From Gammaproteobacteria bacterium (GTDB lineage Bacteria; Pseudomonadota; Gammaproteobacteria; JAKDMP01): a DNA stretch of 62,113 nucleotides. The stretch covers positions 1-62,113 of the forward strand of contig JALUYA010000021.1 in assembly GCA_027018875.1 (NCBI GenBank), read 5' to 3'. The notes under the pieces are model-generated. The model did no database searches, was not told the DNA's origin, and saw only the letters and a program-made list of their open reading frames with translations. This document shows, piece after piece, positions 1 through 62,113 of the stretch. The first letter of the stretch is position 1. Each line of letters begins with the position of its first letter. Made by a program: the position numbers and the translations under genes.

Positions 1-398
<398 letters not shown>

Positions 399-508
399 AA
401 AGCGATGCTTTGAAGTAGAGTCGACCGTACCCAATAATATTGCTGGATTTGGTCGCTCCGTATGGTAAATACACCAACCACACGGGCGCCCACACAAGTT
501 GCTTTCCT

Positions 509-523
509 GATTTTTAAAGAACA
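509..523 (-). promoter_or_regulatory. boxA-like antitermination site in the rrn leader
   Basis: The reverse strand reads TGTTCTTTAAAAATC, close to the E. coli rrn boxA (TGCTCTTTAACA). It lies about 110 nt upstream of the 16S 5' end and downstream of both rrn promoters, where the Nus-factor antitermination signal is expected. The remaining leader (399-508) contains no open gene. Confidence 0.55.
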
Positions 524-549
524 TCCCGGTTACCCGAGGCAGACTAATA

Positions 550-577
550 ATTATATCCGATAAATCCATTCCGTCAA
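550..577 (-). promoter_or_regulatory. rrn promoter, proximal (P2-like)
   Basis: On the minus strand a -35 TTGACG (572-577) is followed by exactly 16 bp and a perfect -10 TATAAT (550-555). A 16-bp spacer is typical of strong stable-RNA promoters. Transcription would run into the 16S gene about 150 nt downstream. Confidence 0.75.
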
Positions 578-614
578 GTGGCGAATGTTTCCGGATAAAG
601 CCTGCGAGCGACGT

Positions 615-642
615 ATTATAACCCTCATTTCGGGCTTGTCTA
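615..642 (-). promoter_or_regulatory. rrn promoter, distal (P1-like)
   Basis: On the minus strand TAGACA (637-642, one mismatch to TTGACA) is separated by 16 bp from a perfect TATAAT (615-620). A GC-rich discriminator follows the -10, as in growth-rate and ppGpp-controlled rrn P1 promoters. It lies about 65 bp upstream of the second promoter. The 643-737 stretch between it and the divergent gene shows no further clear signal. Confidence 0.7.
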
Positions 643-737
643 GCCCCATCTTATCCCCAGAACTCATTGATGAATGAGGAAATGCCCTCCGCAGCGGATG
701 CACTAGAATGACCGCAAACCTCGGAAGGAGCCTGGGA

Positions 738-3700
738 ATGTTCCAAAAAGTCGTACTACTGCTGGGCCTGGTGCTGGCTTCCGCCGCCACCGGGGCTCAA
801 GCACTGCCTACATCTCTCTATAACGGACTTTCCTGGCGTTTCATCGGCCCCTATCGCGGCGGGCGCACGGTGGCCGCCACCGGCGTAGCGGGCCAAGCCA
901 ATGTGTGGTATTTCGGCGCTGCCGAGGGCGGGGTTTTCAAAAGCACCGATGCCGGTTCCAGCTGGCAACCGTTATTTCAGCACAAACCGGTCTCCTCGAT
1001 CGGGGCAATCGCCGTCGCCCCCGCTAATCCAGGTATCATCTATGTCGGCACCGGCGAGTGCGATATACGCTCCGACGTCGGTTATGGTGACGGGGTGTGG
1101 CGCTCGGATGATGGCGGCAAGACCTGGCGCCATATCGGGTTAGATGACAGCCGCCATGTCTGCGCCCTGTCGATCGACCCGCAGCATCCGGGGATCGTTC
1201 TCGCCGCGGTGCTCGGCCATGCCTGGGGGCCAAACCCCGAACGCGGGATTTTCCTCACCGCCACCGGCGGGCGCCACTGGCGCCGGGTGCTTTACGTGAA
1301 CGCCACCACCGGCGCGGTGGACCTGGCTCGCGACCCCGATGACCCAGCGCTCGTGTATGCCACTACCTGGAATGCGCGGCGCATGCCCTGGTTCCAGTAC
1401 GCCCCGGTACAGGGCACCGGCAGCGCCATCTGGCGTTCGAGCGATGGCGGGCGCCACTGGAAAAAACTTCCCATGACCGGGCTGCCGCGTAGCGGCCGGC
1501 AGCGGATCGGGATTGCGGTCGCGGCCGGAACCCACGGGCAATGGATTTACGCGATCGTGAGCGCACGCAAGAACGGCGGCCTGTACCGCTCTAGCGATGG
1601 CGGCAAAACCTGGCGGCTGGTGAACGGTTCGCCACGCCTGTGGGGCCGCGGCTGGTACTTCGGGCGCATCGCCGTCGACCCGAGGAACCCGAACGTGGTC
1701 TACGTGCCGAACACCGCGCTTTACCGCTCCACCGACGGCGGCAAGCATTTCGTCGCCATCAAGGGCTCCCCGGCAGGCGACGACTTCCACTATCTGTGGA
1801 TCGATCCGACCGACCCCGCCCGCATGATCGTCGCCGCCGATCAGGGCGCCGCGGTGAGCCTGGACGGCGGGCGCCGCTGGAGCAGTTGGTACAATCAGCC
1901 GACCGCGCAGATCTACCGCATCGCAACCGATAACCGCTTCCCGTACCGCGTCTATGGAACCCAGCAGGACTCGGGCAGCCTGGTGATCCCATCGCGCTCG
2001 TTCGAGGGCGTGATCAGCAACCGCAGCTGGTACACCTCGGGCGGGGGCGAATCGGGCTATGTAATTCCCCGCCCCGGCGATTCCACGATCGTTTACGGCT
2101 CGGATTATCTTGGCCATGTGACCCGACTCGACACCCGTACTCACCAGATCACCAACATCTCGCCGGTACCGATTGCACCGGCCTATTCCGCACCGATGGG
2201 CAAACGCCCCGACCGCTTCAACTGGGTGACCCCGCTGGCGGTTTCTCCGTTCGCACGCAATACGCTCTACACCGGAGCCCAGATGTTGTTCATGAGCACC
2301 GACGCCGGCAATAATTGGCGTGTCACCAGCCCCACGCTGACCGCTCCGGTGCGCCGTCAAGCGCGCTGCACCACGGTCATTACCCCAAGCCGGGGCACGG
2401 CCTGCGGCTACGGCTCGATTTTCTCGATCGCCCCATCGCCCATCGCCCCCGGTGAAATCTGGGTCGGAACCACCGACGGGCGGGTGTGGCTGAGCCGTGA
2501 CGGAGCAAGGCACTGGATTCCGGTAACCCCGCATGGACTTAAGCCCTGGAGCCGCATCGCCCGCATCGAGCCTTCGCCCTTTGCGGCCGGCACCGCCTGG
2601 ATCGCCGTGGACCGCCACCGGGCCGCCGATCTTCATCCCTACATCTACCGCACCCGCGACTTCGGCCGACACTGGGTCCGTGCCGACGCCGGTATCCCGG
2701 GGCGGGATTACGTTCACGTCGTGCGTGCCGATCCCGCTCGCCGCGACCTCCTGTTCGCGGGAACCGAGACCGGCGTTTATGTCTCCTTCGACGCTGGCAC
2801 CCAATGGCAATCCCTCGGGCTGGGACTGCCGACGGTTTCGGTACGCGACCTCGCAATCCACGCCAACGACCTGGTCGCAGCCACCCATGGGCGCGGCTTA
2901 TGGATCCTCGACGATATCACCCCATTGCGCCAAGCAAGCACGGCCATCACCCATGAGCCGGTACACCTGTACCGCCCCGCCCCCGCGCTGCGCCTGCGCC
3001 CGACGCACTACCACGGTGAGCCGATGCCGCCGAGCGTCCCCCAGGCATCGAATCCGCCCACGGGCGCTATCATTGACTATTATCTGGAAACGGCCTCCAA
3101 GTCTCCGGTCACGCTCTCGATCTACGACTCCGCCGGACGCCTCGTTCGCCGCTTCGCAAGCACCGCCCGCCCAGCCCCCATGCCGCCGCCCCATTTTGCC
3201 CCGTGGTGGGAAGCCCCGCCGACACTCCTGCCGAACCGTGCCGGGGAAAACCGCTTCATATGGAACCTACGCTATGCCCCACCACAACCGTTTACCCGTG
3301 GCTGGAGCGGCCCGCCGCTGCTGCACGGCACCCCACGCGGCCCGCAGTCACCGCTGGTTCTTCCCGGAACCTATCGCCTGGTACTCACCGCCGCGGGAAG
3401 AAGGGTCTCGGCGCCGCTACTCGTCCGCCCCGACCCACGCGTCCATGTCGCCCCTGGGGCACTGGCTGAGCGGGTGCGCGTCGGCCTCGCCTTACGCGCG
3501 GCCATCGACGCCTCAACCCGCCTCATTCGCCGGGTTCGCCAGGCCATCGCCGCGGCTCGGAAAAGCGGGGAATCCCAACGCGGCGCTCGGCTTGCCAAGT
3601 TACTCCAGCAGCAACACCTGATCCGTCTCAATGCCCGGCTGGCCGGCCTGCTGGGTACCATTAATCGTGCCGACACAACCATGCCAACCCCGCTTCTCGC

Positions 3701-3776
3701 CTCGGCCCATGCCCTCCAGGGCGAAGCCGCTGCGGCCCGCCGCAAGTTTGCCGACCTGCTGGTGCCGGGGCTGTAA
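738..3776 (+). CDS. Secreted Asp-box (BNR/VPS10-like) beta-propeller protein
   Basis: A protein of 1012 residues with a Sec signal peptide (hydrophobic core VVLLLGLVLASAATGAQA). At least nine Asp boxes of the type S-x-D-G-G-x-x-W follow, for example KSTDAGSSW, RSDDGGKTW, RSSDGGRHW, RSTDGGKHF and LSRDGARHW. These mark two stacked sortilin/sialidase-type beta-propellers. The C-terminal third is proline-rich and ends in an Ala/Arg-rich helical tail. Family members are annotated as glycosyl hydrolases, but an Asp box alone does not prove catalysis and I see no identifiable catalytic set. The start at 738 is preferred over 708 because GGAAGGAG sits just upstream and the signal peptide then begins at MFQKV. 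It diverges from the rRNA operon and converges with hda. Confidence 0.85.
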   Translation: MFQKVVLLLGLVLASAATGAQALPTSLYNGLSWRFIGPYRGGRTVAATGVAGQANVWYFGAAEGGVFKSTDAGSSWQPLFQHKPVSSIGAIAVAPANPGIIYVGTGECDIRSDVGYGDGVWRSDDGGKTWRHIGLDDSRHVCALSIDPQHPGIVLAAVLGHAWGPNPERGIFLTATGGRHWRRVLYVNATTGAVDLARDPDDPALVYATTWNARRMPWFQYAPVQGTGSAIWRSSDGGRHWKKLPMTGLPRSGRQRIGIAVAAGTHGQWIYAIVSARKNGGLYRSSDGGKTWRLVNGSPRLWGRGWYFGRIAVDPRNPNVVYVPNTALYRSTDGGKHFVAIKGSPAGDDFHYLWIDPTDPARMIVAADQGAAVSLDGGRRWSSWYNQPTAQIYRIATDNRFPYRVYGTQQDSGSLVIPSRSFEGVISNRSWYTSGGGESGYVIPRPGDSTIVYGSDYLGHVTRLDTRTHQITNISPVPIAPAYSAPMGKRPDRFNWVTPLAVSPFARNTLYTGAQMLFMSTDAGNNWRVTSPTLTAPVRRQARCTTVITPSRGTACGYGSIFSIAPSPIAPGEIWVGTTDGRVWLSRDGARHWIPVTPHGLKPWSRIARIEPSPFAAGTAWIAVDRHRAADLHPYIYRTRDFGRHWVRADAGIPGRDYVHVVRADPARRDLLFAGTETGVYVSFDAGTQWQSLGLGLPTVSVRDLAIHANDLVAATHGRGLWILDDITPLRQASTAITHEPVHLYRPAPALRLRPTHYHGEPMPPSVPQASNPPTGAIIDYYLETASKSPVTLSIYDSAGRLVRRFASTARPAPMPPPHFAPWWEAPPTLLPNRAGENRFIWNLRYAPPQPFTRGWSGPPLLHGTPRGPQSPLVLPGTYRLVLTAAGRRVSAPLLVRPDPRVHVAPGALAERVRVGLALRAAIDASTRLIRRVRQAIAAARKSGESQRGARLAKLLQQQHLIRLNARLAGLLGTINRADTTMPTPLLASAHALQGEAAAARRKFADLLVPGL

Positions 3777-3796
3777 GGCTCGGTGAACAATCGGTT

Positions 3797-4495
3797 TCAG
3801 TCGGAGAACAGCACCGAGCGCACAAAAGGGGTCGTCAAGCGCCGCTGGGCGGTCAAGGCCGCCACGTCGAGTTTCGCCATGGCCGCAACGACCGCAGCCG
3901 GATCACGCATCAACCGATTTACCAGAAATACCGCCGTGGCCGGAGGCAACTCGAGTCCGTGCCGATGCGCCAAATGCCGCGCCAGCCTTACCAGCTCGGT
4001 ATCATCCAGTGGCTCCAATCCATAAATCGGCCCCCAGGCAAGGCGCGAAGCCAAATCCGCCAACTCGAGCCCGACCGAATCCGGGGGCGCCCGAGACAAG
4101 ACCAGCAAGCCGGCGCCGCGTTCCCGTAATTCTTCCGTCAACCGGAACAAGGCTCTCTCCCAGGCCGAATAACCGGCAATACTTTCTAACGCATCGATTA
4201 CGGCCAGATCCAACTCCCCCCAACCTTCAACCAGCACGGGATCCAGCATCAATGCCTGGTCGAGCGGCAGATAGGCACTGCGTCGCCCCTGCTCGACGGC
4301 ACTGCGCCAGGCGGCTTTTGCCAGGTGTGTCTTGCCGACTCCCCGCGGCCCATGAACATATACCAGCGGCTCCCCGGCTCCCCGGGACAGTTCCGCGACC
4401 GCGGTCATCGTCGTGGAGTTGATCTTCCCCGGCCAAAACGTCTCGAAACGCGCGGTATCGGTAAGAACCAGTGCCTCAAGACCCAGCTGCTGCAT
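3797..4495 (-). CDS. hda: DnaA regulatory inactivator Hda-like AAA+ protein
   Basis: A 232-residue DnaA-like AAA+ protein. Hda, with the DNA-loaded beta clamp, stimulates ATP hydrolysis by DnaA and prevents re-initiation. The N-terminus QQLGLEAL resembles the clamp-binding motif, followed by an F-x-x-F-W-P-G segment as in E. coli Hda. Walker A is GPRGVGKT (about residues 49-56) and Walker B lies in LDLAVIDAL. The start at 4495 overlaps the preceding phosphatidyltransferase stop in TGATG; the longer frame to 4537 would add residues with no family match. The DUF2066-pgsA-like-hda order opposite purM recurs in gammaproteobacteria and supports the call. Confidence 0.88.
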   Translation of the reverse strand: MQQLGLEALVLTDTARFETFWPGKINSTTMTAVAELSRGAGEPLVYVHGPRGVGKTHLAKAAWRSAVEQGRRSAYLPLDQALMLDPVLVEGWGELDLAVIDALESIAGYSAWERALFRLTEELRERGAGLLVLSRAPPDSVGLELADLASRLAWGPIYGLEPLDDTELVRLARHLAHRHGLELPPATAVFLVNRLMRDPAAVVAAMAKLDVAALTAQRRLTTPFVRSVLFSD

Positions 4496-5049
4496 CAGGC
4501 CCCGTTTCCGGGCGTACGCAGGTACCGCAGCCCCCAAGTCATCACATAGTCCAACCCGCTGACGATCAGCGCCACCGCCAGCACCCAGACCAAGGCAAGG
4601 CGTAACGGGTTATCCAGATAGGGCCAACCGCCGTCGATCACGAAGGCCAGGCCCAGCAAGATCAACAGCCCGGTTGCCGCCTTGCTGGTCAGCGCCGGCT
4701 CGATCTGGAAGGGGCCACGGCGCCAACGATAGATGGCCGCACCACCCACGATTAGCGCATCGCGCCCCAACATCAACCCCACCAGCCACCAGGGTACCAG
4801 TTGATTGGAGGCCAATGCGGTATAACTTCCCAGCACCAACAGCTTGTCGGCCGCGGGATCCAGAAAGGCCCCCAGGTTACTCGAATAATGATGCCGCTTG
4901 GCGATGCCGCCATCGAGCGCATCGCTAATCCCCGCAACCGCAAACAATCCCAGTGCGACCTCGTAACGATGGTTCGCCAGGGTCCACACCACCGGCACCA
5001 CCAGCATCATCCGCAGAATCGAGAGCGCGTTCGGCAACCATCGCATCAT
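4495..5049 (-). CDS. CDP-alcohol phosphatidyltransferase (PgsA-like)
   Basis: A 184-residue integral membrane enzyme of the CDP-alcohol phosphotransferase family, which transfers a phosphatidyl group from CDP-diacylglycerol to an alcohol such as glycerol-3-phosphate. The metal-binding signature D-G-x2-A-K-x8-G-x3-D-x3-D is present at about residues 46-68 (DGGIAK ... LGAFLDPAADK). The usual Arg after Ala is Lys here, a variant that may be common in this subfamily. Several hydrophobic segments follow. It is shorter than many PgsA proteins and could be a paralogue, so no symbol is assigned. It overlaps DUF2066 upstream by 4 nt and hda downstream by 1 nt, implying one transcript. Confidence 0.85.
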   Translation of the reverse strand: MMRWLPNALSILRMMLVVPVVWTLANHRYEVALGLFAVAGISDALDGGIAKRHHYSSNLGAFLDPAADKLLVLGSYTALASNQLVPWWLVGLMLGRDALIVGGAAIYRWRRGPFQIEPALTSKAATGLLILLGLAFVIDGGWPYLDNPLRLALVWVLAVALIVSGLDYVMTWGLRYLRTPGNGA

Positions 5050-6125
5050 GGCTTATAACTGAAATACAGTCGCACCCGATTACCCGGGCCGGAAGGCAAC
5101 GCGGCCGGGGAAGACGCGGTTCCCGCGGAGGCGGGCGCCATGACGGGATCGAGCAGACCCGAAAGTTGTAGGGATCGACCAAGATCCGTCGGCACCCCAG
5201 CATAGGTCACGGCATAATCCACTTCACCCGCCCGGACTCCGAGCAACCGCACTCTGCTGACTCCCTGCATGCCCACCAGCAAGCGCCGCACCCGCACCTC
5301 GGCCTCGAGCGACCCGATCCCCGAGACCACCACCACAACCCGGCCGGCCCCGGCGGTACCCGGAATGTAGGCCAGCTGCTGGGCAATCAACGTGGCGGCC
5401 CGCCCCACCGCCGCCGCCGCCGCGGATTGAGGCGTGGGGGCAGGCGTCCTGAACACCATGACGTTACTACCGTAGGCAAGTTGCCACCGGGCGGGAGCTT
5501 GATCGGATCCGCCGACCGAGCCCACCAGCAAAGCCTGAGCACCGTAACGCTTGCTTGCTTGCCACAAGGGAGACAAAAAGAAACTGGTGATATCAAAGGT
5601 ATTGACCTGGCGCCGATCGGTCAAATCCATCAGCGGCAACACCAGCGGCAGCCCCCGCCGTCGCGACACCCGCAGCATGGCCACGGCAATCGGGCTCGAT
5701 ATATCGTCGCCCTGGATTCCGTTCGGCGTCAACACCCAGGCCACCACCCGAGGCCGGTCACGACCCCAGATCGGCTGCCCCGCCCGGGACAGCGCCATAT
5801 CGATCAATTTGGGGTCGAACCGGGCCCATAACTCCGACCCGCCACCCCGAGAAGGCGCAACCACCTGGTAGCGATAAGCCATAACCACCTCGCCGGGGTG
5901 GCTCAAAAGCGCAGCCAGACCCGCCACCCGGGATATATCGGGGTTCCCGCTGACCTTGACCAACACGGCCACCAGATCCTGCCTGAAAGCTTGAACACGG
6001 GCCGCCCGTGACTGGTCAGGCACCAATACCCCGGCGGCATACAGATCAGGCAGACTCACCGCCCGCGCCGCAGTTGCAATCAGCAACCCCAAAATCGGCA
6101 GCAGGACACCCGGGCCGCGTCGCAT
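5046..6125 (-). CDS. DUF2066 domain-containing exported protein
   Basis: A 359-residue protein matching the DUF2066 family by its overall sequence (LYAAGVLVPDQS near the N-terminus, then VAVLVKVSGNPDISR). A signal peptide or N-terminal anchor is visible (LLPILGLLIATAARA), so it should act in the envelope. Its function is unknown. It is the first gene of a DUF2066-pgsA-like-hda set, overlapping the next gene by 4 nt, and is divergent from purM. An ATG start at 6125 is preferred over the upstream GTG at 6143 because a GGTGAG precedes it. Confidence 0.8.
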   Translation of the reverse strand: MRRGPGVLLPILGLLIATAARAVSLPDLYAAGVLVPDQSRAARVQAFRQDLVAVLVKVSGNPDISRVAGLAALLSHPGEVVMAYRYQVVAPSRGGGSELWARFDPKLIDMALSRAGQPIWGRDRPRVVAWVLTPNGIQGDDISSPIAVAMLRVSRRRGLPLVLPLMDLTDRRQVNTFDITSFFLSPLWQASKRYGAQALLVGSVGGSDQAPARWQLAYGSNVMVFRTPAPTPQSAAAAAVGRAATLIAQQLAYIPGTAGAGRVVVVVSGIGSLEAEVRVRRLLVGMQGVSRVRLLGVRAGEVDYAVTYAGVPTDLGRSLQLSGLLDPVMAPASAGTASSPAALPSGPGNRVRLYFSYKP

Positions 6126-6183
6126 AAAAAACTCACTCACCAAAGATCGCTAAAATAACATAGCTAACCAACAGAGTTTGGGC

Positions 6184-7218
6184 ATGGCCGATATATCCTC
6201 CCTTTACCGCGACGCCGGCGTCGATATCAATGCCGGCAATCGCCTTATCGAACGAATCAAGCCCCTGGCGGAATCCACTCGGCGAGCGGAAGTCATGGAA
6301 GGACTCGGTGGTTTCGCGAGCCTGTTCCGCTTCCCCCGGACCCGGTTCCGTGATCCGATCCTGGTCTCGGGAACCGATGGCGTCGGCACTAAGCTCAAAC
6401 TCGCGCTCGAGGCCGGGCGCCTCGATGGGCTGGGACGGGACCTGGTGGCCATGTGTGTGAACGATGTCGCGGTCAGCGGTGCGGAACCCCTGTTCTTTCT
6501 CGACTATTACGCCACCGCCCGGCTACGGATCAACCAGGCCGAGCGCCTCGTTGCCGGTATCGCAGTCGGCTGCCGCGAAGCCGGCTGCGCCCTAGTCGGA
6601 GGCGAAACCGCCGAATTGCCGGGGCTGTATCAAAACGGCGAATTCGATCTGGCCGGCTTCTGTGTCGGCGTCGTCGAACGTGAGGCGCTGATTGACGGAA
6701 AAGCGGTCGAACCCCGCGACGCGGTACTCGGTATCGCCTCCAGCGGGACACATGCCAACGGCTACTCCCTCATTCGCCGGGTTATCGACCAATCCGGTGC
6801 CCGACTCGATCACCCCCTCGGATCACGCACCCTGGCCGACTGGCTGCTCGCCCCGACCACCATCTACGTGCGGGCCATTCGCACCCTGCTCGAGACCGGC
6901 CCGATCCATGCGCTGGCGCATATCACCGGCGGCGGCATCGTAGAGAACCTGCCCCGCGTACTCCCGCCGGGTTGCCGAGCCGTTATCGACCCGGCCGATT
7001 GGCCGCGCCCACAGATATTCGACTGGCTGGCACAAGCGGGCCAGATCCCGGAACCCGAGATGTTCCGTGTCTTCAACATGGGGCTCGGGCTCATCGCGAT
7101 CCTACCCCAAGCCGGTATCGAACCCGCCCGCGCCGGCCTCGCCAAGCTCGGGCTCGATGCCTGGCAAGTGGGTTCCATCGAGCCCGGTGAGCCCGGGGTA
7201 TGCCTCGACCACCGGTGA
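6184..7218 (+). CDS. purM: Phosphoribosylformylglycinamidine cyclo-ligase
   Basis: AIR synthetase, which closes the imidazole ring by ATP-dependent conversion of FGAM to AIR in purine synthesis. The 344-residue length is normal. Family motifs are clear: SLYRDAGVDINAGN at the N-terminus, SGTDGVGTKLKLA for phosphate binding, GGETAELPG, and ASSGTHANGYSL. The ATG at 6184 is chosen over the upstream in-frame TTG at 6178. The 3' end overlaps purN by 19 nt, so the two purine steps are translationally coupled. Confidence 0.96.
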   Translation: MADISSLYRDAGVDINAGNRLIERIKPLAESTRRAEVMEGLGGFASLFRFPRTRFRDPILVSGTDGVGTKLKLALEAGRLDGLGRDLVAMCVNDVAVSGAEPLFFLDYYATARLRINQAERLVAGIAVGCREAGCALVGGETAELPGLYQNGEFDLAGFCVGVVEREALIDGKAVEPRDAVLGIASSGTHANGYSLIRRVIDQSGARLDHPLGSRTLADWLLAPTTIYVRAIRTLLETGPIHALAHITGGGIVENLPRVLPPGCRAVIDPADWPRPQIFDWLAQAGQIPEPEMFRVFNMGLGLIAILPQAGIEPARAGLAKLGLDAWQVGSIEPGEPGVCLDHR

Positions 7219-7859
7219 AAGTCATCGTTCTCGGCTCCGGCGAAGGCACCAACTTCGAGGCTCTCGCCGCCGCCGCAGGCATCGATTACACTATCGCCTC
7301 GGTGGGCAGCGACCAGCCCGAGGCGCGCATCCTCGATCGCGCTCGCCGCCGGGGGATCCCCACCTTCACCTGCACGCGCCGCGACCATCCCGATCGGGCT
7401 GCCCACGACCGGGCACTCGCGCGACTGCTCGCGTCCCGGCACCCCGACTGGATTGCCCTGGCCGGCTACATGCGCCTGCTGGGCCCCGCGGTGCTCGCGG
7501 CCTGGCCGGGACGGATCGTCAACATTCATCCCGCCCTCCTGCCCGCTTTCCCGGGGCTGAACACACACGCGCGAGCGCTGGCCGCCGGCGTACCCGAACA
7601 TGGCTCCACGGTGCACTTCGTTACCGCCGAACTGGATGCCGGCCCCCCGATCCTGCAGGGCCGGCTCAAGATTCGCCCCACAGACACAATCCAGTCGCTG
7701 ACCCACCGGGTCAAGGCCTTGGAACATCGCATCTATCCCCTGGCCCTTGCCTGGCTTGCCCGGGACCGGGTGAAAATGGTACAAGGACAATGCTGGCTCG
7801 ATGGTCGGCCATTGAATACCCCCCCCTCCATCGAAGAGCAGGAACCCGGATGTTGTTGA
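7200..7859 (+). CDS. purN: Phosphoribosylglycinamide formyltransferase
   Basis: GAR transformylase 1, using 10-formyl-THF to formylate GAR in purine synthesis. The 219-residue protein carries the catalytic Asn, His and Asp at about N108, H110 and D146 (VNIHPALLPAFPGL and ELDAGPPILQ). The nucleotide-binding N-terminus reads VIVLGSGEGTNFEAL. It overlaps purM upstream and the DUF3108 gene downstream by 10 nt, consistent with a three-gene transcript. Confidence 0.95.
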   Translation: MPRPPVKVIVLGSGEGTNFEALAAAAGIDYTIASVGSDQPEARILDRARRRGIPTFTCTRRDHPDRAAHDRALARLLASRHPDWIALAGYMRLLGPAVLAAWPGRIVNIHPALLPAFPGLNTHARALAAGVPEHGSTVHFVTAELDAGPPILQGRLKIRPTDTIQSLTHRVKALEHRIYPLALAWLARDRVKMVQGQCWLDGRPLNTPPSIEEQEPGCC

Positions 7860-8641
7860 AAACCTTGCTGCTGACACCGGCGCTGTTGGGCACCGCATTC
7901 ATACCGGCCCTCATCCGGATCGCTTTTGCGTCGGCGCCGCTGCATCCGCCCCTCACGGTAAAGGTTCGCCCGGGCAGGCTGGCCATTCACCCGTTCCGCA
8001 TGCGTTATCTCGTGCTGCGAAACGGCTGGCACCTCGGTAACGCGATCTTTACCTTGATGCCGGGAGAAAACAGCTGGGAATTCCATTCCACGGCAAAGGC
8101 GAGCGGCCTGGCGGCGCTTTTCATCGGCGCAACTTTCTCCGAAACCAGCCGGTTCAGGGTAAACAACGGGCGGTTGCAACCCCTGGCCTACGCCTACACC
8201 GACTCCGGCAACAAGTCCCACGATGAGCGCATCGTCTTCGATTGGCGCCGGGGAGAAGCGCTCGACTTCAAGGGGGCAAAAAGAAAAATCTTCAATATCG
8301 AACCCGGAGTACTCGGCCGAGCGACCGCTCAACTCGATCTCAGTCGCCGCCTACTCGCGGGCAAACGCCCCGGCGGCAGCTATCGCATCGTCAACGGCGG
8401 AAAGCTTGGCACCTACCGGCTTACCCGCAAAAAAAATACGGCCATCGCCACGCCGGCTGGAAATTTTAAAACTGTAGTCCTCGAAAGGAAAGACGCCCAG
8501 TCGCGACGCACCACCACCTTCTGGCTTGCGGGAAAACTACAGTATCTTCCGGTCAAGATCCGCCAAAGCGCCCCCGGCAAGGCCACCGTCACCTTCGTAC
8601 TCGCCAAGTACCGGCGGCTTCCCGCGCCCGGGAAACGCTAA
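7850..8641 (+). CDS. DUF3108 domain-containing exported protein
   Basis: A 263-residue protein with a hydrophobic N-terminal export signal (LLLTPALLGTAFIPALI), followed by a DUF3108-type beta-rich body: MRYLVLRNGWHLGNA near the start and KTVVLERKDAQSRRTTTFWLA near the end. Function is unknown. Proteins of this family commonly follow purN, as here. The ATG at 7850 lies inside the purN end and is preceded by AGGAA. It converges with the MSHA locus, 30 nt away, with no obvious terminator between them. Confidence 0.8.
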   Translation: MLLKTLLLTPALLGTAFIPALIRIAFASAPLHPPLTVKVRPGRLAIHPFRMRYLVLRNGWHLGNAIFTLMPGENSWEFHSTAKASGLAALFIGATFSETSRFRVNNGRLQPLAYAYTDSGNKSHDERIVFDWRRGEALDFKGAKRKIFNIEPGVLGRATAQLDLSRRLLAGKRPGGSYRIVNGGKLGTYRLTRKKNTAIATPAGNFKTVVLERKDAQSRRTTTFWLAGKLQYLPVKIRQSAPGKATVTFVLAKYRRLPAPGKR

Positions 8642-8671
8642 TCAGACCGGACCTTGCCCAGGCGGCGGATA

Positions 8672-11600
8672 TCAGTAGATCTCCTGGAGAAAGATTTGAT
8701 AGGGGGAGCCCTCGTAAAGGCCAAATGCCGCCAACGCGGTGGGGTTTATAAGGGCCGCGGTTCCCTGGTTGGATTTCCAGTCATATTGAAGCCAGCTCGG
8801 AACCTTCGCGGTAACGCTGACACTTCCGGTGTTGCCTGCACCGGGCGGCGACAGGCTCAGCTTGAAGATGCCGGCCGTCGGCGGTTGGGCCAGGCTCGCC
8901 TGGGTCTCCCCGGCACTCAACCCGCCCTGGTAATTGGACAACGACAGGGTAATTCCCGTGGTACAAGAATCGGCGGTGTTGGTGACAAACCCATTGTCGG
9001 CATCCAGATAGTATTGGGCCTGCATCGGCACGGGCAGAGCCAGCAGTTCCGAGCCGTAGGCGTTCTGCAGACGAATGCGCCCATAGCGCAGAGACGCACC
9101 GCCACTGAAAAGGATGGCCGAGAAAGTCACCGGGTCCGGGGTGCTCTTGACGCCGTCGAGATCCACAACCTGCTGCGACAAGGTGGGCGAGGCGTTGAAC
9201 GGCGCCTCGGGGGTGGCGGGCGGTGCGGGTCGCGTGTAGTCGAGTCCCGCCCCGGCACTGAAGTTCAGCGTTGCAACCCCCGGCGAAGGATTGGCGATCA
9301 CCGGGTTGGCACCGTTCGCCGTGAGCCCGGCGGTGTCGATCGGGTGGCCGCCGGCATCGGTATAGACCGTGGCCGGAAGACTCTTGAGCCGAAACCAGTC
9401 CGCTCCTCCCTGGCGGGTGAAGTTGTAGTAGTTTTTGGTGATACCGCCCTGGACGTTTTCCGCCGTAAGCGTCGCCACCGGTTTGGTCTGATAAAAAAAC
9501 GGCTGCCCCAGGTAGGTGAAGCCGGGAGTCGAGCTGGTGCAGGCGGTGGCAAATTGCGGGGTATTGAGCGATACCGCAAAATGATCCGGAATAAAACGCC
9601 CGACCGGCGTACTTGATCCACCGACGATCGCATTGACACTGCCGAGATAATTCTTTGCCGCGGCCTGCAGCGTCACGCTGCCAACCTCGGAGTAGGATGC
9701 CTGCGTCGCGGTCGCGGCGCCGCCGCTCCAGTCCGACTGCGCCAGGCTCCCCCCGGTAAGCGCTCCGAGCGTTCCCTGGGCGGGCGTAAAGGGTACGACC
9801 GCGGATAACGCCGTGGCCCAGGCGAAATGGGGCGTTACGCTCCGCCCGGCGGCGTTGACCGGACCGGTTGGAATACCATTTGCGGGATCCCCGCTCTGCC
9901 ACAGCACGGCCTCGAGCGTTGCACTGAAAGACCGCCCCGCCACGGTGAATACGGCAGAGGTGGGCGTGGTGCCCCCGGGGTTGGCGGTAGCGCCGGCCTG
10001 GATGGCGGAAAACGCCAGGGCGAACGGCCGTACGGTGAGCACGTTGGACGAGCCGATAATGGGGCGCGCCGAGCCGTTGGTGTTCTGTGCAAACCCGCTG
10101 GTGTTGTCTTCGAAGTCGATGCTGTACTGCCCGACATCGGTGGTTGCCAGGCTGAAGTTGGCAACTCCGTTGCTGAAGGCAATAGGCAGGTTGTTGGCCG
10201 CCGGCGCGGCATTGCCAAGCGCCACGCCGGAAATCGTGGGGGCGTTGCCCCCCGGATCATTCGCGCTGCGCTGGATCCAGGCCTTGACCGAGTTGACATC
10301 GTAGCCCGGTGCCGGACCACAGTTTCCGCTCGTCGGGTCGCGGCGGATCATTTCAGCCCTGAATGCCCCCGCTCGCCCGGCCACCACCACCCCCGCGCCA
10401 TCGGCCGGTGGGGTGGTTTGGGTAAACACAAAGGCATTGTCGCGGAACTGGACGGTGCCACTCTGGCCAACGATCGTTCTTGGCGGGTTGGCGGTCACCA
10501 GGGTACCGTTAATAGTAAGATTATCGGCATGGACATCGGCGAGTGCAAATTGAGCGGTGCCGTTGTCCGCGGCGGCATACTGATAAGTCGCCGTACCGCT
10601 ATCCGCGGGGCCGGGCGTGAACGTCCCATTGCCGGAGACCAATGTCCAGTTGCCGTGGCCCGAAGTAGTGGCAAGGTTCAGCGTGCCGGTCGTCGCCACC
10701 GGATTGCCCTGGGGATCCAGCGCGGTCACCGTGACCGTGTCGGGGACACACGTCGAAGCATTCAACGACGCGGTGATTTGCAAGGATTGCACGGGTACCG
10801 CCTTGACCACCTGTACCACATATTCCAATCCAACGTAATAGTCATACAAAGTGCAATAAAAATATCCGGGGAAAGTGTTTGGATCACAGCTCGATCCACC
10901 GTAATTGACACCATCTCCCATAAGGTAATCAATGGTGAAGGTGCCTGTTTTAGTAAATGTATACGCCGGTTGGGGCGCCGCGCTCCCTGTCTGGCAAGGC
11001 CCTTGCCCCCCGGGAAACCACTGCGAAACGGTCGATCCACCTGGCAGGTCGAATTCGTTGTACCAAGCATTGGCATAAGCCGGTAAGGTCGGGCAAGATG
11101 TGGGGACCGGGTAGTCCACTCCGAAGCTGACCTTGGTGCCCACGGTGACGGTAAGCGGATTGGTGTAATACTTTTGCCCATTAATCAATCCGAATATTTT
11201 GGCTTGTATGCACGAGCCGACGCAAACCGTTAAAAACGCCGTCATCACCTCCACGTCCGGCGTGCAACTGCTGGCCTTATTGCAACGCTTAGCGGTCCAT
11301 AACTGATACTGTATAACGTAGGTTCCGGTATTGTTGAAGGTGTAGGTCGGTGGATAAGATGCGTAGCCTTGCTGGCAAGGACCCGTGGTTCCCTTGGGGT
11401 AAGCCAAGGAGGCAGATCCGCTCGGGGACACTGCGCCGGGCGAGATGAAATTATCCCACCAGCCATTGTCGCCCTTGAGTAAGGTCGGGCAGGTTCCGGA
11501 ACTGTAGATCGCGCTAACCGTAACCTGCGCTCCTAGCGGCACGGTAATTTTATTCGCCCCCGAATTATTCCCCCAAGTGCCCGTCATGGTGATGGTGGCG

Positions 11601-11698
11601 GGCGTGGCGAAGGCTGTTTGTGCGAACCCCGTACCGAGCGCCAGGGCGACGAGCAACGCCAGAGTCATACCAGCGAGGAAACGGGGTTTACGGGGCAT
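8672..11698 (-). CDS. mshQ: MshQ-like MSHA pilus-associated adhesin (DUF6701)
   Basis: A 1008-residue secreted protein closing the MSHA locus. A signal peptide (GMTLALLVALALGTGFAQTAFA) precedes two tandem domains of about 110 residues that share I/L-T-V-x-x-G, CPTL, GPCQ and YTF-x-x-TGT. The C-terminal half matches the DUF6701 region of MshQ, with GADWFRLKSLPATVYTDAGG, GGASLRYGRIRLQNAYGSE and QYYLDADNGFVTN. The usual LamG-type N-terminal module is not apparent; the duplicated Cys-containing domains take its place. It is probably a pilus-tip or surface adhesin. The start at 11698 overlaps mshP by 11 nt and gives a clean signal peptide. Confidence 0.85.
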   Translation of the reverse strand: MPRKPRFLAGMTLALLVALALGTGFAQTAFATPATITMTGTWGNNSGANKITVPLGAQVTVSAIYSSGTCPTLLKGDNGWWDNFISPGAVSPSGSASLAYPKGTTGPCQQGYASYPPTYTFNNTGTYVIQYQLWTAKRCNKASSCTPDVEVMTAFLTVCVGSCIQAKIFGLINGQKYYTNPLTVTVGTKVSFGVDYPVPTSCPTLPAYANAWYNEFDLPGGSTVSQWFPGGQGPCQTGSAAPQPAYTFTKTGTFTIDYLMGDGVNYGGSSCDPNTFPGYFYCTLYDYYVGLEYVVQVVKAVPVQSLQITASLNASTCVPDTVTVTALDPQGNPVATTGTLNLATTSGHGNWTLVSGNGTFTPGPADSGTATYQYAAADNGTAQFALADVHADNLTINGTLVTANPPRTIVGQSGTVQFRDNAFVFTQTTPPADGAGVVVAGRAGAFRAEMIRRDPTSGNCGPAPGYDVNSVKAWIQRSANDPGGNAPTISGVALGNAAPAANNLPIAFSNGVANFSLATTDVGQYSIDFEDNTSGFAQNTNGSARPIIGSSNVLTVRPFALAFSAIQAGATANPGGTTPTSAVFTVAGRSFSATLEAVLWQSGDPANGIPTGPVNAAGRSVTPHFAWATALSAVVPFTPAQGTLGALTGGSLAQSDWSGGAATATQASYSEVGSVTLQAAAKNYLGSVNAIVGGSSTPVGRFIPDHFAVSLNTPQFATACTSSTPGFTYLGQPFFYQTKPVATLTAENVQGGITKNYYNFTRQGGADWFRLKSLPATVYTDAGGHPIDTAGLTANGANPVIANPSPGVATLNFSAGAGLDYTRPAPPATPEAPFNASPTLSQQVVDLDGVKSTPDPVTFSAILFSGGASLRYGRIRLQNAYGSELLALPVPMQAQYYLDADNGFVTNTADSCTTGITLSLSNYQGGLSAGETQASLAQPPTAGIFKLSLSPPGAGNTGSVSVTAKVPSWLQYDWKSNQGTAALINPTALAAFGLYEGSPYQIFLQEIY

Positions 11699-12146
11699 TG
11701 ACAACGGTGGCCTCCAGCTTGCGCTGCACGAAATCGACCCGGGATCCAAAGGTGCCATTGCTCGCCACCGATGTCAAGACGTACACCGCAAACGTCCGCC
11801 CCTGCTCGGTGTGCGAGGTCGAAGTACAGCTTATCCGGGCACTGAATCCGGTAAGGCTCGGCGCGGTGAAGTTAAGCGTGGTCGCCGCGGGGCAGGCGTT
11901 GCTCTGGAGTGCTTCGTGGGCAGCCCATTGCAGGCCGCTCTCGGCGGCCCAGTAGGCGCGCGTCGCCTGCAGGTTGAGCAGCGGGGCGCGCTGCTCCACG
12001 CCGCCGAGAGTGACGATAAACACCGCCAACGCCCCCAGAACCAGGAGCACGAACAGGGCAATCAGGATCGAGAACCCGCCCGCGCGTCGCCGGGGATCCG
12101 CAAGAGCCGAACCCCGGTCGGGAGGCTCAGGGAACATTGAGTACAT
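11688..12146 (-). CDS. mshP: MSHA minor pilin-like protein MshP
   Basis: A 152-residue PilX/MshP-type protein. After a basic leader the segment GGFSILIALFVLLVLGALAVFIV forms the N-terminal transmembrane helix, followed by AYWAAESGLQWAA, the conserved motif of PilX/MshP proteins. It lacks the FTLIE form of ordinary pilins. It likely primes MSHA pilus assembly and loads MshQ. It overlaps mshO upstream by 20 nt and mshQ downstream by 11 nt. Confidence 0.85.
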   Translation of the reverse strand: MYSMFPEPPDRGSALADPRRRAGGFSILIALFVLLVLGALAVFIVTLGGVEQRAPLLNLQATRAYWAAESGLQWAAHEALQSNACPAATTLNFTAPSLTGFSARISCTSTSHTEQGRTFAVYVLTSVASNGTFGSRVDFVQRKLEATVVNAP

Positions 12147-12981
12147 GCACTTGTTGCAGCAACCGCACGCTCTCGCCCCGGTCGGTCAGGGTCAGCGACA
12201 GCGTGACCAGTCCGGCGCGGCTCGCGGTTCCGGGTTGATACTGGAACCCGCAAGCACTCACCCGCGCCGCAGCGAGGTTGCCGCGGCTGGGATCGACCGG
12301 CTGAACCGACCCGATCGGATAGCCGCTGTAGCGGCGCAGCGTCCCGGCGGTGGGGTCGCACAGCCAAGACACGGGGGTATCGACGAGATAGATGCGTTGC
12401 CCGGGAGAGCGGTAGGCGAACTGGAATGCCGTGGCAAGGTGCACGTGATCTTCGCTCCCCGGCTCGGTGATCGTCAGGGTGTCGCCCGCAGGAGTGATGA
12501 CGTTGGCATTGGCATAGGCATCCGCACCCGGCACCCCGACATTGTAGATTACCAGCCGATCGGTACTGCTGGTGTAGGGGTACCCCGGCAGTCCGAGATG
12601 CCCCTCGATGTTGAAGTCCGCATCGGGCCGGTTGAATTGCAGGATATCGCCGCCGGCGGTATAAGCCCCGCCCGGGCCCGCGCGGTAGCGTCCCCCGGCA
12701 AGAACATGGATCAACTCCAGCGCCTCGACCCCGCCCGCCTGGGTAGTACGAATACTGTTCGGCAGCGCCGCATGAATGTCGCGGGCCATTTGCGCCAGCG
12801 CCGTCCCGGCGGCCGCCACCAACGCGGCGCGGCGCCGGGTCTGCATGTATCCGCGCACGGGACCGGACAGGAACAGCATGACCGTGCCGCCCAGGATGGC
12901 CACGACCACCAGCGTCAACACCACCTCGATGAGGGTAAACCCCGTGCCGGGGCGTGCCCCGTTCGCCGCCGCCCGCTTCAT
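12127..12981 (-). CDS. mshO: MSHA minor pilin MshO
   Basis: A 284-residue PilW-type minor pilin. The prepilin cleavage site G|FTLIEVVLTLVVV follows a 14-residue leader, and the large C-terminal domain is rich in turns. It is expected to be processed by the prepilin peptidase and to sit in the pilus-initiating tip complex with MshC, D and P. It starts 4 nt inside the mshD stop (ATGA) and overlaps mshP, so translation is coupled. Confidence 0.88.
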   Translation of the reverse strand: MKRAAANGARPGTGFTLIEVVLTLVVVAILGGTVMLFLSGPVRGYMQTRRRAALVAAAGTALAQMARDIHAALPNSIRTTQAGGVEALELIHVLAGGRYRAGPGGAYTAGGDILQFNRPDADFNIEGHLGLPGYPYTSSTDRLVIYNVGVPGADAYANANVITPAGDTLTITEPGSEDHVHLATAFQFAYRSPGQRIYLVDTPVSWLCDPTAGTLRRYSGYPIGSVQPVDPSRGNLAAARVSACGFQYQPGTASRAGLVTLSLTLTDRGESVRLLQQVHVLNVP

Positions 12982-13418
12982 GGAGTGATGGCCAGGCGGT
13001 ACGCCGACAGCACCACCGCAAAACCACCATGCGTCACGGTCACGGTGATGCGCTTGGCCGCGGCCCCCTGGAGCGTGGTGGCGGTAACCGTTACCTTGAC
13101 CGTGTAGGCGCCCAGCCCCGGAAGCGGCTGCCCGAACTGGTTCACCGCACCGGTGTTCACCAGCCCGTTGTAGTCATCCACGTCGTTGTAATTCTGTCGC
13201 CCGGGAGGATTGGGCAACGGTGAGTAGGACTTGGCCATGATCTCGTCGAGATAGCTGCTGGCAATACTATAGGCTTGGGTACGAATCATCGGCCCGGCGC
13301 TACGGGAAATGTTCAGATTCAAGGCCAGCAGGATCCCCGCCAGCGCCGCGCTGATCACGATGATCGTGATCAGCGCCTCGATCAGTGTAAAGCCGCGCTC
13401 AGTCCCGGGTCTGGACAT
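12978..13418 (-). CDS. mshD: MSHA minor pilin MshD
   Basis: A 146-residue PilV-type minor pilin with a short leader MSRPGTERG before the FTLIEALITIIVIS helix. The motif YLDEIMAKSY is typical of MshD and PilV proteins. The start at 13418 is preferred over 13433, which would only lengthen the leader. The gene begins inside the mshC 3' end and overlaps mshO by 4 nt. Confidence 0.86.
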   Translation of the reverse strand: MSRPGTERGFTLIEALITIIVISAALAGILLALNLNISRSAGPMIRTQAYSIASSYLDEIMAKSYSPLPNPPGRQNYNDVDDYNGLVNTGAVNQFGQPLPGLGAYTVKVTVTATTLQGAAAKRITVTVTHGGFAVVLSAYRLAITP

Positions 13419-13917
13419 AGCCGGTGCCGGCATACACGGTCAGCGTCGCGGTGCCGTTACCCGTGACGGTAATGGTCCGGGTACTCACCGGGGCGCCCGA
13501 TGCCGCGTATTGCCAGGTTCCGGTGCCGCCCGTAATGGTTGTCCCCCTGGGTACAGCACCCTGAAATGGTGCCTGGGTTGCGGGATTGAGCACGGCCCGG
13601 GTGAACGCCCCCGTGGTACAGCCGCTGCGCTGGGTCAGGCGGTATTGCGTCGCGCTCAGGCGGAACTGCACCGGGCACTCCGTGGCCCAGGCCTCCAGCC
13701 GTGCATAGCGTAATGCCGCGGCCAGCGTGTCCACAAAACCGCGCTGCTGGAACAGGCCGGTGGAAAACAGCCGAGGGACGACCACCACCGCGAGAATCGT
13801 CACCAACAGCAGCACGAGCACCAGTTCCACAAGAGTAAACCCGCCGCAGTAGGGGGACGAACCCCTGTACCGGCGATCCCCGTCGCCCGACCCCAGACGG
13901 ACAGGTGACGGGGACAT
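13399..13917 (-). CDS. mshC: MSHA minor pilin MshC (GspH/FimT-like)
   Basis: A 172-residue type IV minor pilin. The helix begins GG|FTLVELVLVLLLVTILAVVVVPRLF. The C-terminal domain holds two Cys residues, ECPVQF and GCTTGAF, likely a disulfide. The leader is unusually long, 24 residues from 13917 or 27 from the ATG at 13926; a GGGGGA eight bases upstream favours 13917, and no in-frame start lies closer to the helix. It lies between mshA and mshD in the Vibrio MSHA order. Confidence 0.84.
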   Translation of the reverse strand: MSPSPVRLGSGDGDRRYRGSSPYCGGFTLVELVLVLLLVTILAVVVVPRLFSTGLFQQRGFVDTLAAALRYARLEAWATECPVQFRLSATQYRLTQRSGCTTGAFTRAVLNPATQAPFQGAVPRGTTITGGTGTWQYAASGAPVSTRTITVTGNGTATLTVYAGTGYVQTRD

Positions 13918-13944
13918 TACAGTCATCCCCCAGTGGTTAAGCCA

Positions 13945-14331
13945 TCAATTCGCGGCCAAGACGGCGGCTCTGGCCGTTTGGCTATTGGCAACCGCTGTCA
14001 CGACGCAGTATCCCACACTGCCCACCGTGGTCGGTATCGGAGTCGTAGAAACCGTGTACTTGCTGGTATCAAGCGGCTGCTGCAAAATCCCGTTGACTGC
14101 GGTGTTACATGCTACCCCCGCCGTCTTGAACGCGCTGGAAACAGAGACCTGCGAGGCGGCATAGTTTATGGCACTGGCCGAATCGATGGCGCCGACCGTC
14201 CCCTGCAGCGCCGCCGTCTGCGCCTCGCTGGACAAGTTAATAAACCGGGGCACGGCGACCGCGGCGAGAATACCGAGAATAATGATGACAAGCACCAGCT
14301 CGATGAGGGTGAAACCGGACTGATTACGCAC
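13945..14331 (-). CDS. mshA: MSHA major pilin MshA/MshB-like
   Basis: A 128-residue type IVa pilin, probably the major subunit of the MSHA fibre. The helix is FTLIELVLVIIILGILAAVA followed by VPRFINLSSEAQ; the C-terminal loop has two Cys residues (VACNTAV and GYCVV). A GTG start at 14331 is chosen: it has GGGAGG six bases upstream and yields the classic short leader MRNQSG. The ATG at 14364 has no ribosome-binding site and would add 11 residues. Only one mshA/mshB-type gene is present where Vibrio has two. It has its own promoter-like sequence. Confidence 0.9.
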   Translation of the reverse strand: MRNQSGFTLIELVLVIIILGILAAVAVPRFINLSSEAQTAALQGTVGAIDSASAINYAASQVSVSSAFKTAGVACNTAVNGILQQPLDTSKYTVSTTPIPTTVGSVGYCVVTAVANSQTARAAVLAAN

Positions 14332-14374
14332 GAAAAGCCTCCCAGAAGCCGTTAATGAATACATAAGTAAAGGT

Positions 14375-14404
14375 ATTATGCCTAAATACTGCTATGAAGA
14401 TCAA
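14375..14404 (-). promoter_or_regulatory. Promoter-like sequence before mshA
   Basis: On the minus strand TTGATC (14399-14404) is followed by 18 bp and CATAAT (14375-14380), a plausible sigma-70 pair in the only sizeable gap of the downstream msh genes. A separate promoter would allow the major pilin to be made in excess over the assembly proteins, as is known for the MSHA locus of Vibrio. Confidence 0.5.
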
Positions 14405-14414
14405 ATAATAGGTC

Positions 14415-14930
14415 TCAGCGCGGCTTGCCGTGCCGGGGCGGCGGCCGGATGCGAGCCAACTCGGCCCGAGCCCGGCCACCGGTGGGCCGACCCGAAACGA
14501 TAATGCGAAACACCAGCCGCGGCGGGTTCGACCAACTGCCGGGAAGCGTTACCCCGCGTGGCAGGCGATAGATAAGCCGCCCGCGCGGGACGTCAAACCC
14601 CCACTCACCGGGAGCCAGATCGGCGGGATTGAAATGGGTAAAGCGACCGCGGTATCCCGCGGGGGGGCGCAGCAGGAGCCGGACCGGGTTGCTGCCGCCG
14701 AGCGAGCGCATGGCCGCCCACCCGCCCCGGGCCGAGCGCTCGGCCAATGCCACGCCCAGGGCGCGGCGCATGGTGGCAACATCGAGGCGCATGCGCGTGA
14801 CCTCGGCGAGGCGCCGGTAGGCGCCGAAGCGCTCGGTCGCCAAGGCCGCGAACACGCCTACCAGGGCGAGAACAAGGGCGGTTTCGATAGGCCGCCGCCA
14901 GGCGAGCCGCCGGGAATGGAGCGCCGCCAT
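14415..14930 (-). CDS. mshF: MSHA biogenesis protein MshF-like
   Basis: A 171-residue protein with one N-terminal membrane helix (TALVLALVGVFAALATERF) and a soluble Arg/Pro-rich C-terminus. It is assigned to MshF mainly by position, between mshG and the pilin genes, and by the single-span layout; MshF has no established activity. It starts 2 nt after the mshG stop. The Arg and Gly content of its C-terminus is high, but its base composition is like that of its neighbours. Confidence 0.6.
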   Translation of the reverse strand: MAALHSRRLAWRRPIETALVLALVGVFAALATERFGAYRRLAEVTRMRLDVATMRRALGVALAERSARGGWAAMRSLGGSNPVRLLLRPPAGYRGRFTHFNPADLAPGEWGFDVPRGRLIYRLPRGVTLPGSWSNPPRLVFRIIVSGRPTGGRARAELARIRPPPRHGKPR

Positions 14931-14932
14931 GC

Positions 14933-16159
14933 TCAGCGCTGGGCAAGTTGGTACAGGTCCCAGATCGGAAGATACACCCCGAGGGCCAGCACCAGCACCA
15001 CCATGGCAAGAAACCCGAGCAGAATCGGTTCGAGGAGGCTCGACAGGCGCGCCAGATCGTAATCCACCTCTTCCTCATAGAAAAGTCCCACCTCATCGAG
15101 CATGTCGTCGAGGGCGCCGGTTTCTTCGCCTACCTGGATCATCTGCAACACCAGTCCGGGAAAGAGATTGGTCGCCGAGGCGGTAACCGCCACGCTGACC
15201 CCACGCTCGATGCCGTCGCGGATTTCCAGCAGCCGCCGCCCGAGATGGGCATTGCCGACCGATTCCGCCACCAGCGCCACGCCTTGAACCAGGGGCACCC
15301 CGGCGCGCTGGATGATGGCGAAGGTGCGGGCGAAGCGCCCGAGCGCGGCGCGCTCGAGGATGCTGCCGACGACCGGAATGCGCAGCTTGTACCGATCCCA
15401 GGCAAGCCGTCCCTTGGGAGTGCGCTTCCAGGCCCAGAAGCCCCAGACGGCGAGGCCTACGAGGCCGAGAATCAGCCACCAGTAGTGGGCCGCGAACATC
15501 GATATCGCGAAGATGATACGGGTAGGAAGCGGCAGCTTGTCGCCGAAGTGATGATACAGGCGCCCGAAGGCGGGAATAACGAAGATCGTGAGTACCGCCA
15601 TCGCCGCCATGATCGCCACCACCACGATCACCGGGTATCGCAGTGCCGACTTGATCTGATTGCGCGTGCGCCGTTCAAGCCCAAGGTATTGATGCAAAAA
15701 CTGAAAGGATTTCTCCAGCGTGCCGGAGTTCTCCCCCACCCGCACCAGGCTCACGTACAGCGGGGAAAACGTCTCGGGATGGCGCGCCAGGCTGGCGGCC
15801 AGATCCTGCCCGGCGGCGAGCGATTCAAGCACATCGTCGAGTACCCGGCGCATGGCCTCGTTGCGGGCCGAATCCCGCAAGCCCGTCAGTCCACGCAAAA
15901 GCGGCACCCCGGCGCGCACCAGGGCATGCATCTGGCGGCTGAACAACAGCACATCGTCCAGCAACGGATGCCCGCGTCCCAATATCCGTCGCAGGGGCCG
16001 CCCCGAGGTCACGCCCTCCTCTCGGGCGGGCGTGACCTCGACCGGGGTGATGCCGAGGTCGATCAACCGGGAGGCCACGGCTCCCGCGGACTCCCCATCC
16101 AGGGTCCCGCTGACCACCTCGCCGCTGGCCGAGCGCGCCCGATAGCTGAATCGGGCCAT
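14933..16159 (-). CDS. mshG: MSHA inner-membrane platform protein MshG
   Basis: A 408-residue GspF/PilC-type platform protein with two tandem T2SF domains, each ending in membrane helices (YPVIVVVAIMAAMAVLTIFVI after the first; a terminal LLGFLAMVVLVLALGVYLP). The N-terminal MARFSYRARSASGEVVSG is typical of the family. It should connect the MshE motor to the pilin pool. The start at 16159 lies 1 nt after the mshE stop; the longer frame to 16216 runs back into mshE and is rejected. Confidence 0.93.
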   Translation of the reverse strand: MARFSYRARSASGEVVSGTLDGESAGAVASRLIDLGITPVEVTPAREEGVTSGRPLRRILGRGHPLLDDVLLFSRQMHALVRAGVPLLRGLTGLRDSARNEAMRRVLDDVLESLAAGQDLAASLARHPETFSPLYVSLVRVGENSGTLEKSFQFLHQYLGLERRTRNQIKSALRYPVIVVVAIMAAMAVLTIFVIPAFGRLYHHFGDKLPLPTRIIFAISMFAAHYWWLILGLVGLAVWGFWAWKRTPKGRLAWDRYKLRIPVVGSILERAALGRFARTFAIIQRAGVPLVQGVALVAESVGNAHLGRRLLEIRDGIERGVSVAVTASATNLFPGLVLQMIQVGEETGALDDMLDEVGLFYEEEVDYDLARLSSLLEPILLGFLAMVVLVLALGVYLPIWDLYQLAQR

Positions 16160-16160
16160 C

Positions 16161-17903
16161 TCAGCCGGCCTCCGCAACCACCGTCGCCTCATCCAGCATC
16201 GAGGTATCTCCGGCAACCCGCATCACCTCAGCGATGGAGGTGACGCCCCGGCGGGCAAGATCCAGGGCGGAGAGCGCGAGCGGTCGATACCCTTCCGGGC
16301 GCAGTTGCGGCTCCGAAAACCGGGCCGCCGCCTCGGCACGAATGGCCTCGGCAAGGCCCGGGGTGATCTCCAGCCACTCGAATACACCGGTACGCCCGCG
16401 ATAGCCGGTGCGGTTGCAGTAAGGGCACCCCTTGCCGGCCCGCCAGGGTATTTCCGTCACTTCATCCAGGCCCAGGCTCCGCAGAAATGCCATCTCCTGC
16501 GCGTCGGGCGCATGCCGTTCCCCGCAGCGTTCACAGACCCGGCGGATCAATCGCTGGGCAAGCACACCACGCAGGGCCGAAGCGACGAGATAGCCGCGGG
16601 CACGCATATCGAGCAGCCGTCCCAGGGTTGCCAGCGTATCGTTGGTATGCAGGGTGGAAAGCACCAAGTGCCCCGTGATCGCGGCTCGCAAGGCGATCTG
16701 CGCGGTTTCTTCATCGCGGACTTCCCCCACCATGATCACATCCGGATCGAGACGCAAGGCACTGCGCAGGATGCGGGCGAAGTCCAGCCCGATACGCGGG
16801 TTGACCTGCACCTGGTTGACTCGCGGCAACCGGTATTCGACCGGATCCTCGGCGGTGATGATCTTGCGCCCGGGCTGGTTCAGTTCGCTCAGAGCTGAAT
16901 AGAGCGTGGTGGTCTTGCCACTCCCGGTAGGCCCGGTCACCAGAATCATGCCATGAGGTAACGCCAACACCCGGCGATAGGATTGCAGCACTACCAGGGG
17001 CATGCCGATTTCGGTCAAGGAACGTTGAGGAGTGGATTGATCCAGGAGACGCATGACGACGACTTCCCCGTGTTCGACCGGCATAGTGGCAAGGCGGACA
17101 TCGAACAGGCGCTCTTCAATGCGAATCGAAAAACGCCCATCCTGAGGCAGCCGCTTCTCCGAAATATCCAGATTGGAAAGTAACTTGAGCCGTGTCACCA
17201 ACGCCTGGGCGGTCCGGGTGCCCGCGATCACCTGCTCATTAAGCACGCCGTCTATGCGCTGGCGAATGCGCAATTGCCGATCTTCCGGCTCGATATGAAT
17301 GTCGGAGGCGCCGGCACGCACCGCATCTTCGAACATCGATTGCAGCAACCGGGCCACGGGGACATCGGTTTCCAGCTCCGAACGCACCAGTTCGGACAAC
17401 TCATAATCGGACTCGAGTTCATCCGACACCTCGCGCGCCAGCGAGGTAATCTCATCGGTGCGCCGGTACACCAGGTCGATGGCATCGAGGATGTCCTTTT
17501 CGCGCGCCAACACGATCTTGATGGGCCGATGCAGCAGCCGGGAGAGTTCGTCATAGGAAAACAGATCGGTGGGATCGGCCATGGCGATGGTGAGGCCATC
17601 GGAATCCCGCTGCAGCACCAAGGCGCGAAACCGCCGGGCAAGCTGTTCCGGCAGTTGCTGCACCACCTTGGGATCGAGTTGGTATCGCCGCAGATCGACC
17701 AGTGGCACTTTAAGCTGGTCGGAGAGAAGCTGGAGGATTTTCTCCTCGGTCACCGCCCCCATGCCGATCAGCACCCGGCCGAGCTTGCGTCCGCTCTTTT
17801 TCTGTTCCCCCAGGGCAGCTTGGAGTTGCGCCTCGGAGATCAGGCGGTTACGGACCAGCAGATCGCCCAGCCGGATCTTCTGTTGCCGCGACTGTGCGCT
17901 CAT
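16161..17903 (-). CDS. mshE: MSHA extension ATPase MshE with c-di-GMP-binding N-domain
   Basis: A 580-residue GspE/PilB-type hexameric motor that powers pilus extension. Residues 11-60 carry the MshEN signature: RLGDLLV, then QLQAALGEQ, then KLGRVLIGMG. In Vibrio cholerae MshE this domain binds c-di-GMP and switches on extension. The ATPase core has Walker A GPTGSGKTTTL, the Asp and His boxes (STLHTNDT) and a four-cysteine zinc site (CERCGE and CPYCNR). The ATG overlaps the mshN stop in ATGA. Regulation by c-di-GMP is inferred from the motif. Confidence 0.93.
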   Translation of the reverse strand: MSAQSRQQKIRLGDLLVRNRLISEAQLQAALGEQKKSGRKLGRVLIGMGAVTEEKILQLLSDQLKVPLVDLRRYQLDPKVVQQLPEQLARRFRALVLQRDSDGLTIAMADPTDLFSYDELSRLLHRPIKIVLAREKDILDAIDLVYRRTDEITSLAREVSDELESDYELSELVRSELETDVPVARLLQSMFEDAVRAGASDIHIEPEDRQLRIRQRIDGVLNEQVIAGTRTAQALVTRLKLLSNLDISEKRLPQDGRFSIRIEERLFDVRLATMPVEHGEVVVMRLLDQSTPQRSLTEIGMPLVVLQSYRRVLALPHGMILVTGPTGSGKTTTLYSALSELNQPGRKIITAEDPVEYRLPRVNQVQVNPRIGLDFARILRSALRLDPDVIMVGEVRDEETAQIALRAAITGHLVLSTLHTNDTLATLGRLLDMRARGYLVASALRGVLAQRLIRRVCERCGERHAPDAQEMAFLRSLGLDEVTEIPWRAGKGCPYCNRTGYRGRTGVFEWLEITPGLAEAIRAEAAARFSEPQLRPEGYRPLALSALDLARRGVTSIAEVMRVAGDTSMLDEATVVAEAG

Positions 17904-19363
17904 CCCTTTTCCCCCTGCAGCGCCTCGAGCCGATGCCGGGCATAGGCTGCGGCCGCCGGATTCAACCCGGGGTGTTCCAGAGCACTCCGGTAGGCCTTGC
18001 GAGCCGCCCGGCTGCGCCCGGACTGATCCAGCGCAATAGCCAAGCCCAGCCACCAGGTCGCCCGGTCCGGGGCCAGCGGAAGCAACGCCGCATACTGCCG
18101 CGCCGCGCGCCGGTAATTTCCGGCCCGCACTTCCAATCCCGCCAGCAACGCGTGATAGTCGGGATCGTCATTCACGGCCGGAGCGTTCTTCTCGAGCAGA
18201 TCGATCGCCCGGTCGATCCGCCCGGCTGCGACCAGAATCCGGGCCTTCAGGCGCACCAGGGAGAGGCGCCCGGAGCGGTCGGGCCCCAGCGCAAGTCCGG
18301 AGTCCAGGAGCGAGAACGAGGCTTGGATCCTGCCGGCCTTGGCTTCTATCCCCGCAAGCAAGAGCCGGGCTGGAACCAACCGCGGGTCGATCGCAAGCGC
18401 CCGGCGCAAGGCTGCCCTCCCCCGGGATGCGTGACCGGCGGCCAGATCCTGCACGCCCCGGTTATAGGCCTTGCGGGCCCGAATGGCCGCCGGAACCGGT
18501 TGCGGCAGTACCGATACGCTCCCGCCGCCGGCTGCCGCCCGGTGTGCGGGCGTAGGAGTCCCCCGGTGTTCCTCGGACCGGATCTCGGAGCGGCCTCCGG
18601 TGACCAGGCCCGCGACAGGAGCCGCCGATCGTGGGCGAACCCGCGGCAAGCGGGAAATTTTCCGCCCACCGTTGCGCTCGCTTCCCGAACTACGGCGTAC
18701 GGTTGCCGCCGGGATCCGCACAACGGGCCGGGCCCGAAGCGCCAGGATGCTGTTGCTCGGTTCGGCACCGGGCACCCGACTTAACTGCAACCGAAATCCC
18801 GCCTGCGCCCGGGCCAGCAAGATCATCCCCCCGGGGGTTTTCTCGAACCGGAGGGAAGCAAACCCCGCCGGGGGCGAAGGCTTTGGTAAATGCTCCGGCA
18901 AACGCGCCGGCAGCCGTAGCCGCAGGCTACGCACATCCCGCACGGGCGAGACGGAGGCCAGGGACGCAGAAAAAGAAAGCCATAATCCGGCCGTGCCCAC
19001 CCCCCGGGGAGAGGGCACCACGGCAAGCAGAACCGGACGGGACGGGGCTACAGTCCGGCCGTCCCGACGGCTCGCCGGCACTGATGGCATTCCCGCCACC
19101 CGCTCGCCCGGAATCGTGACTGCCACCGGGACCCGGGTAACCGGTTCCCGCACCACTGGCCGCCGGGCAGGCTCGCCCCGCCCCAGCAGGTAGGCCACAA
19201 TCAACAATACACCGACCAGAGCGATCGCCATGACCAAAATAAGCAAAATCACGCCTCGCGAGGGCAATGGACGCGATGGCGTAACCGATACCAGGGGAGA
19301 GGTTTCCCCGGAGCCGGCCCGGCGCCGGTCGAGTTCCCGCAGCATGTCGTTGATCAGGCTCAT
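17900..19363 (-). CDS. mshN: MSHA biogenesis protein MshN (TPR)
   Basis: A 487-residue inner-membrane protein. The N-terminus MSLINDMLRELDRRR is a hallmark of MshN. One transmembrane helix (ILLILVMAIALVGVLLIVAYLL) follows at about residues 40-62, then a long Pro/Arg-rich periplasmic linker and C-terminal tetratricopeptide repeats. It is expected to bridge the membrane complex to the outer-membrane secretin. It overlaps mshM and mshE by 4 nt each. Confidence 0.88.
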   Translation of the reverse strand: MSLINDMLRELDRRRAGSGETSPLVSVTPSRPLPSRGVILLILVMAIALVGVLLIVAYLLGRGEPARRPVVREPVTRVPVAVTIPGERVAGMPSVPASRRDGRTVAPSRPVLLAVVPSPRGVGTAGLWLSFSASLASVSPVRDVRSLRLRLPARLPEHLPKPSPPAGFASLRFEKTPGGMILLARAQAGFRLQLSRVPGAEPSNSILALRARPVVRIPAATVRRSSGSERNGGRKISRLPRVRPRSAAPVAGLVTGGRSEIRSEEHRGTPTPAHRAAAGGGSVSVLPQPVPAAIRARKAYNRGVQDLAAGHASRGRAALRRALAIDPRLVPARLLLAGIEAKAGRIQASFSLLDSGLALGPDRSGRLSLVRLKARILVAAGRIDRAIDLLEKNAPAVNDDPDYHALLAGLEVRAGNYRRAARQYAALLPLAPDRATWWLGLAIALDQSGRSRAARKAYRSALEHPGLNPAAAAYARHRLEALQGEKG

Positions 19364-20262
19364 CTTGGGGGAACCGCCAGCAACCAGGGCAAGGCCAACA
19401 GGATCAATAACGCGCCACGGCGCAGCCCACCCAGGAAATGATGTCCCCGACGAACAATGGCCGTATCGTCGATGGCCCCGCCGACATGGCGGTGCAGAAC
19501 CGCATCCCGACCCTCGCCATAGGCGGCCAGCATGCTTTTGTGGGCCAGGGTGTTGATCAACCGTGGAACCCCTCCGCTGGCCGTAAACAACAACCGTAGC
19601 GCCGCCCGGGAAAACGGCAGTCCACCGCGCCGCCCGGCGATCTCCAGGCGATGGCGCAGATACGCCTCGGTAGCACGTCGATCCAATGGCAAAAGGCGGT
19701 AGTCGAAGGTAATGCGCTGGGCCAGTTGGCGCAGATTCGCCCGGGCAAGACGAGAATCCAGTTCGGGTTGCCCAAACAAAACGATCTGCAACAGTTTCCG
19801 CCTCTCCGTCTCCAGGTTGGAGAGCAAACGGATGGACTCGAGCGTTGCGGTCGGCAACGCCTGGGCCTCGTCGAACAGCACCACCACCCGGCGCCCGGCG
19901 CGCGAAAAGACAAGCAACCGCCGCCCGATCCGCTCTATCAGTGCATCCGCCGCCACCCGCCGCGCCTCGGGTATCCGCAACTCGGCAGCGAGCTGGCGAT
20001 ACATGCCCAGCGGACGGAGATCCGGGTTGGGCAGAAAGGCCGTGACCCACGGCGGCGAAATCAGCCGATTGAGAAGCAGGCGACAGAGCAGAGTTTTGCC
20101 GAGACCCACCTCCCCGGTGACTTTCACGAACCCCTGCTCCTCCCCAAGCGCAAAAAGAAGTACGTTAAGCGCCTCCTGGTGAGCCGGACTGGGAAAGAAA
20201 AACCGGGTATCGGGAGTAAGCGTGAAAGGCGAATGCTCGAGACCGAAATGGTGTTGATACAT
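19360..20262 (-). CDS. mshM: MSHA biogenesis AAA ATPase MshM (ExeA-like)
   Basis: A 300-residue ExeA-type ATPase. The N-terminus MYQHHFGLEHSPFTLTPD is characteristic; Walker A is TGEVGLGKTLLC and Walker B is VVVLFDEAQAL. The C-terminus ends in a hydrophobic anchor (GALLILLALPWLLAV). ExeA relatives help assemble the secretin across peptidoglycan, a role inferred here. The start at 20262 has GGAGG upstream; the frame to 20334 overlaps mshL too far. Confidence 0.9.
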   Translation of the reverse strand: MYQHHFGLEHSPFTLTPDTRFFFPSPAHQEALNVLLFALGEEQGFVKVTGEVGLGKTLLCRLLLNRLISPPWVTAFLPNPDLRPLGMYRQLAAELRIPEARRVAADALIERIGRRLLVFSRAGRRVVVLFDEAQALPTATLESIRLLSNLETERRKLLQIVLFGQPELDSRLARANLRQLAQRITFDYRLLPLDRRATEAYLRHRLEIAGRRGGLPFSRAALRLLFTASGGVPRLINTLAHKSMLAAYGEGRDAVLHRHVGGAIDDTAIVRRGHHFLGGLRRGALLILLALPWLLAVPPR

Positions 20263-20269
20263 CGCCTCG

Positions 20270-21979
20270 TCAGCCTCCGGACTGGAGCCTTGCCGCGGTG
20301 GCTTGCTGCTCCCGGGTATAGCGGGCCCAGGCATTGCCCTCGCCGACCACGATCGGCTTGAGCAGAATCACCAACTCGGTGCGTGAAACCAACTGTCGCT
20401 TCTGCCGGAACAGGTTTCCGAACAAGGGGATATCCCCGATCAGCGGCACCGAGTAGGTCTGGTTCCGCACCTCTTTTTTCATCAACCCGCCGATCACTAC
20501 CACCTGGCCGCTGCGGGCACGCACGATGCTGTCGGACTCGCGCACCGAACTGAAGGCAAGTGGCAGGTTGTTCTGCTGGCCGTTGACGGTGATGATCTTG
20601 TTCTGGTCGGTCACCTTGCTCACCGTCGGATGGATGTAGAGCGTGACCCAGCCATTACTGGAGATCTGGGGCGTTACATCGAGCGCAACACCGGAGAAAA
20701 AAGGTGTCAGATTGATATTGCTGGCCGAGGTGGTGGCGGTACCGGTAATGGTGTTGCTGTTGACGCTGGTCACGAAAAATTCATCGTGCCCCACCTTGAT
20801 AATGGCATCCTGGTTGTTAATGGTCGCCATGCGCGGGCTGGAGAGCACATGCACCGCGCCCTGGCTCTTGAGCAGTTCGATAAAGGCATTGAAATCGCCG
20901 AGATTAAGTACCGCGGCAAAGGTTCCGCCAAAGGCCGAAGTCGGAAACCCACTCAACGGCTTCGCCGGATTCGGCTGTACGGTAACCGGCAAGCCCTGCA
21001 GGCTGGAAAGGCCGGTATTGAACAGATTCTGCCCCGCCACCTGCCCGAGGAGGATACTCTTGCCGCTGCCTGCCCGCATCAATGCCGCCCAGTTGATACC
21101 GCTCTGGAATCCATGGCTCAGGGTGACCTCCAGGATCTTGGCCTCGATGATTACTTCCCGGTTTACGCTGCCCTGGACCCGGTTAATAAATCGCCCGATC
21201 TGGCGTAGTTGGCGAGGCATGGCGCGCACCACGATCACGCCGGAGTTAGGATTGAGTACCACTTTGCGACCCTCGCCCGTGCCGACAATGGCCTTGAGCG
21301 CCGTGCCGATGGATTTCCAGAACTCGCTTTTGGATGTAGTGGTGATACTGCTGCCGGCGATTAGCGGACGCCGCCCTGCCCCCACGCCTCGAGCCCCGAA
21401 ACGCCCGCCTCCACCATAGAGTCCCCCGTACCCGCCGATGCCACCGTACAACCCCGCGGTATCGGCATTGGTGGTCTGGCCCGAGGTGACCCGCGTCTTC
21501 GAACTGGCCTTACGCTTGATATCGAGATAATTGATATGAAAAATCCGCGTCTGCATCCGGTTCGGCAACACGATCCAGGTATTGCCGATGTGGTTGTAGG
21601 CATAGCCATAAACCTGTTCCATGGTCTGCATGACTTCGGGCAGGGTGACATTTTTCAAATGCAGCGTGATACGCCCGCTCACCCCCCGTGACACGACCAT
21701 GTTGTAGGGTGCCCCCTTGGCCAGGGCGAGAAAAAATTGGCGCGCCGGCAGATCGCTGGCGGACACGTCGAAGCGGGGGTTACCTGCCGCGGTAATTTGT
21801 CCCGGAACCACGGGGCCACTCCGGGGTAACAATGCCCCCAGGATGGAGGCCGGCGGCTTGGCGATAGTACCTGGCGCAGGGGCACGGGATGGCCGGGACA
21901 GGGTAACGGGGTGGCCGGCACAGCCCGCCAACACCAGCGTCGGTAAGATAAACAACATAATCCGCCAATCGGGTTTCAT
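20270..21979 (-). CDS. mshL: MSHA outer-membrane secretin MshL
   Basis: A 569-residue secretin lipoprotein. The signal ends in the lipobox LVLAGC with C20 as the lipidated residue. An N-terminal STN-type domain precedes a Gly-rich insert (about 21360-21470) and the secretin core: SSPRMATINNQDAIIKVG, VALDVTPQIS and the gate region VPLIGDIPLFGNLFR. It forms the pore for the MSHA fibre. The start at 21979 overlaps the mshK stop in ATGA. The Gly/Tyr-rich loop (GGIGGYGGLYGGGG) is an unusual low-complexity insert. Confidence 0.94.
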   Translation of the reverse strand: MKPDWRIMLFILPTLVLAGCAGHPVTLSRPSRAPAPGTIAKPPASILGALLPRSGPVVPGQITAAGNPRFDVSASDLPARQFFLALAKGAPYNMVVSRGVSGRITLHLKNVTLPEVMQTMEQVYGYAYNHIGNTWIVLPNRMQTRIFHINYLDIKRKASSKTRVTSGQTTNADTAGLYGGIGGYGGLYGGGGRFGARGVGAGRRPLIAGSSITTTSKSEFWKSIGTALKAIVGTGEGRKVVLNPNSGVIVVRAMPRQLRQIGRFINRVQGSVNREVIIEAKILEVTLSHGFQSGINWAALMRAGSGKSILLGQVAGQNLFNTGLSSLQGLPVTVQPNPAKPLSGFPTSAFGGTFAAVLNLGDFNAFIELLKSQGAVHVLSSPRMATINNQDAIIKVGHDEFFVTSVNSNTITGTATTSASNINLTPFFSGVALDVTPQISSNGWVTLYIHPTVSKVTDQNKIITVNGQQNNLPLAFSSVRESDSIVRARSGQVVVIGGLMKKEVRNQTYSVPLIGDIPLFGNLFRQKRQLVSRTELVILLKPIVVGEGNAWARYTREQQATAARLQSGG

Positions 21980-22335
21980 GCCCCGCCCTCCTCCGGCCGC
22001 AAAACACCTCGTCGGATCAATTGCAACCACAACCTTTTTCCCTGTCTCAAAACGAGAACCCCCCGGGGATCGATTGCAAGTATTCGCCCGCCGCCGATTT
22101 TGGCTCCTACCGTCATCAGCCGATTATTGATCACGGCCTGGCGTCGATAAGGGCTGATCAGCACGGCACTCAGGCGCAACTTCACGGCGCCCGCCACCGC
22201 ATGAGCCCCCCCCGCTTCCACGGCGGGGAAGGGGCGGAACGGATCCGCCGCGGGGCCGACGCCCGGGGCGGACATTGCACCAACCGAGACCACCGAGACA
22301 GTCACGGCGCCGATTACCGTTGCCAACTTCCTCAT
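21976..22335 (-). CDS. mshK: MSHA biogenesis protein MshK-like
   Basis: A 119-residue exported protein with a signal peptide (TVIGAVTVSVVSVGAMS). Its small C-terminal domain (LRLSAVLISPYRRQAVINNR, IDPRGVLVLRQGKRL) resembles MshK/PilP-type pilot or alignment proteins that contact the secretin. The assignment rests on position between mshJ and mshL plus this pattern. It overlaps both neighbours by 4 nt. Confidence 0.78.
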   Translation of the reverse strand: MRKLATVIGAVTVSVVSVGAMSAPGVGPAADPFRPFPAVEAGGAHAVAGAVKLRLSAVLISPYRRQAVINNRLMTVGAKIGGGRILAIDPRGVLVLRQGKRLWLQLIRRGVLRPEEGGA

Positions 22336-22997
22336 GTTCCCTCGTTGCGTAATCCAAGCCAGGCACGAGACAAACCCAGTGTATGTACACGAAGTGTAGC
22401 AGAGAGGCGCGGGTAGCCCTGGGCACGAAGCTCAAGACTATCCCAGTACAAATGCCAGTGCTGCTTCTGAATCCGCTTGAGGTAGGCCTGCACCGACGCG
22501 AATGGCCCCTGAAATTCGAGTTCGAGCCCGTGGGCGTAGATCGGTATGGGCTTTTCCCCCTTGGTGGGCTTGATCAGGGGCCGCGGCGGCAGGCTCACAA
22601 TGTGAATCAGGCGCAAATCTCCATCGGTAGCTAGCAGAGTGCGCAATACACCGGCCATCCGGTCCGGAGCAATGAGCCCCACGGTCAGGCGCTGCAGCTT
22701 GCGGTCGGTCGCTTCGATCTCGGCCCGCACCCGGGTGAGTTCGGCGCGGGCCAGTTCATTCGGCGGCTTGCGAACCCGCGTGAGCAGGCTCTGCACCCGG
22801 ACGCTGGTGGCCTCGAACTGCCGTTGCACCTGCCGCATGCGCCGGGTATCGCGCTGCGCCGTGGCCACCAGCGGCTGATACAACAATCCATACCACAGCC
22901 CGGCCATGGCCGCCAAAAGCGTCAGCACCAACAAGGCCCGTTCCCGCAAACTGAGCGCGTCTATCCGCTCCCTCAAGGCCAGCAACCGGGCCTTCAT
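22332..22997 (-). CDS. mshJ: MSHA biogenesis protein MshJ (PilO-like)
   Basis: A 221-residue PilO/GspM-type inner-membrane protein. One N-terminal helix (LLVLTLLAAMAGLWYGLLY) is followed by a coiled coil of about residues 50-105 and a ferredoxin-like periplasmic domain (LELEFQGPFASVQAYLKRI). It likely pairs with the upstream PilN-like protein to form the alignment subcomplex. Overlaps of 4 nt at both ends keep it in the msh transcript. Confidence 0.84.
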   Translation of the reverse strand: MKARLLALRERIDALSLRERALLVLTLLAAMAGLWYGLLYQPLVATAQRDTRRMRQVQRQFEATSVRVQSLLTRVRKPPNELARAELTRVRAEIEATDRKLQRLTVGLIAPDRMAGVLRTLLATDGDLRLIHIVSLPPRPLIKPTKGEKPIPIYAHGLELEFQGPFASVQAYLKRIQKQHWHLYWDSLELRAQGYPRLSATLRVHTLGLSRAWLGLRNEGT

Positions 22998-23614
22998 GGC
23001 CGTCCCGCCTTGGCAATGCCCGGCATACCCAGGGTGGCCAGCAGAAAACGCAGGCGTCCGCTTTTCTTGTCGCGAACGATCTCAAGGGTGGCGAAACGGT
23101 ATCCGGAAACGGCCGGGCGGTGGCGCAACAGATCCAGGTACCGCGGTAACATCTCGCCCCGGGTGATTCGCCCCGCAAGCGCAAACTGGGTTCCTCCGTC
23201 CGCCAGGTCCACACCAGTAAGCCAGATACCGGCACGCACCGAGTGTGATAACGCATCGAGTACCGGGGCAAAGCCACGGGTGTTTCCACGCGCCTGGGAA
23301 GAGAGCGCCCGCAACACGGTCCGGCGCCCCACAAGATCCTGTCGGGCCCGGGAAAGGGCCCGCGCGAGCGCCGGACTTACCTTGCGCGAGGACAGTTTCA
23401 GCACTAACGCGGACAGTTGCTTCCGGGCCATGTCTTGCCGTTGTTGGTTCACCTTGAGCTGTTGCTGCAACGCATGAGTGGCCACCGACTGCCATGCATA
23501 GACGCCGAGCAGGGAAACGAACACCAATACCAGTACCTGGATCATGGCCACGGCGGAAAACACCTTGCGCTCGCGACGAAAGACGGGTTGGTACAGGTTC
23601 ACCTGTTGCCTCAT
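22994..23614 (-). CDS. PilN-like MSHA biogenesis protein (second MshI part)
   Basis: A 206-residue PilN-type protein. The N-terminus MRQQVNLYQPVFRRE matches the PilN motif that binds the PilM-like partner, followed by one membrane helix (AVAMIQVLVLVFVSLLGVYAW), a coiled coil and a periplasmic domain. It sits between the MshI/PilM-like gene and mshJ and overlaps both by 4 nt, reproducing the PilM-N-O order inside an MSHA locus. Some annotations would call it MshI2. Confidence 0.82.
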   Translation of the reverse strand: MRQQVNLYQPVFRRERKVFSAVAMIQVLVLVFVSLLGVYAWQSVATHALQQQLKVNQQRQDMARKQLSALVLKLSSRKVSPALARALSRARQDLVGRRTVLRALSSQARGNTRGFAPVLDALSHSVRAGIWLTGVDLADGGTQFALAGRITRGEMLPRYLDLLRHRPAVSGYRFATLEIVRDKKSGRLRFLLATLGMPGIAKAGRP

Positions 23615-24516
23615 AGCTTCCGTTCCTCCACCCGGAGCGCCCCGCCGAGTGCAATCCAGTCGGTTGGGGTAAATTCCTCGACCAACTCCGGCATCGCGAC
23701 AATGCGTGCGAGATCGAAATAGCTGGCCGGCAGACCGATATCCGCCGATATCGCGTCGAGAAAATCCGCATCGGCACCGTGAAACGGCACGGCGGCGATT
23801 CGCGACGGCCGACCGAAATCAAGGTGGCTGTCACAGTAGTCCAGTGAGCGTTGAATTTCGAGAGACAACCGCGCATTGACCTCGGGACCGCCGACCCCGG
23901 CATAACCGAGATCAAGCTGGCGCGTAAAATACAGCGTCGCGCCGCGCGACAGCACGATCACGCCACGATCCCGCTCGAGATACAGCGTAACCAGCCGCTC
24001 GTCCTCGCCGGAATCGGCAAGCGCCAGGTTGCGCAGGGCCATCTCCACGATATCAATCGCACCGATGTCAAGTCCGGCCGCAAACAGCCTGTCAACAAGC
24101 TCCCGCACCGCACCGGCACGGGCGGCAACCACATACAGCGAGCGACTGGGGGAGGCCACGGCCCGGGCGGGCACATCGAAAACATCAATAACCACATCGT
24201 CGATGTGAAAGTCGATGAGATCGCGGATTTTCCATTTAACCGCCGCGCGCAATTCCTCGGCCGGGACATCGGGCGCATCGACCATCAACAACTGGTACTT
24301 GTCCATGGCCAACACCCCGTTGCCACGCAGACCACGGAAATGTTCCCGGGCGGCGACCTCCCTGAGCGCAGATTCCTGCTCACCCAGTTGAAAGAGATCC
24401 ATCCTCCGCGGCGATGCTGCGGCGGCCGGGGCCAACCGAACAATGGCCGATTCCTCTCCGGCGGCATACAGCCCAATGATTTCGCCGCCCCCGGCGCGTC
24501 TGAACAAAGGCCGCAT
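23611..24516 (-). CDS. mshI: MSHA biogenesis protein MshI (PilM-like)
   Basis: A 301-residue cytoplasmic protein with an actin-like PilM fold. Features include LRAAVKWKIRDLIDFHIDDV, which is typical of MshI, and ARLSLEIQRSLDYCDSH near the C-terminus, as in PilM. It is the first gene of the msh transcript in this window, with a promoter-like sequence 31-60 nt upstream. mshH, which precedes mshI in Vibrio, is absent. The C-terminus overlaps the PilN-like gene by 4 nt. Confidence 0.85.
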   Translation of the reverse strand: MRPLFRRAGGGEIIGLYAAGEESAIVRLAPAAAASPRRMDLFQLGEQESALREVAAREHFRGLRGNGVLAMDKYQLLMVDAPDVPAEELRAAVKWKIRDLIDFHIDDVVIDVFDVPARAVASPSRSLYVVAARAGAVRELVDRLFAAGLDIGAIDIVEMALRNLALADSGEDERLVTLYLERDRGVIVLSRGATLYFTRQLDLGYAGVGGPEVNARLSLEIQRSLDYCDSHLDFGRPSRIAAVPFHGADADFLDAISADIGLPASYFDLARIVAMPELVEEFTPTDWIALGGALRVEERKL

Positions 24517-24546
24517 ACTCCCCAGAAAAAACCGATATTACCGTTA

Positions 24547-24575
24547 ATGATAGCCGTGGGAGACCGATTACGCAA
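24547..24575 (-). promoter_or_regulatory. Promoter-like sequence of the msh operon
   Basis: On the minus strand TTGCGT (24570-24575) is followed by 17 bp and TATCAT (24547-24552), placed just upstream of mshI and just downstream of a hairpin terminator. This is the natural start of the msh transcription unit. No recognisable FleQ, AlgR or Crp operator was seen here. Confidence 0.5.
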
Positions 24576-24624
24576 TCTAGAATCCGCGTAAACGGTTGCG
24601 GACAGCCCCCGAATATAGAGACGA

Positions 24625-24661
24625 AAAGCTCGTGCGTGGGGTTATTCCTCGCACGAGCTTT
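24625..24661 (-). terminator. Intrinsic-type terminator before the msh operon
   Basis: A perfect 12-bp stem (AAAGCTCGTGCG with CGCACGAGCTTT) encloses a 13-nt loop. On the minus strand it ends in a run of four T, matching a terminator for the DUF2892 gene just upstream. It separates that operon from msh. The T tract is short, so termination could be partial. Confidence 0.6.
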
Positions 24662-24698
24662 ACCCCGTGGCTTGCCGGAACAAGCGCCGCACCCGGTT

Positions 24699-24905
24699 TC
24701 AGGAATACGTTTTACGAATCGGACAGGTGCGAATTCCGAACGGCAAATAGGCAGGGCAAAATCCTGTCACCCCACTCAGTAAAGGCACTAACCCGAACCA
24801 GAACCACGGACTATGCACTCCGGTGAACACCTGGGAAATAAGCCCCACCCCGAGGATAATGCGAATCACCCGATCCACGGTTCCAGCATTTTTCACAAAT
24901 TTCAT
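24699..24905 (-). CDS. DUF2892 small membrane protein
   Basis: A 68-residue protein matching DUF2892, with the typical N-terminus MKFVKNAGTVDRVIRIILG and end CPAYLPFGIRTC. Two hydrophobic segments suggest an inner-membrane hairpin. In other bacteria the domain occurs alone or fused to rhodanese modules, so a role in sulfur or metal chemistry is possible but unproven. The start at 24905 is preceded by GGGGAGA; the upstream ATG at 24929 is less likely. It follows a Crp/Fnr gene by 57 nt and is probably cotranscribed with it. Confidence 0.85.
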   Translation of the reverse strand: MKFVKNAGTVDRVIRIILGVGLISQVFTGVHSPWFWFGLVPLLSGVTGFCPAYLPFGIRTCPIRKTYS

Positions 24906-24962
24906 GACCGTCTCCCCTTGGTAAGACATTCGGCGCTAGTGTGCGCTTTAGGATCGGGATTG

Positions 24963-25586
24963 TCAGTGACTCCGATCACCAAGCCGGGCGATGCCGGCGA
25001 GGCGTGCCCGATCCAGGATATCGACTCGGGCGCGGCCGAGTCGAATCAGTCCGTAACCTTCCAACCGCTTGAGCTGCCGGCTAATGCTTTCCCGATGCAC
25101 CCCGAGTTCACGCGCCAACGCGGCATGCGTCGCCAGGACTCCTCCATGCTCATCCGCCCGGGTCAGCAACATCTGCGCCAGCCGCCGATCCAGCCCCGCA
25201 AAGGCCACCCCGCTCACCACCCGCAGCAGATCGCTCAGGCGTTCGGCATAATGCTCCAGCACCAGCGTGCGAAACGCCGCGGATTCGGCGAACAAGGCCC
25301 GGAACCGCACGGCAGACAACAGGGAAACATCGAGTGCATCCTCGGCAATTCCCTCGGCGGGATAAAGATCGCTCGCCAGCAGGCAACTCGTGGTCAACAC
25401 GCAGGATTGCCCCGGGTGTAACCGATAAAGCAACAACTCCCGCCCGCTCTCGGAAAGCAGTTGCACCCGCGCGGTTCCCCTTTCCACCCGAACGTAAAAC
25501 CGTGCCGGCATCCCGGGCCGAAACAGATATTCTCCCGCGACGAAACGGCGCCGATGCGCCCCCACAAGTCCCGGAAATCCGGACAT
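24963..25586 (-). CDS. Crp/Fnr-family transcriptional regulator
   Basis: A 207-residue regulator with an N-terminal cyclic-nucleotide-fold beta-barrel, a long dimer helix and a C-terminal winged helix. The recognition helix region is ELGVHRESISRQLKRLEGYGLI. The N-terminal Cys cluster of oxygen-sensing FNR is missing. Two cysteines instead occur in the barrel at QSCVLTTSCLLA, a pattern seen in Crp-like proteins found beside DUF2892 genes. A redox or thiol input is a hypothesis. The target is unknown; the adjacent DUF2892 gene is a natural candidate. Confidence 0.86.
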   Translation of the reverse strand: MSGFPGLVGAHRRRFVAGEYLFRPGMPARFYVRVERGTARVQLLSESGRELLLYRLHPGQSCVLTTSCLLASDLYPAEGIAEDALDVSLLSAVRFRALFAESAAFRTLVLEHYAERLSDLLRVVSGVAFAGLDRRLAQMLLTRADEHGGVLATHAALARELGVHRESISRQLKRLEGYGLIRLGRARVDILDRARLAGIARLGDRSH

Positions 25587-25605
25587 TCCCGCCCCGTTGC
25601 CGCTC

Positions 25606-26172
25606 TCAGGCGCGCGGCAGCGTCACCCCTCGCTGGCCCTGATATTTACCGCCGCGGTCACGGTAGGAAACCTCGCAAGACTCGTCGGATTCCAAAAACA
25701 CCATTTGCGCCACCCCCTCGTTAGCGTAGATCTTCGCCGGCAGCGGCGTGGTGTTGGAAAACTCGAGCGTCACATGCCCCTCCCACTCGGGTTCGAGCGG
25801 GGTCACATTGACGATGATGCCGCACCGCGCGTAGGTGGATTTGCCCAGGCAGATCGTGAGCACATCGCGGGGGATGCGAAAGTACTCCACGGTACGCGCA
25901 AGGACAAAAGAATTGGGCGGAATCACGCACACGGCGGCCTGCACGGCAACGAAGTTGCGCTCATCAAAGGCCTTGGGATCGACAATGGTGGTATTGATAT
26001 TGGTGAATATCTTGAACTCATCGGCACAGCGCACATCGTAGCCGTAGCTGGAAGTGCCATAGGAAATAATGCGCCCCTGCGCGGTTGCCCGGATCTGGCC
26101 CGCCTCGTAGGGCTCGATCAACCCATGGTGCGTCGCCATCTCCCGGATCCAGCGGTCCGACTTGACCGTCAT
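25606..26172 (-). CDS. dcd: dCTP deaminase
   Basis: A 188-residue trimeric enzyme converting dCTP to dUTP, which feeds dTMP synthesis. Motifs include [50 protein letters not shown] with the catalytic Glu, and the C-terminal lid [14 protein letters not shown]. Length and sequence are typical of the proteobacterial short form. It lies 11 nt downstream of apbC on the same strand. Confidence 0.95.
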
Positions 26173-26183
26173 GATTCGATCCC

Positions 26184-27266
26184 TTATTCGACAATAATTT
26201 CGGGGCCGGCCGAACTCTGCCGCTTCTTGAGTGCGAGTTCACCCGCCGTCTTGAGTGCAAATTCCCGCCAGGCGCAGGCGTTTTCCCCCTCGGGGTCGGT
26301 AACGACACCCGGCCGGCCGGCATCGGCATCGGCCTGGATGCGCGGGTCGAGCGGAACCCGGCTAAGCAGCGGCACCCCCGCCTCCGCGGCCAACGCCTCG
26401 GCCCCTCCCCGGCCGAAGATATCCGCCACTTCACCGCAGTGGGGACAACGAAATCCGGCCATGTTCTCGACGATTCCAAGCACCTCGACCTCGACCTTAC
26501 GGAACATAGCCACTCCCTTGCGCGCATCGGCCACCGCGATCTGCTGCGGCGTGGTCACGATCACCACCCCGGCAACCGGAACCCGTTGCGCGAGCGTCAA
26601 CTGAATGTCGCCCGTACCCGGAGGCAAATCCACCACCAGGTAGTCCAACTCGCCCCACTCGGTTTCGCCGAGCAGTTGAATCAGTGCCTGGGTCACCATC
26701 GGACCGCGCCAGATCATCGGCGTCGCCGGATCCACCAGGAAACCGGCCGACATCACCTTCAATCCAAAGGCGGCAAGTGGCAGAATCCGCTTGCCATCGG
26801 GACTTTGAGGGCGGCCGGAAAGCCCCAGCATCTGCGGTTGGCTGGGGCCGTAAATATCCGCATCGAGAAGACCGACGCGGGCGCCCTCGTCGGCCAGCGT
26901 AAGCGCCAAATTGACCGCCGCCGTGGACTTGCCCACCCCACCCTTGCCCGAGGCAACGGCAAGCACATTTTTGATCCCGGCAAGCGGCTGGAGGCCGGAC
27001 TGTACGGGATGCGCCGCGATCTCCGGCTCCACGACCAGCCCGAACCCGGACCCGATGCCCGCGGCGGCGAGCCCCCGGGTGAAATGCTCGGCATAGGCCG
27101 GGCGCGAGCGTCGCAACGGATAGCCGGGATGCAGCGTCAGCCGCGGCGGATCGCTGGCCTCATCCCAATCTATACGCCATCCGGCATCACCGAAACGGCT
27201 GCCCAGCCAAGGTTCGGGGATTGCGCCAAGCGCCGCCTCCAGGGCGGCTCGATTCAGTCGGATCAT
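26184..27266 (-). CDS. apbC: Iron-sulfur carrier ATPase ApbC/Mrp
   Basis: A 360-residue P-loop ATPase that carries and delivers Fe-S clusters. A DUF59-like N-terminal domain of about 90 residues precedes the Mrp ATPase. The deviant Walker A is [17 protein letters not shown], switch regions include [15 protein letters not shown] and [14 protein letters not shown], and the cluster ligands are in CPHC. All expected motifs are intact. It starts 67 nt after lptG and precedes dcd. Confidence 0.93.
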
Positions 27267-27333
27267 GGGGCGACAGCAGGTTGGAATGGTGTGCAGTCTA
27301 TCAAGACCCGGTCACCAAATGTCGGCGGCTCCC

Positions 27334-28401
27334 TCAGAGCCGCCCCGCCCGGTGCAAGGCAGCCCCCACCGCAAGCGCGATCAACAAGGTCGGCGACCAG
27401 GCCGCCACCAGCGGCGCGAGATGAAAGGCGGCGCCCGCATCGAGCAGAACCCGGTCAACCAGGTAATATGCAAGCCCGAGCCCGACCCCCAGAGCCAGAC
27501 GCTGACCCACCCCCGTATCACGGGCCCGCCCGAGTGAAAAAGGCAAGGCCAGCAGTACCATCAACAGCACCGAAACCGGTACCGCGATCTTGTGCCAAAA
27601 GGCGATCTCATAGCGCTGCGCGGCCAGCCCATTAGCCCTCAGGTAGTGCAGGTAACGCAGCAGGCCACGCCAGGACAGGTTCTCGGGGTCGACCACCAAC
27701 ACCCGGAAGGTGCTCGGTGCGACGAATCCCGGCCACGGCTCGGTGGGCTTCTCGATACGCTCGGTATGGTTAGGCGCAAACCGGGTTCCCACTACATCGT
27801 GAAGCACCCAGCGCCCCGCCGTGTAGCTCGCGCTTGCCGCCTTGCGCACGGCTTGCAACCCCCCTGCGGGGCCGCGGGTGTAAATCACCAGGCCACTCAG
27901 CCGGTGCGTGGACTCCACCTTGAGGATATGGACGATATCGGAGCCCGTCTTGAGCCACAAGCCAGCGGGGCCCACCGTGTTGAACAGGGAATACATCTTC
28001 TCGATCCTCACGGTCTCGGCGATCCGCTTCGCCGGAGGGGCGACGAATTCGCCAAGGCCCACAACCAGCAGGGCTAGCACCAGCCCCGCCCCGGACACGC
28101 CCAGCGCCAGGCGCCAGATCCCGGCGCCGGCGACCCGCAACATCATCAACTCATCATGGGCCGCCAACCCGCCCAGCGCCAACAATGCACCGATCAACAC
28201 CGCCATGGGAAACATGTCGTAGGCATTCTGCGGCAAGGTCAGCGCCGCGTATTCAAAGGCGGTGGCCACGGTGAACGTACCGACACCCACGTTGTGGACC
28301 TGGCTGAGGAAGGTAAAGAAAAACCCCACGCCCAGCAACGCCAACAAGGTCACCAGCACCCCGAGTATCACAGTGCGGGAAAGAAACCGGTCAATCAGCA
28401 T
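27334..28401 (-). CDS. lptG: LPS export permease LptG
   Basis: A 355-residue permease of the LptB2FG ABC transporter that extracts lipopolysaccharide from the inner membrane. It has the LptF/G layout of three N-terminal helices, a periplasmic jellyroll and three C-terminal helices. Start at 28401 (MLIDRFLSRTVILGVLVTLL) overlaps the lptF stop by 11 nt; the frame to 28416 only adds five residues. Paired with lptF. Confidence 0.92.
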   Translation of the reverse strand: MLIDRFLSRTVILGVLVTLLALLGVGFFFTFLSQVHNVGVGTFTVATAFEYAALTLPQNAYDMFPMAVLIGALLALGGLAAHDELMMLRVAGAGIWRLALGVSGAGLVLALLVVGLGEFVAPPAKRIAETVRIEKMYSLFNTVGPAGLWLKTGSDIVHILKVESTHRLSGLVIYTRGPAGGLQAVRKAASASYTAGRWVLHDVVGTRFAPNHTERIEKPTEPWPGFVAPSTFRVLVVDPENLSWRGLLRYLHYLRANGLAAQRYEIAFWHKIAVPVSVLLMVLLALPFSLGRARDTGVGQRLALGVGLGLAYYLVDRVLLDAGAAFHLAPLVAAWSPTLLIALAVGAALHRAGRL

Positions 28402-29530
28402 TCGTCCTGCCTCCACGGCGTATCCACCGGGTTCCCTGGCGCACCCAAAGCAACATCAAACCTCCCGCGGCGAACAACAGCGGTACCCACCACAGGCCCG
28501 GCAGCGGGGGAATTCGCCCGTGCGCCACCCACGTTTGACCGACGCCAAGCAGATTAAAATACAGCACATAGACCAGAATCGCCGGTACCAGGCGGGCATA
28601 GCGTCCCTGGCGCGGACGCGCCTGGGCCAGGGGCACTGCGATTAGGATCAACACCAGAACGGTTAGCGGCTGGATCAGGCGCCACTCCTGTTCCGCCCGC
28701 GCGGGGGCATCGTCACGCCGCCACAGTGCCGCGCTGGGCAAGCGGTTGAGCGCCACCCGGGCCCCGGTCTTTGCAGGGGTGCCGGCGGAAATCAGGATAT
28801 CGGCGCGCCGGAAGCGGGTTACCGTCCACCCCGACCGGCCCGGCTTTCCCGAATAGCGATACCCCCGCTCGAGCAGAAGATGCCGCTCCCCGTTGACGGG
28901 GTCGATTTTGAGTTCTCCAGTCCTGCCGGTCAGCACCGTGGGTCGTCCTTTGTGCATTTCATCGAGTTCGGCAAATACCCCACTCAAGGTGCCATCCGCC
29001 TGGCCCTGCTCGGCATAAAACACTCCGCGCCCATTGCCGATCGGCTTGAAACGCCCCGGCACCAACAGGCTGACCCGGGCTTCGCGCTGGGCCCGGACTT
29101 CGATTCGGTGCCCCAGTGCGGCCGCCCAGGGGGCCGCATACAACGAAATGCCGCCGACCCCCAACGCGGCCACCGCGGCCAAGGCCAAAAAGGGACGATA
29201 CAACCGCCCCGGAGACAAGCCGCAGGCGGCCGCCACGGCCATCTCGTGATCCCGATATAACCGCCCGAGCACCAGCATCGTGGCCAGAAACAGGCTGACC
29301 GGAATCACGATCTGCATCAATCCGATCAGGTTCAGCCCCAGAAGCACCAGCGTAACGCCGGAGGGAATGCGCCCGGCGGCCGCCTCCCCCAGATACAGGG
29401 CAAAGCGATTGACCAAGATCACCAGTGTAAGAACACCCGCCACCGCAGCCCAGCTTTGCAAGGTTTCGCGCGCCAGGTAGCGACCGAAAACCCCCAACAC
29501 CGGGTGCTGTCGATCGGTTAAACTGCCCAT
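28391..29530 (-). CDS. lptF: LPS export permease LptF
   Basis: A 379-residue partner of LptG. The N-terminal ARETLQSWAAVAGVLTLVILVNRF, the periplasmic stretch VFYAEQGQADGTLSGVFAE and C-terminal helices (LTVLVLILIAVPLAQARPRQGRYA) fit LptF. It diverges from pepA, the usual lptF-pepA arrangement in beta- and gammaproteobacteria. The 249-bp divergent gap should hold both promoters. Confidence 0.92.
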   Translation of the reverse strand: MGSLTDRQHPVLGVFGRYLARETLQSWAAVAGVLTLVILVNRFALYLGEAAAGRIPSGVTLVLLGLNLIGLMQIVIPVSLFLATMLVLGRLYRDHEMAVAAACGLSPGRLYRPFLALAAVAALGVGGISLYAAPWAAALGHRIEVRAQREARVSLLVPGRFKPIGNGRGVFYAEQGQADGTLSGVFAELDEMHKGRPTVLTGRTGELKIDPVNGERHLLLERGYRYSGKPGRSGWTVTRFRRADILISAGTPAKTGARVALNRLPSAALWRRDDAPARAEQEWRLIQPLTVLVLILIAVPLAQARPRQGRYARLVPAILVYVLYFNLLGVGQTWVAHGRIPPLPGLWWVPLLFAAGGLMLLWVRQGTRWIRRGGRTNAD

Positions 29531-29779
29531 GATTTGTGCGCCTGCCGCGGCGATTGTGCATCAAAAGGGCCTGCTGTCCATCTTGAAGCGATTCCGTATC
29601 GGCTCGATCCGAGGCCGGGAACCCCGGGCAGGTGCACAACCTGGAGTCGGCAGATCAACGCCCTTGCACGCCTTGCGTACGCCATAGAGGACGGTCGCTC
29701 TCCCCCGGGAGCGCGGGTCGAATCGGATCCTCGAGGTTTGGTTGAATTCAAACTTGTCAGCTTTTAAGGAGATTGCAAC

Positions 29780-31267
29780 ATGGAGTATGAAGTCAAAAAC
29801 ACTACCGCAGGCACCCACCGGAGCGCGTGCCTGATTGCGGGAGTTTACCAAGACGGCGATCTGCCCCGGGGCACCGCCGACCTCGACCGGGCCAGCGACG
29901 GGTTGATCACCCGGCGGCGGCGTGATTTCGATGCCACATTGGGCTCCAGCCTGCTCTTGTTCAATCTTCCTGGAATCAAGGCTGAGCGGGTACTTCTTGT
30001 CGGCCTGGGACCGCGCGAATCCTGCACCCTAGCGGGGTTACGCAAGGCCGTCACCGTCGCCGTCAGGGTATTGGCGAAAACCGGGGTGGGCACCGCCGCC
30101 ACCCTGCTCGCGGAGCTGCCTCTGGAAGGCGTAGCACCCGGCGCTCGCGTCCGGGCGATCGTGGAAGCCGCCGAGCAGGCCTCCTACCGCTTCGAGCAGA
30201 TGAAATCCAAGCCCAAATCAACCGGAAAGCAGTTGCGGCGCTTAAGCTTGCTGCTGACCTCGCGAAGCGCCAACACCGATGCCGAGCGCAACATTGAAAT
30301 CGGTCGGGCCATCGCCGGGGGTATCGCCCTCGCCCGTGATCTCGGCAACCTGGCTCCCAATATCTGCACCCCAACCTACCTGGCCGCGGAAGCCCGCAAA
30401 CTAGCCCGCCGGTACCCGACGCTCAAGGTACGCGTGCTCGGTGAAGCCGAGATCCAGCGTCTCGGCATGGGCGCCTTTCTGGGCGTCGCCCGTGGCAGCC
30501 ACGAGGCCCCGCGCCTGATCGTTTTTGAATACCAGGGCGCCGCCCGGTCCGAACACCCCCTGGCACTGGTCGGCAAGGGCCTCACCTTCGATGCCGGCGG
30601 TATCTCTCTCAAGCCTTCCGCCAACATGGATGAAATGAAATATGACATGGGTGGGGCGGCCAGCGTATTCGGAGCAGTCGTCACCACCTGCGAACTCGGG
30701 CTTAAACTCAACCTCGTCGGCATCGTTCCGGCCTGCGAGAATCTGCCCGACGGAAATGCCATCAAACCCGGCGATGTACTGACCTCGATGTCGGGACAAA
30801 CCATCGAGGTACTCAACACCGACGCCGAAGGCCGGCTCATTCTTGCCGATGCCCTGAGCTATGCCGAGCGGTTCAAACCCCGGGCGGTCGTGGATATCGC
30901 CACCCTCACCGGCGCTTGCGTAGTTGCGCTGGGGCATCACGCAACCGGGTTGATGTCGCCCGACGACGAGCTTGCGGACGAACTGCTGGCCGCCGGAGAG
31001 CGCGCCGGGGATCGCGCCTGGCGCTTGCCGTTATGGGAAGATTACCAGTCCCAGTTGAAAAGCAATTTCGCCGACTTCGCCAATATTGGCGGCGGCCGCG
31101 ACGGCGGAGCGATCACGGCGGGGTGCTTTTTGTGGCGATTTACCAGAAAATACCGCTGGGCGCACTTGGACATCGCCGGTACCGCCTGGAAGAGCGGCAG
31201 GCACAAGGGCAGCACCGGCCGACCGGTAGGCCTGCTCGCCGAATGGCTAATCGCCTCGAACCCTTGA
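29780..31267 (+). CDS. pepA: Leucyl aminopeptidase (cytosol aminopeptidase)
   Basis: A 495-residue M17 family metallopeptidase that trims N-terminal residues from peptides and, in E. coli, also acts as a DNA-binding protein. The active-site motifs GKGLTFDAGGISLKPS and NTDAEGRLILADAL are intact, as is the metal-binding C-terminal domain. AAGGAG lies nine bases before the ATG. A short perfect palindrome TTGAATTCAA sits at 29742-29751 in the leader. The 3' end overlaps holC by 25 nt. Confidence 0.96.
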   Translation: MEYEVKNTTAGTHRSACLIAGVYQDGDLPRGTADLDRASDGLITRRRRDFDATLGSSLLLFNLPGIKAERVLLVGLGPRESCTLAGLRKAVTVAVRVLAKTGVGTAATLLAELPLEGVAPGARVRAIVEAAEQASYRFEQMKSKPKSTGKQLRRLSLLLTSRSANTDAERNIEIGRAIAGGIALARDLGNLAPNICTPTYLAAEARKLARRYPTLKVRVLGEAEIQRLGMGAFLGVARGSHEAPRLIVFEYQGAARSEHPLALVGKGLTFDAGGISLKPSANMDEMKYDMGGAASVFGAVVTTCELGLKLNLVGIVPACENLPDGNAIKPGDVLTSMSGQTIEVLNTDAEGRLILADALSYAERFKPRAVVDIATLTGACVVALGHHATGLMSPDDELADELLAAGERAGDRAWRLPLWEDYQSQLKSNFADFANIGGGRDGGAITAGCFLWRFTRKYRWAHLDIAGTAWKSGRHKGSTGRPVGLLAEWLIASNP

Positions 31268-31686
31268 CCCGGATTGATTTTTACCTGACCACCAATCGCG
31301 AGGCGCTGGCCCGCGAGCGTCTCGCCTGCCGAATTACCGAAAAGGCCTTCCGGCTGGGCCATCGGGTACACCTGCACCTGCGTGACGAGGCCGGGCTTGC
31401 GGTGCTGGACCGGTTGTTATGGACCTTTCGCGATATAAGCTTTCTGCCCCATGGCCGAACCGCAACCGACCCCGATACCCGGGTAGTCCTATGCGCCGAG
31501 CCGGTGCCCGAAAGCATCCCCGCCGAAGTCCTGATCAACCTGGACGCCGAGGTGCCGGGTTTCTTCAGCCGTTATACTCGTGTAGTCGAGATCGTCTCCG
31601 GTGACGCAACCGCCCGCCGGATAGGGCGGATGCATTTTCGTTATTATCGCGACCGAGGCTATCCTTTACAGCATCACGAAGTGTAG
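31243..31686 (+). CDS. holC: DNA polymerase III chi subunit
   Basis: A 147-residue HolC protein, which links the clamp loader to SSB. It begins MANRLEPLTRIDFYLTT and contains CRITEKAFRLGHRVHLHLRD and LLWTFRDISFLPHG, all characteristic. The pepA-holC-valS order is conserved in proteobacteria. The ATG at 31243 lies within the pepA 3' end; the longer upstream frame is an overlap artefact. Confidence 0.92.
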   Translation: MANRLEPLTRIDFYLTTNREALARERLACRITEKAFRLGHRVHLHLRDEAGLAVLDRLLWTFRDISFLPHGRTATDPDTRVVLCAEPVPESIPAEVLINLDAEVPGFFSRYTRVVEIVSGDATARRIGRMHFRYYRDRGYPLQHHEV

Positions 31687-31695
31687 AAATTGAAC

Positions 31696-32481
31696 ATGAC
31701 CGATCGCAAGGAACCACAACTAGGGGAAGTGGCACAGGCGCCTCGCGACGACCGCATTCCCACGCTGACCGAGATCGTCGCCATCGACGAGGACTCCAAT
31801 ACCCCCCCGGCGCCCCGCATCACCCGGTGGGATACGGATTTCGATGCACTCCCGCCGTCCGATCCATCCCTTCCCGATTCCGGGCGGCCCACCGGTAACG
31901 ACCATCCCGGGCCAGGCGCTTTCCGAGAAGAAACCGCCGCTCCGGGCACCGGCGAACTCTCGAACCGCCGCGAACAAGACCCCGCCGAACCCGATTCGCC
32001 GCCGCAGCGGCAGCCGGACGATACCCTCTCCACCACGACCTCGCCCAGCACGCCCCCGCTGCCCGGCGAATATGCCGGTGCCACCGAAACCATCGCGGCA
32101 ACGGAGCCCGGAGCCCCGACCGAGCCGGCACGACCGGCCGAGTCCGACCCGGCGATAGAACCCGCTCCGCCAAAGGCGGACACCATTTCTACCGCCGTGC
32201 CCAGCCCCTCCCCGCAACCATCTCGCGACCCTATCGAGACCTCTGCAATCGACTTCTCCGCCTATGACTTTGTTACCGAACTGGCCACCAAAGCCGTGGA
32301 ACCTCCCCGTAACGAACCCGCTCCCGCGGTACTCGGCTCGGGCACAACGCTCGAACTCAGCTCCGAGGAACTGGAAGTGCTGGCCGACCGCGTCCTCGAC
32401 GCGCTGGCGCCGGTACTTCGCGAGACGATCATCACCGCCCTATACGAAATACTGGCCGGACCCCGGCACCGGCCCGATTAA
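31696..32481 (+). CDS. DUF2486-like Pro-rich acidic protein
   Basis: A 261-residue protein whose N-terminus has RIPTLTEIVAI, as in DUF2486 family proteins found between holC and valS in betaproteobacteria. The middle is low-complexity and rich in Pro, Glu, Ala and Thr. The C-terminal 65 residues form a folded-looking helical region (ELSSEELEVLADRVLDALAPVLRETIITALYE). Function is unknown. The ATG at 31696 is chosen over a TTG six bases earlier. Position between holC and the valS block supports the family link, which is not strong on sequence alone. Confidence 0.55.
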   Translation: MTDRKEPQLGEVAQAPRDDRIPTLTEIVAIDEDSNTPPAPRITRWDTDFDALPPSDPSLPDSGRPTGNDHPGPGAFREETAAPGTGELSNRREQDPAEPDSPPQRQPDDTLSTTTSPSTPPLPGEYAGATETIAATEPGAPTEPARPAESDPAIEPAPPKADTISTAVPSPSPQPSRDPIETSAIDFSAYDFVTELATKAVEPPRNEPAPAVLGSGTTLELSSEELEVLADRVLDALAPVLRETIITALYEILAGPRHRPD

Positions 32482-32509
32482 TCCCTTTCCCGTTACCGAA
32501 GGATAACCA

Positions 32510-34237
32510 ATGAGTACACCCAACCCTATCAGCCTGGATTCCATGACCCGCCGCCGCGGCTTCACCGCGTTGTTCCTGCTCGAAATGTGGGAGCGCTTCG
32601 GTTATTACGGCATGGCCATCCTCATGGTGCTCTTCCTCAAGGAGTACCTCGGATTCAGCGACACCCACGCCAATCTCACCTGGGGCGCCTTCGCCGCCAT
32701 GGTATACGCCACCCCGGTAATCGGCGGCTGGATCGGCGACCGCATCCTGGGAACCCGGCGCACTACCGTACTCGGGGCCATAGTACTTGGAATAGGCTAT
32801 TTGCTGCTCGCCATTCCCGGGCCCACGTGGTTCCTGTTCTTCTCGCTAGGTGTGATCGCGACGGGCAACGGGCTATTCAAGGCCAACCCCAACAACCTGG
32901 TGTCCAAGCTCTACGAGGGCAATTCAGCCAAGCTCGACGGCGCCTTCACCATCTACTACATGGCCATAAACCTGGGAGCCTTCGCCAGCCAGATTCTCAC
33001 CCCGATCATCCGCGTGCGTTACGGCTGGCATTTCGCCTTCGGAATCTCGGCGATCGGCCTGGCTCTGGGCACCGCCAACTTTCTGATGATGCGCCGCTAT
33101 CTCACCCAAGTCGGCTCCAAACCCGACTTCGATCCGTTCCCCTACCTGCGGTTTATCCTGGTGCTCGCCGGCACCCTCGGCATGGCGCTGATCATCATGG
33201 GGGTGCTGCAGAGCGTCGAGGTGGCCCGCTGGGTGGTGTGGGGCACCGCCGTGGTGCTTGGCGGCATCTTCGCATACTTGATTGCAAACAGCTCCCGGGG
33301 AGCACGCAGCGGCCTGATCGCCATGCTGCTGCTCACCGCCCAGGGCATCCTGTTCTTCATTTTCTATCAACAAATGTCCACGTCGCTGACCCTGTTTGCG
33401 CTGCGTAATGTCACGCTGAACTTTTACGGCTACCTCATACCTCCGGAACAGTTCCAGGTGCTCAATCCGTTCTGGATCTGGATTCTCAGCCCGATCCTTG
33501 CCCTGGTCTACAACGCGCTCGGCAAGCACCGCAAGGATTTGAATATCGCAACCAAGTTCTTCCTCGGCTTCGTGATGCTCGCGATCGGGTTCTTTATCTA
33601 CGGCCTGAGCGGCGGATTTGCACACGGCGGACTCGTCTCGCCCTGGTGGATGATCTGGGGGTACTTCTTCCAGTCCTTCGGCGAGCTGCTCATCAGCGGG
33701 CTCGGCCTGGCGATGGTGACCCGCTTCGTCGCCCCGCAGCTTCGCGGCTTCATGATGGGCGCCTGGTTGCTCGCCACCGGTATCTCGCAGTACCTGGGCA
33801 GCATGGTGGCGAACGTGGCCAGCGTCCCCGACCGGCTAAACGATTTGGCCCGCATGTTGCCCGCTTCCTACCACGCCACCCTCTCCGCCCTGCCGTCGGC
33901 ACTGGCGAATCGACTCATGGGGCTCAACCTGGAGGACTTCCGCCTCTGGATCACCGGCCATGCTATACGCCATGGCGGCGAGGGACTGGCCGCATTCACC
34001 AGCCTGCCCGCACCCACCCAAGCGTTACTGGAAAAACTCAACCACGGGTTCTACCTCGCGACGCTTCCACTCTATATCCGCCTGTTCCTGCTTCTCGGTG
34101 TGGCCGCCGTCGGTGCCGCCCTGCTCGCCGCGCTGATGATCCCGTTGCTAAAACGCCTCGGCACGAACCTCGCCGAGCCCCCCGGGACCCAGATACTGCC
34201 CGAACACGAGTTGGGCGACCAACCTACGCCAAGCTAA
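32510..34237 (+). CDS. POT/PTR family proton-dependent oligopeptide transporter
   Basis: A 575-residue multi-spanning MFS protein of the POT family importing di- and tripeptides with protons. The family signature E-x-x-E-R-F-x-x-Y-G is present (EMWERFGYYGM). Many hydrophobic helices are spread along the sequence, and a large loop lies near residues 440-505. It is inserted between the DUF2486-like gene and valS, 3 nt before valS. Pairing with PepA upstream would make sense for peptide use, but this is inference. Confidence 0.9.
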   Translation: MSTPNPISLDSMTRRRGFTALFLLEMWERFGYYGMAILMVLFLKEYLGFSDTHANLTWGAFAAMVYATPVIGGWIGDRILGTRRTTVLGAIVLGIGYLLLAIPGPTWFLFFSLGVIATGNGLFKANPNNLVSKLYEGNSAKLDGAFTIYYMAINLGAFASQILTPIIRVRYGWHFAFGISAIGLALGTANFLMMRRYLTQVGSKPDFDPFPYLRFILVLAGTLGMALIIMGVLQSVEVARWVVWGTAVVLGGIFAYLIANSSRGARSGLIAMLLLTAQGILFFIFYQQMSTSLTLFALRNVTLNFYGYLIPPEQFQVLNPFWIWILSPILALVYNALGKHRKDLNIATKFFLGFVMLAIGFFIYGLSGGFAHGGLVSPWWMIWGYFFQSFGELLISGLGLAMVTRFVAPQLRGFMMGAWLLATGISQYLGSMVANVASVPDRLNDLARMLPASYHATLSALPSALANRLMGLNLEDFRLWITGHAIRHGGEGLAAFTSLPAPTQALLEKLNHGFYLATLPLYIRLFLLLGVAAVGAALLAALMIPLLKRLGTNLAEPPGTQILPEHELGDQPTPS

Positions 34238-34240
34238 GCC

Positions 34241-37084
34241 ATGGCGAAGCTACCAAGCAGCTACGATCCCGGCGCGATCGAGGCCGAGCTGTATGCGCGC
34301 TGGGAGGCGAAAGGCTGGTTCGAGCCTCGGGGCGAGGGATCCGCCTACACCATCATTCTGCCGCCTCCCAATGTCACCGGCAACCTGCACATGGGCCATG
34401 CCTTTCAGGCCACGCTCATGGACATCCTTATCCGCGCCCATCGCATGCTCGGCGATCGGGTTCTCTGGCAACCGGGCACCGATCACGCCGGTATCGCCAC
34501 CCAAATGGTGGTGGAAAGACAACTCGTCGCACAAGCGACATCGCGGGCCGAGATCGGACGCGAGGCCTTTGTCCGACGAGTATGGCAGTGGCGCACTGAA
34601 TCCGGCAATCGCATTCAACACCAGTTTCGGCGCCTCGGCGCCTCGCTCGACTGGTCCCGGGAGCTTTTTACGTTGGATCCGGGCCCGGCGCGCGCCGTCA
34701 CCGAAACTTTCGTGTGCCTCCATCGGGCCGGGCTGATCTATCGCGGCAAGCGACTCGTCAACTGGGATTCCACGCTCGAGACCGCACTGTCGGATCTTGA
34801 GGTTATCAGCACGGAAGAAGATGGATGCCTCTGGCACATCCGCTATCCCTTCGCCGACGGCGAGGGCGGCCTGGTAGTGGCCACGACCCGCCCCGAAACA
34901 CTCCTCGGTGATGTGGCGGTGGCGGTTAACCCCAATGACTCCCGGTTCGCCCATCTGCTCGGGCGACGGCTCAAGCTGCCGTTGCTCGACCGGGAGATTC
35001 CGATCCTGGCCGACACCCACGTCGACCCCGCCTTCGGCACCGGTTGCGTCAAGGTCACCCCGGCACACGACTTCAACGACTATGCCATCGGGGAACGTCA
35101 CGGGTTGGCAAAAATCAATGTCCTGGGTCCCGGGGGCGAAATCCTCGACCGGGCCGAAATATACCCGCCCGCCCCGGAAGCCGAAAAAACCTTCGAGCTC
35201 CTACCCAAAGCCTATGCCGGGCTGGACCGCTTCGCGGCGCGGGAACGCATCATTGCCGATCTGACTCGTGCCGGGCTCCTGGTTGACACCGCGAAGCACC
35301 GCCTGCATGTGCCTCGCGGCGACCGCTCGGGCACCGTGGTGGAACCCCGTCTGACCGACCAGTGGTTTGTCGATCTGACCCGTACCACCCAAGCCGATGG
35401 ACGTGACGGCGGCCGCCGTGCCATCACCCAACCGGCGATTGACGCGGTGCGCGACGGCCGCATCCGCCTGTTCCCCGAAGGTTGGTCGAAGACCTACTTC
35501 AACTGGCTCGAGAATATTCAGGACTGGTGTATCAGCCGCCAGCTGTGGTGGGGGCACCGTATCCCCGCCTGGTACGGTGACGACGACCGCTGCTACGTCG
35601 CCCATACCCCGGAGGAGGCCCGCCGCGCGGCAGATGCCGCCGGTTACTCCGGCCCCCTGCGCCAGGACGAAGACGTACTCGATACCTGGTTTTCCTCCGC
35701 ACTGTGGCCATTGACAACCCTCGGCTGGCCAGCCTCGACCCCGGATCTTGAAGCCTTCTACCCCACCAACACTCTCGTCACCGGATTCGACATCATCTTT
35801 TTCTGGGTAGCGCGCATGATCATGATGGGGCTCTACCTTCACGGCGACGTCCCTTTCCGTGAAGTCTATGTTCATGGCTTGATCCGTGACGAGCACGGAC
35901 AAAAAATGTCCAAATCCAAGGGTAATGTGCTCGATCCCATCGACCTGATCGATGGCATCGAACCGGAAGCACTCGTCGCCAAACGCACCACGGGCATGAT
36001 GCAACCCCACCTCGCCGAGCGGGTGGCCCGCGCCACCCGGCGCGAATTCCCCGAAGGCATCCCCGCCTTCGGCACCGATCCGCTGCGTTTCACCTTTGCG
36101 GCGTTGGCCTCGACCGGACGCGACATCAACTTCGACCTCGGGCGCATCGGCGGCTATCGCAATTTCTGCAACAAGCTGTGGAACGCCACCCGCTTTATCC
36201 TGATGCATGTGGAGCAACCCGTGCCGGCTCCAGCCGACGCGACTCCGAGCGATCGCTGGATCCGCTCCGCCCTGGCGCGGACCGTAACCCAGGTGCGGGG
36301 CTACATCGACACCTACCGCTTCGACCTTGCCGCCCAGGCATTGTACGAATTTACCTGGTCCGACTTCTGCGACTGGTATCTGGAGCTGGTCAAACCCCGA
36401 CTGGCCGCCGATACCGCCGATGCCACGGCCGCGCGCCACACCCTGATCACCGTCTTCGAGGCCCTGCTGCGCCTGCTCCATCCCTTCATGCCGTTCATCA
36501 CCGAAGCGCTGTGGCTCCGGGTTGCCCCCCTGGCCGGGTGCACCGGCGACTCCATCATGCTGGCGCCCTACCCCACCCCCGAGGAATTCACGCCCGATCC
36601 CGTGGCCGAGGCCGAGATCGCCTGGCTGCGCACCGTGGTCACCGGGCTGCGTGGTACCCGCGCTGAACTCGGACTCGACCCCGGGAGGCGAGTGCCGGTC
36701 ACGGTCCACGGTGCCGATACCCTTACCCGGGAACGAATTGCCCGGCACGGGCGGGAAATTGCCTTTCTTACACGTACCAACCCGGTACGGATCCAACCTG
36801 GCCCTGCAGCCGAAACTTCGGCCACCATTCTCGTCGGCGAGGTTACCTGGGCCATTCCACTGGCCGGACTGGTGGATACCACCGCCGAACTGGCACGCCT
36901 GGACAAAACCCTGGCGCGGCTTGAAACCGAGCGCCGGCGCTCGCTTGCCAAGCTCGAAAACGCGGCCTTCCTGGCCCGTGCCCCGGCCGAGATCGTCGCC
37001 CATGAACGCCGGCGGCTGGGCGAAACCGATGCCGCGCTGGAACGTTACCGAGCCCAGCGCTCGCGGATCGCCGCCCTGGCCTGA
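34241..37084 (+). CDS. valS: Valyl-tRNA synthetase
   Basis: A 947-residue class I synthetase charging tRNA-Val. The HIGH-type motif is [14 protein letters not shown] near residue 45 and the KMSKS motif lies at about 555-559. The CP1 editing domain is intact, and the C-terminal coiled coil typical of ValS ([24 protein letters not shown]) is present. It begins 3 nt after the POT gene stop, so the two are cotranscribed. Confidence 0.97.
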
Positions 37085-37114
37085 GCCGCGAAACGACCAT
37101 TCACTCCGCCACTC

Positions 37115-37150
37115 GGACCGTTCGTCCATAAATCGGCGGACAAACCGTCC
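37115..37150 (+). promoter_or_regulatory. AlgR/LytTR-like site pair upstream of the minor-pilin operon
   Basis: Two GGAC-N5-GTCC elements (37115-37127 and 37138-37150) have centres 23 bp apart. The first contains CCGTTCGTC, an exact match to the published AlgR core. The second, read on the other strand, is GGACGGTTTGTCC, which differs from the first at two of 13 positions. In Pseudomonas aeruginosa AlgR activates the homologous fimU-pilVWXY1Y2E operon. A weak -10 TATACC lies at 37160. Confidence 0.55.
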
Positions 37151-37171
37151 TCGTTCTGCTATACCAAACAT

Positions 37172-37696
37172 ATGAGCGAAAATCGTGGTATCACTCTGAT
37201 TGAAATGCTGATCACGTTGGCCCTGCTCGCGATCCTCACCACCATCGCAATTCCCACCTACGATGGTGTTGTGTCCGGTAACCGGGCCAGCGCACAGCTC
37301 GGCAGCTTTCTGCAGGCGGTTGAATATGCGCGCAGCGTCGCCATGAAACGCGGCCTCGATGCCACCATCTGCGCCAGTTCAAATGGTACGACCTGTGCTT
37401 CTACCGGTTCCTGGACACAGGGTTGGATCGTGTTTTCCAACCCCAATAATAATAAAAGTCCCGCCGCCGCTGACTCGATCCTCCGAATACACGACGCTCT
37501 GAGCGGCGGCAGCCAACTAATAGGCAACACAAATGTCACCACACGTATCACTTTCAACCGTTTCGGGCTGCTGGCCGGCGTTTATAACGGCACCATCGTC
37601 TTGAAGCCCCACCCCGACCGGACCAGCCTCAGACGCTGCATGACGCTCTCTTCGGTGGGACGAATCACAACTGCCAGCGGAGACCAGTGCCCATGA
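37172..37696 (+). CDS. fimT: Type IV minor pilin FimT/FimU (GspH-like)
   Basis: A 174-residue GspH-type minor pilin. The prepilin site is MSENRG|ITLIEMLITLALLAIL, with Ile rather than Phe at +1. Paired cysteines occur (ICASSNGTTC and RRC...QC). It heads a fimT-pilV-pilW-pilX-pilY1-pilE operon that builds the priming complex of a twitching-type pilus. No Shine-Dalgarno sequence is evident before the ATG. The adjacent AlgR-like sites suggest two-component control. Confidence 0.88.
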   Translation: MSENRGITLIEMLITLALLAILTTIAIPTYDGVVSGNRASAQLGSFLQAVEYARSVAMKRGLDATICASSNGTTCASTGSWTQGWIVFSNPNNNKSPAAADSILRIHDALSGGSQLIGNTNVTTRITFNRFGLLAGVYNGTIVLKPHPDRTSLRRCMTLSSVGRITTASGDQCP

Positions 37697-38172
37697 TCTC
37701 CACCAAAGGATTCAGCCTGATCGAAGCACTCATTGCGCTTCTGGTAATCGCCGTTGGGCTCATGGGTATCGCCGCCCTGCAGGCAGCCACGATTTACCGC
37801 ACCCATACCGCAACCCTGCAAGGACTGGCCGCCATCGAGGCACAAAGCATGGCGGCCAAGATAATCGCCAATCAAGCCGCCTTGGCCGGCTACAACACAA
37901 CGGATGCCGTCAAGGTGATCCCCTCGAGCAAATGCACGACGATCACGCTCCCATGTTCACCGACGGATATGGCGAATTATGATCTCTCCCAGTGGGGGAC
38001 CGACCTCAAAAGTTCGCTCCCCCAGGGCAAAGGGCAGGTCGCTTGCACCACCATTCCGGCACAGTGCACTATCAGCGTAAGCTGGTGGCAAAAGCGGGTG
38101 AGCGCGGCCACCGGTGGCACCCCCGGCTCATCCGGTCAAATACTGACCTACTCACTAGTTATACGGCCATGA
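37693..38172 (+). CDS. pilV: Type IV minor pilin PilV
   Basis: A 159-residue minor pilin with MISTKG|FSLIEALIALLVIAVGLMGIAALQ, the PilV hallmark helix. The ATG at 37693 overlaps the fimT stop in ATGA and gives a six-residue leader; a GTG six bases upstream is possible but less likely. Two Cys pairs suggest disulfides. It overlaps pilW by 4 nt (ATGA). Confidence 0.9.
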   Translation: MISTKGFSLIEALIALLVIAVGLMGIAALQAATIYRTHTATLQGLAAIEAQSMAAKIIANQAALAGYNTTDAVKVIPSSKCTTITLPCSPTDMANYDLSQWGTDLKSSLPQGKGQVACTTIPAQCTISVSWWQKRVSAATGGTPGSSGQILTYSLVIRP

Positions 38173-38915
38173 CGCGCCATTCCCCCTCTTCCTCTCATCT
38201 ACGCGGTCTATCCCTGATCGAACTATTGGTGGCCCTTGCTCTCAGCCTTTTTTTGATCGCGGGCCTGGTCGCCATGTATATGTCGACTCGTCGCAGTTAC
38301 AATATTCAACAGCAAAGCGCCGCCCTGCAGCGCAAAGAGCGCCTGACCACGACTTTCGTAGGCTCCGTCGTTCAATCTGCCGGCTTTTACGCGGCGCCTC
38401 AAACCTATACGCCCTATACGGCATTCCCCGTCAATAGCACTTTCACCACCGCCGCCCAGGTTTTCTACGGTACCAGCGCATCGACCAACGGAAATTATGC
38501 CGACACGCTGTCCATCCGATTCCTTACCGCTCCCAATGATGGGGTATTGAACTGCCTGGGGCATGAAAACAGTGGCGCGTCGATACAGCTCTATGTCAAC
38601 CGGTTTTCTCTCGACACCCAAAACGATGAGTTGGAGTGTATCCTCAGCGGGCCCGGGCTTGTGGCCCAAAAACAACCCCTGATCAGCGGCGTAACCAGCC
38701 TGCATTTCCTTTACGGCGTGGATACCAATGGCGACGGATCGGCCGATGTTTACGCCCCGGCCAACGCCATCGCCACTTCCCAGTGGAATGCCGTTCGCTC
38801 GGTTGAAATCATTCTGAAGTTTGCCACCCGTCAAGCGGCAACCGGCCAAGCCGGAACCCAGGGTGTCCCCGTAACCTTCAGGGCCACCTTTCCCGTTCGG
38901 ACAAGCCCGCTATGA
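38169..38915 (+). CDS. pilW: Type IV minor pilin PilW
   Basis: A 248-residue PilW-type pilin. The helix LRG|LSLIELLVALALSLFLIAGLVAMYM and the following QQSAALQRKERLTTTFVGSVVQSAGFYA match the family. It joins PilV, PilX and PilE in the tip complex that presents PilY1. Coupled to pilV and pilX by 4-nt overlaps. Confidence 0.92.
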   Translation: MTRHSPSSSHLRGLSLIELLVALALSLFLIAGLVAMYMSTRRSYNIQQQSAALQRKERLTTTFVGSVVQSAGFYAAPQTYTPYTAFPVNSTFTTAAQVFYGTSASTNGNYADTLSIRFLTAPNDGVLNCLGHENSGASIQLYVNRFSLDTQNDELECILSGPGLVAQKQPLISGVTSLHFLYGVDTNGDGSADVYAPANAIATSQWNAVRSVEIILKFATRQAATGQAGTQGVPVTFRATFPVRTSPL

Positions 38916-39532
38916 ATGTCACCATACCCTCCGAAGTCACCCGGCACCGGCGGCAAAGGCCCGTGCCTTGCAAACGGCAAGCGCCGGGGGTTGTGCTGTT
39001 CATCGCGTTGATTTTTTTGCTGATATTAACCTTGCTTGGCGTCCTGATGTTCAGCAGTGGCAGCAACGAACAACGTATGGCGGGGAACTTTCAACAGAAA
39101 ACCCGCGCCTTGCTGGCCGCAGATTCCGCAATCGGGGTGGCGCAACAAGCCATTGCCCAATCCACAATCACCCAATCCGCGAGTTGCTCCGGGCTGGTGA
39201 CCACGCCTCGAATCTGCCCCTACAACAGCCTGCCGAACCCGGTTCTGGACACAAGCTGGGTCGGCAGCACGGCCGTAGCCGTCAGACTCGGATCCGCCAC
39301 TTTCGGGGGAACCATCGGTGCCGGAAGCAGCCCCAACGCCTATGCATCCTATCCCGAATACAACATCGAACAGATCCCCGGTATACCGGCCTTTCCGGGT
39401 TATAACCTGGGATCCGGGCAGCAGTATGGCGGCGGTTCGCCCCAAATCAAGCTTTATCGAATTACCGGGTGGGGGCTCGGCGGCAATGCCAATGCGGTTG
39501 CCGTGGTCCAAAGCCTCTATCTCGTACCGTAG
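38912..39532 (+). CDS. pilX: Type IV minor pilin PilX
   Basis: A 206-residue PilX protein with the helix APGVVLFIALIFLLILTLLGVLMF and the motif NEQRMAGNFQQKTRALLAADSAI, which is diagnostic. As usual it lacks the FTLIE signature. The leader before the helix is about 26 residues. It precedes pilY1 by 23 nt. Confidence 0.9.
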   Translation: MNVTIPSEVTRHRRQRPVPCKRQAPGVVLFIALIFLLILTLLGVLMFSSGSNEQRMAGNFQQKTRALLAADSAIGVAQQAIAQSTITQSASCSGLVTTPRICPYNSLPNPVLDTSWVGSTAVAVRLGSATFGGTIGAGSSPNAYASYPEYNIEQIPGIPAFPGYNLGSGQQYGGGSPQIKLYRITGWGLGGNANAVAVVQSLYLVP

Positions 39533-39555
39533 TCCCGCTTAAGGAGGAAACGAAT

Positions 39556-42500
39556 ATGCAACATTTAAGAATCCTGGCCCGCGGCGTCCTCCTGGGATTT
39601 GTCCTTACGCTCGGGTTTGTTTTACTGCTAAGCGTGGCGGGTGCGGCCAATACAGCGCCGCTGATCGCCATCTCGAACGTTCCCCTGATCCTATCCCAAC
39701 CGACCGATCCGCAAATCATGCTCGCGATCACCAATTCCCAGTCCATGGATGGAGACCTTTCGGGAGCCATTATGACCGGGTCGGGCACCGTCACGGCGTT
39801 TAATAACTCCACCTCTCCCGTCGATTACACCGTTCCCGCCGGCTTCACCGCGCCGCTGACCAAGACTTCGGCCGGTGGCAATGCCGCCTATACCGTGAAC
39901 CAGGGAGGAATACTCTACGACAACTCCGCCAGCCGCTTGAATGTCGCCAAACAGGCGCTGCAAGCCATCATCCAACAATACGCCACAAGCTTCGACTTCG
40001 GCCTGATGGACTACAGCACCAATACTCCAAGTCTCTATACGACCTGGGTATACTACATGAGCGGTCCCGACGGATTCGCCTTCGGCGATAGCGGTGATCT
40101 GCCCCCCTCGGGGACGCGCTGGGTCGCCAACCCCTGCTACCAATCCACCGCCGGCTATTGCAACAGCATAAAAGACCAATTGGGCGATCCGGCATTGCAA
40201 GCCCCCCTCCTGGCCATTGCCGCCAGCTCGGATGATCCCGACATCAACGACGTGCTGTATGCACCCAAGTTCTACCAGCCCGCGTTCCTGGACTACGGTA
40301 AGCATAACCCCTCCACTCCCTTCCCGCCAAACGGGACACTCGCCCAGTACAACGCGGGTAAAATTGGGATCACCTACAATTCATGCACCCCGCGCTACTG
40401 CATCCGCCAAACCGGCCCGACAAACGCCGGGTATGTTCCCTACTCGAAACAAGTGCTTTATTTTCAGCGCGGCTTCGGCTATTACACCTCGACCAGCGCA
40501 ACCAAGAGCAACCTGTTGGTAAATATCAAGCCGGCGGGAATCAACGGCAAGCCGGCCACGCCGTCGCAGGTCGCCACCTACGTCAACAAGTTTGCCCCTT
40601 ACCTGGCCCCGGAAACAAACAACCACAAGAGCAAGGAGATCAAGGCGCTTGCCAGCCAATCCCCCATCGGCGGAATTCTCAACGGCGCTAGGAATTACTT
40701 TCAGAAAAGTAACCCGCCAAGCAGCAATGGCTGTCCCGCCAAGCGCTACGTAGTGCTGGTGACCGACGGCCTTCCGACCGAGGATCTCGACGGTTCGAAC
40801 TGGCCTCCTCTGGGCTCTGTTTCCGGGGAAAAATACCAGGTGTGGGCCACCTTCAACCTAAAAACCGGAGGGACAATCACCACAACCGATCCCGGCTTCG
40901 CCGCGGCGGTGGCCAACGGTGATACCGCCGGGCTCACCACCACCAACGACCAGGCATTAGCCGATGCTATCGATCAGCTAAAGGCGCTCGCCAAGGATGG
41001 AATCAAAACCTATATCGTCGGGATGGGCGCCGGGGTGGATCCCTCCAAAAACCCGGCGGCTGCGGCCACCCTCAAGGCGATGGCGATCGCCGGGGGAACC
41101 ACCAATTACTTCCCCGGGGTGACCCCGCAGGATATCGTAAACGACCTAGGCGTTATCTTCGGCCAGATTCAGGCGGCGAACATGTCCACCACCTCGGTGG
41201 CGGTCAACTCCACATCATTCCGGACCGGCACGGTGGTCTACCAGGCACAATTCGATACCCGCATCTACGGCTGGACCGGCAACCTGGTGGCCTACCCGCT
41301 GCTGAGCAACGGGATCGTGGATGCCAACCCGGCGCACCTGGTCTGGAGCGCGCGGGACCAGATGCAAACCGCCTACGCGGGCACCGGCTGGGATACCAAC
41401 CGGTTGCTGATCACCTTCAACCCGACAACCGGAACGGGAACCCCCTTTCGCTGGACCAGCCTGTCCGCCTCCCAACAATCCGATCTCGAAGCCAACTGGA
41501 GCACTCTTACGGCTTCGGAGCAAGCCGGCTTCGGCACCAAGAAAAGCTACGGGCAGGCGGTGCTCGATTACCTGCGCGGTGATTCGGCCCAAACACAGGC
41601 CAATAACGGCCCATTCCGCGACCGCGCCTATCTTTTGGGCGACATAATCGACAGCGCCCCGCTTTTGGTCGGCCCCCCCAGCGGAAACTTCACCGGTACG
41701 GCTTATGCCAATTTTTCCAAGACCTATATCAATCGAACCCCGGTCATCTATCTCGGCTCTAACGACGGCATGCTGCACGCGTTCAATGCCGCCAGCGGCA
41801 AGGAGTTGTTTGCCTTCCTGCCACTGGGACCATTCCCCAATCTGGCCGACCTGAGTCTGCCGACCTATAACGCCAATCACAAATATTTTGTCGATGGCTC
41901 GCCCAATGCCGGGGATGTGCAATTTACCAATGGCACCTGGCACACCCTCCTGACAGGCGGGCTCAACGCCGGCGGCAAGGGCATCTATGCCATGGATGTC
42001 ACCAATCCGGCGAACTGGATCTCGGAAAGTGCCGTCGCCGCAGACGTACTCTGGGATATCACCAGTACCACGTCCGGGTTCCAGCACCTGGGGCTGAGCT
42101 ATAGCCAGCCCCAGATCGCCCGACTCAATATCGGCGGCACCATCACCCCCGTAGTCATATTCGGCTCGGGGTACAACAACGATGATGGGCTTCCCTATCT
42201 CTATATCGTCAACGCCGAAACCGGTGCGCTGATCCGCAGTATCGATCTCTGCGCGCAAGCCACCAGCACTTGCAAGAACAACCTTCCAAACGGGCTATCC
42301 ACTCCCCTGGTGCTCTCGAACGCCAACACCGGGGTCGCGGATCGCGTCTATGCCGGTGATCTGCAGGGCAACCTCTGGCGGGTGGATCTTTCCAGCACCG
42401 CGCCGGCGAGCTGGACCGCCACGGTACTGTTCAAGGCCAAGACCGGCGGCACCCCGCAACCGATTACGACCCAGCCCATCGCATCATTGGCTCCAAATGG

Positions 42501-43146
42501 TGCGGGAGGGGGTATCTTGGTATATTTCGGTACCGGGCAATACCTTGGCTTACCCGATATCTCCAACACCGATACCCAAAGTTTCTATGCCGTTATCGAC
42601 CGTGGTTCAACCCTGGGCCTTCCGCTGACCCGTTCCAATCTCAACCAGATTACGCTGACCGATACCACCGTGACTACCAGCGGCGGAACGGTCAGCGTGC
42701 GTACCGCCACCGGGACGGCGATCAACTGGAGCACTCAGCGAGGCTGGTACATGGATCTGCCAGAAAGCGGCGAGCGGGTAATTACCAACCCTCGCCTTGT
42801 CAACGGCCGCGTACTGTTTACTACTTTCACGCCGAATACCGCCTCTTGCGGATCGGGCGGGACAAGCTGGCTCATGGTGATCAATTACGCGACCGGAGGC
42901 GCCTTCCCCGGCCCCGAACTGGATATTAATAACGATGGAAAACTCAACAGCGCCGATCAGGTCAATGGGCAAAATCCCGTCGGCATGAGCCTGGGAAACG
43001 GCTATGCCGCAGCTCCCACGATCATGCGCTATAAAAAAGGGCCTTTCAACGACATCAAGTTAATCACCACTTCGACACAAGCCGTGCGTACCGTGAAAGA
43101 ACATGGCGCCGGCTCGAAAGTGGTTTCCTGGATACAGCTACGATGA
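39556..43146 (+). CDS. pilY1: Pilus tip adhesin/assembly factor PilY1
   Basis: A 1196-residue exported protein with a strong ribosome-binding site AAGGAGG eight bases before the ATG. The signal peptide is GVLLGFVLTLGFVLLLSVAGA. A von Willebrand A-like N-terminal region follows, with MIDAS-like T-N-S-Q-S at residues 59-63, where the usual Asp is Thr. The C-terminal half is the PilY1 beta-propeller, and a calcium-binding loop D-I-N-N-D-G-K-L-N-S-A-D lies near residue 1123, as in the Pseudomonas protein where calcium controls pilus extension and retraction. It should cap the pilus and help sense surfaces. Confidence 0.93.
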   Translation: MQHLRILARGVLLGFVLTLGFVLLLSVAGAANTAPLIAISNVPLILSQPTDPQIMLAITNSQSMDGDLSGAIMTGSGTVTAFNNSTSPVDYTVPAGFTAPLTKTSAGGNAAYTVNQGGILYDNSASRLNVAKQALQAIIQQYATSFDFGLMDYSTNTPSLYTTWVYYMSGPDGFAFGDSGDLPPSGTRWVANPCYQSTAGYCNSIKDQLGDPALQAPLLAIAASSDDPDINDVLYAPKFYQPAFLDYGKHNPSTPFPPNGTLAQYNAGKIGITYNSCTPRYCIRQTGPTNAGYVPYSKQVLYFQRGFGYYTSTSATKSNLLVNIKPAGINGKPATPSQVATYVNKFAPYLAPETNNHKSKEIKALASQSPIGGILNGARNYFQKSNPPSSNGCPAKRYVVLVTDGLPTEDLDGSNWPPLGSVSGEKYQVWATFNLKTGGTITTTDPGFAAAVANGDTAGLTTTNDQALADAIDQLKALAKDGIKTYIVGMGAGVDPSKNPAAAATLKAMAIAGGTTNYFPGVTPQDIVNDLGVIFGQIQAANMSTTSVAVNSTSFRTGTVVYQAQFDTRIYGWTGNLVAYPLLSNGIVDANPAHLVWSARDQMQTAYAGTGWDTNRLLITFNPTTGTGTPFRWTSLSASQQSDLEANWSTLTASEQAGFGTKKSYGQAVLDYLRGDSAQTQANNGPFRDRAYLLGDIIDSAPLLVGPPSGNFTGTAYANFSKTYINRTPVIYLGSNDGMLHAFNAASGKELFAFLPLGPFPNLADLSLPTYNANHKYFVDGSPNAGDVQFTNGTWHTLLTGGLNAGGKGIYAMDVTNPANWISESAVAADVLWDITSTTSGFQHLGLSYSQPQIARLNIGGTITPVVIFGSGYNNDDGLPYLYIVNAETGALIRSIDLCAQATSTCKNNLPNGLSTPLVLSNANTGVADRVYAGDLQGNLWRVDLSSTAPASWTATVLFKAKTGGTPQPITTQPIASLAPNGAGGGILVYFGTGQYLGLPDISNTDTQSFYAVIDRGSTLGLPLTRSNLNQITLTDTTVTTSGGTVSVRTATGTAINWSTQRGWYMDLPESGERVITNPRLVNGRVLFTTFTPNTASCGSGGTSWLMVINYATGGAFPGPELDINNDGKLNSADQVNGQNPVGMSLGNGYAAAPTIMRYKKGPFNDIKLITTSTQAVRTVKEHGAGSKVVSWIQLR

Positions 43147-43670
43147 GCGGAAACCTCATGCACACCCTTGCTCCACGCAAATCCTTCTTGCATCAGGGAA
43201 TCCGGGGCGACAACAAGCCGGCCGCGGACGGATCCGGGCACCATTGCCGGAAAACCTTTTCCGGGTTTACCCTGGTCGAACTGATGATCACCCTGGTCAT
43301 TGCCGCCATCCTGGTCGCCATTGCCGTGCCCATCTATCAACACGTGCAGGAGCGCGCCCGCAGAACCGAAGCCATCAATGCCCTCGAGGCGCTGGCGGCA
43401 CGAGAGGAGGGTTATTACACCCGATACAACACCTACACGACATCGCTGACCGGATTGGGGTACTCCTCGGCGGCAACGGTTACAACCAGCGGCGGAGATT
43501 ACGGAATCCTGGTTCTCAGCGCCAACGCAACAGCCTATAAACTCCAGGCCACTCCCATTTCCAAGCGTCAAACCAACGATGCCTGCGGCGTATTCCAGCT
43601 CGACTCCAAGGGGCAACAAACGGTCATTCCGAACGGTACCGGCATATCCGCAAACAGTTGCTGGCACTGA
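43143..43670 (+). CDS. pilE: Type IV minor pilin PilE
   Basis: A 175-residue PilE-like prepilin. The helix SG|FTLVELMITLVIAAILVAIA and the following YQHVQERARRTEAINALEALAAREEGYYTRY identify the family. The leader before the cleavage site is about 42 residues, much longer than the usual 6-20. The ATG overlaps the pilY1 stop in ATGA, and a TTG at about residue 20 is a possible alternative start. Two Cys close the C-terminal loop (DACGVF and NSCWH). Confidence 0.88.
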   Translation: MSGNLMHTLAPRKSFLHQGIRGDNKPAADGSGHHCRKTFSGFTLVELMITLVIAAILVAIAVPIYQHVQERARRTEAINALEALAAREEGYYTRYNTYTTSLTGLGYSSAATVTTSGGDYGILVLSANATAYKLQATPISKRQTNDACGVFQLDSKGQQTVIPNGTGISANSCWH

Positions 43671-43729
43671 CACGATTCGCGGCGACCGATACAATAGGCG
43701 GGCGATTCCACTTGCCCAGGTATTAACCC

Positions 43730-45340
43730 GTGCCGGATCTTCCAACCAAAATCCTGTCCCAAATCGCCCCGGAAGCCGCCCGCCGGGGCCTCAAGGGGCT
43801 TGAACGCGAAGCGCTTCGGGTCACCCCCGACGGGCGCATTGCCCAAACGCCACATCCCTCCGCACTCGGTTCCGCGCTGACGCATACGGGCATCACCACC
43901 GATTTTTCCGAGGCACTACTCGAATTCGTCACTCCCCCCCACACGGCACATTCGGCGTTGCTCGCCGAACTGGAATCGTTGGAGATATACGCCGCCCAAA
44001 ACATCGGCGACGAACGATTGTGGATGTTGAGCATGCCCTGCTTTATCGACTCGCCCAGCCGAATCCCCATCGCCCGCTATGGCCATTCCAATATCGGGCA
44101 TATGAAGCATCTCTACCGCCTCGGACTCGCGCGCCGTTATGGTAGCGCGATGCAAGTAATTTCCGGGGTCCATTTCAACTACTCATTCCCGCACGCATTC
44201 TGGGAAGCTCTTGCGACAACGAAACGCATGGCAATGGACCGATCCGCGCGGGATACGGCCTGGATGAACCTCGTACGCAACGTCCAGCGCCGGGGCTGGC
44301 TGCTGCTTTATCTATTTGGCGCCTCGCCGACCGCCTGCCCCTCTTTCACCCCGAATCCACCGTGTTGGCTAAAACCGATTGCCAACGGCAGTCTCGCCGC
44401 ACCCTACGCAACATCACTCCGGCTGTCGGATATCGGCTACAAGAACACCGGCCAGGCTTACCTCTCGGTATCCACGAACTCGCTCGCAGAGTACATCGCC
44501 GACCTCTCCCGGGCCCTGCATACCGAGGATCCCGGCTATGCCGCTCTCGGCGTACACAAAGGCGGAACCTGGAAACAGCTTTCCGCGGCGGTGCTACAAA
44601 TCGAGAATGAATATTATGGCCTGGTGCGTCCCAAGGTACAGCCACGAATGAACGAGCGTCCGAGTGCTGCCCTGCTCCGCGAAGGCGTCCATTACGTCGA
44701 GGTCCGCGCACTCGATATAGATCCCTTCACGCCGCTCGGGATCACTCCCGAAACGCTCCGCTTTCTGGAGATTTTTCTCTGGTCCTGTATCCTCACCCCA
44801 AGCCCACCGATCGAGCAGGGCAACCAACTCGAAATCGACTATAACCAGCGTAACGTCGCCGTACGCGGGCGAGAACCCGGAATCGGCCTGCGCCGCGACA
44901 ACACCACGATACCGTTACGCGATTGGGGTGAGGAGATCATCGCCGCACTCGAACCGCTGGCCGAGCACTTCGACTCCGGGCTGCCAGACACACCCTACTG
45001 CAACGCCGTAACCTTGGCCGCCACACGGCTACGGGCACCGGCGACCACCCCCTCGGCCCGGGTGCTGGATGAGGTTGCGTCTCATCCCGAAGGGTTCCTG
45101 GCCTGGTCTCTTGAACGTTCCCACCGCCTCACGGCGGAACTGCGTAGTCGCGAACTCGCCCCCGGGACGGCTTCGCGACTACGCGCCCAGGCAGCGGAAT
45201 CGCTTGCCCGCCAACAGGAACTCGAAACACATCCGGAACCCGCATTCGAAACATTCCTGGCCCAATATTACGCCAGTGGCCCGAATGGCCGGGAACCGCT
45301 ATGCTTGAATCCGCCCGAGCCCCAGCAGGCGGTCAGATAA
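43730..45340 (+). CDS. gshA: Glutamate-cysteine ligase
   Basis: A 536-residue gammaproteobacterial type GshA, the first step of glutathione synthesis (ATP + Glu + Cys). It has GLKGLEREALRVTPDGRIAQTPHP, DFSEALLEFVTPP and YVEVRALDIDPFTPLGI. The start codon is GTG at 43730. It follows pilE by 59 nt and probably has its own promoter in the gap. It is unrelated in function to the pilus genes. Confidence 0.95.
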   Translation: MPDLPTKILSQIAPEAARRGLKGLEREALRVTPDGRIAQTPHPSALGSALTHTGITTDFSEALLEFVTPPHTAHSALLAELESLEIYAAQNIGDERLWMLSMPCFIDSPSRIPIARYGHSNIGHMKHLYRLGLARRYGSAMQVISGVHFNYSFPHAFWEALATTKRMAMDRSARDTAWMNLVRNVQRRGWLLLYLFGASPTACPSFTPNPPCWLKPIANGSLAAPYATSLRLSDIGYKNTGQAYLSVSTNSLAEYIADLSRALHTEDPGYAALGVHKGGTWKQLSAAVLQIENEYYGLVRPKVQPRMNERPSAALLREGVHYVEVRALDIDPFTPLGITPETLRFLEIFLWSCILTPSPPIEQGNQLEIDYNQRNVAVRGREPGIGLRRDNTTIPLRDWGEEIIAALEPLAEHFDSGLPDTPYCNAVTLAATRLRAPATTPSARVLDEVASHPEGFLAWSLERSHRLTAELRSRELAPGTASRLRAQAAESLARQQELETHPEPAFETFLAQYYASGPNGREPLCLNPPEPQQAVR

Positions 45341-45686
45341 ACTATGGAACCCCGAGTAAAACCAGCTCATTCAGGCTGGACTTGCCACCCGCCAAGCAGG
45401 TAACATGCCACGGCCCGCACCCGTGTTTCCCCGGTAGAATCCGCCCTGATCGGCCTTCGTCCCCTCGGCCCCATCCTGGTATCACCCTGGACACCATTGG
45501 CTTTCCTGCCCTACCTGACGGTTGCCATGGATACCGCCGGCCAATGCCAGTCCATGCTCCCGCGCCGCTGTGTCATGCCGGCGCGGACAGGCAGCCCTAC
45601 TTTCTTTGGGGTATCGTTGCCTCCCCGGAGACTCCCAAGCGGAGCCGGTTTGTGTTTACATATTTGAAGCCACCCGGAATATCGCC
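45341..45686. other. 346-bp intergenic region, no gene recognised
   Basis: No convincing gene is seen between gshA and the moxR gene. A 150-residue plus-strand frame crossing it is Pro/Arg-rich and matches nothing. A weak 5-bp hairpin (CCAGC/GCTGG) follows gshA without a T tract. The stretch just before moxR is AT-richer (TTTACATATTTG at 45656) and could hold its promoter. Confidence 0.5.
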
Positions 45687-46637
45687 ATGTTCAATCGCCC
45701 AGTCACAGCCGCGTCATCCACACCGACCGAGCCGCACCTGGTTGCCGCTCTAAAATCCCTGAACAACATTCTGCTTGGCAAGCCCGAGGCCACCCGCTTG
45801 GCCCTGGCCTGCCTGCTCGCCCGGGGGCATCTGCTGATCGAAGATGTTCCCGGAGTCGGAAAAACCACGCTGGCGCAGGCACTCGCACGAGTGCTGGGAC
45901 TCGGCTTTCACCGTATCCAGTTCACCAGTGACCTGCTACCCGCCGACCTGCTCGGCTCCATGGTGTTTACCCGCAAAGAAGAGCGCTTTGTGTTCCAGCC
46001 CGGCCCCCTGTTCACCCCGGTGGTGCTCGCGGATGAAGTCAACCGGGCCACGCCACGCACCCAAAGCGCCCTGCTCGAGGCGATGCAAGAGGGCCAGATC
46101 AGCATTGACGGACGCTCATACCGGCTACCGCAACCTTTTTTCGTGATCGCGACCCAGAATCCACTGGATCAGATCGGCACCTACCCACTCCCCGAATCAC
46201 AACTGGACCGTTTCGCCCTCCGGCTCATCCTCGGTTACCCACCGCCCATCGCCGAACGCGCGCTCTATCAGGGCGGCAGCCGCCAGGAAAAACTGACGCA
46301 AATCACGCCCGTACTCAATGCCGAAGGCGTAAGGACGCTGCAACAAGCCGTCACTGCCGTCCCCGTAGCCCCGGCACTGCTCGACTATCTCCAGGCGCTG
46401 ATCGGCTGGAGCCGTGACAGTGGTTTCTACCGCCACGGCCTGTCCCCCCGCGCGGGACTCATGCTGCTCGCCCTGTCCCGTGCCCATGCCTTCATCTGCG
46501 GGCACCCCGCGGTACTTCCCGCCGATCTCCAGGCCGTCGTGCCTGCCGCCGTCGGCCATCGGCTCCAACTCCGGGCACCCGGTGGTGCCACCGGGAATCC
46601 CGGACAAAGCCTTCTCGATGCGGTCGCGATCCCCTGA
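45687..46637 (+). CDS. MoxR-family AAA ATPase
   Basis: A 316-residue MoxR ATPase, a chaperone-like AAA+ protein that works with vWA or DUF58 partners. Walker A is PGVGKTTLAQA, Walker B lies in PVVLADEVNRATPRTQSALLEAMQE, and the sensor region FVIATQNPLDQIGTYPLPESQLDRF is typical. The start at 45687 avoids an upstream unrelated stretch. It overlaps DUF58 by 20 nt in a moxR-DUF58-tgpA operon. Confidence 0.93.
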   Translation: MFNRPVTAASSTPTEPHLVAALKSLNNILLGKPEATRLALACLLARGHLLIEDVPGVGKTTLAQALARVLGLGFHRIQFTSDLLPADLLGSMVFTRKEERFVFQPGPLFTPVVLADEVNRATPRTQSALLEAMQEGQISIDGRSYRLPQPFFVIATQNPLDQIGTYPLPESQLDRFALRLILGYPPPIAERALYQGGSRQEKLTQITPVLNAEGVRTLQQAVTAVPVAPALLDYLQALIGWSRDSGFYRHGLSPRAGLMLLALSRAHAFICGHPAVLPADLQAVVPAAVGHRLQLRAPGGATGNPGQSLLDAVAIP

Positions 46638-47628
46638 GCCGAAGCGCTTGCGCGGCTTGGGCCCGGCATCCCGTCGCTGGTTCGATCGCGCCACCGCGAA
46701 ACGCGTGGTCGGCAATGCCTGGCCGTTGCGCCTCGGTCGCCGGCAGATTTTCATTCTTCCCACCCGCTTCGGACTGCTGGCCGCCGTGACCTCCGGGGTT
46801 CTGCTGCTGCTTGCGCTCAACTACCGCAACGGCGCCGTTTTCCTTTTGGATTTTATACTCGTCGCCCTAGGCTGGATCACCATAATCGCCTGTCACCGCC
46901 AACTGGCCGGCCTTGAACTGTGGGGGTTAGAGGCACCTTCTGTTCCCGCCGGTGAGCCACTACGCATTTATCTCAAGCTGACCAACCCGAGCCAGTGGGA
47001 ACGGTTTGGACTCACGCTGTACCAGGGTCGACGCGCCGGTGTAGCGCGCCGTCTCAATCCCGGATCGACCGCCCGGCTCATGCTCCAGTTGCCTCCCCGC
47101 CCTCGGGGGCGCCATCTCCTGCGTGACCTGGGATTGAAAAGCGATTATCCCCTGGGTATTTTCAATGCCTGGGTTCGTATCGGGCACCCTGGCGAATGCT
47201 TCGTGTACCCACGCCCCGCCGATTTTGCGCCCCCCCCACCCGGTGATGCCGGACTCGGCGCCACCGGACGGCAAGGCGATCATCCCGAGGATTTTTTCGG
47301 CCTCGTCCGCTACCGCCCCGGGGATCGTCCGGGCCAAATTGCCTGGCATGTCTATGCCCGAACCGGCCAGATTCAGCGTAAACACTTCGCCAGCGGCACG
47401 TGTATGAGTCGCTGGTTCGACCTGGCCGAAGCGCCGGGAGACGATATGGAACAACGGCTCGAGGTGCTCGCCCGATGGCTGCTCGATGCCTCCCGGGCGG
47501 GACAACTGGTCGGCCTGCGTCTGCCGGGGCTGGATCTGGCACCCAAGCACGGCCCCGCCCACCTGACCCGTTGCCTGCGGGCCCTCGCCTGTTACCCCGG
47601 ACCTTATCATGGCATCAACCGTCCCTGA
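46618..47628 (+). CDS. DUF58 domain-containing protein
   Basis: A 336-residue protein with two N-terminal membrane helices (FGLLAAVTSGVLLLLALNYRNG and LLDFILVALGWITII) and a DUF58 core: DHPEDFFGLVRYRPGDRPGQIAWHVYARTG. DUF58 proteins have a vWA-like fold and are the usual partners of MoxR ATPases. The ATG is inside the moxR 3' end and the stop overlaps tgpA by 20 nt. Confidence 0.9.
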   Translation: MRSRSPEPKRLRGLGPASRRWFDRATAKRVVGNAWPLRLGRRQIFILPTRFGLLAAVTSGVLLLLALNYRNGAVFLLDFILVALGWITIIACHRQLAGLELWGLEAPSVPAGEPLRIYLKLTNPSQWERFGLTLYQGRRAGVARRLNPGSTARLMLQLPPRPRGRHLLRDLGLKSDYPLGIFNAWVRIGHPGECFVYPRPADFAPPPPGDAGLGATGRQGDHPEDFFGLVRYRPGDRPGQIAWHVYARTGQIQRKHFASGTCMSRWFDLAEAPGDDMEQRLEVLARWLLDASRAGQLVGLRLPGLDLAPKHGPAHLTRCLRALACYPGPYHGINRP

Positions 47629-49543
47629 CACCCAGGCACGGGCCACCCTCGCCGTCCTTGCCGCGAGCCTGGCGCCATTTTTCTTCCTGATGCCGCCCTG
47701 GGTGGCGGGCGCCGGCCTGTTGGGTGTAATCTGGCGCTACCGCTTGCTCTCACTCCAGCGCCCTGCACCCCGGCCCCTGGGACGCGCTCTGCTCGCCTTC
47801 GCAGCCCTCGGCGGTGTCATCGTCACCTTCCGCGGCTTCGGTGGCGCTGCGGCCGGTGGCGCTCTTCTCGTATTGACCTCGGGCTTGAAGGCACTCGAAA
47901 GTCGCAGTAGGCGCGATTATCACATTCTCACCCTGCTGGTCGTGTTTCTAATCGCCGCGGCCCTGCTGCTCAATCAATCCCTGCCCCTGGCCATTTACGA
48001 ATCCCTGGTTCTCTGGGCTGCCGTAGCGGTCAGATTAGGCGGTGGAGCCGATCCCGGCCGGCGTAGCCTCGCACGCCGTGCGGCCACCCTGATCGCAACC
48101 GCATTACCGGTAGCCGCCGTACTGTTCCTCCTTTTTCCACGACTCCCCGGGCCATTGTTCCGGTTCGGTTCCCCCCGGCGGGCGGCGGTGAGCGGCCTGT
48201 CCACCCACATGAATCCTGGCAGCATTTCCCGCCTTGCCGTTTCCGAGCAGATCGCCTTCCGGGTTCGCTTTTTCGGCGCCGTGCCCCCCCGCGGGGAACG
48301 CTACTTCCGGGGACCGGTGCTGCAGCACTACAACGGCCGCGAATGGACCCGGGGGCAAACGGGCGGGAGAACCACATTCGCGGTCCTAGGCAAGCCCGTG
48401 CATTACCGGGTTCGGGAGCGTGCCAACGGCGCCCGCTGGTTGTTCCTCCTGGCCCTGGCGGTCAAGGTCGATACACCCAGCCGAATCACCGCGAACTTCG
48501 AGGCCCTCGCACCACGGCCCCTATGGCACGATCTCAGCTTCACCGCCACCTCCTACCCGCGCTATCGCGCCGGAATCAGCTTGTCGGCGACACGGCGCGC
48601 GGAAAACCTGGCACTTCCCCGCGGCATCGATCCCCGCGCCCGCGCCCTTGCCGAACGCTGGCGGCTCGGCTCGGCCAGTGCCCGGGACGTGGTTCGCAAG
48701 GCGCTTGCCTATTTCCACCGCGAACCCTTCTACTACACCCTGACCCCTCCCCGGCTCCGCGGCCGCAACCGTGTCGACCAATTCCTGTTTCGCACCCGGC
48801 GGGGTTTCTGCGAACACTACGCCAGCGCCTTTGCCGTGCTCATGCGTGCGGCCGGTATTCCGGCGCGGGTGGTCACCGGGTATGCCGGGGGCACAATCAA
48901 TCCCTACGACGGCCGGCTGGTGGTGCGCCAAGCCAATGCCCACGCCTGGGACGAGGTATGGCTTGCCAGACGCGGCTGGGTGCGGGTAGATCCGACCGGC
49001 GCAATTCCCCCGTCGCGGGTCGAATCCTCGGCCCGCTTCGCCGCGGCCACCGGCGCCGGGGGAGAAACCCTGTTGCCACCGGGAGGTTTTACTTGGCGCC
49101 TGCGCAACATCTGGGATGCCGCCGACACATTCTGGAATCAGTATATCGCCGGATACGGCCCTGGCCTTCAGCACCACCTGCTCACCCGGCTGGGCCTCGA
49201 CAAGGCTGCACCCGGTGTAGTTGCCGGTCTCATGGTCGCCGGAATATCCGCCGCCAGCCTGCTGGTCTTCCTGCTCGGCAGAAGACGCCGTCCCCGCCCA
49301 CGCCGGGATCCGGCACAACAAATTTACCGGCGCTGGAACCGGCGGTTGGCGCGCCGGGGAATCCAGCACCGCGCCAGCGAGGCGCCGCTGAATTTCCTTG
49401 CCCGTATCGCCCGGGAGCATCCCCGCCTTTATGCCGAAGCCGAGCGGGTGATCCCCCTCTACCTCCAGGCCCGCTACGCCGGCGACCCCAAGGCACTTGC
49501 GGAACTCAAGCGTTACCTGGATCTCTTTGGTCGGGCGCACTGA
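47609..49543 (+). CDS. tgpA: TgpA-like transglutaminase-domain membrane protein
   Basis: A 644-residue protein with about five N-terminal membrane helices (DUF3488), a periplasmic transglutaminase core and a final helix plus DUF4129-like tail. The triad is at C401 (GFCEHYASAF), H445 (NAHAWDEVW) and D461 (VDPTGA), with spacing like Pseudomonas TgpA, which is essential there. A cell-envelope role is likely. The 3' end converges on and overlaps the MFS gene by 38 nt. Confidence 0.92.
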   Translation: MASTVPDTQARATLAVLAASLAPFFFLMPPWVAGAGLLGVIWRYRLLSLQRPAPRPLGRALLAFAALGGVIVTFRGFGGAAAGGALLVLTSGLKALESRSRRDYHILTLLVVFLIAAALLLNQSLPLAIYESLVLWAAVAVRLGGGADPGRRSLARRAATLIATALPVAAVLFLLFPRLPGPLFRFGSPRRAAVSGLSTHMNPGSISRLAVSEQIAFRVRFFGAVPPRGERYFRGPVLQHYNGREWTRGQTGGRTTFAVLGKPVHYRVRERANGARWLFLLALAVKVDTPSRITANFEALAPRPLWHDLSFTATSYPRYRAGISLSATRRAENLALPRGIDPRARALAERWRLGSASARDVVRKALAYFHREPFYYTLTPPRLRGRNRVDQFLFRTRRGFCEHYASAFAVLMRAAGIPARVVTGYAGGTINPYDGRLVVRQANAHAWDEVWLARRGWVRVDPTGAIPPSRVESSARFAAATGAGGETLLPPGGFTWRLRNIWDAADTFWNQYIAGYGPGLQHHLLTRLGLDKAAPGVVAGLMVAGISAASLLVFLLGRRRRPRPRRDPAQQIYRRWNRRLARRGIQHRASEAPLNFLARIAREHPRLYAEAERVIPLYLQARYAGDPKALAELKRYLDLFGRAH

Positions 49544-50804
49544 GCGCCTTGCGTCCAAATGGCAATGCCCACAGCCCCCCAAGGCCCAACAAAAACAGAA
49601 CGACAATCGAGACGATGGCAAACCGAGCATTTCCGGTCCATGTCTGTACCACCGCGACCATCGCCGGACCCAGCACCGCGGAGAATTTACCCATCAATCC
49701 ATAGAGGCCGAAATAGGCGGCACTTTCTCCCCGGGGAACCAACCGCGCATACAACGACCGGGACAGACTCTGGGTGCCCCCCTGAACCAAGCCGATCAAC
49801 ACCGCGAGCAGAAAAAACTGCCAGGGATGGCTGAGAAAGGCCGCATAACCGACCACCGCGATATAGACGCACAAACCCAGCGTAATCCCGGCGCGCGGCC
49901 CGAAGCGCTCGCCCAACCAGCCGAATCCCAACGCCGCGGGAAAGGCCACAAATTGAGTCAACAGCAGGGCGAGAAGCAAGCTGTCGGCCGGCAGACCCAC
50001 CGCCAATCCATAGCCCACGGCAAGCTTGAACACGCTGTTCACGCCATCGATATAAAGCCAGTACACCAGCAGGAACCCCGCGAGCACCGGTACCCGGCGG
50101 AGTTGGCCCAGCAACTCCCGCAGCCGGGACAGGCCGGCCACCAACGCGGACCCGGGCGTAAGGCCTTGCCTAGGTTCATGCACCCCAAAAATCAACACCA
50201 GCGCAAACGCCCCCCACCACAGCGCCGCCGTAACGAAGGCGACCTTGACCGCGGCCACCGTACCGGCGAGACCAAACCAGTGAGGTTTAGCCACCATGGC
50301 CACGTTCAGGGCAAGCAGCAAGCCCCCACCGAGGTACCCCACGCCATACCCCAGCGCGGAAACCCGATCCAGTTCCCCGGGTGCGGCAACGTGCGGCAAC
50401 AGACTGTCATAAAACACGTTACCGCCGATATACCCGAGTCCCCCTACCCCGAACAGCAACAACGCCGACAGCGTCATGCCCGGCCCGGGCCAGGCGAGCA
50501 GGCCTGTCGCAGCGACGCCCAGCAACAGAAACATAATGAGAAACCGCTTGCGATGCGCCCCCTGATCGGCAATGGCACCCAGCAGAGGCGCGAGCAGCAC
50601 CACCGCGACCGCGACCCCGGCATTGGTCCAGGCAAGCAGCGCGAATGCCTCGCCGTGACTCAACCCACCGCGCCAGTAACGATCGAGAAACACTGGGAAA
50701 AATCCGGCCATGACCGTGGTTGCAAAGACCGAATTGGCAAAATCGTAGCTTGCCCAGGCCCAGGCCTCACGGCGTAATCCCAGCCTGCCATCGAAAACCC
50801 GCAT
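49506..50804 (-). CDS. MFS transporter, UMF1-type
   Basis: A 432-residue major facilitator protein. EAWAWASYDFANSVFATTVMAGFFPVF near the N-terminus and GGNVFYDSLLPHVA are UMF1 family signatures. About 12 helices are visible. The substrate is unknown; relatives are fungal vacuolar Atg22-like and bacterial permeases. The start at 50804 is preferred over 50849. It is convergent with tgpA and divergent from thiI. Confidence 0.86.
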   Translation of the reverse strand: MRVFDGRLGLRREAWAWASYDFANSVFATTVMAGFFPVFLDRYWRGGLSHGEAFALLAWTNAGVAVAVVLLAPLLGAIADQGAHRKRFLIMFLLLGVAATGLLAWPGPGMTLSALLLFGVGGLGYIGGNVFYDSLLPHVAAPGELDRVSALGYGVGYLGGGLLLALNVAMVAKPHWFGLAGTVAAVKVAFVTAALWWGAFALVLIFGVHEPRQGLTPGSALVAGLSRLRELLGQLRRVPVLAGFLLVYWLYIDGVNSVFKLAVGYGLAVGLPADSLLLALLLTQFVAFPAALGFGWLGERFGPRAGITLGLCVYIAVVGYAAFLSHPWQFFLLAVLIGLVQGGTQSLSRSLYARLVPRGESAAYFGLYGLMGKFSAVLGPAMVAVVQTWTGNARFAIVSIVVLFLLGLGGLWALPFGRKALSAPDQRDPGNA

Positions 50805-50893
50805 GCGAATCTCACCCCGGAACCAAGAAGTGGATGCTAACATTGCCACCCATTCCCGATTAAACCGGATCGTTCATCCCCCTTGGCTCACGC

Positions 50894-52132
50894 ATGAATT
50901 TTTACCCAGATCTGATCGCCGTGCACTGCGCCGAACTGGTACTCAAGGGCCGCAATCGTGCCGGTTTCACCGACCGGCTGGTGCAGCAGATCGGCGCACG
51001 TTTGACATCCATCGGGCTGCATTGGCCCATTCGCCATCGTGGCGCCCGGTTGTTGATTGAAATCGGCGCGGAACGGGATCGCCTGGCCCAAGCGCTGCAA
51101 GCACTCGGTGAAATTCCAGGAATCGCCGCCTATTTTCCCGCGCAGTCCTGCGGTTGGGACCTGGCCGGAGAAGATGAAGACAGCCTGGCCAACGGGCCGG
51201 TGCGTACCCTCCTGCTGGATCTGGCACGCACCCTGCACCGCCCCGGGGCGCGCTTTGCGGTGCGGGTCGAACGTCATACACACGAACGGGCGATATCCGC
51301 GCGCAGGCTGGAACACGAGTGGGGCCGAGCCATCCTTGAGGAGACGCCGTGGCCAGGCGTCAACCTCAGCGATCCAGACTGCGTCTTCCACGTTGCCTTA
51401 CACCCCGAAGGCGTTCTGGTCTATGCCCGCCGCCACACCGGACTCGGCGGCCTGCCGGTCGGCTCAAGCGGCCGCGTTCTCGCCCTACTCTCGGGGGGTA
51501 TCGACTCCCCCGTGGCCGTTTTTCTCATGGCTCGGCGCGGCTGCACGGTGAACTGCCTGCACTTCAGTGCTAACTATCTTGACCGTGATCGAGCCGATAC
51601 AACCCCCGTGGGCCGGCTGGCGGCGCAATTGTCCCGCTACACCCAGCGGCTTGATCTGACCGTCGTGCCCTACACCGCGTTTGACCTCGCGCTCACCGGC
51701 CCGCCCGACGGCTACGAACTCGTACTCTTTCGCCGTTTCATGGTCCGGGTGGCCGAGCAACTTGCCCGAACCCAGCGTGCCACCGCGCTGGTAACCGGCG
51801 ACAGCCTGAGCCAGGTGGCCTCGCAAACGCTGGAAAATCTCACTACCCTAAACGCCGTGGCTACCCGTCCCATATTCCGGCCCTTGATCGGCTTCAATAA
51901 ACAGGAGATCATCGACTTCGGCCGTAAAATCGGCACCTACGACATCTCGATCGAGCCCTACAAGGACTGTTGCGCCCTGATCGCCCGCCGCCCCAAAACC
52001 CGATCTCAACCGGACCGGCTCACGGCCCTCGAGGCCAAGCGCCTGCCCGATTATCCGGACCTGATCGACACCGTTCTCGGCGAAAGCATCCGCCTGCGTT
52101 TCGTTGCCGGCCGATCCGCCGGCGCTCCTTGA
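50894..52132 (+). CDS. thiI: tRNA 4-thiouridine synthase ThiI
   Basis: A 412-residue protein that adenylates U8 of tRNA and transfers sulfur. An N-terminal ferredoxin-like and THUMP region precedes the PP-loop ALLSGGIDSPVAVFLMARRG. VTGDSLSQVASQTLENL and the C-terminal YKDCCALIARRPKT are intact. The E. coli C-terminal rhodanese domain, which carries the catalytic persulfide, is absent, as in many bacteria, so a separate sulfurtransferase must act. It diverges from the MFS gene. Confidence 0.95.
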   Translation: MNFYPDLIAVHCAELVLKGRNRAGFTDRLVQQIGARLTSIGLHWPIRHRGARLLIEIGAERDRLAQALQALGEIPGIAAYFPAQSCGWDLAGEDEDSLANGPVRTLLLDLARTLHRPGARFAVRVERHTHERAISARRLEHEWGRAILEETPWPGVNLSDPDCVFHVALHPEGVLVYARRHTGLGGLPVGSSGRVLALLSGGIDSPVAVFLMARRGCTVNCLHFSANYLDRDRADTTPVGRLAAQLSRYTQRLDLTVVPYTAFDLALTGPPDGYELVLFRRFMVRVAEQLARTQRATALVTGDSLSQVASQTLENLTTLNAVATRPIFRPLIGFNKQEIIDFGRKIGTYDISIEPYKDCCALIARRPKTRSQPDRLTALEAKRLPDYPDLIDTVLGESIRLRFVAGRSAGAP

Positions 52133-52380
52133 TCGATAAATACCGATGGTATTCGTGGCTCACTGAAAGGGGGTACTTCGTATGGTGACACCGCTTCGCG
52201 GTATCGCCAGTCCGCCGGCGCTCCGCACCGAGGGGAATACACAAGAGTGCGCATCACAGAGCGGCTCGGGACACGGGGCACCGCAGAGCGGAGCCACGAG
52301 GCGAATCCAGTGTGAATCAGAACGAAAACCCAATCATTTACTCATAAGTCAGTAGATTAGGGAACAAATGGCATCAGCTA
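52133..52380. other. Intergenic region left of the IS element
   Basis: No gene is seen. The 14-mer TCCGCCGGCGCTCC at the end of thiI (52115-52128) recurs at 52211-52224. Small inverted repeats (ATACC-GAT-GGTAT near 52142; ACCGC-TTC-GCGGT near 52191) lie between the copies. The right part is AT-richer and may once have been the pel upstream region, now cut off from pelA by the IS. Confidence 0.4.
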
Positions 52381-53447
52381 GTGTCCAATCCGACATGAAT
52401 ATTGATGGTCGCACATTGACCCGCGAGACGCTGGCAGCGATGCGCTTCATGGCGCTGGACCGGATGGCGGAAGGCGAGTCGCCGGCGGCGGTCTCGGCGT
52501 CGTTCGGCATGCACCGGACCTGGGCGTACAAGGTGCGGTTGAAGGCGCGAGGCCGGGGCAAGGGCAAACGTGCGGTGCAATTGCGCAAGGCACCGGGGCG
52601 ACGCCGGACGCTGACGGATGCGCAGGAGCGTCAGGTGTTTCGGTGGGTGAACGGCAAGAACCCGCGCCAGTACGGTTTTGACTTCGGGTTGTGGACGCGC
52701 CGGATCGTGGCGGAGTTGATCACCCGGCGCTTCGGGGTGAGGTTGAGCTTGGCCTCGGTGGGTGTGCTCCTGGCCAGGGTCGGGTTGACGCCCCAGAAAC
52801 CCCTGCAGCGGGCCTATCAACGAGATCCGGAAGCCATCGCGCGCTGGCAGCGGGAGACCTACCCCGCGATCGCACGCCAGGCCAAGCGTGACAGGGCAGA
52901 CATCTACTTCTGGGACGAGTCCGGGTTCCGCGCCGATGCGGTGCACGGGAAGACTTGGGGCGCCAAGGGCCAGACCCCCGTGGTGGACGTGCCGGGCCAA
53001 CGCCAGGGCATCAGTGCCGCCTCGGCAGTCAGTGCCAAGGGGGCGTTCTGGTTCACCACCTACAAGGGGGGGCTGAATGGAGACTTGTTCGTGAGCTTCC
53101 TGCGACGCCTGATGCGGGGTCGGCGCAAGCCCCTGCACCTGATCCTCGACAACCTGCCCGCGCACAAGACCCGCGCCGTCAAAGCCTACGTCGCCAAGCT
53201 GAAGGGCAAGTTGTCGTTGCACTTCCTGCCCGGCTACGCACCGGAGCTGAATCCGGATGAGTTGGTCTGGAGCCACGCCAAGCGCACCGGCAACGCCCGC
53301 CGCCCGCTCCGCGCTGGCGAACGACTCGAAGACCGCATCCAGTCCCAGTTGGCCGATATGGCTGCTCGGCCGGATCTGATTCGTTCGTTCTTCAGGCATC
53401 CAAGTGTTGCCTATATTGCTGACTGCTGAGTAAGTCGGATTATGTAA
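52381..53447 (+). mobile_element. IS630-family insertion sequence
   Basis: An insertion of about 1067 bp bounded on both sides by TA (52379-52380 and 53448-53449), the IS630/Tc1 target duplication. Each end has AATCCGAC six bases inside the TA in inverted orientation (52387-52394, and its complement at 53434-53441). The wider terminal repeat is imperfect, so the exact ends are tentative. It carries one intact transposase gene. It lies 12 nt before the first ATG of the pelA frame. Confidence 0.72.
52395..53429 (+). CDS. IS630-family DDE transposase
   Basis: A 344-residue transposase. An N-terminal helix-turn-helix (MAEGESPAAVSASFGMHRTWAYKVR) is followed by a second DNA-binding region and a DDE catalytic core: YFWDESGFR, LILDNLPAHK and PELNPDELVW. 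All three acidic residues are present and there is no frameshift, so it may be active. The ATG at 52395 is chosen because it lies inside the inferred left end; the upstream ATG at 52368 is outside the element, although it has a better ribosome-binding site. Confidence 0.88.
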   Translation: MNIDGRTLTRETLAAMRFMALDRMAEGESPAAVSASFGMHRTWAYKVRLKARGRGKGKRAVQLRKAPGRRRTLTDAQERQVFRWVNGKNPRQYGFDFGLWTRRIVAELITRRFGVRLSLASVGVLLARVGLTPQKPLQRAYQRDPEAIARWQRETYPAIARQAKRDRADIYFWDESGFRADAVHGKTWGAKGQTPVVDVPGQRQGISAASAVSAKGAFWFTTYKGGLNGDLFVSFLRRLMRGRRKPLHLILDNLPAHKTRAVKAYVAKLKGKLSLHFLPGYAPELNPDELVWSHAKRTGNARRPLRAGERLEDRIQSQLADMAARPDLIRSFFRHPSVAYIADC

Positions 53448-53460
53448 TAATTAATTCGCT

Positions 53461-56418
53461 ATGCAAAGCAATAGGATCAAGCTATTCCCCGCACATAGTA
53501 GATTACTTTTCTTTATTACTAACAAACGATCTATTGCACCTGGAGCGCATCTCGGCCGCTACGGTTCGCTCCCGTGGGGCCGACTGGCGGTGGAACTGCT
53601 TGCCGGTTTTTTGATAAATCAGGCATTGGCCAGCATACCAACAGTTGCCTTTTATTATGGTAACCAGCCTCCGGCAAGTGAACTACACGCCTTCAACTGG
53701 GTGGTAGTGCAGCCCTCCGCCCGAATCAAACCAACCCGCTACGACCAGACTCACTCGCACCTGTTTGCCTACGTCTCAGTGGGTGAAGCCGATCCCGGAA
53801 GCCGGACGGCAAAACGCCTGCCGAAGGCCTGCGTAGCGGGGCAAGATCCCATATGGAAAGGAAAAATCATCAACCAGGCGCTCCCTCGGTGCCGTAATTT
53901 CTACCTCAATGACATTATCGCCCCGCTTTGGAAGCAAGGTTATCGGGGGTTTTTTTTCGACACCCTAGACTCCTATCGCCTGATCGCCCACGATCAGGCG
54001 GCCCGCGAGGCCTATCGCCACGGACTGATTGATCTGGTGCGGGCCACTAAGCAGCGTTTCCCGCGAGCAAAGTTGATCTTTAACCGCGGTTTTTCTATTC
54101 TGCCGGCCCTCAAGGGAATGGTCACCGCCGTCGCCGCGGAATCACTCTACGATGGCTGGGATCAGTCGACTCAACGCTACTTCAAGATATCGCCCGGAGA
54201 GCGCCGGGCGCTTACCAAGGCACTGGCGCAAGTTCAGGCAATGGGGCTGCCGGTCATCGTCATCGACTATCTCCCCGCCGCCGCACGTGAACAGGCAAGG
54301 CAGGACGCAGCACGCATCGAACACGACGGCTACATCCCTTATATAACCAATGCGGAACTCGACATCGTCGGCGTCGGCACCCTTGATGTACTACCCCGGA
54401 AAATCCTTATGCTCTACTCCGGCACAGAGGACAATATCTATACCAATCTGAACTGGTACGCCCAGATGCCCCTCAACTACCTGGGCTATGCAACGCACAT
54501 CGTCAATGTTCAGAATGTATCCCTGCCGCGGCACCCGCTGACCGGTGAATACGCGGGTATCGTCACTTGGTTTGATTCGAATCACATTCCGCAAGCCACC
54601 AAGGTCTACCGCTTTCTGCGCACCCAGATCGAGGCCGGCGTACCGGTGGCGATACTCGGCAACTTCGGCTTCCCCTTGGACCGGGCTCATCTCGCACCGC
54701 TCGGCCTCGCCCTAGGCACCGCCCCCCGGGACTTCCTGCCGGCAAAACCGGTACGCATCAATCGTAACCTGGTGGGATTCGAGACCGAACCCTTGCCCAT
54801 CCCCAACGATTTTCTACCGCTTCGGCTCCGGCGTGGCCGAGCGCTTGCCGAAATCTCGGTAGGCACTAGCCGCGGCACCGAAGTCGCGATCACGCCCTGG
54901 GGTGGCTACGCGCTCGATCCTTTCGTGGTACAGGGACTCCCCCGAGGGACCCTCGCGCGCAACAACCGCCAGGCGGTGTGGATCCTTGATCCTTTCCGCT
55001 TCTTTCGCCGTGCCCTGCGCCTGCCCATCGCCCCGGTACCCGATACCACCTCGATCAACGGCCGACGGATGCTCTTTGCCGAAATCGACGGCGATGGTTT
55101 CGCGAGCGGCAGCTGGATTTTCCGTTACCACGATTGGCCCGCCGCCCGGGTGATCCTAGATGCCGTGCTGAAACGCTTTCCAACAGTGCCGGTAGCGGCC
55201 AGCGTAATCGCCTCGGAATTCACCGACTCCGGCCTCTACCCGAACCGAAAGGTCGCCCACATCCAGCCCATCGCCCGGCACATTTTCCGCCTGCCCTGGG
55301 TGGAAATCGGCACGCATACCTATTCTCATCCCTTCGACTGGCCGGCGCTCGAACACAACCCGAACCTGAGTGCCGGCCTGCATCTCAACAAGGACCAGGA
55401 CGAACACCACACGCAGCACGACATCAAGATCCAGGGGCTTGAGTACGGCTACAACCTGCCGGTTCCGGGTTACCGCTTCAGCCCCAAGATGGAAATCACC
55501 GGCTCAATCGACATTATCAACCGCCTACTCGCCCCGCCCGCAAAGCGCGTCACCATCATCCAGTGGTCCGGCGACACCGACCCCGATGCCGCGGTTCTGG
55601 GAATCGCCTACCATGATGGGGTAATGAACATCAACGGCGGCAACAGCACCATCACTCGCAACAGTCCCTCGCTCACCAACGTCGCACCGTTGGGCATCTG
55701 GAAAGGTCGTTACTTTCAGGTCTTTGCCCCCGCCGCTAACGAAGATCAATTTACCCACGGATGGCACCCCCCCTATTGCGGCTTCGCTCGGGTCATTCAG
55801 ACTTTCGAGATGACCGCCAAGCCGCGACGGCTGCAGCCGATCGATATCTACTACCACTTCTACTCCGGTGCCCGGCCCTGTGCCCTCAAACAACTCGAAG
55901 CGGTTTATCGCTGGGCGGTAAAACAGCCGACCACTCCGGTTTTCCCGTCCACCTACGCGCGCGTCGTGCTCGGTTTCGAGCATGTCGTCCTTGCCCGAAA
56001 GGGTAAGGGTTACCTCGTTCGTGGCTATGGCGACGACCAGGAACTACGTATTCCCGCGGCTCTCGGCTACCCGGATCTCGCTCGCAGCATAAACGTCCTC
56101 GGCTATACCGATTATGCCGGCTCGCGCTACATCCATCTTGGTCCGGGCGGCAATGCCTATCTGGTGCTTACTTCCTCGCCTCCGAAACGGCCCTTTCTGC
56201 AATCGGCCAATGCCCGCGCGGTGGCCTTTCGCCGCACCCCCGACGGGTTCGATCTCACACTGCGGGGACATGCACCGCTACGACTGGAACTCGGTAACAC
56301 CTCCGGCTGCAGCTTGTATCGGCAAGACGGCACCGTGGTAAAGGGAGTCCGTCGGCTTCAAGCAATCGCCTATCGCCTAAAGGCCCATGCGAACCGGTTC
56401 CGCCTCCGCTGCCGCTAA
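53461..56418 (+). CDS. pelA: Pel polysaccharide hydrolase/deacetylase PelA
   Basis: A 985-residue periplasmic bifunctional enzyme of Pel exopolysaccharide production. The N-terminal glycoside hydrolase domain starts at IPTVAFYYGNQPP and has the catalytic Glu at E227 (AAESLYDGW). The deacetylase domain has EIDGDGF (D543/D545) and the zinc ligands H619 and H623 (GTHTYSHPF). The signal peptide is probably LAVELLAGFLINQALA, yet the frame begins about 40 residues earlier in AT-rich DNA with no ribosome-binding site, directly after the IS. The true start is uncertain. The 3' end overlaps the next gene by 32 nt. Confidence 0.9.
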   Translation: MQSNRIKLFPAHSRLLFFITNKRSIAPGAHLGRYGSLPWGRLAVELLAGFLINQALASIPTVAFYYGNQPPASELHAFNWVVVQPSARIKPTRYDQTHSHLFAYVSVGEADPGSRTAKRLPKACVAGQDPIWKGKIINQALPRCRNFYLNDIIAPLWKQGYRGFFFDTLDSYRLIAHDQAAREAYRHGLIDLVRATKQRFPRAKLIFNRGFSILPALKGMVTAVAAESLYDGWDQSTQRYFKISPGERRALTKALAQVQAMGLPVIVIDYLPAAAREQARQDAARIEHDGYIPYITNAELDIVGVGTLDVLPRKILMLYSGTEDNIYTNLNWYAQMPLNYLGYATHIVNVQNVSLPRHPLTGEYAGIVTWFDSNHIPQATKVYRFLRTQIEAGVPVAILGNFGFPLDRAHLAPLGLALGTAPRDFLPAKPVRINRNLVGFETEPLPIPNDFLPLRLRRGRALAEISVGTSRGTEVAITPWGGYALDPFVVQGLPRGTLARNNRQAVWILDPFRFFRRALRLPIAPVPDTTSINGRRMLFAEIDGDGFASGSWIFRYHDWPAARVILDAVLKRFPTVPVAASVIASEFTDSGLYPNRKVAHIQPIARHIFRLPWVEIGTHTYSHPFDWPALEHNPNLSAGLHLNKDQDEHHTQHDIKIQGLEYGYNLPVPGYRFSPKMEITGSIDIINRLLAPPAKRVTIIQWSGDTDPDAAVLGIAYHDGVMNINGGNSTITRNSPSLTNVAPLGIWKGRYFQVFAPAANEDQFTHGWHPPYCGFARVIQTFEMTAKPRRLQPIDIYYHFYSGARPCALKQLEAVYRWAVKQPTTPVFPSTYARVVLGFEHVVLARKGKGYLVRGYGDDQELRIPAALGYPDLARSINVLGYTDYAGSRYIHLGPGGNAYLVLTSSPPKRPFLQSANARAVAFRRTPDGFDLTLRGHAPLRLELGNTSGCSLYRQDGTVVKGVRRLQAIAYRLKAHANRFRLRCR

Positions 56419-57367
56419 ACGTGAGCGCCTCGTCTCGCCGTGGCTGATTGCCGGGCTTTTCGGAGCCACAATCTTCGCCTTCGTACTCCTGTTTCCGGCA
56501 CCGGCACTCAAGCGCGAGCTGGCCAGGGCGCACTCGGTCAATGCCGTGATTCTCGACTATTTACAACTGCTGGTGCGCGCCAGCCCCCAGGCACACCAGG
56601 CCCGGCTGCTGTTGGCGAAAAAGGCACTCCAGGTCCATGATACGGCGCTCGCCAAGGTCGCACTGGAACCCTGGCTGAGGCAACCGATTGCGGATGAAAC
56701 CCGCCGGGTCGGCCGCCTCCGGCTCGAACTGGAACACAACCTGGTGTACTCAAGTCCCGCTGGAAGCGCGACCCGCAACGAACGCATCACCCGTTGGAGT
56801 CACATGCTCAGGGCCTTGCGACCACGGCTCGGCTACGATCAACTGATCGCTACGGCGCACAATGCAAGGGCATTGGGGCTCTACCGTGATGCCGCCACGC
56901 TGGCCTTCATGGCAATCCACCGTACCCACGATGCCAACGCTCGGCGCCAAGCCTTCCGGTACGGCCTCGCGAGTCTCGTCGCGGGAAATCTCCCCGGTCG
57001 CGCGCTAAAGGCGGCAGCGAGATACCGATCTGCGGTTCCAATGACCGCAGACCTCTGGGTGTACCTCGCCCAGATCGCGCTTGCGGCCAACGCCGCGGAA
57101 CAGGCCGCGGCGTATGAGTTACATTACCTCGCCGTCACGACCACACCCCAAGGCCGGCGCCGGGCACTGCTGGCGGCACTGCGTGCCCTGATAGCGGCCG
57201 GCCGACCCTGCGCCGCCCTGGCCACAGCCGCTATCTATCTGCATCGAATACCCCCCGATGCCGCCCTGTGGCGGTTTCTGACCCGACTGGCCCTCGCTTC
57301 CGACCGTCCCCGGCTGGCCGCGCATTATGCGGCTTATCTGGTAGGATTGACGCAGCCCGGCACATGA
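56387..57367 (+). CDS. pelB: PelB N-terminal part: membrane anchor plus TPRs
   Basis: A 326-residue protein with one transmembrane helix at about residues 19-37 (WLIAGLFGATIFAFVLLFP), then helical TPR-type repeats. The region LKRELARAHSVNAVILDYLQLL resembles the start of PelB. In Pseudomonas PelB is one protein of about 1200 residues with anchor, TPRs and outer-membrane barrel; here it ends in a stop before the remaining TPRs. The stop overlaps the next gene in ATGA, so the two halves are translated in tandem. The TPRs should bind PelA in the periplasm. Confidence 0.82.
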   Translation: MRTGSASAAAKRERLVSPWLIAGLFGATIFAFVLLFPAPALKRELARAHSVNAVILDYLQLLVRASPQAHQARLLLAKKALQVHDTALAKVALEPWLRQPIADETRRVGRLRLELEHNLVYSSPAGSATRNERITRWSHMLRALRPRLGYDQLIATAHNARALGLYRDAATLAFMAIHRTHDANARRQAFRYGLASLVAGNLPGRALKAAARYRSAVPMTADLWVYLAQIALAANAAEQAAAYELHYLAVTTTPQGRRRALLAALRALIAAGRPCAALATAAIYLHRIPPDAALWRFLTRLALASDRPRLAAHYAAYLVGLTQPGT

Positions 57368-60147
57368 AGCTGCACCATGTCATTGCCGGCATTCTCCTGG
57401 CAACAAGCTTCTGGGCCGCAGCGGGAATGGCAACGCCCATGCGAGTGACGGCGGTGGATCGCGAACTTGCCTGGCGGGCATTCCTCGGCGCCGGTAGGCT
57501 TCGATACGCCTACCGGCTCGCCCTGGATGTAGTGCATGCCGAGCCGGGCAACATCACCTGGATGAAACGCTTGGCCCACGTGGCGCTCGCCAGCGGACAT
57601 TCCGATACCGCCCTAGCGGTGTACCTGCGATTAACCCGCGACGGATACCCTGGCTATCTCGACCGTGCCATCGATCTCGCCAGCGGCCTCGGCGCGACCA
57701 AGCAACTGGTCATCCTTTTGGAAATCAAACTCCGTCACTCCCCCTTTTTGCAACCGCTGTGGATGGAAACTCTCGGCGCCTTGCGCAGCCAGAATAAGAC
57801 CAACCAAGCGGTTCGGATATTGCAGGCGGCCGACCGGCGCCACCCTCGACGATTCTTCCTGTGGGAACAGGTTGTGCTTTACCATTCCCTCGGCGAGCCG
57901 GATAAGGAGCTGCAAATCTTGCAGCAATACCGGGAGCGCTATGGCCCCGAACCCAAAGTCATGCTCCAGATCGCAACCTTACGGTTCACCCGCGGCAAGA
58001 TCCTGGCCGCATATCACGCTCTTTTTACCGCTCGTTCCCGGGCGCAGGACCAAGACGTACTCTACTGGCACACTCTCGCAGCGCTCGCCTGGCTCACTCA
58101 GGATTACGCCACGGCCCGCGAGGTGAGTACCTTGCTATACCGCCATGGGGAAGCAAATGCAAACGATCTCCTCCACCTCATTCTCCTGGTGCAGGCCAGG
58201 CATCCACGCACAGCCTTCCGAATCGCCGCTTACGGCTGGCACCGCTACCGCCAGGCGAGTTTCTTCCTTGCCATGCTCGCGACGGCCTCGAGCCTGAACA
58301 ACGCCGCACTGCGCGCCCGCGCGTTTGACATGCTCCGCCCAGCCGACCTTCCCCGACTCACATCATCCGCCTTTTTCTGGACCAGCCGGGCCCACTATCT
58401 GCTCGGGCGTGGGGATACCTCCGGGGCACTCGAGGCCTACCGCCGCGCCATTGACCTCGCCCCGAGCGACGAACGGATCGCGGGTTATGTCTGGCTGCTG
58501 GTCGAGGCCCGGCAACGAGAAAAACTGCGTGCACTTTTGCCCCGGCTCGATGCCAAGGCCGGTGACCATCCCGTGCTATGGCCGCCGCTTGCGGCCGCCC
58601 ACGCCATCATCGGCCAGGCGCGCTCTGCACTCAATTACCTACAGTCCGAATACCCTCGGCGGCGGAACAATCCGCTGTGGCTGCTAAACTACGCCGCGGC
58701 ACTCACCCAGGCCGCCGCACCACGTGAGGCCTTGCGGATCCGCCGCCGTGCACTCGTGCTCCTGGCCCGTGCCCACCCCCTGACACCGAAAGCCCGGCAA
58801 GCGCAACGGGAAGCGCTCACCCGATTGGCAGTCGCGCTGACACCCGGAAACCCCGCGCTCGCCTTCATAAAACGCCTTGCCACCCATCCTAATCAGCCGC
58901 AATCCCGAGAGATTATCCTCACTTGGGCGCTTGATCGGAATGCCTACCCACTTGCCCGGTTCTGGTGGCTGCATGCCTACGCCTCGCATCCACCCGAAGT
59001 CCGGCAACGCCTCGCCCTCGCGCTCGGCGAACAGGATGATCCAGCACTCGGCGCGTTGCTCGCCCGCGATGCCTATCGCCTGTCCTCCGCCGGGCGCGCG
59101 AGTGCGGCAGATCGTCTGGGTTGGACTCCCCGGGTAATCAGCAACAGTTGGGCGGGCCTGGAACAGAATTCCGCCGACCCCGGGCTCACCCGCCAATTCG
59201 CCAACACCGCCATCGAACAGGCCGACTCGGCAGGAAGCGACCTTGAGGGGCTGCATGCCAGCGGGCTCGAGAGTCTAGCGCTCGATACCCGGTTCGATGC
59301 CTGGCTATCCCCGGGAACACACTTGAGTATCCGGCTCAGCCAGGCGCAACAGAGGATCTACGATATTACTCAACTGGGCACAATCCCTCCCACCAGCCGC
59401 GTCCTCGATATCGAGCTGCAACGAAGACTACAACGAGGCGCCATCCGCCTTGAAGCCGGGGTCGGACGAAGTCTCGGCGGCTATGGTAAAGCTGGACTCA
59501 GTTGGAAAAATCACTGGACGCAGCGTTTGAGTACGACTCTGGGCGCCTATTACGGCCTGCAGCCACTGGCAAGCGTTCCTTTATACCTTGCCGCCGAGGA
59601 GAATCGCATCCGTTTCAGTGCAAACTATCAGGCCGATCGACGCAACCACCTGAGCACCGAGCTGTATCGGGCCCAATATCGCGCCCAGGGCGGTGGTCGT
59701 CTTGGCGATACCCTGGTACTCAACTTCGGTTTTAGTCACCGACTTCATTTCATCGCCCCCATACTCAACCTTAATGCCGAGCTTACCGGCGCCCGTTTCA
59801 CCCGCGCCACAACTCTCCCACAATCCCTGCGCTCCCTGGTGCCCGCGGGGCAGGCACCCGCGATAAATTTTTTCATCCCCCGGAACTATCTACAGATCTG
59901 CACCGGCATCAGCCTCAATACGACGTACCGGCTCGCCTACACCCCCCGGCTGGCGCCTATTGTCCGGGCCGGGCTCTGTTATAACAGCATTTACAGCGGC
60001 GGCTACCAACTGGAAGTGGGCCTTGCCCTGCCGGTGTTCGGCCCGGATCATCTCACTCTCATGGCCGGTCTGGAACAGGGCGGTGCCGACATCACCGGCC
60101 GCAGCGAGACAATCCGCCTGAGCTACCGCTACTATTTCACCCTATAA
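57364..60147 (+). CDS. pelB: PelB C-terminal part: TPRs plus outer-membrane barrel
   Basis: A 927-residue protein with its own Sec signal peptide (MKLHHVIAGILLATSFWAAAG). More than ten TPR-like helix pairs follow to about residue 560. The last 330 residues form a 16-strand-type beta-barrel ending in LSYRYYFTL, whose terminal aromatic fits the outer-membrane assembly signal. This should be the Pel export pore. A 4-nt overlap joins it to the anchor half. Together the halves total about 1250 residues, near the normal PelB length. Confidence 0.88.
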   Translation: MKLHHVIAGILLATSFWAAAGMATPMRVTAVDRELAWRAFLGAGRLRYAYRLALDVVHAEPGNITWMKRLAHVALASGHSDTALAVYLRLTRDGYPGYLDRAIDLASGLGATKQLVILLEIKLRHSPFLQPLWMETLGALRSQNKTNQAVRILQAADRRHPRRFFLWEQVVLYHSLGEPDKELQILQQYRERYGPEPKVMLQIATLRFTRGKILAAYHALFTARSRAQDQDVLYWHTLAALAWLTQDYATAREVSTLLYRHGEANANDLLHLILLVQARHPRTAFRIAAYGWHRYRQASFFLAMLATASSLNNAALRARAFDMLRPADLPRLTSSAFFWTSRAHYLLGRGDTSGALEAYRRAIDLAPSDERIAGYVWLLVEARQREKLRALLPRLDAKAGDHPVLWPPLAAAHAIIGQARSALNYLQSEYPRRRNNPLWLLNYAAALTQAAAPREALRIRRRALVLLARAHPLTPKARQAQREALTRLAVALTPGNPALAFIKRLATHPNQPQSREIILTWALDRNAYPLARFWWLHAYASHPPEVRQRLALALGEQDDPALGALLARDAYRLSSAGRASAADRLGWTPRVISNSWAGLEQNSADPGLTRQFANTAIEQADSAGSDLEGLHASGLESLALDTRFDAWLSPGTHLSIRLSQAQQRIYDITQLGTIPPTSRVLDIELQRRLQRGAIRLEAGVGRSLGGYGKAGLSWKNHWTQRLSTTLGAYYGLQPLASVPLYLAAEENRIRFSANYQADRRNHLSTELYRAQYRAQGGGRLGDTLVLNFGFSHRLHFIAPILNLNAELTGARFTRATTLPQSLRSLVPAGQAPAINFFIPRNYLQICTGISLNTTYRLAYTPRLAPIVRAGLCYNSIYSGGYQLEVGLALPVFGPDHLTLMAGLEQGGADITGRSETIRLSYRYYFTL

Positions 60148-60164
60148 ACTAGGAGAAACGCCCC

Positions 60165-60698
60165 ATGTACCGTCGTTCCACGCGCTTTGTCATCATATTC
60201 ACCGTACTCCTGCTTCTTGGCGCCTGTGCCAATTCGAGCCTGCACAGCGCCCCTCGACCTACATTGAATCCGGCCTCCCCGTGGACGGTACTACCGTTTA
60301 CCAACAACACCACCACCCCTTATGCCGGCGCTCGGGCACAATACCTTACTGTGGGACTCCTCGGCAGCCTGGGTGCCAATACGGGCGAATTACCGCCTCC
60401 CGCGACTCAAGCCTCACCACTGGCACTCACGCAAAACGCACAAAGTATCACCGCAGGGATCGCTTGGGCCCGTACCCAGCGCATCCGTTATGCCCTCACC
60501 GGCAGCGTCGACGAATGGCGTTACAAGATCGGACTCAGTGGGGTGCCCGCGGTAGGCCTGACCCTGCGCCTAATCGACGTGCCCAGCGGTAAGACCCTGT
60601 GGACGGCGACCGGATCGGCCACGGGCGAGAGCGATGAAGGCCTTGCGGTGCTGGCTCAGCGAACCCTGGAAAAACTGTTACGCCGCCTGATCCATTGA
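60165..60698 (+). CDS. pelC: Pel outer-membrane lipoprotein PelC
   Basis: A 177-residue lipoprotein. The signal ends LLLLGA before C21. The body matches PelC: WTVLPFTNNTTTPYAGARA near the start and TGSVDEWRYKIGL in the middle. In Pseudomonas it forms a dodecameric ring at the periplasmic face of the PelB pore that funnels Pel. AGGAGA precedes the ATG. It overlaps pelD. Confidence 0.92.
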   Translation: MYRRSTRFVIIFTVLLLLGACANSSLHSAPRPTLNPASPWTVLPFTNNTTTPYAGARAQYLTVGLLGSLGANTGELPPPATQASPLALTQNAQSITAGIAWARTQRIRYALTGSVDEWRYKIGLSGVPAVGLTLRLIDVPSGKTLWTATGSATGESDEGLAVLAQRTLEKLLRRLIH

Positions 60699-62032
60699 TC
60701 TCCCCGCCACGATTCGCTCTACCACGCTCGGTCACCCGCTGGGCGGTTCTCGAAGCCGCGGTTTTTCCGACCGTGGCTCTCGCGCTAGCCTATGCGCTTA
60801 ATCCACGGCTTGCAATCGGGCCCCAAGTCATTCCCTGGCTGTGGCTTGCGCCGCTGCTTGTGGCCCTGCGCTACGGACTGGGTCCGGGCCTGGAGTCGGC
60901 TGCCGTCCTGATACTGGGCAGCTTCCTGATTCGCGATGTCGCACCCAAGATCGAACCCTGGCCGATACTGCCCATGCTTGCCGGACTGTTGACCACGCTG
61001 TTCGCCGGCCAATACGGCTCCTGGTGGATCGACCGTTTACGCCGATCCGAGTTACGAAGCGAATATTTCGGAGAACGCATCGAGGCAATCACTCGCGCCT
61101 TTTACGTTACCCGCATATCACATGATCTGCTTGAGCAAAGCCTAATCACCCGGCCGACCAGCCTGCGCACGGTATTCGTATTCCTACGCAAGCTACTCAA
61201 CGAACATGAGGGCCGGCTGGATAACCGCAGTGCCCAGGCTCTGCTTCAGGTTCTTGCCAACTACTGCCGCATCGAGGCTGCATCTCTTTACGGTGTCCGC
61301 CACTCGGAGATCGACCCACAGCCGCTGGCAAGCATCGGCCCGGACCACACACTGGATCTCTCCGATCCGCTGGTTCATCAAAGCCTGGAGGATTCCGCCG
61401 CCGCCTATTATGGCGTCGATGAACTGTTAATAAAAAATAATGAAAGCCGTTATCGGCTAAGCGCGCCGCTACACGCAAGCGATGGCACCCTACTCGGTTT
61501 ACTCGCGGTAAGCGATATGCCCCTACTTGCGCTGGAGGAAGAAAATCTTCTTGCCCTCGCCGCCATTATCGAATATTACGCCGACGAGGCCTGGGCTCGC
61601 CGACGAGCCAATGATTTGCTACGCCAGATCCCCGACTGTCCACCAAACTTCGCTTGCGAAATCATTAAACTCACACGGCTTCGCGTCGCGGTAGGATTAC
61701 GCTCAACTTTGTTACGCCTACGGGTTCCCATCGATCGAGCCGAGGATATTTTCAAATACATTAACGATACCCGCCGCGGACTCGATCTGTACTGGAGGCT
61801 AAGCGACTCGCAAGATTACGGCTGGCTCATCCTGCTTCTTCCCCTATCTACCCGAACGGCAACAGACGGCTATCTGAGCCGGCTGGATACTCTGTTTGAA
61901 AAACGTCTGGGTGCCGGGCTCCAAGCCTTGGGCTGCCGCTTCGAGCACGGGGAACTGAATGGAGATGATCCGATGTCGATAATTCAGGCTCTTTTGAATT
62001 CCGAGTGGGTTAATGTGCCACATGCGGGTTGA
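60695..62032 (+). CDS. pelD: Pel c-di-GMP receptor PelD
   Basis: A 445-residue inner-membrane receptor. About four N-terminal helices are followed by a GAF domain (residues 145-310) and a degenerate GGDEF domain. The c-di-GMP site is complete: R361-G-L-D364 and R396 match the RxxD and distal Arg of Pseudomonas PelD (R367, D370, R402) at constant offset. Binding is required there for Pel synthesis. The start is TTG, overlapping the pelC stop. The last codons lie within or beside a second transposon. Confidence 0.92.
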   Translation: MISPPRFALPRSVTRWAVLEAAVFPTVALALAYALNPRLAIGPQVIPWLWLAPLLVALRYGLGPGLESAAVLILGSFLIRDVAPKIEPWPILPMLAGLLTTLFAGQYGSWWIDRLRRSELRSEYFGERIEAITRAFYVTRISHDLLEQSLITRPTSLRTVFVFLRKLLNEHEGRLDNRSAQALLQVLANYCRIEAASLYGVRHSEIDPQPLASIGPDHTLDLSDPLVHQSLEDSAAAYYGVDELLIKNNESRYRLSAPLHASDGTLLGLLAVSDMPLLALEEENLLALAAIIEYYADEAWARRRANDLLRQIPDCPPNFACEIIKLTRLRVAVGLRSTLLRLRVPIDRAEDIFKYINDTRRGLDLYWRLSDSQDYGWLILLLPLSTRTATDGYLSRLDTLFEKRLGAGLQALGCRFEHGELNGDDPMSIIQALLNSEWVNVPHAG

Positions 62033-62113
62033 GTTTCGAGAAGTCGAGCTTGCCGGCCAGGAGGAAGATCACGGTACGGATCGTGGCGAACTTGGTGTAG
62101 CCACGTGCTCTGC
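61996..62113 (-). mobile_element. Second insertion sequence at the pelD 3' end (partial, left edge approximate)
   Basis: The transposase fragment implies an insertion sequence continuing past the right edge. Its left end must lie near or below 62010, inside the pelD reading frame. No terminal repeat can be proved without the other end. It would separate pelABCD from any pelEFG genes. Confidence 0.45.
62010..62113 (-). CDS. Transposase C-terminus (partial)
   Basis: The minus strand encodes R-A-R-G-Y-T-K-F-A-T-I-R-T-V-I-F-L-L-A-G-K-L-D-F and a short tail ending in TAA at 62010-62012. The pattern, a positively charged ARGY segment followed by TVIFLLAGKLD, looks like the end of a DDE-type transposase, possibly of the ISL3/IS204 group, but I cannot fix the family from so little. 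It overlaps the last codons of pelD in the opposite direction. Confidence 0.55.
   Translation of the reverse strand, partial: RARGYTKFATIRTVIFLLAGKLDFSKLNPHVAH

Follow-up and report, generated by a model that had tools for sequence, protein, structure and literature searches.

A two-gene form of the Pel exporter PelB, divided at one homologous site and shared by many bacteria

The window, i.e. the whole stretch of 62,113 nucleotides analysed here, is an entire contig (C21) of a gammaproteobacterial genome and includes part of a pel operon in which pelB is present as two genes (Table 1). Within it, PelA and PelD were recognized by Pfam matches and PelC by position and lipobox only, while pelE-like, pelF and pelG genes are found on a second contig of the same genome (C23). 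Neither a second pelB1 nor a second barrel copy was found in a search of the genome. The operon is bordered by an IS630-family transposase gene (52368–53429) which ends 31 bases 5′ of the pelA start and may cut the operon off from its promoter. Directly after pelD, C21 terminates in a repeat (62033–62113) present at five genome sites; the end of the pelEFG contig (11462–11612 of locus L040) is a different repeat with seven genome sites. Given the flanking IS630, the terminal repeat following pelD and the location of pelEFG on another contig, the operon may have been interrupted between pelD and pelE by an insertion in this genome.

Table 1. Features of the pel locus (positions in the window)
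Feature	Position	Strand	Evidence and remarks
pelA	53461..56418	+	985 aa; Pfam GH114 (GH114-type hydrolase domain), E 2.6e-17; directly 5′ of pelB1, likewise in relatives
pelB1	56387..57367	+	326 aa; ORF, inner-membrane anchor and N-terminal TPR solenoid; homologous to the N-terminus of single-chain PelB
pelB1 membrane helix, residues 18–35	56438..56491	+	AlphaFold2 helix; hydropathy maximum from residue 20
ATGA overlap (pelB2 start and pelB1 stop)	57364..57367	+	Sequence
pelB2 predicted Sec signal peptide, 23 residues, cleavage after GMA	57364..57432	+	Sequence; shuffle test p 0.023; low pLDDT
pelB2	57364..60147	+	927 aa; TPRs, alpha-rich stalk, outer-membrane barrel; TPR_15 and PF24604
16-stranded PelB barrel, pelB2 residues 620–925	59221..60138	+	PF24604 at residues 620–924; model strands 621–925
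pelC-like lipoprotein gene	60165..60698	+	ORF, LLGAC lipobox; weak GNA1162-like match only; assigned mainly from position
pelD	60695..62032	+	TTG start; PelD_GGDEF PF16963, E 1.2e-23

Both pelB frames are open over their full lengths and share four bases, ATGA, inside the operon. This confirms an earlier note, made from the sequence alone, which had described pelB as two genes joined in this way; as it had also stated, the two products together span one normal PelB. We call this PelB a variant because the inner-membrane anchor and the barrel are carried not by one polypeptide but by the products of two overlapping genes. The longest ORF in the pelB2 frame begins at a GTG at 57268 and the frame is open from 57118. 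The ATG at 57364 appears preferable as the start since it supplies a signal peptide and agrees with the arrangement in relatives. With pelB2 in the −1 frame and both frames open together for about 250 nt, a programmed −1 frameshift at the overlap could be imagined to yield some full-length PelB besides. This is very unlikely: a fused protein would have no use for a second signal peptide, and a slippery heptamer was looked for at the overlap and none was seen, on which ground we rejected it.

The AlphaFold2 model of PelB1 (pLDDT 90.9, 18 helices) places a TPR-like solenoid after the N-terminal helix. The solenoid finishes on a complete helix pair, i.e. its last TPR is whole, and in a fold search its best PDB match was a consensus TPR superhelix. 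The N-terminal helix aligns with the N-termini of single-chain PelBs and is predicted to remain uncleaved. The PelB1 subunit differs between loci in its number of TPRs: that of the window and that of a related locus, L044, are about 60 residues longer than those of their nearest relatives, the equivalent of about two extra TPRs inserted.

PelB2 begins with MKLHHVIAGILLATSFWAAAGMA/TP, a Sec-like signal peptide whose signal-peptide-like score exceeds that of shuffled sequences, and residues 1–26 are the only stretch of the model with a pLDDT below 50. The TPR scaffold ahead of the barrel gives a TPR_15 match (E 2.8e-56) and the barrel itself matches B-barrel_PelB_C (PF24604) with an E of 3.7e-49 and 168 bits, the cut-off being 31 bits. 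The best structure match of the modelled PelB2, with its 16 strands, is the solved PelB chain 9h80_M (TM 0.81 by target). The alignment column of the conserved aromatic gate residue, Tyr-1103 or Phe, holds Tyr842 in PelB2 and Y or F in 25 of the 29 split loci described below. Models, Pfam matches and signal score agree with the earlier assignment of an anchor and TPRs to the first protein and of a signal, TPRs and the barrel to the second.

PelB of Pseudomonas aeruginosa (PDB 9H80 and 5WFT; PMC12141448, PMC12022489) has the same components, an inner-membrane helix, a TPR scaffold, an alpha-rich stalk and a PF24604 barrel, and its genes follow the same pelA-B-C-D order. It differs in that its 1193 residues form one chain, which makes a tight turn at the point where the window's PelB is cut, and in having no second signal peptide. 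Since direct sequence searches of the PDB with pelB1 or pelB2 gave no match, the site was mapped via a Pseudomonas-type PelB homologue in register with 9h80_M. The junction could thus be placed on the P. aeruginosa protein, as had been proposed, at about residues 281–291. When 26 split loci were aligned with single chains (84 PelBs in all), every break point fell within columns 537–569. Residues 1–36 of P. aeruginosa PelB form the inner-membrane helix, residues 69–726 comprise TPRs 1–19, of which TPRs 9–14 bind PelA, and the crystal fragment covers TPRs 8–11 (PMC12022489); in our mapping this fragment occupies about residues 320–436, just downstream of the break. Using these published TPR limits for the numbering, we infer that TPR6 and TPR7 flank the break, which would leave the PelA-binding TPRs downstream of it and all parts known to hold PelA and PelC on PelB2. 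The kink that AlphaFold3 places after TPR8 (PMC12022489) is close to this site, not at it.

PelB loci for comparison were obtained from PF24604 searches of relatives and of the class and phylum, from a scan with a PelF alignment and from a draw of the Pelotalea phylum. Contig scanning with pelB2 alone found no relatives, whereas the PelF alignment did recover them. Loci on short contigs or with no resolved pelA (L051, L077, L082 and others) and those with frame breaks elsewhere in pelB (L087, L090, L124) were dropped from the counts, leaving 87 comparable loci, the window included. This sample is skewed towards the window's kin, most loci having been ranked by PelF similarity. In it, pelB is split in 29 of the 87 (window counted), always at one homologous site. 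The genes overlap in all 29, by 4 nt (NTGA) in 25 and by 1 nt in four, and the second gene has a hydrophobic N-terminus in every case. By shuffling, the signal-peptide-like score reached p<0.05 at 24 of the 29 split junctions compared to three of 41 linkers of single-chain proteins. Among the carriers are Trichlorobacter thiogenes ATCC BAA-34 and Pelotalea chapellei DSM 13688, both isolates, as well as Geobacter-like genomes, Rhodanobacteraceae, unnamed proteobacterial MAGs and a group of Burkholderiales labelled Curvibacter and Hylemonella. In a sample spread evenly over the window's class, six of 13 other resolvable loci had a split pelB; the statement that PelB is normally a single protein is correct for Pseudomonas but does not describe this sample. 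The Pelotalea phylum draw gave a split at all four PelB loci above the cut-off, two of which are probably from the same genomes as L073 and L109.

These observations bear on whether a single pelB was simply broken in this genome by a sequencing error or a recent frameshift mutation. Two overlapping frames which jointly make one PelB would fit such an event, and breaks of this kind do happen, as the frame break inside the second gene of the related L044 illustrates. The proposal is nevertheless extremely improbable: a signal peptide is not expected from a random frameshift, and the same break, overlap and signal-like N-terminus recur in 28 other loci, those of T. thiogenes and P. chapellei among them. 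The conserved relatives refute it and make the resequencing that had been suggested unnecessary for ruling out an error. The search for the same break in PelB homologues, also suggested, has revealed a junction of the same kind at the same site in 28 further loci, far beyond chance. Split PelB is therefore a real and fairly common variant, common to many bacteria, and not a one-off accident. The window exhibits all features of the split clade: the break at the inferred TPR6/TPR7 site, overlapping genes and a predicted signal peptide on the second gene.

Single-chain PelBs present two different states at the same site. Those of Pseudomonas and other Gammaproteobacteria have a tight TPR turn, while others, mostly from Betaproteobacteria, carry a variable linker of 28–354 residues. 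The first helix downstream of the site contains the motif LA[YW]..FL in split as well as linker forms but not in the Pseudomonas type. With only three of 41 linkers passing the shuffling test, a firm claim that linkers in general are relic signal peptides was rejected. Next to the Curvibacter split group, three of four linkers (L110, L134 and L071) include signal-like stretches ending in A-x-A, although the score of L071 (p 0.064) is slightly above threshold; these have the look of convincing signal relics, a suggestive pattern which was picked out post hoc. The single-chain PelB of Burkholderia sp. 8Y (L098) has about 354 residues of low complexity, with NAVNA-like repeats, precisely at the split site.

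The direction of change was addressed with a PelF tree, which is independent of PelB and was rooted with PelF from Deinococcota and Alphaproteobacteria; long branches and possible transfer of operons between phyla limit how far it can be read as the history of the operon. Tight single chains are basal on this tree. Split and linker forms together constitute one clade (support 100/99), and the window lies inside an all-split clade of 23 rows (support 99/97). L117/L095/L127 and L083/L135, two smaller sets of split loci, are placed within the linker forms by the PelF and the PelB tree alike. To judge from these phylogenies, the break is old and shared, handed down within a clade of pel operons. 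Rooted in this way, the tree speaks for a single-chain ancestor of the PelB family, so at least one fission is likely to have occurred. A fission, as in the earlier note, is likely, but nothing supports a fresh one peculiar to this genome: the break is common to a well-supported clade spanning two phyla and to two other groups.

What happened inside the split and linker clade can be read in two ways. The split may be the older state in this wider clade, the betaproteobacterial linker chains being secondary fusions of two genes. This is a serious possibility, if somewhat short of probable: the linkers lie exactly at the site, vary greatly in length and share the LA[YW]..FL motif with split forms, the L110, L134 and L071 stretches adjoin split loci on the PelB tree, and a single frameshift suffices to join overlapping genes. 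Against it, the overall frequency of signal-like linkers is about that expected by chance and, when changes are weighted equally on the PelB and PelF trees, a linker ancestor followed by three breaks is equally cheap or cheaper. Alternatively, the ancestor of the clade may have been a single chain with a long flexible linker, broken independently two or three times, an option we regard as quite conceivable without favouring it. The nesting of the two smaller split groups among linker forms is what it predicts, but a signal peptide and the same stop–start overlap would have had to arise afresh at every break.

Under either history, the PelB of the window is fairly probably a two-subunit exporter of old, inherited architecture in which the polymer would be handed over at the TPR6/TPR7 boundary. 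The uncleaved N-terminal helix of PelB1 would hold the first TPRs at the inner membrane. PelB2 would be exported separately by the Sec pathway and insert its barrel into the outer membrane, bringing along the remaining TPRs and, with them, the stretch corresponding to where PelA and PelC bind in P. aeruginosa PelB. The overlap of stop and start codons probably couples translation, favouring near-equal amounts of PelB1 and PelB2. The polymer would pass from PelB1 to PelB2 through a non-covalent contact in which the two TPR solenoids meet end to end or transiently, and the pair would act together in Pel export. The earlier prediction of an inner-membrane TPR subunit and a free outer-membrane subunit is retained to this extent: one product is predicted to be anchored and the other to be exported on its own. 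Similar pairings of a TPR protein with an outer-membrane polysaccharide barrel are AlgK with AlgE of the alginate system and the single-chain BcsC and PgaA. AlgK and AlgE illustrate that a TPR protein and a barrel can function as separate chains. AlgK is an outer-membrane lipoprotein, whereas the separate TPR part of the window, PelB1, appears anchored in the inner membrane, and some TPRs remain on the barrel protein PelB2. A wider generalization, which we consider rather doubtful, is that PelB as such consists of two modules, TPRs 1–6 as an inner-membrane receiver of the polymer belonging functionally to the PelDEFG synthase and an outer-membrane module holding PelA and PelC; the covalent bridge across the envelope proposed for Pseudomonas would then be dispensable, handover would occur at TPR6/TPR7, and in some linker chains cleavage at a relic signal might even turn the product of one gene into two chains.

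Splitting of pelB as such is already known: the legend of Fig 5 in Bundalovic-Torma 2020 (PMC7112194) refers to "pelB fission" in aquatic thermophilic species. These resemble the window in having pelB as more than one gene, and the legend itself gives no break site, signals or phylogeny. Our literature search, which covered few subscription papers, found nothing on where the break lies, on the second signal or the overlap, on the linker series or on how widely the split form occurs. The pel operon of Acidithiobacillus thiooxidans is expressed in biofilm, deletion of its pelD alters the biofilm, and an epimerase gene follows pelG (PMC5852609). One split locus, L046, likewise has an epimerase-family gene after pelG, a likeness which gives only a hint that split pel operons work. 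Structural work has recently raised the possibility that both membranes are bridged by a single PelB chain (PMC12141448). That a widespread natural form is cut at a single fixed position, ahead of the repeats which bind PelA, means that such a bridge need not be covalent, and suggests that the exporter need not be a single unbroken chain across the cell envelope; the split site also indicates where PelB could be cut or rejoined in order to test the bridge idea.

Several loci depart further from the usual arrangement. At L046 (reverse strand; oriented coordinates 6200–10211) pelB is apparently in three parts of 286, 547 and 504 aa, the third with its own signal-like start and both junctions being ATGA. 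Its sister L048 (about 65% identical) is unbroken at the position of the second break and has a hydrophilic stretch there. At L044 (oriented 7503–10315) the frame break in the second pelB gene lies in the TPR region and reflects either gene decay or an error of assembly. The divergent pel locus L065 encodes a PelB of only about 617–634 residues together with a short PelA-like ORF of about 317. Finally, the pelFG locus on a plasmid of Cereibacter azotoformans (L156) has no annotated pelB and includes a gene for a "polysaccharide biosynthesis/export family protein", which suggests that another outer-membrane exporter works with PelF and PelG.
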